In this document: positions 1 through 37,122 of the stretch, piece by piece
How positions within the stretch are numbered: position 1 is the first letter of the stretch
Layout of the letters: each line of letters begins with the position of its first letter
Source: an uncultured Pseudomonadota bacterium
GTDB lineage: Bacteria > Pseudomonadota > Alphaproteobacteria > Rs-D84
Length of the DNA: 37,122 bases
Reading direction: 5' to 3'
NCBI GenBank assembly: GCA_902787665.1
Contig: CADAHF010000012.1
Location: forward strand, 1 to 37,122
Position numbers and translations under genes: made by a program
The notes under the pieces: model-generated
What the model saw: the letters and a program-made list of their open reading frames with translations, nothing else
The model's database searches: none
What the model was told of the DNA's origin: nothing

Positions 1-1057
1 AGCCCTCCGTCTGTTGAAATTCATTAATTGCTTTTGATTCTACTTCACTCTTCACACTGACAATCAGATATTCTTCTGAACTAGCCACTAAAGTCGACTG
101 TCTTAATAAGGACTGTTCTCGCATATATTTTGTATTAAAATCAAATTCAGATTGATTTTCATACTTATTAATATCTTCTGATTTTTCTTTTTTATTTGCA
201 CCTACCAACAATCTTATGATAGTTTCATCATCTAATATGATTTTACTATCTCTGTCACTCTCTTTATTTAATGTTTCACGTGAAACATCATATGCTTTTT
301 CCGGTGGTTTCACATTGGATTCTTGCTTAAAATGTGGGGTCTCAACCTTTTTTATTGGATTTTCTTGTGTTGTTTCATATGAATTCCTAATCCTGTCCGC
401 AGAATTTTCTTTTTTCTTTACATCATTTTCTTTATTGTTTTCATCATATGAATCAGATATAACCTTTAATAATCCTGCTTCTAAATAATCTAATATGTTG
501 GAAGCATAGACAAATTTATTATAAGTTTCCATTAATTCATATAACAAATTCATACGAAAAGGTAAAGAAGTTGACATGATATATTGGTCCAATACTTTTT
601 TTGTGTTTGGATTGATTAATGTTGTTTCTGAAGAATAATCATATATAATACTATCCTTGATCAACGATATGAAATCTGATGTGAATCTACGAAGATCCAT
701 TCCTTTATCATTGATATTCTTTAAAGAGATAACCACTTCTTCAATATTACGATTATATAAATTTTTAAATATTCTAGCTATATCTTCAATGGTTACAACA
801 CCATAGATTTGTCTAACATCATCTGCTTGTATTTCCGATGAACAATATGCCACGCTTTGATCTAATATTGATAAGGCATCTCGCATGCCTCCATCACACA
901 ATGATGTGATTAAAGAAATGGCCTCTGGCTGTATATTGATTTTTTCTTCTTTACATACAATATTCAATCTTTTTTCTATTTCAGAATCCGGAACTCTGGT
1001 AAAGTCAAATCGCTGACAACGAGATATAATTGTCGATATTACGGGAAACTTCGCCAT
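1..1057 (-). CDS. dnaX: DNA polymerase III subunit gamma/tau, 5'-truncated and running off the window
   Basis: Clamp-loader subunit that loads the beta clamp. The frame is open from 1057 to base 2 and starts M-A-K-F-P, with an in-frame TAA just upstream at 1064-1066. Recognisable DnaX sequence begins near 1036: STIISRCQRFDF, the end of the AAA+ module around sensor 1, followed by the lid with GGMRDALSILDQ, the clamp-loader oligomerisation region and a charged tau-like tail. The Walker A and B motifs and the zinc-binding cysteines are absent, so about 150 N-terminal residues are missing. Leu is mostly TTA and Arg mostly AGA, unlike the rest of the window. The sequence looks closer to Firmicutes DnaX than to alphaproteobacterial DnaX. 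It overlaps the end of the next ORF in another frame. Most likely it is a piece of another genome joined by misassembly; a real rearrangement is possible. The identity is clear, the start is not. Confidence 0.85.
   Translation of the reverse strand, partial: MAKFPVISTIISRCQRFDFTRVPDSEIEKRLNIVCKEEKINIQPEAISLITSLCDGGMRDALSILDQSVAYCSSEIQADDVRQIYGVVTIEDIARIFKNLYNRNIEEVVISLKNINDKGMDLRRFTSDFISLIKDSIIYDYSSETTLINPNTKKVLDQYIMSTSLPFRMNLLYELMETYNKFVYASNILDYLEAGLLKVISDSYDENNKENDVKKKENSADRIRNSYETTQENPIKKVETPHFKQESNVKPPEKAYDVSRETLNKESDRDSKIILDDETIIRLLVGANKKEKSEDINKYENQSEFDFNTKYMREQSLLRQSTLVASSEEYLIVSVKSEVESKAINEFQQTEG
272..287. promoter_or_regulatory. parS: parS centromere site (ParB binding)
   Basis: Perfect 16-bp palindrome TGTTTCACGTGAAACA, identical to the core of the bacterial ParB-binding parS consensus. 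It lies within the dnaX reading frame, where it encodes V-S-R-E-T. parS sites are typically close to the replication origin and may sit inside genes. It belongs to the compositionally distinct left end, so it may mark the origin of the donor genome rather than of the main one. Confidence 0.9.
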
Positions 1058-1424
1058 TATTTTTTATTGCGCGACGTAATTTTTCCAACGCAAAGGGATT
1101 TTTTGCATATTCATCCATAATTCCACCAAGTGCGCGCCAAAGTGGATGTTCATTTGTGTTGCGTGGCATAACATCAATTGCCGCCATAACGGGAATAAGA
1201 TTTTGCAATAAATCTTGGTAAATCATTTCTGCGTTTTCAGCAACAGCGTTTGTTGCAGATTTGTTTTTTAACACAGCTTGCATTTTTACAAACAAATTAT
1301 ATTGAAATTCTAATGTTCTGTTTATGTTCTTGATATTTGCATTTGTGCGAAATACTGCAAAAGCAATTATGCCAAATGCTATTATTAATACAAAAATACC
1401 AGCTAAAATCAAAATGTTTTCCAT
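1005..1424 (-). CDS. Hypothetical protein with one N-terminal membrane segment
   Basis: 139 residues. Residues 4-25 form a hydrophobic helix (ILILAGIFVLIIAFGIIAF), followed by a charged, probably helical cytoplasmic or periplasmic part. I recognise no family. An AGGGG-like ribosome site precedes the ATG, and a TATACT box lies at 1459-1464 on the minus strand. Codon use matches the bulk of the window. The last ~15 codons overlap the dnaX frame, so the C-terminus may be artificial: the true gene may continue elsewhere if the contig is chimeric. It is divergent from the pilus genes. Confidence 0.6.
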   Translation of the reverse strand: MENILILAGIFVLIIAFGIIAFAVFRTNANIKNINRTLEFQYNLFVKMQAVLKNKSATNAVAENAEMIYQDLLQNLIPVMAAIDVMPRNTNEHPLWRALGGIMDEYAKNPFALEKLRRAIKNNGEVSRNIDNYISLSAI

Positions 1425-1532
1425 GTTTTTGCCCCTAATTGTTTACGATTTCTGTTTAAGTATAACATCTTTTACCGATTCGTGCGATTTTATCTTGTGA
1501 TAAATTTGTTTGTTTTGGGTGTGTTTTATGTC

Positions 1533-1561
1533 TTGCACAGATTCGGTCAAATTGGTATAAT
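1533..1561 (+). promoter_or_regulatory. Sigma-70 promoter of the pilus pair
   Basis: -35 TTGCAC (1533-1538), a 17-bp spacer, and -10 TATAAT (1556-1561) preceded by TGG, an extended -10. The start is expected near 1568, giving a leader of about 30 nt with an AAGGAAG ribosome site before the ATG at 1599. This supports 1599 rather than the upstream in-frame ATG at 1482, which lies before the promoter. Confidence 0.75.
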
Positions 1562-1598
1562 AAATACATTAAATAAGGAAAAAGAAAGGAAGAATCAC

Positions 1599-2510
1599 AT
1601 GTTCCGCAAGATTTTGATTGCAGCAATGTTTGGTTGTGCGGCGGGTTATTGCTTTGCCGCGGATACCGCAGAACCCCAGGTTGTCACGTCTGAGGTTTTC
1701 TATACCCAGGATAAAGTGGTCACAGATAATCAGTATGTTGACCAAGAATCTTGGAACGAAGTTGCTTCTGAAGAATTTACTGAAATTCCAGCATGGCCAA
1801 TTGCTGGTTCTGATGCGGATGTTGAAGTTTCCTGTAGCGAAGGCGCATGCAGTAAAAGTAAACAATCCGACAATATTCGTATTGTGTCAAAGATAGGAAC
1901 GGATTTGGTTGTAGAAAATAATTTCAACCTTGGTGCACGCGGTGATTTTGGTGGCTGGTCGGGTGGTGCAAATATGTTGCATGGTAATCAAATTCCGGTC
2001 GGATTTGATAACGAATGTGAAAATGGCTCTGAAATGCCATTGTTGCATCGCGAAGTATTAGAAGACGACGGCGGTGATGTTTTGGTTATGTCACGCAGTG
2101 GTCGCAAAAATTGCAAAAAATATGCGGATGAATATACATCATATTTGGCAAAAAATGGTTTAAAAGAAGACAAGGTTGCTGAAGATGTTGTTACAGAACA
2201 AGAAATAGGTGTGGATGTTTCTGCAGATGCTGAGGCACCCTCTGTTATGACAGATCAGGTACGTTCTTGGGTCGTGGCGAGTGGTCAGACATTGCGTGAA
2301 GTTTTACAATCTTGGTGTGACAAAGAAGGTTGGGATTTGGTTTGGACAACACCACGCGAATATCCAATCGAAGCAAGTGCTGTGTTCAAGGGGCGTTTTG
2401 TAGATGTGGCATCTGCGCTGGTTCGTAACTTTGGTCGTGCAACACCAATTCCATATGCGAAATTCTATAAGGGGAATCGTGTGTTGGTCGTGTCCACTAC
2501 AGAAGAATAA
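1599..2510 (+). CDS. Periplasmic TcpQ/PilL-like type IVb pilus protein
   Basis: 303 residues from the ATG at 1599. Residues 1-20 form a signal peptide ending CFAA. The middle is acidic and low in complexity. The last ~80 residues match the TcpQ/PilL C-terminal domain: a W-V-V-A-S-G-Q-T-L-R-E-V-L start, a G-W-D-L-V-W strand, the Y-P-I-E-A-S-A-V-F-K-G-R-F turn and a final YKGNRVLVVS strand. In type IVb pilus systems such proteins are periplasmic partners of the secretin. The PilN-like secretin follows after 36 bp, in the same orientation and probably the same transcript. The domain call is by eye; the exact symbol (pilL or tcpQ) is uncertain. Confidence 0.7.
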   Translation: MFRKILIAAMFGCAAGYCFAADTAEPQVVTSEVFYTQDKVVTDNQYVDQESWNEVASEEFTEIPAWPIAGSDADVEVSCSEGACSKSKQSDNIRIVSKIGTDLVVENNFNLGARGDFGGWSGGANMLHGNQIPVGFDNECENGSEMPLLHREVLEDDGGDVLVMSRSGRKNCKKYADEYTSYLAKNGLKEDKVAEDVVTEQEIGVDVSADAEAPSVMTDQVRSWVVASGQTLREVLQSWCDKEGWDLVWTTPREYPIEASAVFKGRFVDVASALVRNFGRATPIPYAKFYKGNRVLVVSTTEE

Positions 2511-2546
2511 AATAAAGTATCTGTTTGACCGTAGGAGAAAACATAT

Positions 2547-4175
2547 ATGATAAAGACGATGAAATTATTTATTGTGTGCATAATGTCGGCAATGATGCTG
2601 GCTGGGTGCGCCAGGGAAAAATCAGCCATGGTGGCTGCTTCTGTGGATAAAGATTTTGTTAACGCGTATGATGCGTTCGAAATGTCTAAAAATCCGCGGG
2701 CCAAGGTTGCCAGTGGTGACACCGTATCTATGTCCGAAGGGGTGTGGCTGGGTAATAAGTCTATGGTGCTGGAACACAAAAATAACCTGCCGTCGCAATT
2801 CGAGACAGATACTGGAATTACAATATTATTAAATGAACCTGTCACATTACAGGTTTTAGCAAATGATATAAATTCAATTACAAGAATACCCGTTAAAATA
2901 GACAGCCAGGTTAATTCAGAAAAATTAAAAAAGACAATTAATGTTGCCTATACTGGAAAGTTATCGGGTCTGTTGTCCCAGGTGGCAACCGATTTAGACT
3001 TGTTGTGGTATTTTGATAAAACATCAATTGTTTTTTATGAAACAGAAACCAAGACATTTACATTGTATGCGCTGGGGACAGAGGTTTCGTATCAAACAGC
3101 AATGAATACAGATGATGGTAATCAGGTTTCGCTTGAATCTAAATTAAAAGAATGGGATGAGGTTGAAAGCGCCATCTCTGCAATCGTTGGTAAAACAAGC
3201 AATGCAGACTTTACCGTATCACGCAGTTTGGGAACAATTACTGTGACTGCGCCACCATCGGTGTTGGCACGTGTTGGTGACTATATTGAACGACAGAACA
3301 AACGTCTGTCACAGCTTGTGACAATTGATGTCAAGGTTTTGCAAGTTTCTATTTCTAATGATTCTGCATTTGGTTTGAATTTGGCTGCGGCTATTAATTC
3401 GACATCGGGCTTAAATATCGTTGCGAATCCTAAAAACAATCTGGCAACAACAGAGGCTGGTTCTATGAATATTGCAGTATTGTCAAATACAGTGTCTGCT
3501 TTGACTGGTGCAACACATACCGTTAATGGAACAGAAGTTGCTGGTGCATATACACAGAATGATATTATGAACGGTTCACTGTCTGGGGTCGCGGGCAGCA
3601 ACGCGTTGATTCAATCGTTGGCAAAGCAGGGTAAGGTATCACTTGTTACAAATGTTGGTGTAACAACGCGCAATAACCGTGTCGCGCCGGTCAACAACAC
3701 AAGAACAACTGGATATATCAAACGTTTTGAATCACGTAATTTCACAACGGTGGAATCGTCAACCGTTGACCAGGATAATTTGGAAACAGGTTTTTCAATG
3801 CAGCTGCTACCGAACATTTTGGAAAATGGCAAAATCTTGTTGTTGTTCAGAATGTCTGTTCGTGAGTTGTTAAAGATGTCAACCCAAACAATTGGTGAAG
3901 TTACATTACAGTTGCCAGAGGTTGAAGAACGTTCCTTTATGCAGGAAGTTATTATGGAATCTGGTCAAATGTTAGTTGTATCTGGTTTTGAAAAACAAAA
4001 CAACAGTGACACACGTTACGGTTTGGGCGATCCGGACTTTATGGCGCTTTCTGGGTCACGTGAAACGGCGGCGCAACGTGATGTGTTGGTTGTGATTTTG
4101 ACACCGCAAGTGTTAATCAGTCCAATGGATTCTGAACGTACAATACAACAACATTGGGGTGCACCGTTAAATTAA
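2547..4175 (+). CDS. pilN: Type IVb pilus secretin, PilN family lipoprotein
   Basis: 542 residues. The N-terminus has a lipoprotein signal with lipobox LAGC at residues 17-20 of MIKTMKLFIV..., so it is anchored in the outer membrane. A periplasmic N-domain is followed by a long linker and the secretin core (about residues 365-530) with TGFSMQLLPNIL, VTLQLPEVEERSF and a terminal LVVILTPQVLIS strand, as in the PilN/BfpB/TcpC branch. It should form the outer-membrane ring through which a type IVb pilus or DNA passes. It starts at an ATG behind AGGAG and ends just before an intrinsic terminator at 4201. The other assembly genes (ATPase, platform, peptidase) are not adjacent. A perfect TGTGGATAA at 2642-2650 inside the gene is probably chance. 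Confidence 0.85.
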   Translation: MIKTMKLFIVCIMSAMMLAGCAREKSAMVAASVDKDFVNAYDAFEMSKNPRAKVASGDTVSMSEGVWLGNKSMVLEHKNNLPSQFETDTGITILLNEPVTLQVLANDINSITRIPVKIDSQVNSEKLKKTINVAYTGKLSGLLSQVATDLDLLWYFDKTSIVFYETETKTFTLYALGTEVSYQTAMNTDDGNQVSLESKLKEWDEVESAISAIVGKTSNADFTVSRSLGTITVTAPPSVLARVGDYIERQNKRLSQLVTIDVKVLQVSISNDSAFGLNLAAAINSTSGLNIVANPKNNLATTEAGSMNIAVLSNTVSALTGATHTVNGTEVAGAYTQNDIMNGSLSGVAGSNALIQSLAKQGKVSLVTNVGVTTRNNRVAPVNNTRTTGYIKRFESRNFTTVESSTVDQDNLETGFSMQLLPNILENGKILLLFRMSVRELLKMSTQTIGEVTLQLPEVEERSFMQEVIMESGQMLVVSGFEKQNNSDTRYGLGDPDFMALSGSRETAAQRDVLVVILTPQVLISPMDSERTIQQHWGAPLN

Positions 4176-4200
4176 AGAAAAATTTTTTCAAAAAATATTA

Positions 4201-4227
4201 AAATTCCGCAGAAATGCGGAATTTTTT
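4201..4227 (+). terminator. Intrinsic terminator after pilN
   Basis: Ten-base arms AAATTCCGCA / TGCGGAATTT around a GAA loop, followed by a T run. It closes the pilus pair and separates it from the next gene. Confidence 0.9.
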
Positions 4228-4240
4228 ATCGTTTTTTCGC

Positions 4241-4400
4241 TTTACACAGTTGCGTGAATTTTGCTAGAGTTCTCGTAAGGGTAGAGTTTGCTAGGCTTTT
4301 TTTGTGGTGGCATAAAGTTTAGCAGATGAAGAGAGAAGAGGACACAAAGCAAACCTTTTTATGAAGTTTAGTGTATATGCGTTTTAACCACCAATTAAAA
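4241..4400 (+). other. Non-coding stretch, possible small RNA
   Basis: The 278 bp between the pilN terminator and the next gene holds no convincing ORF. A promoter-like TTTACA (4241-4246), 18 bp, TAGAGT (4265-4270) precedes sequence with several complementary segments: GTTTGC near 4286 with GCAAAC near 4351; TTTGTG with CACAAA just inside it; and TGGTGG near 4315 with CCACCA near 4389. The last crosses the first, as in a pseudoknot. There is no clear terminator of its own. I recognise no RNA family, so this is weak evidence for an RNA gene or long leader. Confidence 0.25.
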
Positions 4401-4448
4401 CAAACAGACACTTTTGTTGTAAAATGGTGATTTTGTGAAATCTGTATT

Positions 4449-4470
4449 CATTTTTTGGACGCAAAAAATG
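4449..4470. repeat. Inverted repeat upstream of the secreted fibre-like gene
   Basis: Perfect 9-bp arms CATTTTTTG / CAAAAAATG around GACG, about 36 bp before the next start codon. There is no T run after it, so it is more likely an operator or leader hairpin than a terminator. Confidence 0.5.
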
Positions 4471-4505
4471 GATATTGTTTTTGGTAATTGTACAATAAAA
4501 GATAT

Positions 4506-4901
4506 ATGAAACCGGTTCGTATTATCTTTGTTGGTATTTTATGTGGACTAGTTTCCACTGGGCATGCTGAAATTGCCAGTGCGCAGTATGTCCAATCAAT
4601 AATATCATCTCTTAGTGCTTCTGATGTTGGGGCTGTGCCCACAACAACGACGGTCAACGGCCATGCGCTTTCTGCGAATGTGACTGTGACTAAGGGTGAT
4701 GTTGGCCTTGGCGATGTTCCAAACGTTGATACAACCAACGCTGCGAACATATCAAGTGGAACGTTGAATATTGGACGAATTCCTGTTGGAACTACTTCAA
4801 CAACGGTTGCTGCGGGGGACGATGTGCGTTTTAATACTGTTTCAACGACCCAGCCATCTGGGACGCCACCAGTTGGAACAGTGTTTATTTGGTTTGAGTA
4901 A
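4506..4901 (+). CDS. Small secreted protein with phage tail-fibre-type repeat
   Basis: 131 residues from MKPVRIIFVG; an in-frame TTG at 4488 is less likely because the signal peptide starts at the ATG. Cleavage is expected after GHA. The mature start AEIASAQYVQSII resembles the EIASKAYV start of the two larger proteins near 35-36 kb. It is followed by TVNGHALSANVTVTKGDVGLGDVPNVD, a phrase typical of phage tail-fibre and collar proteins, and by a PPVGTVFIW tail. No phage genes are near, so it is probably a secreted or surface fibre-like protein of the host. Function unknown. It ends before the bidirectional terminator shared with rpsT. Confidence 0.7.
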   Translation: MKPVRIIFVGILCGLVSTGHAEIASAQYVQSIISSLSASDVGAVPTTTTVNGHALSANVTVTKGDVGLGDVPNVDTTNAANISSGTLNIGRIPVGTTSTTVAAGDDVRFNTVSTTQPSGTPPVGTVFIWFE

Positions 4902-4944
4902 AGGGTGTGTAGAAGTATTTTTGTTTTGTTCTTGGGTTAGGGAT

Positions 4945-4973
4945 AAAAAAGACATCCCGAAAGGGATGTCTTT
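4945..4973. terminator. Bidirectional terminator between the fibre-like gene and rpsT
   Basis: Eleven-base arms AAAGACATCCC / GGGATGTCTTT around GAAA. The six A at 4945-4950 give a T run on the minus strand, so it best serves rpsT. The plus-strand gene ends 45 bp earlier. Confidence 0.85.
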
Positions 4974-4997
4974 GCAAATTTATAAAAACTAAAAAGT

Positions 4998-5258
4998 TTA
5001 TGCCATTTTGGCAACTTTCTTGGTCAATCTGGAAATTTTGCGAGCTGCGCGTTTCTTTGGCATAACTTTGCCCGCTGATTTCATCAGCTTGCTTTCTGCG
5101 GCACGTGTTGCCGCGACTGCTGCAACTTTATCCCCAGATTCGATTGCCTTAACAGATTTTTTTACAGCTGTTTTAACGGCGCTACGACGCGCAGTATTCA
5201 CAGCATTTTTCTTTTCTGTAACCAAAACTCTTTTTTTAGATGACTTATGATTTGCCAC
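4998..5258 (-). CDS. rpsT: 30S ribosomal protein S20
   Basis: 86 residues, very rich in Lys, Ala and Arg, beginning M-A-N-H-K-S-S-K-K-R, the standard S20 start. S20 binds 16S rRNA early in 30S assembly. The start codon is GTG (CAC at 5256-5258) behind AAGGA. In many Alphaproteobacteria rpsT neighbours dnaA; here dnaA is 3 kb away with plsY and dprA between. It is divergent from plsY. Confidence 0.97.
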   Translation of the reverse strand: MANHKSSKKRVLVTEKKNAVNTARRSAVKTAVKKSVKAIESGDKVAAVAATRAAESKLMKSAGKVMPKKRAARKISRLTKKVAKMA

Positions 5259-5331
5259 TTTATTTTCCTTTTATTTTTGTAACGTTTTTGATATTTTATA
5301 GAAAAGAAACATAAAATCAAGGAAAAATAAA

Positions 5332-5919
5332 ATGATTTACATATTTATATTAGTTATTTCTTATTTGTTGGGTTCCATACCGATGGGGTTGTTGCAAACA
5401 TGGCTGTCTGGCAAGGGCGATTTGCGTAAGGTTGGTTCCGGAAATATCGGTGCAACAAATGTTATGCGGGTTGGCGGCTTGCGTATGGCTGCATTGACAT
5501 GGATTCTTGATATGGCCAAGGTGATAGCTGCTGTATTTATTGGTTGGGGATTTGCCGGTATTGGTTTTGGCGCATGGTGTGGTTTTACCGCGATTGTTGG
5601 CCATTGTTTTCCGGTATGGCTTCGTTTCCATGGTGGCAAGGGTGTGTCGGGACTTTTCGGTATGTTATTGGCTATATCGCCATTATCTTTTATATTTATT
5701 GGAATTGAATGGTTAATCGTAGCTTTAACCAGTGGATATTCATCATTGGGGGCTTTGGTTGTGTTTGTATTGGTTCCAATATTTGGTTTTGTTATTAATA
5801 TAAATGTAGGATTTGCGTTTTTGGCAAGTGCGCTGTTATGTCTGATTCGTCATCGTGAAAACATTGCGCGGTTAATTCATGATAAAGAATCGACTGTTGT
5901 GTGGAAGTGGAAAAAATAA
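5332..5919 (+). CDS. plsY: Glycerol-3-phosphate acyltransferase PlsY
   Basis: 195 residues, an integral membrane protein with about five hydrophobic helices. It transfers acyl from acyl-phosphate to glycerol-3-phosphate, the first step of phospholipid synthesis. The three family motifs are present: LLGSIPMG near the start with VGSGNIGATNVMR (about residues 36-48), HCFPVWLRFHGGKGVSG (about 91-107), and the C-terminal RHRENIARLI (about 170-179). An AAGGAAAA site precedes the ATG. Another acyltransferase gene, plsC, lies at 29.5 kb. Confidence 0.96.
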   Translation: MIYIFILVISYLLGSIPMGLLQTWLSGKGDLRKVGSGNIGATNVMRVGGLRMAALTWILDMAKVIAAVFIGWGFAGIGFGAWCGFTAIVGHCFPVWLRFHGGKGVSGLFGMLLAISPLSFIFIGIEWLIVALTSGYSSLGALVVFVLVPIFGFVININVGFAFLASALLCLIRHRENIARLIHDKESTVVWKWKK

Positions 5920-5920
5920 T

Positions 5921-5951
5921 AAAAAATGCGCTTTACATAAGCGCATTTTTT
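5921..5951 (+). terminator. Intrinsic terminator after plsY
   Basis: Long A-start stem with core TGCGCTT / AAGCGCA around TACAT, followed by a T run. Confidence 0.9.
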
Positions 5952-5959
5952 ATTTGTCC

Positions 5960-5988
5960 TTTATTTTAAACCGATTTTGTGGTATAAT
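5960..5988 (+). promoter_or_regulatory. Extended -10 promoter of the 6018 gene
   Basis: TGGTATAAT at 5980-5988 with a poor -35 (TTTATT, 5960-5965) at 17 bp. The TG motif probably compensates for the weak -35. Confidence 0.7.
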
Positions 5989-6017
5989 ACACCGTAATAA
6001 TAGAGGGAGTTTTTATA

Positions 6018-6857
6018 ATGAAACGGATTTTTTCGTCATGTTTGGTTTGCTTGTGTGCAATTGCTTTGTGTGATGTAACATCCGCAGCAACTGGACGTGT
6101 TGGGGTATATTCAAACCCAACATCACGTATGCCGACTATGGCGGTCCAAACGGTTGGTGTAACGACAGCGGTATCTAATATCAAAGACGCCCCATTGGTT
6201 CCCGAAGTTAAACCAGACGACACACCAGACGAACAGCCGGTAATTGATATGCGTGAAAAAGAACGTGCCGCATGTATCAACAATAATATTGGTATTGGTA
6301 ATACTTTTGTTTGGGCATCGCGTTACAGTGATATTAATAATTATGCAACAATGGTTGAAGATGTTGAACAACCCGAAAATAACACTTGTTTCGTGTTGGT
6401 TGATTTAAAGTCTGCTGATTCAAGAATTGATTTAAGTGATATAAAGGGTAAATATTTTGAAATGGGACGTAATATCACTTGTGGTTCATGGGTTGATGAA
6501 AGCAATATCGAAAAACGTATTTTAGACGCGAAAAAGAAAAATCGGACACTTGCGACAATTGGTGGCGCGGTTGGTGGTGCGGCACTGGGGGTCGGATCCA
6601 TGGAATTGTTTGGAAATCGTCTGATTGGTAACGCGGTTATGGGACAAAAGGCTGGAACAACCGAAGATCAATTTAAGGTTTATGTTGATAATTTGCCAGC
6701 TGCAGAACGCGCACAGTTGGTACAAAGTTTTCAAGAAATGTATGACATATGTGAATCTTGGCAAAGTGCGTATGGTGACAAGCCTACAGAATGTAATGGT
6801 TTGGTTGTTGATGACGAAACAACAATTCCATACAGTAAATTGAAAGAGTTAAAATAA
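6018..6857 (+). CDS. Secreted protein with C-terminal glycine-rich hydrophobic segment
   Basis: 279 residues; family not recognised. Residues 1-24 are a signal peptide ending TSAA. A Pro/Asp-rich linker leads to a domain starting near REKERAACINNN, with several cysteines that could pair in the periplasm. Then comes a basic stretch (RILDAKKKNR) and a glycine-zipper-like segment TIGGAVGGAALGVGSMELFG (about residues 180-199), likely membrane-inserting. A soluble tail with two more cysteines follows. The 9732 gene has the same plan, suggesting one family. A GAGGGAG ribosome site precedes the ATG, and the gene is a single transcription unit between terminators. Confidence 0.7.
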   Translation: MKRIFSSCLVCLCAIALCDVTSAATGRVGVYSNPTSRMPTMAVQTVGVTTAVSNIKDAPLVPEVKPDDTPDEQPVIDMREKERAACINNNIGIGNTFVWASRYSDINNYATMVEDVEQPENNTCFVLVDLKSADSRIDLSDIKGKYFEMGRNITCGSWVDESNIEKRILDAKKKNRTLATIGGAVGGAALGVGSMELFGNRLIGNAVMGQKAGTTEDQFKVYVDNLPAAERAQLVQSFQEMYDICESWQSAYGDKPTECNGLVVDDETTIPYSKLKELK

Positions 6858-6883
6858 AAAATGCACCGATTGGTGCATTTTTT
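6856..6883 (+). terminator. Intrinsic terminator after the 6018 gene
   Basis: Twelve-base arms AAAAAATGCACC / GGTGCATTTTTT around GATT. Confidence 0.92.
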
Positions 6884-6890
6884 ATTACCA

Positions 6891-6919
6891 TTGCGATTTT
6901 TGGATAAAAAAACTATAAT
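6891..6919 (+). promoter_or_regulatory. Promoter giving a leaderless dprA mRNA
   Basis: TTGCGA (6891-6896), 17 bp, consensus TATAAT (6914-6919). The usual start, about 7 bp downstream, falls at 6926, which is the A of the dprA ATG. The six bases between (TCCGT region) hold no ribosome site. Confidence 0.75.
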
Positions 6920-6925
6920 TTCCGT

Positions 6926-7948
6926 ATGTCTGAATTATTTGAAAGATTGTTGATTTTGCGTACCCCAAAAATTGGGCCGGTAAAGTATGCTGAAATTATA
7001 TCTAAATTTGGTTCGGCATCTGCTGCCGCGGCAAGTTTGCAGACAAACGATTCAATGCGTGACAGTGTTATGCGCGAAATGGATGCGGCGGCAAAATTGG
7101 GCATTATATATATATGTGATGATGAAGATTTATATCCTGAAAATTTGCGGGCAATAAAAAATCATCCGCCGGTAATCACAGCGCGCGGCAATATGGACAC
7201 ATTAAAAAAGCAAATGGTTGGAATGGTTGGAACAAGACACGCAACAGCCGCAGGTATGGAATTTATGGCAAACCTTGCGCAAAAATTTGCAGAACATGGG
7301 TTTGCGATTGTATCTGGTATGGCAATGGGATCAGACACCGCGGCACATCGTGGCGCGTTGCGTACGCCAGGAAACACCCAGACGGTTGCGGTGCTGGGTG
7401 GTGGCGTTGATTATATATGGCCATTGGAAAATGAATCGTTGTATTTCGAAATTCTGGAACGGGGCGTGGTGTTAAGCGAGATGCCAGTTGGCTTTAAACC
7501 AACCGGGTCAAATTTTGTTCAACGCAATCGTTGGATTGCTGGATTGTCAAAAATGCTGATTCTGGGCGAAGCAGACATGAAATCGGGCAGTATGACAACC
7601 GCTAAATTTGCAACCGAATCGAATCGGGATCTGTGGGCAATACCATCACATCCCGCAGATTTGCGCAGTGTTGGACCGAATTCATTGATTGCATCTGGCG
7701 TGGCAAAATTGTGCATGGGCGAATCGGATTTTTTTCCAAATGACAAAACGGCAAAAAAATTGAATACAAAAAATAAAAATTCCGAATCAGAAAATGAGGT
7801 TTTAGATAAATTAGGAACAATTCCATTGTCTGAATCTGTATTGGCACAAATTGTCAAAAAAAGTATTTCGGAAATTAAACGCGATTTAGTTGTGCTTGAA
7901 TTGCGCGGTGTTGTGAAAAAAACGGATGGTGGATACATTCGTTTGTGA
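6926..7948 (+). CDS. dprA: DNA-processing protein DprA
   Basis: 340 residues. DprA binds incoming single-stranded DNA and loads RecA during natural transformation. The Rossmann-like core (about residues 75-280) has GMVGTRHAT, FAIVSGMAMGSDTAAHRGAL, TVAVLGGGVDYIWP, SEMPVGFKPTGSNFVQRNRWIAGLS and GSMTTAKFATE, all family hallmarks. The C-terminal ~55 residues look like the winged-helix DML1 domain. It is preceded directly by a TATAAT box and seems to be translated from a leaderless mRNA. Its presence with type IVb pilus genes in the same window fits DNA uptake, though DprA is widespread and not proof of competence. Confidence 0.96.
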   Translation: MSELFERLLILRTPKIGPVKYAEIISKFGSASAAAASLQTNDSMRDSVMREMDAAAKLGIIYICDDEDLYPENLRAIKNHPPVITARGNMDTLKKQMVGMVGTRHATAAGMEFMANLAQKFAEHGFAIVSGMAMGSDTAAHRGALRTPGNTQTVAVLGGGVDYIWPLENESLYFEILERGVVLSEMPVGFKPTGSNFVQRNRWIAGLSKMLILGEADMKSGSMTTAKFATESNRDLWAIPSHPADLRSVGPNSLIASGVAKLCMGESDFFPNDKTAKKLNTKNKNSESENEVLDKLGTIPLSESVLAQIVKKSISEIKRDLVVLELRGVVKKTDGGYIRL

Positions 7949-7956
7949 ATCTTTTC

Positions 7957-7979
7957 TTGTATATACAGTGTATATACAA
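7957..7979. promoter_or_regulatory. Palindromic operator-like site downstream of dprA
   Basis: Perfect 10-bp arms TTGTATATAC / GTATATACAA around AGT. It lies 9 bp after the dprA stop and about 350 bp before dnaA. The symmetry fits a dimeric regulator site; no T run follows, so it is not a terminator. The regulator is unknown. Confidence 0.55.
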
Positions 7980-8327
7980 ACCGCACAAAACAGGCAAAAA
8001 AACGAATCGTTGTCAAAAAATAAATCTTTAATTTTTTAGTAAGATTTATTTGCAAATCAAAAATTATCTTATAAATTGTTTTCTGAAATCCAAACGATTG
8101 ATAAACAATCAATCATCAAATGGGTTGGCGAAGTATCAGTTGGATAAATCAGAAACGACAAATTGATATGACATCAACCCAAAATGCGAGAGAGTATAGT
8201 CAAGTAGGCAAACATAAACACTAAATTTTTTATAAAAGAAAAATTTGGCGTTTATGTGCAGGGTGGTTTTTATACTTAAATCTTGCACGGGCAGGAAACT
8301 CTTTTAGGGAAGGAAAGGAGAAACGAC
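7980..8327. other. AT-rich region upstream of dnaA, candidate origin or dnaA control region
   Basis: About 350 bp with no gene. It holds an inverted repeat with 11-bp arms AAATAAATCTT (8018-8028) / AAGATTTATTT (8041-8051); a perfect palindrome ATTTGCAAAT (8048-8057); a 7-bp dyad GATTGAT / ATCAATC (8096-8114); and complementary GGGTTG (~8121) and CAACCC (~8175). The segment 8013-8092 is extremely AT-rich, like an unwinding element. I found no good TTATCCACA DnaA box here, only a partial GTTGGATAA near 8141, so an origin is possible but not shown. A TATACT at 8271-8276 may be the dnaA -10. Confidence 0.4.
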
Positions 8328-9593
8328 ATGCAGGCAGCGGCAACAAAGCAAATGACAAACGTGGATTTAATCCGGGGGGCCATTGCCGCAAAAATAGATA
8401 CTGCTGCGTTTACATCTTGGATTGCCCCACTTGATTTTAATATTTCAAATAATGTATTAACACTTGTTGCCCAGAATCAATTTTCATCAGATTATATTTC
8501 ATCAGTTTATGGAAATACTTTGTCTGCGGTGGCAAATGAATATGGTTTATCATTAAATATATGTGTACGTGGTGCAACCTTATCGGTTGCAAACGATAAC
8601 AGTGTCAAATCGTTCGTGCCAATGCCAATGGCAACAAACATGTCGGCGTTCGATGTGTTCGTATCATCCGAAGAAAACGCATTCGTTGTATCGGCATGTA
8701 AGAAAGTTGCGGCGGGTTCTGTGTCTTTCAGCCCGCTGTTTATTTATGGCCCAGCGGGTTGTGGAAAAACATTATTGGTGAATTGTATTCGTGATGCGTC
8801 CACAAATCGCGTTGTTATGATGACTGGTGGTGGTTTTGTGGCTGAATTCACACGGTCATTGCGCGATCACAGTATTTTTGCGTTCAAAGATTTCTGTCGT
8901 AATTGTGACACATTTATCTTGGACGATGTAAACGCATTGGCCGGCAAACGCGCAACAATGGATGAATTTATGCAGCTGTTGATTGACTTGCGCAGCGCGG
9001 GTAAAAACATTGTTTTGACATCAAACGCATCACCAAGTAATTTGACTGGTTTTGATAAACACGCACAATCATTGTTTGCGTCTGGATTGACGGCTGATGT
9101 TGCATCACCAAACGACAATGTGAAACGCGTAATGTTGATGCGTGCTGGTGTTGCATCAGATGTCGCCGCGGCGTTATCGAATCGCATTTCTGGGGACGGT
9201 CATTTGGTTGCTGGTGTTGCGACAAAAATAAATGCCTATGCTGAATTGATGGGCGCTGATGTTACGGTTGATGTTGCGGAACGGCTGCTTGCCGACACCC
9301 TTAAAACAAGCAAAACGCCAATTGCGATGGTTCGCGATATGTGTGATAAATTGGGCGTATCACATGATGCGGTGTGCGGGACGGGACGCAATCGCAGTTT
9401 GGTATTGGCCCGTCAAATAATGATGACGGTATTGCACAATGTAACAAAATTGTCATTGGCTGAAATTGGAAATTATGTTGGTGGTCGTGATCATGCAAGT
9501 GTGATGTATGCATTGAAACAAATTGAAAAATTGGCACAAACAGATTTGGTTTTATCCGCACAAATAAACGACATGATTGCGGAATATAAATAA
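8328..9593 (+). CDS. dnaA: Chromosomal replication initiator DnaA, divergent AAA+ domain
   Basis: 421 residues from the ATG at 8328 behind AAAGGAG; an earlier in-frame ATG at 8283 has no ribosome site. Domain I (about 10-80) keeps the W-I-A-P-L...NQFSSDYI pattern; domain II is short. The AAA+ domain has Walker A GPAGCGKT (141-148) and Walker B FILDD (196-200). Domain IV has ARQ (361-363), SLAEIG and the DnaA signature GGRDHASV (385-392). Aligned by eye to E. coli, Arg281, Arg285 (arginine finger) and Arg334 (sensor II) become His245, Leu249 and His292. ATP-dependent assembly or hydrolysis may therefore differ. The full domain order argues against an Hda paralogue. It is flanked by dprA and a terminator; dnaN is 11.5 kb away. 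Confidence 0.9.
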   Translation: MQAAATKQMTNVDLIRGAIAAKIDTAAFTSWIAPLDFNISNNVLTLVAQNQFSSDYISSVYGNTLSAVANEYGLSLNICVRGATLSVANDNSVKSFVPMPMATNMSAFDVFVSSEENAFVVSACKKVAAGSVSFSPLFIYGPAGCGKTLLVNCIRDASTNRVVMMTGGGFVAEFTRSLRDHSIFAFKDFCRNCDTFILDDVNALAGKRATMDEFMQLLIDLRSAGKNIVLTSNASPSNLTGFDKHAQSLFASGLTADVASPNDNVKRVMLMRAGVASDVAAALSNRISGDGHLVAGVATKINAYAELMGADVTVDVAERLLADTLKTSKTPIAMVRDMCDKLGVSHDAVCGTGRNRSLVLARQIMMTVLHNVTKLSLAEIGNYVGGRDHASVMYALKQIEKLAQTDLVLSAQINDMIAEYK

Positions 9594-9625
9594 AAGTTTC
9601 TTTCTTGTGGTTGAGAAGAAAAAGT

Positions 9626-9650
9626 CCCCGGCGCATATGCCGGGGTTTTT
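9626..9650 (+). terminator. Intrinsic terminator after dnaA
   Basis: CCCCGGC / GCCGGGG around GCATAT, then TTTTT. Confidence 0.93.
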
Positions 9651-9666
9651 GTTTCTAGTTTTCATT

Positions 9667-9694
9667 TTGTTTTCCGCCAGAAATATGATAAAAT
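9667..9694 (+). promoter_or_regulatory. Promoter of the 9732 gene
   Basis: TTGTTT (9667-9672), 16 bp, TAAAAT (9689-9694) preceded by TGA (extended -10). It is followed by AGGGGGGA before the ATG at 9732. Confidence 0.6.
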
Positions 9695-9731
9695 ATAGTA
9701 AAAGTATTATTCCGATAGGGGGGAAATAATA

Positions 9732-11000
9732 ATGAAAAAGTTACTTATGTTTTTGTGTTGTTTTTTTGCATTGAATGCAACAAATGCATTTGCGCAATGT
9801 GAAGTTGTTAATAATTGTCTAAATGGCTTGTTCAGCTCGTTTGATACAACTGATGATATTTTGGATGCCAATAAACTGAAAACTAGAGCTGAACTTAATG
9901 ATTCTAAAGAGGTAAGAGATTGTTATTGGTGTGGTGTAAAAAGGCGTAAGCTCAAAGAAAAAAGTTGCCTAAACGGGGATATGATTGCTGGTTTTAGACC
10001 AGATGAAAATCAATGGGTGGTTTATACTTGTTATGAAGGTACTGGTATGAGCGATCATTGGGCAGATACTACAAATGAGATTAAAGAGTGTCAAACAAAT
10101 GGTATAACAGAATTGCAACGAATAGGTGAATATAACAGCGACTACGATTTATATTCTGCACAAGATGTGAAAACAGGAACCGAGAGAAGTAGTTCTTTGA
10201 CGGATCTTTATATCGCCGCTGGACAAACGTTTTGTAAACAGAAAAAGACAAAAGTAATTACCTGTGATGGTGGTGCAGCAGTCGGTAGCAGAGAAATAAA
10301 ACCATGTTCGGCAGATAAAGCCAATGGAAATCAATGTAAAAGATTGTGTGGTGAAAATGGTGTATGGTCAGATTGGTCGATAGAATCTTGCAAGGATGGT
10401 TATGATTTAATAGAAGGTAAATGTGTTGCTTCCACAGTAAAGTCGCAGGATCAACGTGATAAAAAGGTTAGTGGGACGAACCAGGAAAAACCAAAATCAT
10501 CAGAAACGGCAACACAATCTGGTGCGTGGAATTGTCCAGATTTGAATTTTGCGACTTATGTTTCTTGCCCAGATGCAGATAAAGCAATCGCAGATTTAAA
10601 GGTATATTGTGCATCTAACGAATCACGCAGCCAGGCGGGATATGATGCGATGGTCAACCTTGTCAATGTACATATAAAAGATTGCGAAGCAAAACAGAAA
10701 GAAAACGATGCTCTTAATCAGCGCAACAAACTTAATAGTTTGAACGCAAGTATACTTGCTTCGATGGACGGCTGGAAAAAGACATTGTCAGTGTGGAAGA
10801 CAAAAGAAGGTGATTTTAATACCGCACGTTTAGCATCTGATTCTATCGCGGGTGTGGTATTGGGAACCGCGGGTGGTTTGATAACAAGTAAGGTTGTTAA
10901 AAAGAATCAGGTGAAATCCGGATTCGAAGATATAAGTTGCACCATTGGGGGACAAAAGGTCGCCGATTGGTCTGACGAATTTACAGTTGGTATTCAATAA
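9732..11000 (+). CDS. Cysteine-rich secreted protein with C-terminal hydrophobic hairpin
   Basis: 422 residues; no family recognised. Signal peptide ends NAFA after residue 21. Residues ~22-235 hold about 20 cysteines, including D-C-Y-W-C-G, R-L-C-G-E-N-G and an EGF-like C-K-D-G-Y-D-L-I-E-G-K-C, implying disulfide-bonded periplasmic or surface modules. A polar linker is followed by a cysteine-containing helical domain (NCPDLNF... to KDCEAKQKEND) that may form a coiled coil. Near the end, GVVLGTAGGLITS is a glycine-rich membrane-like segment, then a short C-terminal domain GFEDISCTIGGQKVADW. The plan resembles the 6018 protein. It is a single-gene unit between terminators. Confidence 0.7.
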   Translation: MKKLLMFLCCFFALNATNAFAQCEVVNNCLNGLFSSFDTTDDILDANKLKTRAELNDSKEVRDCYWCGVKRRKLKEKSCLNGDMIAGFRPDENQWVVYTCYEGTGMSDHWADTTNEIKECQTNGITELQRIGEYNSDYDLYSAQDVKTGTERSSSLTDLYIAAGQTFCKQKKTKVITCDGGAAVGSREIKPCSADKANGNQCKRLCGENGVWSDWSIESCKDGYDLIEGKCVASTVKSQDQRDKKVSGTNQEKPKSSETATQSGAWNCPDLNFATYVSCPDADKAIADLKVYCASNESRSQAGYDAMVNLVNVHIKDCEAKQKENDALNQRNKLNSLNASILASMDGWKKTLSVWKTKEGDFNTARLASDSIAGVVLGTAGGLITSKVVKKNQVKSGFEDISCTIGGQKVADWSDEFTVGIQ

Positions 11001-11026
11001 AAAATCGCCCGAATGGGCGATTTTTT
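10999..11026. terminator. Bidirectional terminator between the 9732 gene and parE
   Basis: AAAATCGCCC / GGGCGATTTT around GAAT, with A and T runs on the two sides. It overlaps the last codons of parE and separates converging genes. Confidence 0.9.
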
Positions 11027-13004
11027 ACACAAACAAATCTTTTACAAACTGGGCGTGTTCGGTAATAAACTTAAATCGGAACTCTGGTTTTTTGCCCATT
11101 AATTCTGAAACAATTGTGCGGGTTTTTTCCGTGTCTTCCATACCATCGTCGGTTTTTGGTGGCAGGTCAACGCGTATTAAGCGACGTGTTTTGGGCGACA
11201 TGGTCGTTTCCCGCAACTGATTCGGCATCATTTCACCAAGCCCTTTGAATCGGGATATTTCAACTTTCTTATTCTTATACTTGTTATTCTTTAAATCTTC
11301 CAATTCTTCATCAGTATCAACATATATTGATTCTGTGCCACAGGTTAACTTATAAAGCGGTGGACAAGACAAATATAAGTGTCCGCCGTATATTAATTGC
11401 GGCATATACTGATAGAAAAATGCCATCAAAAGCGATGCAATATGCGAACCATCAACATCGGCATCGGTCATAACAATAACCTTTTCATAACGCAGTTTAG
11501 ATTCATCCCAATCTTTGGCAGTGCCAGCACCGATAATGTCAATCAGTTCATTTAATTCCTTGTTCGCGTTAAAACGTTCATCGGAATTAGACATAACATT
11601 TAAAACCTTGCCCCGCAATGGCATAATTGCCTGGGTTGCGCGTTCGCGTGCCTGTTTCGCGGTGCCGCCCGCAGATTCCCCTTCAACAATAAATAATTCT
11701 GTCCCTTCGACCCCGTGTTTAGAACAGTCTGCCAATTTCGCCGGCATTCTTGCCCGCTTAGTCGGGGTTTTACGTGCGATTTCTTTGACTTGTTTTGTTT
11801 TGATACGCGCGTTCGCCAAATTAATTACAAAATCCAAGATTGCATTTGCAGTTTTCGGGTCTGATGCCAAAAACATTTCCCATGGATCGCGCAGAGCATT
11901 TTCGGTGTATCGTGCAATTTCGGGGTTGGATAATTTTTCCTTGGTTTGACCCAAAAATTGAGGTGTCTTGTAAAACACCGATACAATCGCCGCCACAGAA
12001 TCAAATACATCTTCACCAATTATATTTGCGGCCGCTTTATTATTAACTTTTTCCCCGTATGCCTTTATCCCCTTGGTAATCGCGGACTTAAAACCACTTT
12101 CGTGTGTTCCACCATCAATGGTTGCGATTGTGTTGCAATACGATGCAAAGAATCCATCGTCAGATGCGGCACCATTTTCATCGGTTAATATTGTTAATGC
12201 CCATTCAACGCGACCAGAATCATCTGGAAAATCAACGGTGCCACTGAATATACGCGGTAAAATTTTCGGCTCGGCATCCGTTTTTTCAGCCAAGAAATCA
12301 GCAACGCCATTGGCATAATAAAATGTTGTAGTTGCTGGAATTCCCATATCTTCGGTTAATAATGCCGGGTTGCAACGCCAATCAATTTTTACACCACGGG
12401 ACAGAAAAGCCTTTGCCCGTGCCATACGATAAATTTTTATTGGTTTAAATACTGCGTTTGCGCCAAAGATTTCATCGTCCAAAGTAAAGCGAATTTTTGT
12501 TCCATGTGCCTTGGTTGCGTCACCCTTGGTAATCGGGCTTGTCACCTTGCCACGGGAAAAAGTTTGGTGCCATTCATAACCGTCACGGGATATTGTTACA
12601 ATCATCTCGGACGACAGCGCATTTACAACCGCCGAACCAACACCGTGCAAACCGCCACTGGTCTTATACACATTATTATTAAATTTTCCGCCCGAATGCA
12701 GTGTGGTTAAAATAACCTCTAACGCGGACTTGCCCGGGTATTTCGGGTGTTCGTCAACTGGAATTCCACGACCGTCGTCGGTAATTTCAATTGTTTTTGC
12801 ATCAATTAAATCAACAGATATTTTTTTTGCAAAACCAGCGACTGCTTCGTCAATAGAATTGTCCAAAATTTCAACAGGCAAATGGTGCCACGCCTTTTCA
12901 TCGGTGCCGCCAATATACATGCCGGGACGCAGACGAACAGGTTCCAAACCTTCAAGAACCTGAATATCAGACGCGTCATATGTATGTGTGTTTTTATCAA
13001 CCAT
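11025..13004 (-). CDS. parE: DNA topoisomerase IV subunit B
   Basis: 659 residues. ATPase subunit of topoisomerase IV, which unlinks daughter chromosomes with ParC. The GHKL ATPase has EILDNSIDEA, DDGRGIP and GGLHGVGSAVVNALS. The TOPRIM domain has LFIVEGESAGGTAK, usually EGDSAGGSAK, so Asp is Glu at the second acidic position while the catalytic Glu is kept, plus MTDADVDGSHIASLL. The RATQAIMPLRGKVLNV continuation, the length and the C-terminal MPNQLRETTM fit ParE rather than GyrB. The ATG sits 9 bp from a TATTAA box with no ribosome site, so the mRNA is probably leaderless or nearly so. It converges on the 9732 gene and is divergent from dnaJ. Confidence 0.88.
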   Translation of the reverse strand: MVDKNTHTYDASDIQVLEGLEPVRLRPGMYIGGTDEKAWHHLPVEILDNSIDEAVAGFAKKISVDLIDAKTIEITDDGRGIPVDEHPKYPGKSALEVILTTLHSGGKFNNNVYKTSGGLHGVGSAVVNALSSEMIVTISRDGYEWHQTFSRGKVTSPITKGDATKAHGTKIRFTLDDEIFGANAVFKPIKIYRMARAKAFLSRGVKIDWRCNPALLTEDMGIPATTTFYYANGVADFLAEKTDAEPKILPRIFSGTVDFPDDSGRVEWALTILTDENGAASDDGFFASYCNTIATIDGGTHESGFKSAITKGIKAYGEKVNNKAAANIIGEDVFDSVAAIVSVFYKTPQFLGQTKEKLSNPEIARYTENALRDPWEMFLASDPKTANAILDFVINLANARIKTKQVKEIARKTPTKRARMPAKLADCSKHGVEGTELFIVEGESAGGTAKQARERATQAIMPLRGKVLNVMSNSDERFNANKELNELIDIIGAGTAKDWDESKLRYEKVIVMTDADVDGSHIASLLMAFFYQYMPQLIYGGHLYLSCPPLYKLTCGTESIYVDTDEELEDLKNNKYKNKKVEISRFKGLGEMMPNQLRETTMSPKTRRLIRVDLPPKTDDGMEDTEKTRTIVSELMGKKPEFRFKFITEHAQFVKDLFV

Positions 13005-13013
13005 GGTGATATA

Positions 13014-13042
13014 TTAATATAACATTATTTGATTTAGTGCAA
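13014..13042 (-). promoter_or_regulatory. parE promoter, near-leaderless
   Basis: On the minus strand: TTGCAC (13042-13037), 17 bp, TATTAA (13019-13014). The expected start near 13007 leaves 0-4 nt before the ATG at 13004-13002, with no Shine-Dalgarno sequence. Confidence 0.65.
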
Positions 13043-13052
13043 GTGCTTTTGT

Positions 13053-13074
13053 CCCGAAAAATCGGGGGTTTTTT
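13053..13074 (+). terminator. Terminator-like hairpin without an upstream gene
   Basis: CCCGA / TCGGG around AAAA, followed by GG and TTTTTT. On the plus strand nothing is encoded between the parE start and this hairpin, so it may insulate dnaJ or end a short transcript starting in the gap. Confidence 0.6.
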
Positions 13075-13088
13075 ATTAGGGTGGGGGG

Positions 13089-13117
13089 CTTGATTTTAGA
13101 TATTATTGCCCTATATT
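13089..13117 (+). promoter_or_regulatory. Heat-shock (RpoH-type) promoter of dnaJ
   Basis: CTTGATT (13089-13095), 13 bp, CCCTATATT (13109-13117). This fits the sigma-32 pattern CTTGAAA, 11-14 bp, CCCCATNT closely, and no sigma-70 -10 of similar quality is nearby. The leader to the ATG at 13148 is about 25 nt. Confidence 0.6.
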
Positions 13118-13147
13118 TATTGCAACAAAGATTTACGGACGTAAAAA

Positions 13148-14275
13148 ATGAACAAAAATCCATATGAAGTTTTGGGGGTGGCGCGCGACGCGTCGGACGC
13201 TGATATCAAGCGGGCTTATCATAAATTGGTGCTTAAATACCACCCAGATAAAAACCCCGGGGACAAAGAAGCTGAAGAAAAGTTCAAGGATGTTAATAAC
13301 GCCTTTGATATTCTGAAAGATCCACAAAAGCGTGCGGCGTACGACCGTTTTGGTGATGCGGCGTTTGCCGGGGGTAACGGGGCGTCTGCGGGTGCCGGAT
13401 TTGGTGGCAACCCATTTGGAAATGGTGCGTTTCATTTCGATATGGGTGGTGGTGCCGGTATGGATGATATATTGCGTGAGGCTATGCGTGGTTTCGGATT
13501 TGATATGGGGGCGGGTCCGCGCGGGGCTGCACAAAATCGTGCCGGGCGTGATTTGCTGGACGAAGTTGTGATAGATTTGAAAGACGCTTATTTTGGCACA
13601 ACACACACAGTTAATTTTTCAAGCAAAGTTAGTTGTGAGAAATGTCACGGATATGGAACCGCTGATGGTAAACCGGCACCGGTATGCCCACGTTGTGGGG
13701 GATCTGGTTTCGTTCATACGCGTCAGGGATTCTTTGCAATGGAAACACCATGTCCAGAATGTAATGGTCTGGGGCATAAGATTGATAAAAAATGTTCCGT
13801 GTGTGATGGAACGGGTGCAGTTAATAAATCGCGCAGTATTGATGTAAAGATTCCCGCCGGTATCGAAGACGGCGCACGGTTAAGATTGGCGGGTCAGGGC
13901 GAAGCAGGTGCAAACGGCGCTCCGGCTGGTGATTTCTATTTGGATGTACGAATTCGTCCAGATAAACGATTCGTTCGCAATGGTGCAGATTTAATAACTC
14001 GTGTTAATGTTCCTTTTACGACACTTGCGCTGGGCGGTGAAATTGAAATAGAAACAATTGACGATAAGAAATTGTCAGTCAAGGTTCCAAGTGGAACCCA
14101 GGTTGGTGAAAAATTACGCGTTCGTGGACATGGTATGCCGACGGGCCGTCGCGATTCGTTTGGCGATTTGTATATTGATATTGCAATTACAATCCCAACA
14201 AAACTAACCGAAAAGCAAAAGAAAATCTTAGGCGAATTTGCCGACACCAAATCAGCAAAGAAAGGTTGGTTTTAA
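13148..14275 (+). CDS. dnaJ: Chaperone protein DnaJ
   Basis: 375 residues, full-length type I DnaJ, the co-chaperone that stimulates DnaK ATPase and delivers unfolded clients. J domain 1-70 with HPD at 32-34. A Gly/Phe-rich region (about 75-140) follows. The zinc centre has four repeats: [24 protein letters not shown] and CSVCDGTG. The two client-binding beta domains and the dimerisation tail ([12 protein letters not shown]) complete it. dnaK and grpE are not adjacent. Regulation by a heat-shock sigma factor is suggested by the upstream promoter. Confidence 0.97.
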
Positions 14276-14298
14276 TTTAGTGTTCAGAGTGCATAGAT

Positions 14299-14328
14299 AA
14301 TCCGTCATAAACGTGGCGGATTTTTTTA
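14299..14328 (+). terminator. Intrinsic terminator after dnaJ
   Basis: AATCCGTC / GGCGGATT (one G-U pair) around an 8-nt loop, then a T run. Confidence 0.85.
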
Positions 14329-14357
14329 TTGGAATAATCAGATGTATTGTTTATAAT
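14329..14357 (+). promoter_or_regulatory. Sigma-70 promoter of the structured RNA
   Basis: TTGGAA (14329-14334), 17 bp, consensus TATAAT (14352-14357). The start is expected near 14364. No ribosome site or ORF follows; structured sequence does. Confidence 0.75.
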
Positions 14358-14363
14358 AAAACT

Positions 14364-14536
14364 GTTATCCGGTTGGATAACGGGGTGTCGAAACCCTTAA
14401 TGTGCTGTGTCCGTGGGGACAAAAATAACCTCCGCCACTGTTGTGGTTGGAGGGGGCTTAATATAACGAATAAGCTCACTATTTTCAGTGCATTATAGTT
14501 TCGATCCTCCAACCACCTTGTTTTACAGGTGGTTTT
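14364..14536 (+). ncRNA. Structured non-coding RNA or attenuator, family unknown
   Basis: About 173 nt between a strong promoter and a hairpin AACCACCT / AGGTGGTT (14511-14518, 14527-14534) followed by four T. One nested fold has three helices in register: GGTTGG 14371-14376 with CCAACC 14509-14514; TCGAAAC 14388-14394 with GTTTCGA 14498-14504; TAATGTGCTG 14398-14407 with CAGTGCATTA 14486-14495 (two G-U pairs). These close a junction carrying three hairpins: 14408-14421, 14429-14453 and 14456-14475. Alternatively, 11 bases at 14443-14453 pair perfectly with 14506-14516, which would break the terminator stem. That mutual exclusivity is the layout of an attenuator or riboswitch. It has none of the SRP, tmRNA or RNase P motifs I know and no B12 box. 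A 6S-like RNA cannot be excluded. Confidence 0.55.
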
Positions 14537-14565
14537 ATGTTGTATTATAAATAAGGGGGGGCAAA

Positions 14566-15285
14566 ATGAAACAAATTATACTGGCTTGTTTTATAGCGGC
14601 ATTTTGTATAACGGATTCGTTGGCTGAAAATAGGTCATCGCTTTTATCAGATTATTTGAAAGTGATAAGTAACCATGAAAAAAAACATGGAGAAAAAGCA
14701 CAGTATGATGAAACAACATATGATAAAGAATTTAAAGAAGGCATGCTTGATGTTTGTTTCAATATAGAGCAATTTATAAAGAATAATAATTTGTCTGTTG
14801 TTGTTAGTCGAGAAAATACGGATTTTATTGCTGGTAGTAAAAAATATAATTGCGCACATGTTTGTGACGAGGTGGATTTTTATTATGATTTGATGATGAT
14901 AAATTTTGCATGTATTGTTTTGTTACCGACAGATAAAACACAAAGTAACACGGTTACGAACATGGAAAAAATAGCCGCAAATTATTGCGAACTGGTTCAT
15001 AAAAATGATATAACCTCACTGACGGTGAGGTCTGGATATACAAGGGTGGTTAAGTCAAGACAAACAAAATGTGAAATGTTAGATGCTGATAAATATCGGT
15101 GTGTAGAAAGTGCAATATATGCAAATCCGCAAGAAGAAAAAAGAGTATATGGCAAATGTTGTCTTGTTAATTGTGAAAAAAGTGATAAATGTATTGTGGA
15201 AAAAAGTACAAGACCATACGCGTTTTATGATGATGAAATTTTAACATTGGACGATTTTACAAAAGATTGTATTTTAAAGGAATAA
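14566..15285 (+). CDS. Secreted cysteine-containing protein, unknown function
   Basis: 239 residues. Signal peptide MKQIILACFIAAFCITDSLA, cleaved before ENRSS. The mature part is Lys/Asp/Tyr-rich with about 13 cysteines, several paired closely (C-A-H-V-C; C-C-L-V-N-C-E-K-S-D-K-C), suggesting disulfides in the periplasm or outside. No family recognised. It uses more AGA/AGG and AT-rich codons than its neighbours, a hint of recent transfer or weak expression. The start is supported by AAGGGGGGG before the ATG. It may have its own -10 (TATTAT, 14543-14548) or be reached by readthrough of the structured RNA upstream. Confidence 0.7.
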   Translation: MKQIILACFIAAFCITDSLAENRSSLLSDYLKVISNHEKKHGEKAQYDETTYDKEFKEGMLDVCFNIEQFIKNNNLSVVVSRENTDFIAGSKKYNCAHVCDEVDFYYDLMMINFACIVLLPTDKTQSNTVTNMEKIAANYCELVHKNDITSLTVRSGYTRVVKSRQTKCEMLDADKYRCVESAIYANPQEEKRVYGKCCLVNCEKSDKCIVEKSTRPYAFYDDEILTLDDFTKDCILKE

Positions 15286-15294
15286 ACGTTGTGT

Positions 15295-15339
15295 AAAAAA
15301 CACGCTATACGCAGGAAATCATGCGTATAGCGTGTTTTT
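15295..15339. terminator. Bidirectional terminator between the 14566 gene and pgsA
   Basis: Twelve-base arms CACGCTATACGC / GCGTATAGCGTG around a 10-nt loop, with flanking A and T runs on both sides. It serves converging genes. Confidence 0.93.
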
Positions 15340-15364
15340 ACTAAGCATTAACCACTTACATTAA

Positions 15365-15967
15365 TCACTTTTTAATCTTTTTCAATTTTTCAATAAATGT
15401 TCCCGTATATTGTGTTGCGGACCAAACGGATGCAACCAATGATAACCACAAACCAATAATACCAATTTGTGATAACAAATTCATCGCAATCAAATATGAT
15501 TTAGAAATTGATTCTGGGGTTATCAATGTGCTTAATGCAAACAAACCTAAGAACGCAGTGATTGTTATCATTTGAAATGTTGTCTTTACCTTGCCCAATG
15601 AAAAACGTGCCTTTGGAACCGGCATTTCAATTTTCTGTGTTCCCAAAAATTCACGCAGACCGCTGATATACAATTCGCGTGCTATCAATATGATTACAGG
15701 AACAACAATAAACCATACAGGCATCATCACCGTCAACATAATCAATGTGTTCACAACAATCAATTTGTCGCCAATGTGGTCCATAACACCACCCAATTTT
15801 GTGCATACATCATATTTGCGCGCCAGGTATCCATCAAAGAAATCAGACATTGCGCCCAATACAAACAGTATTAACGATGTCCAATATAATTGAAACATCA
15901 GTGTCGGTATAATTGCAAAAGATGCAGCAATACGAAAAGCTGACAAGAAATTTACAAAGAACTTCAT
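15365..15967 (-). CDS. pgsA: CDP-diacylglycerol-glycerol-3-phosphate 3-phosphatidyltransferase
   Basis: 200 residues, membrane protein. Makes phosphatidylglycerol phosphate from CDP-diacylglycerol. The CDP-alcohol phosphotransferase motif is intact: DGYLAR (45-50), then G and D-x3-D ending at Asp63 and Asp67 (GGVMDHIGDKL). About five or six hydrophobic helices. It lies directly downstream of uvrC on the same strand (gap 32 bp), an order common in Alphaproteobacteria. An AGGAG site precedes the ATG. Confidence 0.95.
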   Translation of the reverse strand: MKFFVNFLSAFRIAASFAIIPTLMFQLYWTSLILFVLGAMSDFFDGYLARKYDVCTKLGGVMDHIGDKLIVVNTLIMLTVMMPVWFIVVPVIILIARELYISGLREFLGTQKIEMPVPKARFSLGKVKTTFQMITITAFLGLFALSTLITPESISKSYLIAMNLLSQIGIIGLWLSLVASVWSATQYTGTFIEKLKKIKK

Positions 15968-15999
15968 ATTTTTTCTCCTTTATTTATGTGGTGTTTTCA

Positions 16000-17424
16000 T
16001 TATAACACTTCCGAATGGAAATAGTCATATATTTTTTTTGCGGCGATTTCACCCAATTCTGGCACCCGACGTAATGCGTTCATATCTGCATCCATTATTG
16101 CGCGCGTTGAACCAAAGTGATTAAGCAGTAATCGTTTGCGCTTTGGACCAATACCATCAATTTCATCCAGGACTGATGCAGTCATTTTTTTTGCACGTGT
16201 TGTTCGGTGATATGTGATTACAAACCTGTGTGCTTCATCCCGGACAGCACGCAACATTAAAAACAGCGGGCTGTCTTTTGGCATATCATGATATTCGGTG
16301 CCATCCGGCATAATAAAGTGTTCATCACCGTTACGAACAACCCCCTTGGTTACACCAAGAATTGGAATATCCGCGGCAACGCGATGTGCGATGTTCCATT
16401 GTGCAGGACCGCCATCAACAATAATCAAACTTAATTTTGGACCACGTGCAACAGCACGCGAGACAAATTCTTCCATCATGGCGATGTCATTACCGCTGCG
16501 CTTTTTATCATTTAATTTAAAATGGCGATAACCAGATTTATCAAACCCATTGTGTCCAAATGTTATCATTGCGCCAACTGGATTCGTACCAAACAAATGT
16601 GAATTATCAAACACACCAACGGTATCTATTTTTATACCCAACCATTGTTCCAATTCTGTAACATTTTTATCCCAATCTAAAATCGTTCTATGTGCATGAT
16701 TCCGCTGTATACCGCGATTTGATGTTTTAGTTAATGCCGCAATTTTATCACGACATTTTGCCGCATTTTCATAATCCATTTTTTCTGCAAAATTTTGCAT
16801 CTGTTTTTGCAAATCGTCTAATATCGGTTCGCTGTCACCAGTTAATATTTTTCGCGCCAATGATACGCGTTCATTGTAATCTTTTTGCTCAATTACACAT
16901 GGTGCGCTGCAACGGCCAATTTGATGTAGCAGACATGGTCGTGTGCGATTACGCATAAAAGTGTCGGTACAAGTGCGAATTTCACAAACCTTTTGAATGG
17001 TTTTGATTGTTTCGTTTAACGATTTGACAGATGGATATGGCCCAAAAACATCACGACGTTGTGTGATTTTTCCACGGAATTTCATCAAACGCGGATATTT
17101 AGAATTTGTCAGTGCAATCATTGGATACATTTTTCCATCGGTCAGCATGATGTTATATTTCGGTTTTTGGGTTTTTATTAATTCTTGTTCCCGAATAAGC
17201 GCATCAGATTCCGTAGGTGTGATTTCCCAATCAACGCGCGTAACAAGCGTGCGCATAACCTGTTTATGTAATTCCAATTTTGATATGTCGATGTATTGTT
17301 TAAGCCGGGCGTGCAAATTCTTGGCTTTACCCACGTAAAGCAGGTTCCCATCGGTATCATACATTTTGTATACACCGGGGGAACGTGGGGCATTTTCAAT
17401 CAAATCATAAAATTGAATATTCAT
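16000..17424 (-). CDS. uvrC: Excinuclease ABC subunit C, compact form
   Basis: 474 residues; UvrC is usually about 600. It makes the two incisions in nucleotide excision repair. Present are: the GIY-YIG nuclease (about 15-95: GVYKMYD, LLYVGKAKN, Glu79 of the IREQE helix); the Cys cluster PCLLHQIGRCSAPC (163-176); the UVR motif for UvrB (about 199-231); the RNase H-like nuclease with FDNSH (272-276), VDGGPAQ (336-342) and His399 of RDEAHRF; and C-terminal helix-hairpin-helix repeats (about 415-470). Only ~40 residues separate UVR from FDNSH, against about 150 in E. coli, so the middle segment is missing while the catalytic residues remain. Upstream gene of the uvrC-pgsA unit. Confidence 0.93.
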   Translation of the reverse strand: MNIQFYDLIENAPRSPGVYKMYDTDGNLLYVGKAKNLHARLKQYIDISKLELHKQVMRTLVTRVDWEITPTESDALIREQELIKTQKPKYNIMLTDGKMYPMIALTNSKYPRLMKFRGKITQRRDVFGPYPSVKSLNETIKTIQKVCEIRTCTDTFMRNRTRPCLLHQIGRCSAPCVIEQKDYNERVSLARKILTGDSEPILDDLQKQMQNFAEKMDYENAAKCRDKIAALTKTSNRGIQRNHAHRTILDWDKNVTELEQWLGIKIDTVGVFDNSHLFGTNPVGAMITFGHNGFDKSGYRHFKLNDKKRSGNDIAMMEEFVSRAVARGPKLSLIIVDGGPAQWNIAHRVAADIPILGVTKGVVRNGDEHFIMPDGTEYHDMPKDSPLFLMLRAVRDEAHRFVITYHRTTRAKKMTASVLDEIDGIGPKRKRLLLNHFGSTRAIMDADMNALRRVPELGEIAAKKIYDYFHSEVL

Positions 17425-17471
17425 GCCTTTTATGATATTATATTATAAAGAAAAAGCAAATGGGGGATAAT

Positions 17472-17936
17472 ATGAAACAAGAATCTGGACGTTCAATGAT
17501 TGAAATGCTGGGTGTGTTGGCGATTATGGGTGTCATAACTGTTGGCGCAATTGGTCTTATATCAACGGCGATGCGAACACAAAAACGCAGTGCGGTCAAT
17601 GACGAAGTAATTGAAATCGTCACTGGTGTTCGTCAGTTGCTTGGTGAATACGATGATTTTTCAAATATAAACAATGCGACAATATTTGGGGCAATTGGTA
17701 TTTCAAATAAAAATCCATATGGTGGAACATACACATTGTCTGTGGATTCAACAAATTCGCGTCAGTTTATCGTTGGTATCACTGGCTTAAACAAATCTGA
17801 TTGTGAATATTTGATTACAAAAGCATGGTCGGATTCGGTTGGTTATCAAATGTCTGATGGCAAGGTTAGTGGTGCAACCGGTGATTGCAGTAGTGCAAAT
17901 GGTGCTAATTCAATCCAGATTACATTTGGTGACTAA
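17472..17936 (+). CDS. Type IV prepilin-like protein
   Basis: 154 residues. Short leader MKQESG followed by R-S-M-I-E-M-L-G-V-L-A-I-M-G: cleavage after Gly6 puts Glu at mature position 5, the class III prepilin signature. The hydrophobic helix continues to about residue 30, then polar helix TQKRSAVNDEVIEIVTGVRQLL. Two cysteines near the C-terminus (DCEYLI, GDCSSA) could form the pilin disulfide loop. This resembles PilS/TcpA-type type IVb pilins and may be the subunit for the secretin encoded at 2.5 kb. Start 17472 is chosen because GGGGG lies 6-10 bp upstream; an in-frame ATG at 17460 lacks a site. Transcribed divergently from uvrC; rluC-like follows after 21 bp. Confidence 0.8.
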   Translation: MKQESGRSMIEMLGVLAIMGVITVGAIGLISTAMRTQKRSAVNDEVIEIVTGVRQLLGEYDDFSNINNATIFGAIGISNKNPYGGTYTLSVDSTNSRQFIVGITGLNKSDCEYLITKAWSDSVGYQMSDGKVSGATGDCSSANGANSIQITFGD

Positions 17937-17957
17937 CGGTTTTTATGGGGACCATAT

Positions 17958-18926
17958 ATGGCGGAATTAAAGATTGTTTCGCAGACCGAAGATGGCACAC
18001 GCCTTATGCGGTGGTTTGGGCGGCATTTTCCGTCGTTGTCATCTGCTGAATTCCACAAACTGTGTCGCGGGGGACAAATAAGATTAAATTCGTCACGTGT
18101 TCGTGGCACAGAAATTCTGCGTTCGGGTGATGCGATTCGTGTGCCGCCAACGATTTCTGGGTATACCAGCGATGGTCCCAAGAAAACAGAATCTGGCGAT
18201 AAATTTTCGTTAACTGATTTGGAACAGTTACGTAAATGTATTATCCATAATGATGACGATATTGTTGTGTTTGATAAACCTGCGGGATTGGCTGTCCAGG
18301 GTGGAACCGGTATAAGAAAATCAATTGATAAAATGGCGGCGGCGTTATTTCCGTATGCTAAAATATCACTGGTACATCGTTTAGATAAAGAGACAAGTGG
18401 CGTTTTGGTCGTGGCAAAAACACAACGCGCCGCGCAAACCTTGGCAAGTGAATTTCAATCGAAAACAGCACACAAAGAATACTTGGCGTTACTTAATGGC
18501 GGGGTAAAGAAAAAGCAGGGCATTATTGATAATTATATGATTAAAGGTCAGGTTTTTGATTCACCCACAAAAGCAAAAAAAGGTGATGGTGGGCGCCCAC
18601 AACGCGCAATTACTGAATACCAGGTTTTAGCAACGGCTGGGTGTGTGTCGTGGGTTTTGTTTAAACCGAAAACTGGTCGTACACATCAATTAAGAATACA
18701 CAGCGCCCTTTGTTTAAATGCGCCAATTATTGGCGATGATTTATATGGACGCAATAAAAAGATGGATGCAGCATTAAAGGCAATGTTGACCACAAACAAT
18801 TTGCATTTGTTGGCATATCGTTTAACATTCCGTCATCCAACAAGCGGTAAAGTTGTGACTTTTAGTGCAAGGGTTCCAGAATTTATGAAACCTGTGATGA
18901 AATTTTTGGAATTACAATTACCATGA
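17958..18926 (+). CDS. rluC: Ribosomal large-subunit pseudouridine synthase, RluC/RluD family
   Basis: 322 residues. Converts specific uridines of 23S rRNA to pseudouridine. The N-terminal S4 RNA-binding domain (about 12-65) has FHKLCRGGQIRLNSSRV. The synthase domain has the catalytic motif HRLDKETSG (140-148, nucleophile Asp143), the substrate loop KPKTGRTHQLRIH and DDLYG. RluC is preferred to RluD from the long N-terminal S4 arrangement, with moderate confidence. Probably co-transcribed with the prepilin upstream and AsmA-like downstream. Confidence 0.9.
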   Translation: MAELKIVSQTEDGTRLMRWFGRHFPSLSSAEFHKLCRGGQIRLNSSRVRGTEILRSGDAIRVPPTISGYTSDGPKKTESGDKFSLTDLEQLRKCIIHNDDDIVVFDKPAGLAVQGGTGIRKSIDKMAAALFPYAKISLVHRLDKETSGVLVVAKTQRAAQTLASEFQSKTAHKEYLALLNGGVKKKQGIIDNYMIKGQVFDSPTKAKKGDGGRPQRAITEYQVLATAGCVSWVLFKPKTGRTHQLRIHSALCLNAPIIGDDLYGRNKKMDAALKAMLTTNNLHLLAYRLTFRHPTSGKVVTFSARVPEFMKPVMKFLELQLP

Positions 18927-18941
18927 TAAGCGACAAACAAA

Positions 18942-19730
18942 ATGCCACGTAAGAAAAAGCAAAGTAGATTTTTAAAAATCTTTCGTATAATTGGCCTGTT
19001 TCTTGGGGTGATGGTTGTCGCGTTATCTGTCGCATTAAGCCAGGTTAATCTTGAAACACTGCGTGGCAATATACTTAATATTATGCGAGATGCCACTGGT
19101 TTGAACATAGAAATAGACGGTGCCATATCGTGGGTGTTTTCATTGCGTCCAAAAATCGAATTGAACAATGTGCGCATTAAAAATGCCGAATGGTCAAAAA
19201 TTGAATATGGTTTTGATGCAGACAGAATAGATGTGACACTGAACCTGGTATCACTTTTACGGAACCATCCAACCATACAAAACATCAGTATAAACGATGC
19301 GAAAATATCGTTGGAAAAAAATGATGTGGGCGAATTATCAATTCAACCATTTGATGCAGAAGACAATGTTTCCGATGGCGCAACACCAGAAAAGATAAAA
19401 TCTCAACCAAAATTTCCTTTCAAAAAACCGGGCCTTGCCAGTGTTGATATCCATAATTTAAATGTAAACATTGATGGTGATAAATATGTTGTGCCTAATT
19501 TTCAAGTGCGTTATATGTTGCGGCATGGTAAACGCGAATATACTGGATGGTTAAAAGACGGAATAAAAATATTCCCGTTTATTGTGTCTTTTTCTGAATA
19601 CAATTCTGAACGCAAAGTTTATCCAGTAAGTGTCGCATTTACATCGATTTTGTTATTCGTGGCGATATACCAGATGTTGCTGCGTTTGGTCGTGCAATTG
19701 GACAAGATTGGGTTGAATTACCACCAGTGA
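18942..19730 (+). CDS. AsmA-family protein, N-terminal part (frameshifted)
   Basis: 262 residues as read. An N-terminal membrane anchor (about 12-33, IIGLFLGVMVVALSVALSQV) is followed by the AsmA start NLETLRGNIL and DGAISWVFSLRPKIELNNVRI. AsmA-like proteins span the periplasm and are linked to lipid transport and outer-membrane assembly. The last ~30 residues (from about FTSILLF) do not fit the family. The +1 frame from about 19645 gives D-F-V-I-R-G-D-I-P-D-V-A-A-F-G-R-A-I-G-Q-D, which does. So a single-base indel near 19636-19655 breaks the gene; the rest is the next entry. Could be sequencing or assembly error, or a recent pseudogene. Confidence 0.75.
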   Translation: MPRKKKQSRFLKIFRIIGLFLGVMVVALSVALSQVNLETLRGNILNIMRDATGLNIEIDGAISWVFSLRPKIELNNVRIKNAEWSKIEYGFDADRIDVTLNLVSLLRNHPTIQNISINDAKISLEKNDVGELSIQPFDAEDNVSDGATPEKIKSQPKFPFKKPGLASVDIHNLNVNIDGDKYVVPNFQVRYMLRHGKREYTGWLKDGIKIFPFIVSFSEYNSERKVYPVSVAFTSILLFVAIYQMLLRLVVQLDKIGLNYHQ

Positions 19731-20989
19731 TGGTAAACATCGCAGGCGGGGTTGGGACAAAAAAAATAACACTGCGAAAATCTTCGGTTTCAATACGTGG
19801 CGTGAATATGGATGTGTCTGGTGAATACGATTGGTCCAAAGATGTGCCGAATGTAGTTTTTAATTTAACTGGTGACGATGTTGTTTTGTATAAAATGTTT
19901 CCAACAATATATTCTGGAAATTGGATACACCCAAAACGTGATTTAAATGCTTTCAAAGATATTCCGTTGTTTGGTAAAGAGTTGTCGCATATTAATTTAA
20001 AAGCAAACGCAAAAATAAAACAGTTCGTTGTATATCGTGAATTGGCATTGGACAACATGAACATAAATTTAAAATCTGAACTTGGACATGGTCGGTTAGA
20101 CATTGATATGATTTTTGCCGATGGTGATTTCAAAGTTGCGTCTGATTTTGATGCTGATGCAGAGGGGCGCATTTATATGCATGCTGCTATCAAGGCGGAA
20201 AACATGTATATAGGTAAATTGTTAGAAGATGTTAGAAACCCAGATGTTATATCCGAATTGCCAATGAATATAAATGCGTATGGCGTTGCAAATGGACACG
20301 ATTTATCTGAAATAATGCAAACAATGACGGGACCTTTTGTTATGAAGTCGGCGGGCAAGGGGTATATGCGTTCGGAACTGGTGTCGTATATTTATGGTAA
20401 AGATACACTGACTTCGCTTGGCGAAGGTGTTCAAGATTTATTCACCAGTGATGACAAGAAAAATGAAAAAATAAAAATATCTTGTGCCGCTGTAAATGTA
20501 AAAATGCGTAATGGACTGGTGGAAACACAAAACGGTGTCGCAATTGAAACGGCGGCAATAAATGCGCGACTGGCGGGTAGTGTTGATTTAGGCAAAGAGA
20601 AAATGAAGTTGGCATTAACAACGGTTCCAGTGCGTGGTCTTAAATTATCCGTGTCGGGCAATTTGGTAAATTCAATTGAAATAACTGGCAATTTGTCTGA
20701 ACCAGATGTAAAGGTCAGCGGGTTGTCTGTGGCGGGCAAGGTTGCATCGGCAACTGGCATTGGGTTGTTGTTGGCACCACTTACAGGTGGGCTTAGTGTG
20801 GTTGCTGGTGCGGGTATTGGTTTGGTTGCAGGCGATTTGTTGGAAAATTGGTTGGCGGATGACGAACCGTGCAAGACCGCATTAAAAAGTGGCGCACCGG
20901 CACGCCGCGATGATCCAGAATGGCTGAATAAGCCTGTCGCAGAATTGATGGATACCGTGTTTAATAATGCTGCCACGGTCGAAGAATAA
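19727..20989 (+). CDS. AsmA-family protein, C-terminal part (frameshifted)
   Basis: 420 residues as an ORF, but the true reading continues upstream of the ATG at 19727 into about 19645 in the same frame, joining the previous entry into a protein of about 682 residues. It contains the AsmA C-terminal domain: a long beta-rich region, NMYIGKLLEDV, SGNLVNSIEITGNLSEPDVKVSGLS, then a hydrophobic segment GIGLLLAPLTGGLSVVAGAGIGLVAGDLL typical of the family, and a DEPCKTAL tail. No separate ribosome site is seen for this ATG, which overlaps the end of the upstream frame. Followed by a terminator at 21042. Confidence 0.8.
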   Translation: MMVNIAGGVGTKKITLRKSSVSIRGVNMDVSGEYDWSKDVPNVVFNLTGDDVVLYKMFPTIYSGNWIHPKRDLNAFKDIPLFGKELSHINLKANAKIKQFVVYRELALDNMNINLKSELGHGRLDIDMIFADGDFKVASDFDADAEGRIYMHAAIKAENMYIGKLLEDVRNPDVISELPMNINAYGVANGHDLSEIMQTMTGPFVMKSAGKGYMRSELVSYIYGKDTLTSLGEGVQDLFTSDDKKNEKIKISCAAVNVKMRNGLVETQNGVAIETAAINARLAGSVDLGKEKMKLALTTVPVRGLKLSVSGNLVNSIEITGNLSEPDVKVSGLSVAGKVASATGIGLLLAPLTGGLSVVAGAGIGLVAGDLLENWLADDEPCKTALKSGAPARRDDPEWLNKPVAELMDTVFNNAATVEE

Positions 20990-21041
20990 GCACAAGTAAT
21001 CACAATTTTACAATCATACATCATGTATAAAATGGTGCTTG

Positions 21042-21060
21042 CACCGAATCGGTGTTTTTT
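21042..21060 (+). terminator. Intrinsic terminator after the AsmA-like gene
   Basis: CACCG / CGGTG around AAT, then TTTTTT. Confidence 0.85.
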
Positions 21061-21114
21061 GGTAAACTTACCCCGAAAGGAATGTAGGCGTAATTATAAA
21101 CAGGAGCATACAAA

Positions 21115-22233
21115 ATGGAATTTTCGGTATTTCGTCAGGTTTTAATTCGTGCGTTGGGACACATGCAATCCATTGTTGAAAAGCGTGCGACTTTGCCGAT
21201 TTTAATGAATGTTAAGATAGAGGTCGGTGATGATTTGGTATTGTCTGCAACCAATGTTGACCTTGAATTGGTCGAACATGTTGCCGCGGATATTACCCTG
21301 GGGGGCAAGGTTACTGTTCCTGTTCAGATGTTGTATGATATTGTTCGCAAATTGCCAGAAGATGCCGAAATAAGTTTCAAACAATCGGGTGACCAATTGG
21401 TCGTATCTTCTGGTCGTGCGGTGTTCCATTTGCCGACTTTGCCAGCGGAAAATTTTCCAGCTATGGCGGGTAGCAATCTGACAACAAAATTCCAGATGAC
21501 AACTGGGGATTTGGCACACCTTATTAATCAAACAAAGTTTGCAATTCCAACCGATGATGTTCGTTATCATTTGGGTGGTATTTTCTTCCATATTTCAGAA
21601 GAGGGTAAATCAAAGATGTTGACTGCGGTTGCAACCGACGCACAACGTATGGCTTTGTGTGCGATGGCCGCCCCCGCAGGTTCGGCTGAGATGCCATCTG
21701 TGATTTTGCCACGTCGCGTGATTGGCGAATTGTCAAAGTTATTAGAAGATGCCAATGTTGACGATGTTATGGTTGAATTGTCTGATACCAAGGCGCGTTT
21801 TACGGTTGGTCCAGCAACACTGACCAGCAAATTGGTTGATGCGCAATATCCAAACTATCGTGTTGTTATTCCAAAGGGTAACGACAAGATTGCGACTTTG
21901 AACAGAAAGCAATTCATTGATGCGGTTGATTTGGTGTCTGTTGCATCTATGGATAAAACAAAATCTGTTCAGTTGACATATTCTATGAATAAATTGGTTA
22001 TCAATGCATCAAGTCCAGATGCCGGAACCGCGACCCAGGAATTAGATGTCGAATACAACGGTGACGATTCGTTTACAATTGTGTTTAATGTGAAATTCTT
22101 GCTTGATGTCGCAGGTCAGGTTGAAGGCGAAAAATTCCAAATGGAAATGCAGGATCCTTTATCGCCAACGATTATGAAATCAACGGACAAGAAAACAGAT
22201 TCACTGTTTGTCTTGATGCCGATGCGTATGTAG
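21115..22233 (+). CDS. dnaN: DNA polymerase III beta subunit (sliding clamp)
   Basis: 372 residues, normal length. Ring-forming clamp that tethers the polymerase. Three successive clamp domains are visible: MEFSVFRQVLIRALGHMQSIVEKRATLPILMNV at the start, DVRYHLGGIFFHI in the second, and the C-terminal LFVLMPMRM, matching the clamp tail that forms part of the protein-binding pocket. A CAGGAG site precedes the ATG. It stands alone with its own terminator, 11.5 kb from dnaA, whereas in many bacteria the two are adjacent. Confidence 0.97.
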   Translation: MEFSVFRQVLIRALGHMQSIVEKRATLPILMNVKIEVGDDLVLSATNVDLELVEHVAADITLGGKVTVPVQMLYDIVRKLPEDAEISFKQSGDQLVVSSGRAVFHLPTLPAENFPAMAGSNLTTKFQMTTGDLAHLINQTKFAIPTDDVRYHLGGIFFHISEEGKSKMLTAVATDAQRMALCAMAAPAGSAEMPSVILPRRVIGELSKLLEDANVDDVMVELSDTKARFTVGPATLTSKLVDAQYPNYRVVIPKGNDKIATLNRKQFIDAVDLVSVASMDKTKSVQLTYSMNKLVINASSPDAGTATQELDVEYNGDDSFTIVFNVKFLLDVAGQVEGEKFQMEMQDPLSPTIMKSTDKKTDSLFVLMPMRM

Positions 22234-22235
22234 GA

Positions 22236-22262
22236 AAAACGGCGCAAATCGCGCCGTTTTTT
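22236..22262 (+). terminator. Intrinsic terminator after dnaN
   Basis: ACGGCGC / GCGCCGT around AAATC, flanked by A and T runs. Confidence 0.92.
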
Positions 22263-22272
22263 ATTTTTTGTG

Positions 22273-22300
22273 TTGCGTTTTATTTTGTCGCGCGTATAAT
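22273..22300 (+). promoter_or_regulatory. efp promoter
   Basis: TTGCGT (22273-22278), 16 bp, TATAAT (22295-22300). Leader of about 27 nt with AAGAGGT before the ATG. Confidence 0.75.
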
Positions 22301-22333
22301 TGTCCCGGAATTTTTAAGAAAAGAGGTATTACA

Positions 22334-22903
22334 ATGGCTTCATACATTGCAAATGATATGCGTGTGGGTTGGGTTATTTCTCACAATGGTAAACGTTATT
22401 CGGTAACTTCTATCACCAAGGTTAAACCGGGTAAGGGCGGCGCTTTTGTTCAGGCTGATTTGCGCGACATTGATTCTGGAAACAAGGGTGGCGATCGTTG
22501 GCGCTCGGAAGATAAGGTTGAAAAATTGATGGTTGAAGATTTTGATTGTCAATATCTGTATTCGGATGCGACAGATGCGTTCTTTATGAATTTGAGCGAT
22601 TATGAACAGTTTACTATGCCACTTGAAAGTTTGGGCGAACAAACAAAATTCTTGGCCCCAGAAATGACGGTTAAGGCAAACTTTGTTGAAGGCAAACCTG
22701 TTTCTATTTCTTTGCCAAAGACAGTTGTCGCAACTGTTGTTGAAACAGAACCAGCATTAAAAGGTCAAACTGTTTCTTCGTCTGGTGGCAAACCGGCAAT
22801 TTTGGATAATGGTGTTCGTGTCCAAGTTCCATTGTTCATTGAACAGGATGAAAAGATTGTTGTGAATACGGAAACTCTCGAATATGTAGAAAGGGCGAAA
22901 TAA
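22334..22903 (+). CDS. efp: Elongation factor P
   Basis: 189 residues from ATG 22334; the upstream in-frame start at 22268 precedes the promoter. EF-P helps ribosomes through polyproline. The KOW-like N-domain has the modification loop VKPGKGGAFVQ, so the residue that is beta-lysylated or otherwise modified is a lysine. The two OB domains follow. The C-terminus D-N-G-V-R-V-Q-V-P-L-F-I...VVNTETLEYVER is typical. No EpmA/EpmB gene is nearby. Single-gene unit. Confidence 0.96.
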   Translation: MASYIANDMRVGWVISHNGKRYSVTSITKVKPGKGGAFVQADLRDIDSGNKGGDRWRSEDKVEKLMVEDFDCQYLYSDATDAFFMNLSDYEQFTMPLESLGEQTKFLAPEMTVKANFVEGKPVSISLPKTVVATVVETEPALKGQTVSSSGGKPAILDNGVRVQVPLFIEQDEKIVVNTETLEYVERAK

Positions 22904-22907
22904 AAAT

Positions 22908-22937
22908 AAAACCGCCTAATTGGCGGTTTTATTTTTT
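22908..22937. terminator. Bidirectional terminator between efp and alkD-like
   Basis: AAAACCGCC / GGCGGTTTT around TAATT with flanking A/T runs. It overlaps the end of the converging minus-strand gene. Confidence 0.9.
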
Positions 22938-23600
22938 CAATGTTTTTAAATGATTTTTTTGTTTGTCTGATATTCGATACGATTCGATTGATTTTTGAAT
23001 CGTTTTATTGTGTGTCCAGGTGTCCAATTTTTTATTTTCAATAATGCAAATTATATCGTCCCAATTTTTTGATAATGCCGTTGCAAAATACCATGCACGC
23101 ATCATATTAATATAGTATTCATCACTTTTGATTTTTATAACCGTATCGGCATAGGATAAATCAAATTTTTCACCCAGGTAAAATCGCATAAGCAATCCGA
23201 TTGCAAATCGTACCGTGTATGTGTGTTTTGATTTTATCCACTTGCGTATGTATGGCAGAAGTCGGTCAGTGTTTTTTGCAAAAATTTTTGGTATCAACTG
23301 GTCGCATGTGGCCCAATTGTCCACATACGGCAAAAAAGCATCAACTAATTTTATACAATTTTCAAAATCTTTTATTTCCGATAATATAAATGCGTGAATT
23401 TGATTTTCTTCGAAATATTTGTGGGGCAGGTTGCTTAAAAACTTATCTGGTGATGAAATTGTTTTTGCGTATTTCCGTAATTCTGGTGTACGAACACCAA
23501 TTACATTGTTCGCATCTATGGTTGGAATTAAACTTGCATTAAATTTTGCAAATTTTTCATTCCGAATATTGAACAAGTCAGATACAATTTTATCGTGCAT
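22929..23600 (-). CDS. DNA alkylation repair protein, AlkD-like
   Basis: 223 residues, all-helical HEAT-like repeats. The family excises alkylated bases without base flipping. Family phrases seen: GVRTPELRKYAK, the VDNWATCDQ helix, and a C-terminal EYYINMMRAWYFATALSK...TWTHNKTIQKSIESYRIS. It starts 2 bp after the fba stop on the minus strand, so it is translated from the fba mRNA; the functional link is unclear. Substrate is not deducible. Confidence 0.85.
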   Translation of the reverse strand: MHDKIVSDLFNIRNEKFAKFNASLIPTIDANNVIGVRTPELRKYAKTISSPDKFLSNLPHKYFEENQIHAFILSEIKDFENCIKLVDAFLPYVDNWATCDQLIPKIFAKNTDRLLPYIRKWIKSKHTYTVRFAIGLLMRFYLGEKFDLSYADTVIKIKSDEYYINMMRAWYFATALSKNWDDIICIIENKKLDTWTHNKTIQKSIESYRISDKQKNHLKTLKK

Positions 23601-23602
23601 AG

Positions 23603-24547
23603 TTAGATTTTATTTTTTGAAAGCATTTTATGTGTGATTTCATAAACGCAAGTTTCGGTCATATACTTAATTGCTGTCCCAAGATAGTCGCGCGGGTTAA
23701 ATACAGCTGGGTCGCTTTTTAATGTTTTGCGGACGGCGGCTGTGAACGCAAGGCGCAAATCACTGTCTACATTTATTTTGCAGATATTGGTTTTTGCGGC
23801 ACGTTTTAATTGTGCGTCGTCAATACCACAGGCTTTTTTTAGTTTGCCACCATACATATTTATTATATCTAAAAACTTTGGGTGAATACTTGATGCACCG
23901 TGTAGAACAAGCGGAAAATCGGGCAGTTGTTTTTCAATTTGTTTCAATATATCAAATCGCAACTTTTCGCCAGCAACCCGACATTTATATGGTCCGTGAC
24001 TGGTCCCGATTGCAACAGCCAAAGAATCAATACCAGTGCGTTTCACGAATTCGACTGCGGCATCGGGATCAGTATAGGAAGATTTGTTTGATTTTGTATT
24101 TTTGTCTTCAATTCCAGCAAGAATTCCCAATTCTGCCTCAACAGATACATTGTGTCGGTGGGCATAGCGTGCAACTTCGCGCGAAAGTTTCACATTTTCT
24201 TCAAATGGTTTATCGGACGCATCAATCATGACCGAAGAAAATCCCAATTCAATTGCGTGAATGCATGCGTCCAGTGTGTGTCCATGGTCCAGGTGTAGTG
24301 CAATCTGTTCATTTGGTTTGGCGCATATTCCCGCCACCAGACCCAACAACATATCATCCCCCATGTATTCAATAGCGCTTTCGGATGCGGCCAGTATGAC
24401 AGGACTGTGTGTTTTGCGTGCGGCTGTAAGTATTGCCATCAGGGTTTCCATGTCGTAAAAGTTGAAAGCTGGCACAGCATAGCGCCCAGCAAGCGCATTC
24501 GATAGCATTTTTTGCGTATTTACAAATCCAAAATCTGAAAATTTCAT
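23603..24547 (-). CDS. fba: Class II fructose-bisphosphate aldolase
   Basis: 314 residues. Zn-dependent aldolase that cleaves or makes fructose-1,6-bisphosphate. It has HLDHG (85-89; Asp87 acid, His88 metal ligand), SVMIDASDKPFEENV, VEAELGILAG with the metal Glu, AIGTSHGPYK with a second His ligand, and VLHGASS with the third. The start KMLSNALAGRYAVPAFN is typical. Related tagatose-bisphosphate aldolases share these motifs, so the exact sugar is uncertain. First gene of an fba-alkD unit. Confidence 0.88.
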   Translation of the reverse strand: MKFSDFGFVNTQKMLSNALAGRYAVPAFNFYDMETLMAILTAARKTHSPVILAASESAIEYMGDDMLLGLVAGICAKPNEQIALHLDHGHTLDACIHAIELGFSSVMIDASDKPFEENVKLSREVARYAHRHNVSVEAELGILAGIEDKNTKSNKSSYTDPDAAVEFVKRTGIDSLAVAIGTSHGPYKCRVAGEKLRFDILKQIEKQLPDFPLVLHGASSIHPKFLDIINMYGGKLKKACGIDDAQLKRAAKTNICKINVDSDLRLAFTAAVRKTLKSDPAVFNPRDYLGTAIKYMTETCVYEITHKMLSKNKI

Positions 24548-24570
24548 CGTATGTCCTTATGTTTATGAAA

Positions 24571-24576
24571 ATTATA
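24571..24576 (-). promoter_or_regulatory. Extended -10 box of fba
   Basis: On the minus strand TATAAT preceded by TGC, about 24 bp before the fba ATG. No good -35 is seen. Confidence 0.55.
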
Positions 24577-24617
24577 GCATATTTTGTGTGTTTTGTTGTG
24601 GTTTTTTTGAGTGTTGC

Positions 24618-24645
24618 TTGACAAGAGGGGCATTTGTGCAACAAT
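24618..24645 (+). promoter_or_regulatory. Promoter of the small lipoprotein gene
   Basis: Consensus -35 TTGACA (24618-24623) with AACAAT (24640-24645) at 16 bp. Confidence 0.5.
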
Positions 24646-24699
24646 TACATCGAATCGGGGGCGCTTTGAGAGGGGCGACTTTAATAAAGGGCTTTTGTT

Positions 24700-25050
24700 A
24701 TGAAGAAAGTGTTGTTTTCTGTTATTGCATTGGCAGCATTGGCGGGTTGTGCATACGATTATTATCGTGGTGGCGTTCGTTATGTTCAAGATGGCGAAGA
24801 TTGTGTGTTTTACTATGGTGAATATGGTTCTCACTATACAAACGATATTCGCAGCATAGATACCGACAAGCGTGTTGTGTATCGTAACACAAGTTGTGCG
24901 GAATTGTTTGCTCGCGACAATGGCGGTATTGCGCCACGGACATCACGCGCGGTTTTGACACGTGCTGCGGCATCTGCACCAGCATCTTGCGGTTGTGATA
25001 AATGTGCTGCAAAATCTGCACCACGTTATGTCATTGTTCCAGCAATGTAA
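24700..25050 (+). CDS. Small lipoprotein, unknown function
   Basis: 116 residues. Lipoprotein signal with lipobox LAGC (Cys at residue 17), so anchored in the inner or outer membrane. The mature part begins A-Y-D-Y-Y-R and contains aromatic-rich short strands (GEDCVFYYGEYGSHYTND). A C-G-C-D-K-C cluster near residue 100 could bind metal or form disulfides. No family recognised. It is a single gene between a TTGACA promoter and a terminator. Confidence 0.75.
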   Translation: MKKVLFSVIALAALAGCAYDYYRGGVRYVQDGEDCVFYYGEYGSHYTNDIRSIDTDKRVVYRNTSCAELFARDNGGIAPRTSRAVLTRAAASAPASCGCDKCAAKSAPRYVIVPAM

Positions 25051-25074
25051 GTGTTGAAAAAAATATAAATATAT

Positions 25075-25098
25075 AAAAGGCGCCGTTGGGCGCCTTTT
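25075..25098 (+). terminator. Intrinsic terminator after the lipoprotein gene
   Basis: AAAAGGCGCC / GGCGCCTTTT around GTTG. Confidence 0.93.
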
Positions 25099-25102
25099 AT
25101 AT

Positions 25103-25131
25103 TTGAATAATCGTAAAATTTATGATAAAAT
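25103..25131 (+). promoter_or_regulatory. Promoter of the VirB2-like gene
   Basis: TTGAAT (25103-25108), 17 bp, TAAAAT (25126-25131) preceded by TGA. Confidence 0.6.
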
Positions 25132-25165
25132 TGTATTACAAGAAAATATAAGAAAGGGGATTTTT

Positions 25166-25525
25166 ATGAAAAAAATTACAAATAAAATCAATATGGCAAT
25201 TATCAGTATGATGGTTGCGAGTCCGGCTTTTGCTGCCAATGTGAATGAAAGTGCGATATGTTTACTGTTAAATGACCTTAAGGGTGTGTTTAACATGTTG
25301 CGGACCTTCTGTTTTATTGGTGCCGCGTTCATTATCGCTGGTTGGGCATGGGGATATATTTCTAAGGGTGCCGGTAAAGATGGTGCAATGGAAGATCTGA
25401 AAGGCAAGGGAACTGGTTTGTTAATTGGCTTTATCTTGTTGTTCAGTGTTGGTTTGATATTGCAATTCTTGTTAAGTGCATCTGGCGGACGGACATTTGG
25501 TTGCGCTGGGTTGGCACAGTGGTAA
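25166..25525 (+). CDS. Small membrane protein resembling VirB2/TrbC pilins
   Basis: 119 residues from ATG 25166 behind AAAGGGG; an upstream in-frame start at 25103 lies in the promoter. Signal peptide ends AFA before ANVNESAIC. The mature protein has two hydrophobic helices (TFCFIGAAFIIAGWAWGYI and LLIGFILLFSVGLILQFLL) joined by a short charged loop KGAGKDGAMEDLKGKG, the layout of conjugative-type pilins of type IV secretion. Two or three cysteines remain. No other type IV secretion gene is in the window, so the call rests on size and topology only. Confidence 0.6.
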   Translation: MKKITNKINMAIISMMVASPAFAANVNESAICLLLNDLKGVFNMLRTFCFIGAAFIIAGWAWGYISKGAGKDGAMEDLKGKGTGLLIGFILLFSVGLILQFLLSASGGRTFGCAGLAQW

Positions 25526-25544
25526 TTAAAAACCGAATTAAACT

Positions 25545-25573
25545 AAAAATGCGGTCATTGCGACCGCATTTTT
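25545..25573 (+). terminator. Intrinsic terminator after the VirB2-like gene
   Basis: AAAAATGCGGTC / GACCGCATTTTT around ATTGC. It also lies at the end of the converging ribbon-helix-helix gene. Confidence 0.92.
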
Positions 25574-25793
25574 ATTTGTCTTCCACATTTGCAAGCGAGA
25601 ACAAGACAGATGATATTAATGATTGATAGGGGACATGCTGTTGTTCCGCCAGTTGTTTTATTTTATCCAAAACTGGCTTTGGAATACGCATATTAATAAC
25701 GCAATCTGATTTATTAAATGTCTTGTATGCGGCGTATTCACGAAGCAGTGCCTCGATATTCATTATAAACAATTGTTGCATAACATTTGGCAT
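25572..25793 (-). CDS. Ribbon-helix-helix protein, antitoxin-like
   Basis: 73 residues from MPNVMQQL, chosen for the AGAGGTG site just upstream; a start at 25823 would add ten residues without a site. The C-terminal half reads VINMRIPKPVLDKIKQLAEQ, then VPYQSLISSVLFSL: a beta strand and two helices as in CopG/BrnA-type antitoxins, which bind DNA as dimers and repress their own operon. No toxin ORF is on either side: upstream is a 200-bp gap to tolB and downstream a terminator. It may be an orphan antitoxin or a plain regulator. Confidence 0.65.
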   Translation of the reverse strand: MPNVMQQLFIMNIEALLREYAAYKTFNKSDCVINMRIPKPVLDKIKQLAEQQHVPYQSLISSVLFSLANVEDK

Positions 25794-25838
25794 AACCACA
25801 CCTCTATACATCAAACAATACATTCGTAATTACAACTG

Positions 25839-25866
25839 ACTATATCAATGTATTTACAGATGTCAA
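25839..25866 (-). promoter_or_regulatory. Promoter of the ribbon-helix-helix gene
   Basis: On the minus strand: consensus TTGACA (25866-25861), 16 bp, TATAGT (25844-25839) preceded by TGA. One of the best promoters in the window; the gene's own product is a likely repressor. Confidence 0.7.
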
Positions 25867-25939
25867 TACAAATATAAATACAGCGGTAATGACAGGTGTG
25901 ATGGCGGTTGTAAGGGCTGATGTAAATATAAATAATCTT

Positions 25940-25968
25940 TTGCTTTTTATTGCTGGGGTGTTTAGAAT
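25940..25968 (+). promoter_or_regulatory. tolB promoter
   Basis: TTGCTT (25940-25945), 17 bp, TAGAAT (25963-25968). Gives a leader of about 22 nt with GGAAGGA before the ATG at 25997. Confidence 0.6.
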
Positions 25969-25996
25969 ATTGCGTATAGATAATGGAAGGAAAAAT

Positions 25997-27316
25997 ATGC
26001 TTAAAAAAATAGTTGTAGCATTCGCGATGTTTTTCGCGTTTGTTTTGTCATCCCATGCGGAATTAAAGGTGGATATTGTTGCGGGGGCTGTGTCACCAAC
26101 ATCTGTTGCAGTGCAAAAATTTGAAACTGGTGCCGGTGTTGCGGTGGCGGATGCAAAATTAATTCGGGAAGTGGTGGAAAGCGATTTAAAAAGAACGGGT
26201 CTGTTTCGTATTGTTTCGCATGATGCGTTTCCAGAATATGTGAAAATGGGTGATATGCCAAAGTTCAAATCATGGATGGCAATTAAAACACAGGTGTTGG
26301 TCCAGGCGCGTATGAATGCAGAGAAAGGCGGAAAGTATAAATTGGAATTCTTTGTTTGGGATATAAATGGAACCGAACAGATAGAGGCGCAATCGTTAGT
26401 TGCATCAAAAAAATCGATTCGGCGTATGGCACATATTATGGCTGATGCGATTTATGAACGTTTAACGGGTGAAATTGGATATTTTGATACTCAAATTGTA
26501 TTTATTGCAGAAACAGGCCCGATACATAATCGGACAAAACGCATGGCGATTATGGACTATGACGGGTATGGATTGCGGTATTTGTCTGATGAAAAAACTT
26601 TTGTTATGTCACCGCATTTTTCGCCAAATATGCAAACGGTTGTGTTTTTATCATATCGTGACGAAGACCCAATGGTCTGGACACTTGATTTAGATACTGG
26701 GGAACAACGCCGTCTTGGGCAGTTTGGCGGAATGAATTTTGCGCCGCGGTTTTCGCCAGATGGGACAAAGATAGCGTTGTCGTTGGTCAAAGACGGTATT
26801 ACACATATATATGAATACGATATTGAAAATAAAACTCTGCGTCAGTTAACTTTTGGTAATTCGATTAATACAAGTCCGTCTTATTCGCCAGACGGTAAAA
26901 AGTTGGCATTTAATTCAGACCGTTCTGGTAAACAACAGATTCACGTCTTAGATTTAGAAACACTTGCCGAGCAACGCATAACATACGGGGCGGGGCGGTA
27001 TGCGACACCGGCGTGGTCGCCAGATGGTAAATTTATTGCGTTCACAAAAATTGCGGACGATACATTTTATGTCGGTATAATGGATCCACGTGGCAGGGGT
27101 GAAAAGATTTTGGCTGGTGGCTGGTTTATGGAGGCACCATCATGGGCCCCAGGTTCACGCCGAATCGTTTACTATGAAACAGAACGTGCGCTGGACGATG
27201 TTGAACGCATAAGCCATATTCGCAGTGTTGATATTACCGGTCAAAACATTTATGACATTGATTTGCCAGAAAATGTAAATGGCTTGGAACCAACATGGTC
27301 CCCACGGTTAATGTAA
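25997..27316 (+). CDS. tolB: Tol-Pal system protein TolB
   Basis: 439 residues from ATG 25997. Signal peptide ends SHA before ELKVDIVAG. The N-terminal domain (about 20-150) has the TolB pattern VESDLKRTGLFRI. A six-bladed beta-propeller follows, with blade motifs FSPNMQTVVFLSYR, FSPDGTKIALS, YSPDGKKLAFNSDRSG, WSPDGKFIAFT and the closing WSPRLM. TolB is periplasmic and binds Pal to coordinate outer-membrane constriction. pal is at 32.4 kb on the other strand; tolQ, tolR and tolA are not in this window. Confidence 0.95.
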   Translation: MLKKIVVAFAMFFAFVLSSHAELKVDIVAGAVSPTSVAVQKFETGAGVAVADAKLIREVVESDLKRTGLFRIVSHDAFPEYVKMGDMPKFKSWMAIKTQVLVQARMNAEKGGKYKLEFFVWDINGTEQIEAQSLVASKKSIRRMAHIMADAIYERLTGEIGYFDTQIVFIAETGPIHNRTKRMAIMDYDGYGLRYLSDEKTFVMSPHFSPNMQTVVFLSYRDEDPMVWTLDLDTGEQRRLGQFGGMNFAPRFSPDGTKIALSLVKDGITHIYEYDIENKTLRQLTFGNSINTSPSYSPDGKKLAFNSDRSGKQQIHVLDLETLAEQRITYGAGRYATPAWSPDGKFIAFTKIADDTFYVGIMDPRGRGEKILAGGWFMEAPSWAPGSRRIVYYETERALDDVERISHIRSVDITGQNIYDIDLPENVNGLEPTWSPRLM

Positions 27317-27334
27317 AAAGAAAAAGGCGGAGAG

Positions 27335-29086
27335 ATGACGTTTCCACAGACGGTTAAAGGTTTTTACTGGTTGGTTGTGAAAAAATTCCCGTTGTTCTTT
27401 GGGACGATGTTTATCGGTGGAATTTTAATGCGTGTTGGCCGTCTTGTAATCTTTCCATTAACCAATAAGTTTATATTTTCTATTTTTGATGGGAATAATA
27501 TTTACAATATAAGATATATTGCGTGTATTATTCTTGGAATTATCTGTTTATATTTAGCGGAAGATTTTTTGATTATTGTTCGTTCTGTCGTAAGCGGGTA
27601 TTACACAGAACGAATAAATGCGTATAAAAATATGTTGTTAACTCAGCGTATTTTCCAAAATGATGGTCAATATTTTATTGATAACCCATCTGGGCAATTA
27701 TTGTCCTGGACACGCGATGTTTCACAATATCAATTCCAAATGACGTATCTGTTTTGGTCTAACATAATTGGTGTTGGTGTGGGATTCTTGGCGATTGTCG
27801 GAATAATGTTAAAAATAAATATTTGGATTCTGTTGTTGGCTTTGTCCCAGGGAATCATTCGTGTTGTGTGGCAATATTTTAAATTGAAACCGTATAATAA
27901 AACGCGTCGTGAACATTCATTAGCGGTTGCTAAATGGAGTGGCGTTCGGACAGATGCTTTGGATAATGCATTAAATGTAAAACAAAATGGCAGTTCCGAA
28001 TACGAGGCGCAATATATATATGATGCACGTAAGCCTCTAATGGGTTTGTACCAAAAACAAGAATATCAAGACAGGGTTCGTTGGGTCCCGTCGTCAATGA
28101 CGGCAACAATTGCCGAAATGACAATGATTGTTTTGTGTGTTGTTTTGGTTGCAAAGGGTCAGATGAATATTTCTGATATGGCATTTGTGTTGGCTGGTTT
28201 CAACGCAATATCTGGGGCGTTTATAGATATGAACAGAACCATTCAAGAATATTCCGAAGCGTCAGCTATTGCAACGGTCGCTTGGGATAAAATAAATGCA
28301 GCGATAAATGTTGCCGATAAACCAAATGCAAAAAATATGCATATCAATCGTGCGCCGGCAATAGATTTTGATAATGTTTCATTTGGATATGGCGACAGAG
28401 GGGTGTTGAAAAACTTTGATTTGAGTATTAAACCTGGTGAAAAAATTGGAATTGTCGGTTTGTCGGGGGCTGGCAAATCAACGTTGTGTAATTTGATATT
28501 ACGTATGTATGATGTTGATGGTGGTGCGGTTCTGGTAAACGGTACGGATATTCGTGATGTGAAGCAGGATAGCCTGCGTCAGCATATTTCATATGTTCCA
28601 CAGGAATCTGTATTATTTAATCGAACGATTTTAGAAAATATCCGTTATGCACGACCAAATGCATCACGTCGTGATGTAATCACGGCGGCAAAACGTGCGC
28701 ATATTCATGAATTTGTTATGGGATTGCCAAATGGTTATGACACACTGGTTGGAAACCGTGGAATAAAATTGTCTGGTGGCCAACGGCAACGAATCGCGAT
28801 TGCTCGTGCGTTACTTAAAAACGCGCCGATATTGGTTCTGGATGAGGCAACATCGGCACTTGATTCCCAGAACGAATTGTTTATTCAAAAATCTTTGAAA
28901 TTGGTTATGAATAAAAAGACAACTATTGCAATAGCACACCGTTTATCAACATTGCGTAATATGGATCGAATCGTTGTGATGTCGCATGGCCGTATTGTTG
29001 AGGCTGGTTCACACAATGAATTATTGCGACGGAATGGGGCGTATAAAAAATTGTGGAACATGCAAACAAACGGGTTTATCGGATAA
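27335..29086 (+). CDS. ABC exporter, ATP-binding and permease fusion (MsbA-like)
   Basis: 583 residues. The N-terminal ~320 residues hold about six membrane helices (ABC type-1 exporter fold). The nucleotide-binding domain from about 345 has Walker A GLSGAGKST (~374-382), Q-loop YVPQES, signature LSGGQRQR (~480), Walker B ILVLDEATSALD and a switch His in AIAHRLST. It works as a dimer, exporting a lipid, peptide or drug; MsbA-type lipid export is one option, but substrate cannot be read from sequence. AGGCGGAG precedes the ATG, 18 bp after tolB. Its stop overlaps the next gene's start (TAATG). Confidence 0.9.
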   Translation: MTFPQTVKGFYWLVVKKFPLFFGTMFIGGILMRVGRLVIFPLTNKFIFSIFDGNNIYNIRYIACIILGIICLYLAEDFLIIVRSVVSGYYTERINAYKNMLLTQRIFQNDGQYFIDNPSGQLLSWTRDVSQYQFQMTYLFWSNIIGVGVGFLAIVGIMLKINIWILLLALSQGIIRVVWQYFKLKPYNKTRREHSLAVAKWSGVRTDALDNALNVKQNGSSEYEAQYIYDARKPLMGLYQKQEYQDRVRWVPSSMTATIAEMTMIVLCVVLVAKGQMNISDMAFVLAGFNAISGAFIDMNRTIQEYSEASAIATVAWDKINAAINVADKPNAKNMHINRAPAIDFDNVSFGYGDRGVLKNFDLSIKPGEKIGIVGLSGAGKSTLCNLILRMYDVDGGAVLVNGTDIRDVKQDSLRQHISYVPQESVLFNRTILENIRYARPNASRRDVITAAKRAHIHEFVMGLPNGYDTLVGNRGIKLSGGQRQRIAIARALLKNAPILVLDEATSALDSQNELFIQKSLKLVMNKKTTIAIAHRLSTLRNMDRIVVMSHGRIVEAGSHNELLRRNGAYKKLWNMQTNGFIG

Positions 29087-29496
29087 TGATAAAAACTTTA
29101 TCGCTTTTGGTAGTGTTGTTTATGTCGTGTTATGCGTATGCAATGCCAGCGACGGTCGATTATGTGTTTGATGGTGATACTTTTTCAGCGGTCGCACATG
29201 TGGACAAAAATACCGATGTTGATGTGCGGGTTCGTTTAATTAATGTTGATACGCCTGAAATGAATGGTGCATGTGATGATGAAGTGCGCCGCGCCAATAT
29301 GGCACGAAATCGCTTAATGCAATTAGTGCCACGCGGAACGGTTGTCGAATTGAAAAATATCAAAGACGATAAATATGCCGGACGAATCGACGCTAATGTG
29401 ATTTTGCCCGATGGTCGTGATGTTGGTAAAATATTAATTAATGAAAAACTGGGGCGGGCATACAGTGGCGGTCGCCGCGCCAGTTGGTGCAAATAA
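29086..29496 (+). CDS. Secreted staphylococcal-nuclease-like (thermonuclease) protein
   Basis: 136 residues from the ATG overlapping the exporter stop (TAATG), indicating translational coupling; a frame start at 29053 would bury the signal peptide. Signal peptide ends AYA before MPATVDYV. The SNase fold has FDGDTF (calcium Asp), VRLINVDTPE (catalytic Arg and Glu) and DKYAGRIDANV (second catalytic Arg region), then VGKILINEKLGRAYSGGRR. Calcium-dependent nuclease acting in the periplasm or outside, perhaps for DNA scavenging. The pairing with an exporter may be only operon convenience. Confidence 0.88.
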   Translation: MIKTLSLLVVLFMSCYAYAMPATVDYVFDGDTFSAVAHVDKNTDVDVRVRLINVDTPEMNGACDDEVRRANMARNRLMQLVPRGTVVELKNIKDDKYAGRIDANVILPDGRDVGKILINEKLGRAYSGGRRASWCK

Positions 29497-29498
29497 TT

Positions 29499-30206
29499 TT
29501 ACGCGCTGTGGCGGTTTATTGCTTCACTTATTTCTTCCAACGACGCATTACATGGCAACATTGGTTCGAAATATACATTTGCTGTGCCAGCAGACATTTT
29601 ACCATGCTTTGGCCAATAAAGACCAGAATCTGTTCCAACTGGTAAAATTGGCAATCTTAATTCGTGCGCCAAGAATAACAAACCGCGACGCAATGGTATT
29701 GGGTTGCCTGGCTTTGTGCGTGTTCCTTCGGGAAAAATGATAAGTGTGCGACCAGTCATAATTTTCTTTGTAACATCTGCAACCAACTTTTTCATATTTG
29801 TTTTACCACGGGCACGATTCACTGGTTGCAGACCCATACGCCAAAAAGCCCAACCATAAATCGGTATCCACATAATTTCCCGTTTGCATATAAAAAACGC
29901 ATTTGGCACGACGCGGGATAAAATAATTATTTCCAAAAGCGACATGTGTTTTGCCGCAATAATAGCCTTGCCATCAAAACGTGAATTGCCGTTTGGTAAA
30001 ATCGGCACACCGTTTTCTTCGGTTGGGGGAAAATGAACCCGATATTTTATACCACATATAATGCGTGCCAGTAAACCCAATCCTTGGGCGCAAGTTACAA
30101 TTAAGAAACAAGACAGTTTGGCACTGATTAATCCAACCAATAATATTGGTGCCCATAAAACAAAATATATGGCAGATGCAATTTTGAATAATACGGTTCT
30201 GAACAT
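29499..30206 (-). CDS. plsC: 1-acyl-sn-glycerol-3-phosphate acyltransferase
   Basis: 235 residues. Adds the second acyl chain to make phosphatidic acid. N-terminal hydrophobic region, then the catalytic block AAKHMSLLEI: His-x4-Glu instead of the usual His-x4-Asp, a variant I recall from Alphaproteobacteria (KHxSxxE). Glycerol-phosphate motif IFPEGTR is intact, and INRARGKTNMKKL precedes it. Last gene of the ftsE-ftsX-DUF218-plsC operon, 2 bp after the DUF218 stop. It converges closely with the nuclease gene (2 bp gap). Confidence 0.92.
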   Translation of the reverse strand: MFRTVLFKIASAIYFVLWAPILLVGLISAKLSCFLIVTCAQGLGLLARIICGIKYRVHFPPTEENGVPILPNGNSRFDGKAIIAAKHMSLLEIIILSRVVPNAFFICKREIMWIPIYGWAFWRMGLQPVNRARGKTNMKKLVADVTKKIMTGRTLIIFPEGTRTKPGNPIPLRRGLLFLAHELRLPILPVGTDSGLYWPKHGKMSAGTANVYFEPMLPCNASLEEISEAINRHSA

Positions 30207-30208
30207 AT

Positions 30209-30721
30209 TTAACCCTCTTTAATTCCAAAAAGTGTGACAATGTATTTTATATATTCTGTGGTCCAACGTTCAAGACGGCGCGATACCGGCATACCGTAAA
30301 GTGTTGCTGGGCATGTGACAATTTCAGTCGTTGGTAATTCGTGTTTAATTAAATATTCGGCACGGTTCATATGATCTTCGGTGGTGACAATAACGATTCG
30401 TTTTAAATTTTGTGATTCAACGATTCGTTTTATAGCCAATGCATTTTGATATGTTGATTTTGATTCGGATTCAACCGTCACAGGTCGTGCCAATTCAAAC
30501 AAATTCGTTTGTGCGCCCGCACCAATTATATATATATTTGTATCTGGATATTGTGAAACGGTTCGCATTGCAAACGGTATTCGCCGCACATCCCCAGTTA
30601 AAACAAAAATGTTATCGTTCGCCATAATTTCATCACACACGCGCGGTGCAGACGACTTGAACACCATACCGCCGATGACAAAAAATCCCAACAATAAAAA
30701 GGACGGAGTTAAATATTTCAT
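30209..30721 (-). CDS. DUF218 (YdcF/ElyC/SanA-like) membrane-anchored protein
   Basis: 170 residues. N-terminal hydrophobic anchor (about 5-22), then the DUF218 fold: FVLTGDVRRIPFA, ESESKSTYQNALAIKRIV and IVIVTTEDHMNRAEYLIK. Relatives (ElyC, SanA) affect envelope integrity and lipid-carrier use, but the activity is not settled. The start codon abuts the ftsX stop (TAG then ATG), so it is co-translated with the division genes, suggesting an envelope role. Confidence 0.85.
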   Translation of the reverse strand: MKYLTPSFLLLGFFVIGGMVFKSSAPRVCDEIMANDNIFVLTGDVRRIPFAMRTVSQYPDTNIYIIGAGAQTNLFELARPVTVESESKSTYQNALAIKRIVESQNLKRIVIVTTEDHMNRAEYLIKHELPTTEIVTCPATLYGMPVSRRLERWTTEYIKYIVTLFGIKEG

Positions 30722-31558
30722 CTAGTTATTTTGTAAAATCTTTAAAGTTGTGCGGCGTGTCATCCATATTGCGAACACTGTAATTAATACCGGTGTTATT
30801 GCCAAACATCCCCAACCAAAACCATTGATGGCAAGTGTCGCAATTAACCCGACGCGTGCAGCATGTGCCGCAGACAACACCAACATCAAAACAGGCGCAG
30901 CAGCAACAAATCCGATTGCGCCAGCGGCGATACAAATTTTTGTGACAATTATTTGCATTTGATGTGCGATGAATGAATCTGTTGCACCAACCTGGTTCAA
31001 AATTTCCAATTCGTGTTTATGCAACATTGCGGTATTTCGTGCGATATATGAAACGCACGCAGCGATTGTTCCCAATGTCATTGCCAAAATAAGTGTAGCA
31101 ATTAATATCATTTGCCACCCCGCCGAAGTCGATGGAGATAACGCATCTGCATGGGTCAGAACGCGTCCATATTGCGAAATATTTTTAGATATATTTGTTA
31201 AATCGGATTCTGATTTAAACTTAACCTCCCACATTTTGGGCAAGTAATTTTTAAGTTGTCCGCCGCCCGAAATCCACGGCCGCATTAACGCGACCATTTC
31301 GGTGTCAGATATTTCACGCAATTCAGTAATTTGTGATTTGTTTTCATTTAATATTTTTTGCACTTTTGATTCGTTTGCACTGTTTGTGACCTGGACCGTG
31401 GCATATAAATCCCATTGTGCATTCCATCGCACGACCCCAGTGCCAATCATCAACGCAATTCCCAATGACATTACCGCCAAGAAATTAAGCAACGCCATAA
31501 TCACCGTCATAAAAACGGATTGTTCACGAACCAGCGAAAATACAGTTGCACGTTTCAT
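30722..31558 (-). CDS. ftsX: Cell division protein FtsX
   Basis: 278 residues. Permease-like partner of FtsE that controls peptidoglycan hydrolases at the septum. One N-terminal membrane helix (about 17-40), a periplasmic domain (about 45-145) and three C-terminal helices, with HKHELEILNQVGATDSFI, the conserved cytoplasmic loop of FtsX. The ATG follows the ftsE TAA without a gap. No divisome hydrolase activator is in the window. Confidence 0.92.
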   Translation of the reverse strand: MKRATVFSLVREQSVFMTVIMALLNFLAVMSLGIALMIGTGVVRWNAQWDLYATVQVTNSANESKVQKILNENKSQITELREISDTEMVALMRPWISGGGQLKNYLPKMWEVKFKSESDLTNISKNISQYGRVLTHADALSPSTSAGWQMILIATLILAMTLGTIAACVSYIARNTAMLHKHELEILNQVGATDSFIAHQMQIIVTKICIAAGAIGFVAAAPVLMLVLSAAHAARVGLIATLAINGFGWGCLAITPVLITVFAIWMTRRTTLKILQNN

Positions 31559-32338
31559 TTACGCATTTCCAATATCTTCAAATTGTTTAGACAATTCTGA
31601 AAAATAGTTTTTCGGTGCTGGCCCGCGCCACACTTTTTTCGAATCGGTTGTTGTTGATGCCTTGCCCACAAAGTTCAAACGATGATTTTCGACATTGATA
31701 ATTGGGAATTTATAAGTTTCCATTAATTTCTTATTATGTGTGGCAAGGATAATAGTCGTGCCAAACAATTTATTCATTTGAATAAACAGTTCCATCAAAC
31801 GCGATGCATTTTCATCGTCCAAATTCCCAGTGGGTTCGTCCGCCAATAATATAGACGGCTGAATAATAATTGCGCGCGCCACAGACACGCGTTGTTGTTG
31901 CCCGCCGGACAATTCCATTGGTTTTACATCGGCATATTTTCCAAGACCGACCCAATCAAGCACCTTGGCCACCAATTTTTTGACTTTAGCTTCTTCGATA
32001 CCGCGCACACGCAATGGCAACGCGACATTATCAAACACAGTCATATGCGACAGCAACGAATATTCTTGAAACACAATCGCCATTTTGTGATGCATGTTTG
32101 CAATATCATCGCGCGACAATTCAGCGGTATTTTTTCCAAACAACTTAATTTGCCCACGCAGTGGTTTATGCAACATATATATAAGGCGAAGCAGGGTGGT
32201 TTTCCCAGCGCCCGATGCACCAGATAGAAAATAAAATGTACCGCTGCTTATATTAAAAGACACATCAGTCAACACTTCGGTTGCGTTATCATACGCGGCG
32301 GCGACATTTGCAAAAGATATGATTGTCTTTTCTTCCAT
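31559..32338 (-). CDS. ftsE: Cell division ATP-binding protein FtsE
   Basis: 259 residues from MEEKTIISF; an upstream in-frame start at 32374 adds 12 unlikely residues. ABC ATPase with Walker A GASGAGKTT (~40-48), QEYSLL Q-loop, signature ELSGGQQQR, Walker B SILLADEPTGNLD and H-loop ATHN. It drives FtsX at the division site. E. coli FtsE is 222 residues; here a tail of about 37 residues (KASTTTDSKKVWRGPAPK...) extends the C-terminus. First gene of a four-gene operon. Confidence 0.92.
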   Translation of the reverse strand: MEEKTIISFANVAAAYDNATEVLTDVSFNISSGTFYFLSGASGAGKTTLLRLIYMLHKPLRGQIKLFGKNTAELSRDDIANMHHKMAIVFQEYSLLSHMTVFDNVALPLRVRGIEEAKVKKLVAKVLDWVGLGKYADVKPMELSGGQQQRVSVARAIIIQPSILLADEPTGNLDDENASRLMELFIQMNKLFGTTIILATHNKKLMETYKFPIINVENHRLNFVGKASTTTDSKKVWRGPAPKNYFSELSKQFEDIGNA

Positions 32339-32386
32339 GATGTCGATATTAGTAAAAAAACAGAAGTCGGGCAAGGGAAATTAAGC

Positions 32387-32411
32387 AAAAAAATCGCCCA
32401 AACGGGCGAAA
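32387..32411 (-). terminator. Intrinsic terminator after pal
   Basis: TCGCCC / GGGCGA around AAAC; the A7 on its left is the T run on the minus strand. Confidence 0.88.
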
Positions 32412-32413
32412 TT

Positions 32414-32815
32414 TTATTTTGTTGTTGTTTTGGTCGTCACATTTCTGTTCTTTGCCCAGACCGCTTCGCCAGTGCCAGGATATTGTGGCCGTTCCTTGCC
32501 ATACGAAATTGTTTTGATGCGACGTGGTTCGATACCGTCTTTCATTAATGTCTGCGCGGCGTTACCGGCACGCAACGCGCCCAGCGCCAAATTATATTCG
32601 GTGGAACCGCGTTCGTCACAGTGCCCCTCAAGTGTGACATTAACATTACGATTAACCTTCATATATAAAGATTGGTCGTGTAAATCACTTTTTGCGTCTT
32701 TGGTAATTTCCGCCGAATCGAATGCAAAGAAAACCTTGTCATCATTAATGTTGCTTGGCACGCCAGAACACGCACACAACGCCAATGCCAATGAAGCGAG
32801 TATAAATTTTTTCAT
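32414..32815 (-). CDS. pal: Peptidoglycan-associated lipoprotein Pal
   Basis: 133 residues. Lipoprotein signal ending LALCAC. An OmpA-like peptidoglycan-binding domain fills the rest: VFFAFDSAEITKDA, VTLEGHCDERGSTEYNLALGALRA and ISYGKERPQ, with the conserved Asp and Arg that hold diaminopimelate. Pal tethers the outer membrane to the wall and binds TolB (26 kb). The linker after the lipidated Cys is short. The C-terminal TTKTTTK is low-complexity. Shorter than typical Pal (~150-170). Confidence 0.95.
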   Translation of the reverse strand: MKKFILASLALALCACSGVPSNINDDKVFFAFDSAEITKDAKSDLHDQSLYMKVNRNVNVTLEGHCDERGSTEYNLALGALRAGNAAQTLMKDGIEPRRIKTISYGKERPQYPGTGEAVWAKNRNVTTKTTTK

Positions 32816-32886
32816 ATTCCCAATCCTTTCACACGCATTAATTTAGCAAATTCTATAAAACTATGTCAACAGGTGTTTTTTTTTAT

Positions 32887-32915
32887 TTGGGAAAGGGGTC
32901 AAAATGTGATATACT
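32887..32915 (+). promoter_or_regulatory. Promoter of the outer-membrane barrel gene
   Basis: TTGGGA (32887-32892), 17 bp, TATACT (32910-32915) preceded by TGA. Confidence 0.65.
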
Positions 32916-32944
32916 GTGGTATAAATTTAGGGGGGAATATCACC

Positions 32945-33706
32945 ATGAAAAAATTAGTATCAATACTTGCGATTCTTGTGATTACGCCGTCATTTGCGGC
33001 AACCAAGGCGGCACGGCCAAGTTATTTGACCCGCAATGGAAATGGCGCGTATGAGGTTACATATAATTATACAGATAAAGAAAAGTCTGGTTGGTATGGT
33101 GTTATTCGTGCCGAAATGAATTTCTTGAATTGGGAAAATAAATATTCAACAGATATTCCAGGTTTGGCAGATGCGGGCAGTGATAAATATTCTTTTGAAC
33201 AGGTGTTTGGTGTTGATGTCGCATTTGGTAAGAAAATAAATTATTTTTGGCGTGCTGAATTGGAATTGGGTTATATAACCGAATTTTCCGATAAAGACCA
33301 AGGTTACGAAATGACATTGTCCACACCGTATTTAATGGCGAACGGATATTATGATTTTACAAACGGCTTTTATTTGGGTGCCGGTTTGGGTGCCGCGATG
33401 CCAACAACTGAATTGATTGATGACACATTTAAGAGTGGTAACAATCCAAAAACATCGATTTCACCGATGGCTGGTTTGATGTTTGGTTTTTCACACCAGC
33501 TTGATGATAATTTGGTACTTGATTTGCGTTATCGTATTGCGGGATTTTGGGGACACGAACAGAAACGTGAGTGGCTTCCAGGTACATGGCTTGATACCAA
33601 TAACGATGGTGTTGCTGATACTTTGGTTGAGTACAAGCATTTGGCGAACAAAATCGATTTCATTTTGGATAATTCGATATCGTTGGGCATAAGATATGAA
33701 TTTTAA
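32945..33706 (+). CDS. Outer-membrane beta-barrel protein
   Basis: 253 residues from ATG 32945 (GGGGGGA site); an upstream start at 32873 would precede the promoter. Signal peptide ends SFA before ATKAARPSY. The rest alternates polar and hydrophobic residues in strands with aromatic girdles (YEVTYNYTD, FYLGAGLGAAMP, LVLDLRYRIAGFW) and ends ISLGIRYEF with the C-terminal Phe recognised by the BAM complex. It looks like an eight-strand opacity/OmpA-type barrel. Role unknown, perhaps adhesion or membrane stability. Confidence 0.82.
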   Translation: MKKLVSILAILVITPSFAATKAARPSYLTRNGNGAYEVTYNYTDKEKSGWYGVIRAEMNFLNWENKYSTDIPGLADAGSDKYSFEQVFGVDVAFGKKINYFWRAELELGYITEFSDKDQGYEMTLSTPYLMANGYYDFTNGFYLGAGLGAAMPTTELIDDTFKSGNNPKTSISPMAGLMFGFSHQLDDNLVLDLRYRIAGFWGHEQKREWLPGTWLDTNNDGVADTLVEYKHLANKIDFILDNSISLGIRYEF

Positions 33707-33718
33707 CCAAAAAAGCAT

Positions 33719-33747
33719 TTGGAACCGACCCCTAAATATGATATACT
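33719..33747 (+). promoter_or_regulatory. Promoter of the first large fibre-like gene
   Basis: TTGGAA (33719-33724), 17 bp, TATACT (33742-33747) preceded by TGA. No terminator separates it from the barrel gene. Confidence 0.65.
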
Positions 33748-33767
33748 AATACGCGAGAAAGAGAGAA

Positions 33768-35027
33768 ATGAAAACACACAATTTTAGCATTTCATTGTTT
33801 TCAGTTTTATGCGTGCTGTGCGCTGGCATAACCACCGACGCGTTGTCTGCAACGGTAAAAACGTTGGGCGGCGCGGGCACGATTAATGGCACGGCGGCGG
33901 CATCAAATACGACACGGGTTGCACCGACACGTGCGGGGGCATTGCGTGTGACACCATCGTCTGCGCGTTTGGTTACATCGAATAATAATTCTGCGACGAC
34001 CACATCGGGCGCAACAACGACAAATTCTGTGGGTGGTAATCAACGTTTATCGATTGGTAAATATTTAGGTGGCGCAACCACTGCATCAAGCGCTGCGACA
34101 AATGCTGCCTCTGCGCAAGAGGTTGAAGACATCAACACTCGTCTTGATTCATTGGAAACGGCGGTTGGAACACCATCGGCTGCGGGTGGCAAAGATTTGT
34201 CTGACCGTATTGCTGAATTGGAAGAAAAACAGATTCAATCAAGTGACGACGGCGTAATCGTTGTTGAAAATGGCGAAGTGTCCGTTGATATGGCTGCGTT
34301 GAAAAAAAGTTTCTTTGGTGTCGATGATGAAGACAACATCCAAATGAAATATGACGATGAATCTGGCACAATCCAATGGAAATATAATGACGGCGATTGG
34401 AAAACGTTGGTGAATTTAGATGTGTTGACCGGCACATACGCAACCGCAAACGCATTAAGCACCGCGATAAGCAATTTGGCAAATGTATATCTGTCCAAGA
34501 TAGATGCGGCGGCGACATATCAAACATTGTCCAACATCACACAGACAATCAATGCAGAATCAACCACGACACAGTATCCATCTGCGGCGGCGGTGTATAC
34601 GGCACTTTCCACCGTATCGGGCAGTGCGGCAAACATAGCGACCCAGGTTAATGAAAAGATTGGTGATTTGGGTGCATACGAAACGGTTGAAGATGCATTG
34701 GCGGCAAAACAAAATGTGATTGACGATTTGTCAGCAATTCGTTCGGGTGCGGCTGCGGGTGCAACAGCGGTCCAACCGGCCAGTTTGGCAACAGTTGCGA
34801 CAACCGGTTCGTATAATGATTTGTCTAACAAACCAGATTTGGCAACTGTGGCAACAAGCGGTGAATTTCTGGATTTAAAGGGAATGAATACATCTGCCAA
34901 TTATAACAAGTTAATGGAATATATCGAAGTTGGCGAAATTGAAGACAACGAAGGTGGCGCATGGTTGTGGGGTTATGTTGATGGCGAACCAACATTTATA
35001 CGTGTTGTTGGTGAAAAGGGTTTATGA
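33768..35027 (+). CDS. Secreted tail-fibre-like repeat protein 1
   Basis: 419 residues. Signal peptide ends LSA. An Ala/Thr/Ser/Asn-rich, low-complexity mature N-terminus is followed by a coiled-coil segment (EVEDINTRLDSLETAV, LSDRIAELEEKQIQ) that could trimerise. A compact acidic domain comes next (FFGVDDEDNIQMKYDDESGTIQWKYNDG). Fibre-type repeats follow: TYQTLSNITQTI, AYETVEDALAAKQ and LATVATTGSYNDLSNKPDLATVATSG, a phrase common in phage tail fibres. The C-terminal domain ends WLWGYVDGEPTFIRVV. A signal peptide and absence of phage genes suggest a surface adhesin or fibre. Unknown function. Confidence 0.75.
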   Translation: MKTHNFSISLFSVLCVLCAGITTDALSATVKTLGGAGTINGTAAASNTTRVAPTRAGALRVTPSSARLVTSNNNSATTTSGATTTNSVGGNQRLSIGKYLGGATTASSAATNAASAQEVEDINTRLDSLETAVGTPSAAGGKDLSDRIAELEEKQIQSSDDGVIVVENGEVSVDMAALKKSFFGVDDEDNIQMKYDDESGTIQWKYNDGDWKTLVNLDVLTGTYATANALSTAISNLANVYLSKIDAAATYQTLSNITQTINAESTTTQYPSAAAVYTALSTVSGSAANIATQVNEKIGDLGAYETVEDALAAKQNVIDDLSAIRSGAAAGATAVQPASLATVATTGSYNDLSNKPDLATVATSGEFLDLKGMNTSANYNKLMEYIEVGEIEDNEGGAWLWGYVDGEPTFIRVVGEKGL

Positions 35028-35162
35028 TAACGGCACGCGCGAAAAATAAAGAGATTCAAAAATTAAACTAAAAAAAGGATAAAAACGAAAAAGAAAAACT
35101 AAACCAAGACCGAAGAAAAAATAAAAACAAAAAAACAACCACAAGAAAGAAAGGAAAACAAA
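35028..35162 (+). other. A-rich, T-poor intergenic leader
   Basis: About 135 bp between two fibre-like genes, dominated by A with few T and no hairpin or -10 box I can see, ending AAGGAAAACAAA before the ATG. It looks like an unstructured mRNA spacer, so the two genes are probably co-transcribed. Confidence 0.6.
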
Positions 35163-36170
35163 ATGAAAAAAATTTTAGGAATATCTTTGGTCGCGATGAT
35201 GGCGGTTACAACAGCCCGCGCAGAAATCGCATCAAAAGCATATGTTGATACAAACTTCCAAGCGAAAGCTTTGGCACAAACAGTTACTAATGGAAATGAG
35301 ACGACATATCCATCAGAAGATGCTGTTTACGATTTTGTTACTAGTCAAGTTTCTACAGGAACATCAAAAGGTGTTAAGTATGGGGATAGTTCTACCGTTG
35401 GTAGTTCAACCCAACCTGTGTACATTAATGATGGTGTTGCAACAGCGATTTCGTCTTTGCCAGCAACAAGTGTGACAGAAGATACAACTCATCGTTTTGT
35501 AACAGATACCGAAAAATCAACATGGAATGCAAAACAAAATGATTTGGTCGTTTCTGGTGAAGGTGCAAACCTTGTTGGTGCCGGCGGTATCACTTTGGCG
35601 GAATCAAATGGTGTTATAACTATCACCGCTCCAGCTGGCTACGATGATGCAGCATTGGCAGGTCGTGTAACAGCAAACGAAAATGCTATTGGAACATTGA
35701 ATGGCAATGCATCGACCAGTGGTTCTGTCGCAAATTCCATCGCTGCTGCAATTGGTGATACTACCGGGTGGGTAGCAGCATATGGCACGGGTGTAGATAC
35801 TGTGTCTGAGGCTATCGCGGCAGTTAATACAAAAGCAGGTAATGCTTTGACATCATCAAGCGCATTGGATGGTGCAAACATAACAGCGGGTACGGTTCCA
35901 GAAACAGCATTGGATACCACAACGCAAAATAAAATTAATGGTGCAGTGCAAGATGTATCTAGTGGTACTTCAACATCTGGTAACGGTACAATCATTGTTG
36001 ATGGTAGTCCAGTATCTGTCTATGGTTTGAATTCTGCAGCATATACTGCATCTACGGCTTATTTGCCTGCAGTAGCGACCAGCAGCACTGGTACAGATGG
36101 TACATATGTCTTGACTATGAAAGTAGTTGGAGATGTACAAACTTTGGCATGGGAAACAATTGAACGTTAA
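35163..36170 (+). CDS. Secreted tail-fibre-like repeat protein 2
   Basis: 335 residues. Signal peptide MKKILGISLVAMMAVTTARA, then EIASKAYVDTNFQAK, the same mature start as the small gene at 4506 and the gene at 36316. Thr/Ser/Ala/Asn-rich body with tail-fibre phrases: TTYPSEDAVYDFVTSQ, TDTEKSTWNAKQND, GRVTANENAIGTL and NITAGTVPETALDTTTQNKI. It ends DGTYVLTMKVVGDVQTLAWETIER, a strand-rich C-terminal domain with an aromatic Trp. Probably a secreted elongated beta or coiled fibre. No enzymatic motif. Three such genes stand in a row here. Confidence 0.75.
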   Translation: MKKILGISLVAMMAVTTARAEIASKAYVDTNFQAKALAQTVTNGNETTYPSEDAVYDFVTSQVSTGTSKGVKYGDSSTVGSSTQPVYINDGVATAISSLPATSVTEDTTHRFVTDTEKSTWNAKQNDLVVSGEGANLVGAGGITLAESNGVITITAPAGYDDAALAGRVTANENAIGTLNGNASTSGSVANSIAAAIGDTTGWVAAYGTGVDTVSEAIAAVNTKAGNALTSSSALDGANITAGTVPETALDTTTQNKINGAVQDVSSGTSTSGNGTIIVDGSPVSVYGLNSAAYTASTAYLPAVATSSTGTDGTYVLTMKVVGDVQTLAWETIER

Positions 36171-36197
36171 TCCCATAGCATAGTTCTTGTGGTTTTG

Positions 36198-36229
36198 TCG
36201 GTGTGATAGTGACACAGCTATCACACCGA
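36198..36229. repeat. Perfect 12-bp inverted repeat between fibre-like genes
   Basis: Arms TCGGTGTGATAG / CTATCACACCGA around TGACACAG, 28 bp after the stop of fibre-like gene 2. No T run follows on either strand, so it is not a standard intrinsic terminator; it may stabilise the mRNA end, act as a weak terminator, or bind a protein. Confidence 0.6.
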
Positions 36230-36315
36230 GTGAAAAAACTGCTTGCAATACATATGCGAAAAATACAATAATACAAACATAGCATCGATCTGAGGCAAGG
36301 CAAGAGAGATAACTG

Positions 36316-36720
36316 ATGGTTGTTAATAAAAACGGCATTTTGTTCATATCTTTGATTGCTGTGTTCGCGGTTTGTTCCGCAGATGCAGATATCGCGTCAA
36401 AGGCATGGGTGGAATCGCAAATTCCAACCGTCCCAACAGATGTTAGCGCGTTTGATAATGACGCCGGGTATTTGGTCGATACCGATTTAACTGATGTTGT
36501 TAATGCTGTTAATGCTGTCGTTGATGACACTATTCCTGAATCTTTGATAAACCGTGTTGCTACATTGGAAAATGCAGGATACCTTACTGAACACCAGGAT
36601 ATTTCTGGTAAACAAGACAAGATTACATCAACAAATAAATTGCCAGCAGCAAATGTTAGTGGTTTGGCGACGGTGGCAACTAGCGGTTCCTGTTCCAACA
36701 AATGTCAGTGCGTTTACTAA
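36316..36720 (+). CDS. Secreted tail-fibre-like repeat protein 3, 5' part (frameshifted)
   Basis: 134 residues as read. Signal peptide ends VCSADA, then DIASKAWVESQIPTVPTDVSAFDNDAGYL, with repeats LTEHQDISGKQDKITSTNKLPAANVSGLATVATSGS. After Ser the frame ends in C-S-N-K-C-Q-C-V-Y and a stop, unlike the repeats. The +1 frame from 36692 continues the repeat pattern (VPTNVSAFTNDAGYLTAHQDISGK). The segment YNDLSNKPT expected between is missing. So a deletion or assembly collapse at about 36690 breaks the gene. The intact protein would be much longer. Confidence 0.7.
   Translation: MVVNKNGILFISLIAVFAVCSADADIASKAWVESQIPTVPTDVSAFDNDAGYLVDTDLTDVVNAVNAVVDDTIPESLINRVATLENAGYLTEHQDISGKQDKITSTNKLPAANVSGLATVATSGSCSNKCQCVY
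36591..36689 (+). repeat. 99-bp exact direct repeat, copy A
   Basis: Identical to 37024-37122. Copy A ends exactly where the reading frame breaks (36689/36690), and copy B ends at the last base of the window. Confidence 0.95.
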
Positions 36721-37122
36721 CGATGCGGGATATTTAACAGCACACCAAGATATCAGTGGTAAAGCAAACAGTGCAGATTTGGCGACGGTGGCAACTAGCG
36801 GTTCGTATAATGACTTGTCAAACAAACCAACAATACCAACAAAAACAAGCGACCTGACTAACGATTCCGGGTTCTTGACCGCACACCAAGATATTTCTGG
36901 TAAAGCAAACAGTGCAGATTTGGCAACGGTTGCGACCAGTGGTTCTTATACTGATTTGTCGAATAAGCCATCAATTCCAAGCAAGACAAGCGACCTGACT
37001 AATGATTCCGGGTTCTTGACTGCACACCAGGATATTTCTGGTAAACAAGACAAGATTACATCAACAAATAAATTGCCAGCAGCAAATGTTAGTGGTTTGG
37101 CGACGGTGGCAACTAGCGGTTC
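36692..37122 (+). pseudogene. Continuation of fibre-like protein 3 in the +1 frame, runs off the window
   Basis: Open to the window end, with no start codon of its own expected. It encodes repeats of a 47-residue unit (141 bp; starts at 36776 and 36917): DLATVATSGSYNDLSNKP, then IPTKTSDLTNDSGFL, then TAHQDISGKANSA. The unit is typical of tail-fibre-like repeats. It belongs with the preceding entry if the frameshift is an artefact. Confidence 0.65.
37024..37122 (+). repeat. 99-bp exact direct repeat, copy B
   Basis: Exact copy of 36591-36689, reaching the window edge. It encodes the HQDISGKQDKITSTNK...ATVATSGS segment of the fibre-like repeats. Confidence 0.95.

Follow-up and report, generated by a model that had tools for sequence, protein, structure and literature searches.

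A putative transcription attenuator of the C4/sRNA-Xcc1 type, with private pairing codes, in leaders of secreted-protein genes of host-associated Alphaproteobacteria

The locus studied here raises the question of what kind of RNA is encoded between dnaJ (13148-14275) and a 239-aa ORF (14566-15285), where a leader and its promoter are located. Positions refer to the window, that is, the whole stretch of 37,122 nucleotides that was analysed, and all features of the element are on the forward strand. The initial annotation had described a ~173-nt segment ending in a hairpin, with helices closing three hairpins, behind a promoter TTGGAA-17-TATAAT. The predicted fold agrees with that description: the whole leader (14362-14534), with the promoter in front and a hairpin at its 3' end, forms a long interrupted helix surrounding three hairpins, with a folding energy of -76 kcal/mol compared with -46 +/- 4 in shuffles (z -7.3). 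The sigma-70-type promoter is also present, at 14329-14357. One such match per 1.4 kb is the chance level; the position of its -10 box is fixed family-wide, with such a box upstream of the element in 94 of 105 family copies vs 32% in shuffles, mostly 23-29 nt from the S1 hairpin described below. Immediately upstream of the leader promoter, 3' of dnaJ, there is a strong intrinsic terminator (14299-14322), which sets the transcription unit of dnaJ apart from that of the leader. The low-score Rfam matches to STnc240 and rimP rest largely on this dnaJ terminator and were discarded.

From its 5' end, the RNA presents the hairpin P0 (14364-14381, GUUAUCC/GGAUAAC), predicted by folding and variable in sequence among copies, and the S1 hairpin (14382-14397), in which GGGG (14382-14385) pairs with CCCU (14394-14397) and whose loop holds the segment a1 (14388-14393, UCGAAA). 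This segment is the 5' strand of helix P1, and covariation identifies a' (14499-14504, UUUCGA) as the 3' strand; in the same way, b1 (14399-14407, AAUGUGCUG) is the 5' strand of helix P2, whose 3' strand, b' (14486-14494, CAGUGCAUU), is supported by covariation and folding. The H3 hairpin (14408-14421, UGUCC-GUGG-GGACA), which covaries and is missing from short copies, is followed by strand 1 (14429-14438, CCUCCGCCAC), the partner of strand 2 in the terminator fold. Strand 2 (14445-14453, GGUUGGAGG) starts with GGU, as it does in most copies, and can pair either with strand 1 or with strand 3 (14506-14514, CCUCCAACC), after which ACC follows. Two hairpins identified by folding and covariation, the counterparts of P2 and P3 of C4 RNA, are located between strands 2 and 3: P6 (14454-14477), with a GAAUA...GAAUAA-type internal loop in the family, and X (14479-14498), in which CUAU (14479-14482) pairs with AUAG (14495-14498) and b' lies in the loop. 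In family f2 (L170, L176, L190, L193 and L196), the internal-loop strands GAAUA and AAUAA of P6 have exchanged places, as though the motif had been inserted in reverse. The end of strand 3 and strand 4 form an intrinsic-terminator-like hairpin (14511-14534), read from the sequence; in the window copy it is only moderate and its U run is short. The 11-bp alternative pairing of 14443-14453 with 14506-14516, proposed initially from this single copy, is exact; it extends strand 2 to position 14443 and overlaps the terminator stem.

Covariation in homologues, the check that had been called for, is very strong. In the terminator-side fold (P1, P2, H3, 1:2, P6, S1 and X), 95.9% of the cells are paired over 68 distinct copies, and 34 of 39 pairs present two-sided changes. 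The covariation score of this fold is 0.467, compared with 0.158 for shuffled alignments and at most about 0.08 for slid partners. Considering single helices, P1 is paired in 97.7% of cells (two-sided changes in 5/6 pairs), P2 in 96.3% (9/9) and X in 97%, with CUAU/AUAG changed to CAAU/AUUG in one subfamily, while S1 shows two-sided changes in 4/4 pairs over 68 sequences. The second fold, which is C4-like (S1, H3, 2:3, P6 and X), is paired in 96.6% of cells. S1 and X cross P1 and P2, so that they could coexist as pseudoknots. It should be noted that the 72 loci were retrieved by a pattern fixing strand 2 plus part of P6 and X, which in part imposes the conservation of these parts; the pattern did not include strand 3, P1 or most of P2. 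In alignment A6, the 2:3 pairing was itself a selection criterion. Less biased copies, from one genome, include a subfamily with CUCCUGA in strand 1, UCAGGAG in strand 2 and CUCCUGAC in strand 3. Over 141 copies, the three strands change jointly (A-U-A to U-A-U, A-U-A to G-C-G, and C-G-C to A-U-A), which directly supports the pairing of strand 2 with either partner. The 2:3 pairing is present in 96.5% of the cells of these copies vs 92.0% for 1:2, strand 1 being more loosely paired.

In 89 of 100 copies, compared with 3.4% of shuffles, the end of strand 3 opens a terminator hairpin with a U run behind it. About one copy in ten has no terminator, ABC-transporter leaders among them, and the terminators of family f2 look weak by eye. 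The 5' arm of the terminator also pairs elsewhere, and both of its pairings are conserved, the arrangement that characterizes an attenuator. At the level of sequence comparison, the parts of the element, its two pairings, the overlap with the terminator, the family, the homology and the position relative to the gene are established. On this basis, we consider it probable that the element is a C4/sRNA-Xcc1-type RNA turned into a cis-acting transcription attenuator, with its own promoter, which serves as the leader of the gene for the 239-aa secreted protein.

In the proposed mechanism, the default state would be a fold T with the pairings a1:a', b1:b' and strand 1:strand 2, in which strand 3 would be left free, the terminator would form and the gene would be off. 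In the alternative fold, called here fold C4, strand 2 would pair with strand 3 and close the P6 and X hairpins, AACC would leave the terminator stem and read-through would occur. The predicted energies of the window copy, -76 kcal/mol when the terminator forms and -56 when 2:3 is imposed, calculated for nested folds only and ignoring pseudoknots, suggest that off would be the default. Strand 2 starts with GGU, and all that holds fold T (a1, b1 and strand 1) is located 5' of it, so that a cut by RNase P at this point, or a trans RNA on a1/b1, would commit the molecule to fold C4. By analogy with C4 RNA, such a cut is a candidate trigger, and occupation of a1/b1 by a trans RNA is an alternative candidate. 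The direction of switching, the RNase P step, the trigger and even the regulation of the gene are what we infer from this architecture, and the a1b1:a'b' pairing might serve an antisense function instead of attenuation.

The element belongs to a large, uncatalogued RNA family with many copies per genome. No Rfam family was found in the window at family thresholds, and a search of 20 relative loci at gathering scores returned only tRNA and rRNA, with nothing for the element. By BLAST, all relatives found belonged to the same genus, in many cases with several in one genome. The covariance model R1, built from 28 copies, detected the element in 106 of the 115 genomes of the genus (79 of the 82 good ones), with up to 51 copies in a genome of 1.0 Mb, and in 177 of 201 genomes of the order, distributed over 18 of 23 genera and four families. 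The core model R2, built like R1 only from sequences of the order of Rs-D84, matched 21 of 289 genomes sampled from the class; several of these are small and carry multiple copies. A pattern search in named genomes gave metagenome-assembled genomes mostly from gut, rumen and other animal-associated sources, several of which are named Candidatus Enterousia. The window's own genome carries two copies according to R1; the second one (contig C15:8480-8601) precedes a 60-aa ORF and ends in a terminator-like hairpin. In another genome, four tandem copies with a spacing of about 210 nt were observed (L074; G049 contig C2:122-885), and tandem pairs are frequent elsewhere in that genome. Three contigs of viral collections (L155, L156 and L157) carry the element before a secreted protein or before the ABC transporter that also follows it in bacterial contigs, and they may be misassigned bacterial DNA.

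Regarding the genes that follow the element, the start codon is mostly located 38-60 nt past strand 3, on the same strand. A signal-peptide-like start, called by a simple home-made rule, was found in 44 of 68 downstream proteins vs 73 of 241 other ORFs of the same loci (Fisher p 4e-7). The Pfam search assigned some downstream proteins to small HTH proteins, beta-barrel outer-membrane proteins, an MsbA-like ABC transporter and a UvrD helicase, and left most of them without a family. The promoter, the terminator and the near-fixed gene distance together indicate that most copies are promoter-leader-terminator-gene units, sometimes in tandem. In the window, the presumably regulated gene (14566-15285), inferred from ORF reading, encodes an orphan protein with a signal-peptide-like N-terminus; it had no match in Pfam and only one weak relative among 115 genomes, and the element is absent from the fetched locus of that relative. 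Short copies of about 105 nt with H3 reduced or absent (L083, L092, L094, L095 and L132) precede small HTH-like proteins and not secreted ones. Copies L021, L028, L142 and L151, located before an MsbA-like ABC transporter, have no U run, and the CCUCC within their strand 3 could pair with the Shine-Dalgarno sequence instead.

The initial annotation could not assign the element to a known family. This stood as far as Rfam thresholds are concerned, but the core could be placed as homologous to sRNA-Xcc1 (RF02221). The RF02221 model gave no match in the window; on the best relatives it scored 31.5-39.7 bits (E 5e-4 to 6e-6), below the gathering threshold of 53 bits. It aligned sub-threshold to two distant copies, in the corresponding place and orientation, and in a survey of the phylum it matched one genome of the Enterousia genus at E 6e-6. 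Reciprocally, R2 matched at the position given by Rfam in 9 of the 30 RF02221 loci (best E 3.6e-11), and R1 matched the sRNA-Xcc1 loci L202 (E 1.5e-4, with a1/b1 included) and L204. The RF02221 consensus structure, a 9-bp stem closing two hairpins, a GUUUUUGA-like segment, strand 3 and ACC, is found in the family as well. Judged from these alignments, the 3' half, or core, of the element is homologous to sRNA-Xcc1. The sRNA-Xcc1 loci present S1/a1 and b1 segments upstream, outside the Rfam model, in those that were read, and this suggests a more extended RNA of the a1b1 type, with sRNA-Xcc1 as its 3' part. A terminator-like hairpin upstream was also observed in loci L197-L226 and is likewise left out of the model. 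Some of the genes downstream of sRNA-Xcc1 loci are presumably antirepressor-like proteins, according to their N-termini. In integron cassettes, symE has been found downstream of sRNA-Xcc1 (PMC12444791).

The same organization is known from phages. In the phage P1 record, C4 is directly preceded by the c4-a1b1 family (RF03163), and the repeat can be read ahead of the following ATG; in Enterousia, the covariation of P1 and P2 shows upstream a1/b1 segments complementary to a'/b'. Nevertheless, a P1-type C4 in the sense of the covariance model was discarded: RF01695 gave no match at E <= 10 in the Enterousia genomes G000, G032, G049, G064 and G075, and R2 gave no match on C4 loci. We found no report linking C4 antisense RNA with Alphaproteobacteria in the open literature searched. 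The element is outside C4 by model and outside RF02221 by threshold, and it would work like a C4-type RNA with a new output.

Considering this relationship, a possible though doubtful explanation is that the element is a stand-alone C4/sRNA-Xcc1-like sRNA gene, from which a processed RNA of ~75-90 nt would act in trans via a' and b', the downstream gene being transcribed by read-through or being a mere neighbour. The copies have their own promoter and terminator, sRNA-Xcc1 itself is known as a cloned RNA of 88 nt, with its ends mapped and a band on Northern blots (PMC2996969), and 21 C4-like sRNAs, apparently processed, form Group 1 of Acinetobacter baumannii (PMC5320573). However, the copies are placed at a short distance from a same-strand start codon, before genes enriched for signal peptides, and a plain sRNA needs neither strand 1 nor the overlap of strand 3 with the terminator. 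Furthermore, the a2b2 target is lacking. Taken together, the sRNA-Xcc1 loci clearly repeat a1/b1 at the ribosome-binding site (7.09 vs 5.37 +/- 0.19 permuted); in Enterousia such a repeat is absent (5.37 vs 5.30 +/- 0.09 permuted). Conversely, a strand-3-overlapping terminator was found in 0 of 23 sRNA-Xcc1 loci.

A new metabolite- or ion-sensing riboswitch class governing a secretome regulon is very unlikely. The pseudoknotted, highly conserved core with an expression platform, the many copies per genome and the unpaired nucleotides that they have in common would fit such a class, but the helices that should build the aptamer are hypervariable. The b1 sequence takes 32 different forms over 36 copies of one genome, and b1 pairs in 98.9% with its own b' vs 46.7% with the b' of other copies; each copy carries, as read from its sequence, a private pairing code. 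An equal layout in phage P1 is an antisense RNA, and no Rfam riboswitch matched. The a1b1-C4 layout and the homology with RF02221 point to an RNA-RNA, antisense-type logic rather than to a metabolite aptamer. Of the riboswitch-type attenuator or regulated sRNA suggested at first, the structured leader, the exclusive folds and the terminator hold; a ligand-sensing riboswitch is not supported.

The least credible reading, a leader responding to an RNA-binding protein that recognises the conserved C4-like core, could draw on the conserved sequence of strand 2 and of the P6 internal loop and on the small HTH proteins downstream of some copies, but no candidate protein was found and HTH domains suggest DNA binding. 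Some copies (e.g. L003) present an SD-like GGAGG and a short TTG/GTG frame; a leader peptide was rejected because, by reading, neither start codon nor frame is kept in other copies. No specifier or antiterminator bulge of a T-box was seen by reading, and a mobile or integron-type repeat was set aside, since copies are scattered, keep to the coding strand and precede genes at a near-fixed distance, with compensatory changes that keep the pairs.

The preferred reading, a cis attenuator derived from a C4/sRNA-Xcc1-type RNA, ties together phage C4 RNA, the poorly understood sRNA-Xcc1 and an uncatalogued leader family of host-associated Alphaproteobacteria. If sRNA-Xcc1 is the 3' part of an a1b1-type RNA, the Rfam model may be incomplete, and the annotation of RF02221 may be too short and restricted to a trans-acting role. 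A route would also be outlined from a trans antisense system to a cis switch, in which a terminator takes the place of the second target. Should the switching prove real, genomes of about 1 Mb would have in it a major layer of regulation. A more speculative and rather improbable extension is that a phage-type immunity RNA was domesticated and expanded, with dozens of copies per genome, into the main secretome regulator of a reduced-genome order of gut bacteria. With a private a/b code per gene, a C4-like RNA released by RNase P would feed back on leaders of the same code, giving an individually addressed, possibly mutually exclusive, expression of surface proteins.

Compared with known systems, the element is close to sRNA-Xcc1, whose RF02221 consensus corresponds to the 2:3 fold with P6-like and X-like hairpins, an a' segment and strand 3; one difference is the second a1/b1 copy that many sRNA-Xcc1 loci (e.g. 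L200 and L208) carry at the downstream ribosome-binding site. With C4 of phages P1 and P7 it shares a1-b1 upstream, a three-helix core, b' in a hairpin loop and a' beside the closing stem. C4 of phage P1 blocks ant expression via the target mRNA and has a2-b2 at the ribosome-binding site, absent from the Enterousia element, which is proposed to use a cis terminator instead. It has been described that RNase P cuts C4 at the GG of the closing stem, with GGU as the motif, and that b' covers the ribosome-binding site and a' confers specificity (PMC5320573). The Group 1 sRNAs of A. baumannii likewise occur in many C4-like copies per bacterial genome, although they have been described as sRNAs rather than as secreted-protein leaders that overlap a terminator. 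Finally, as in attenuators of the trp-leader kind (1:2, 2:3, 3:4), strand 2 would choose between strands 1 and 3, and strand 3 between strand 2 and the terminator; unlike them, the element has no conserved leader peptide in the copies read, and an antisense-type folded domain is inserted between strands 2 and 3.
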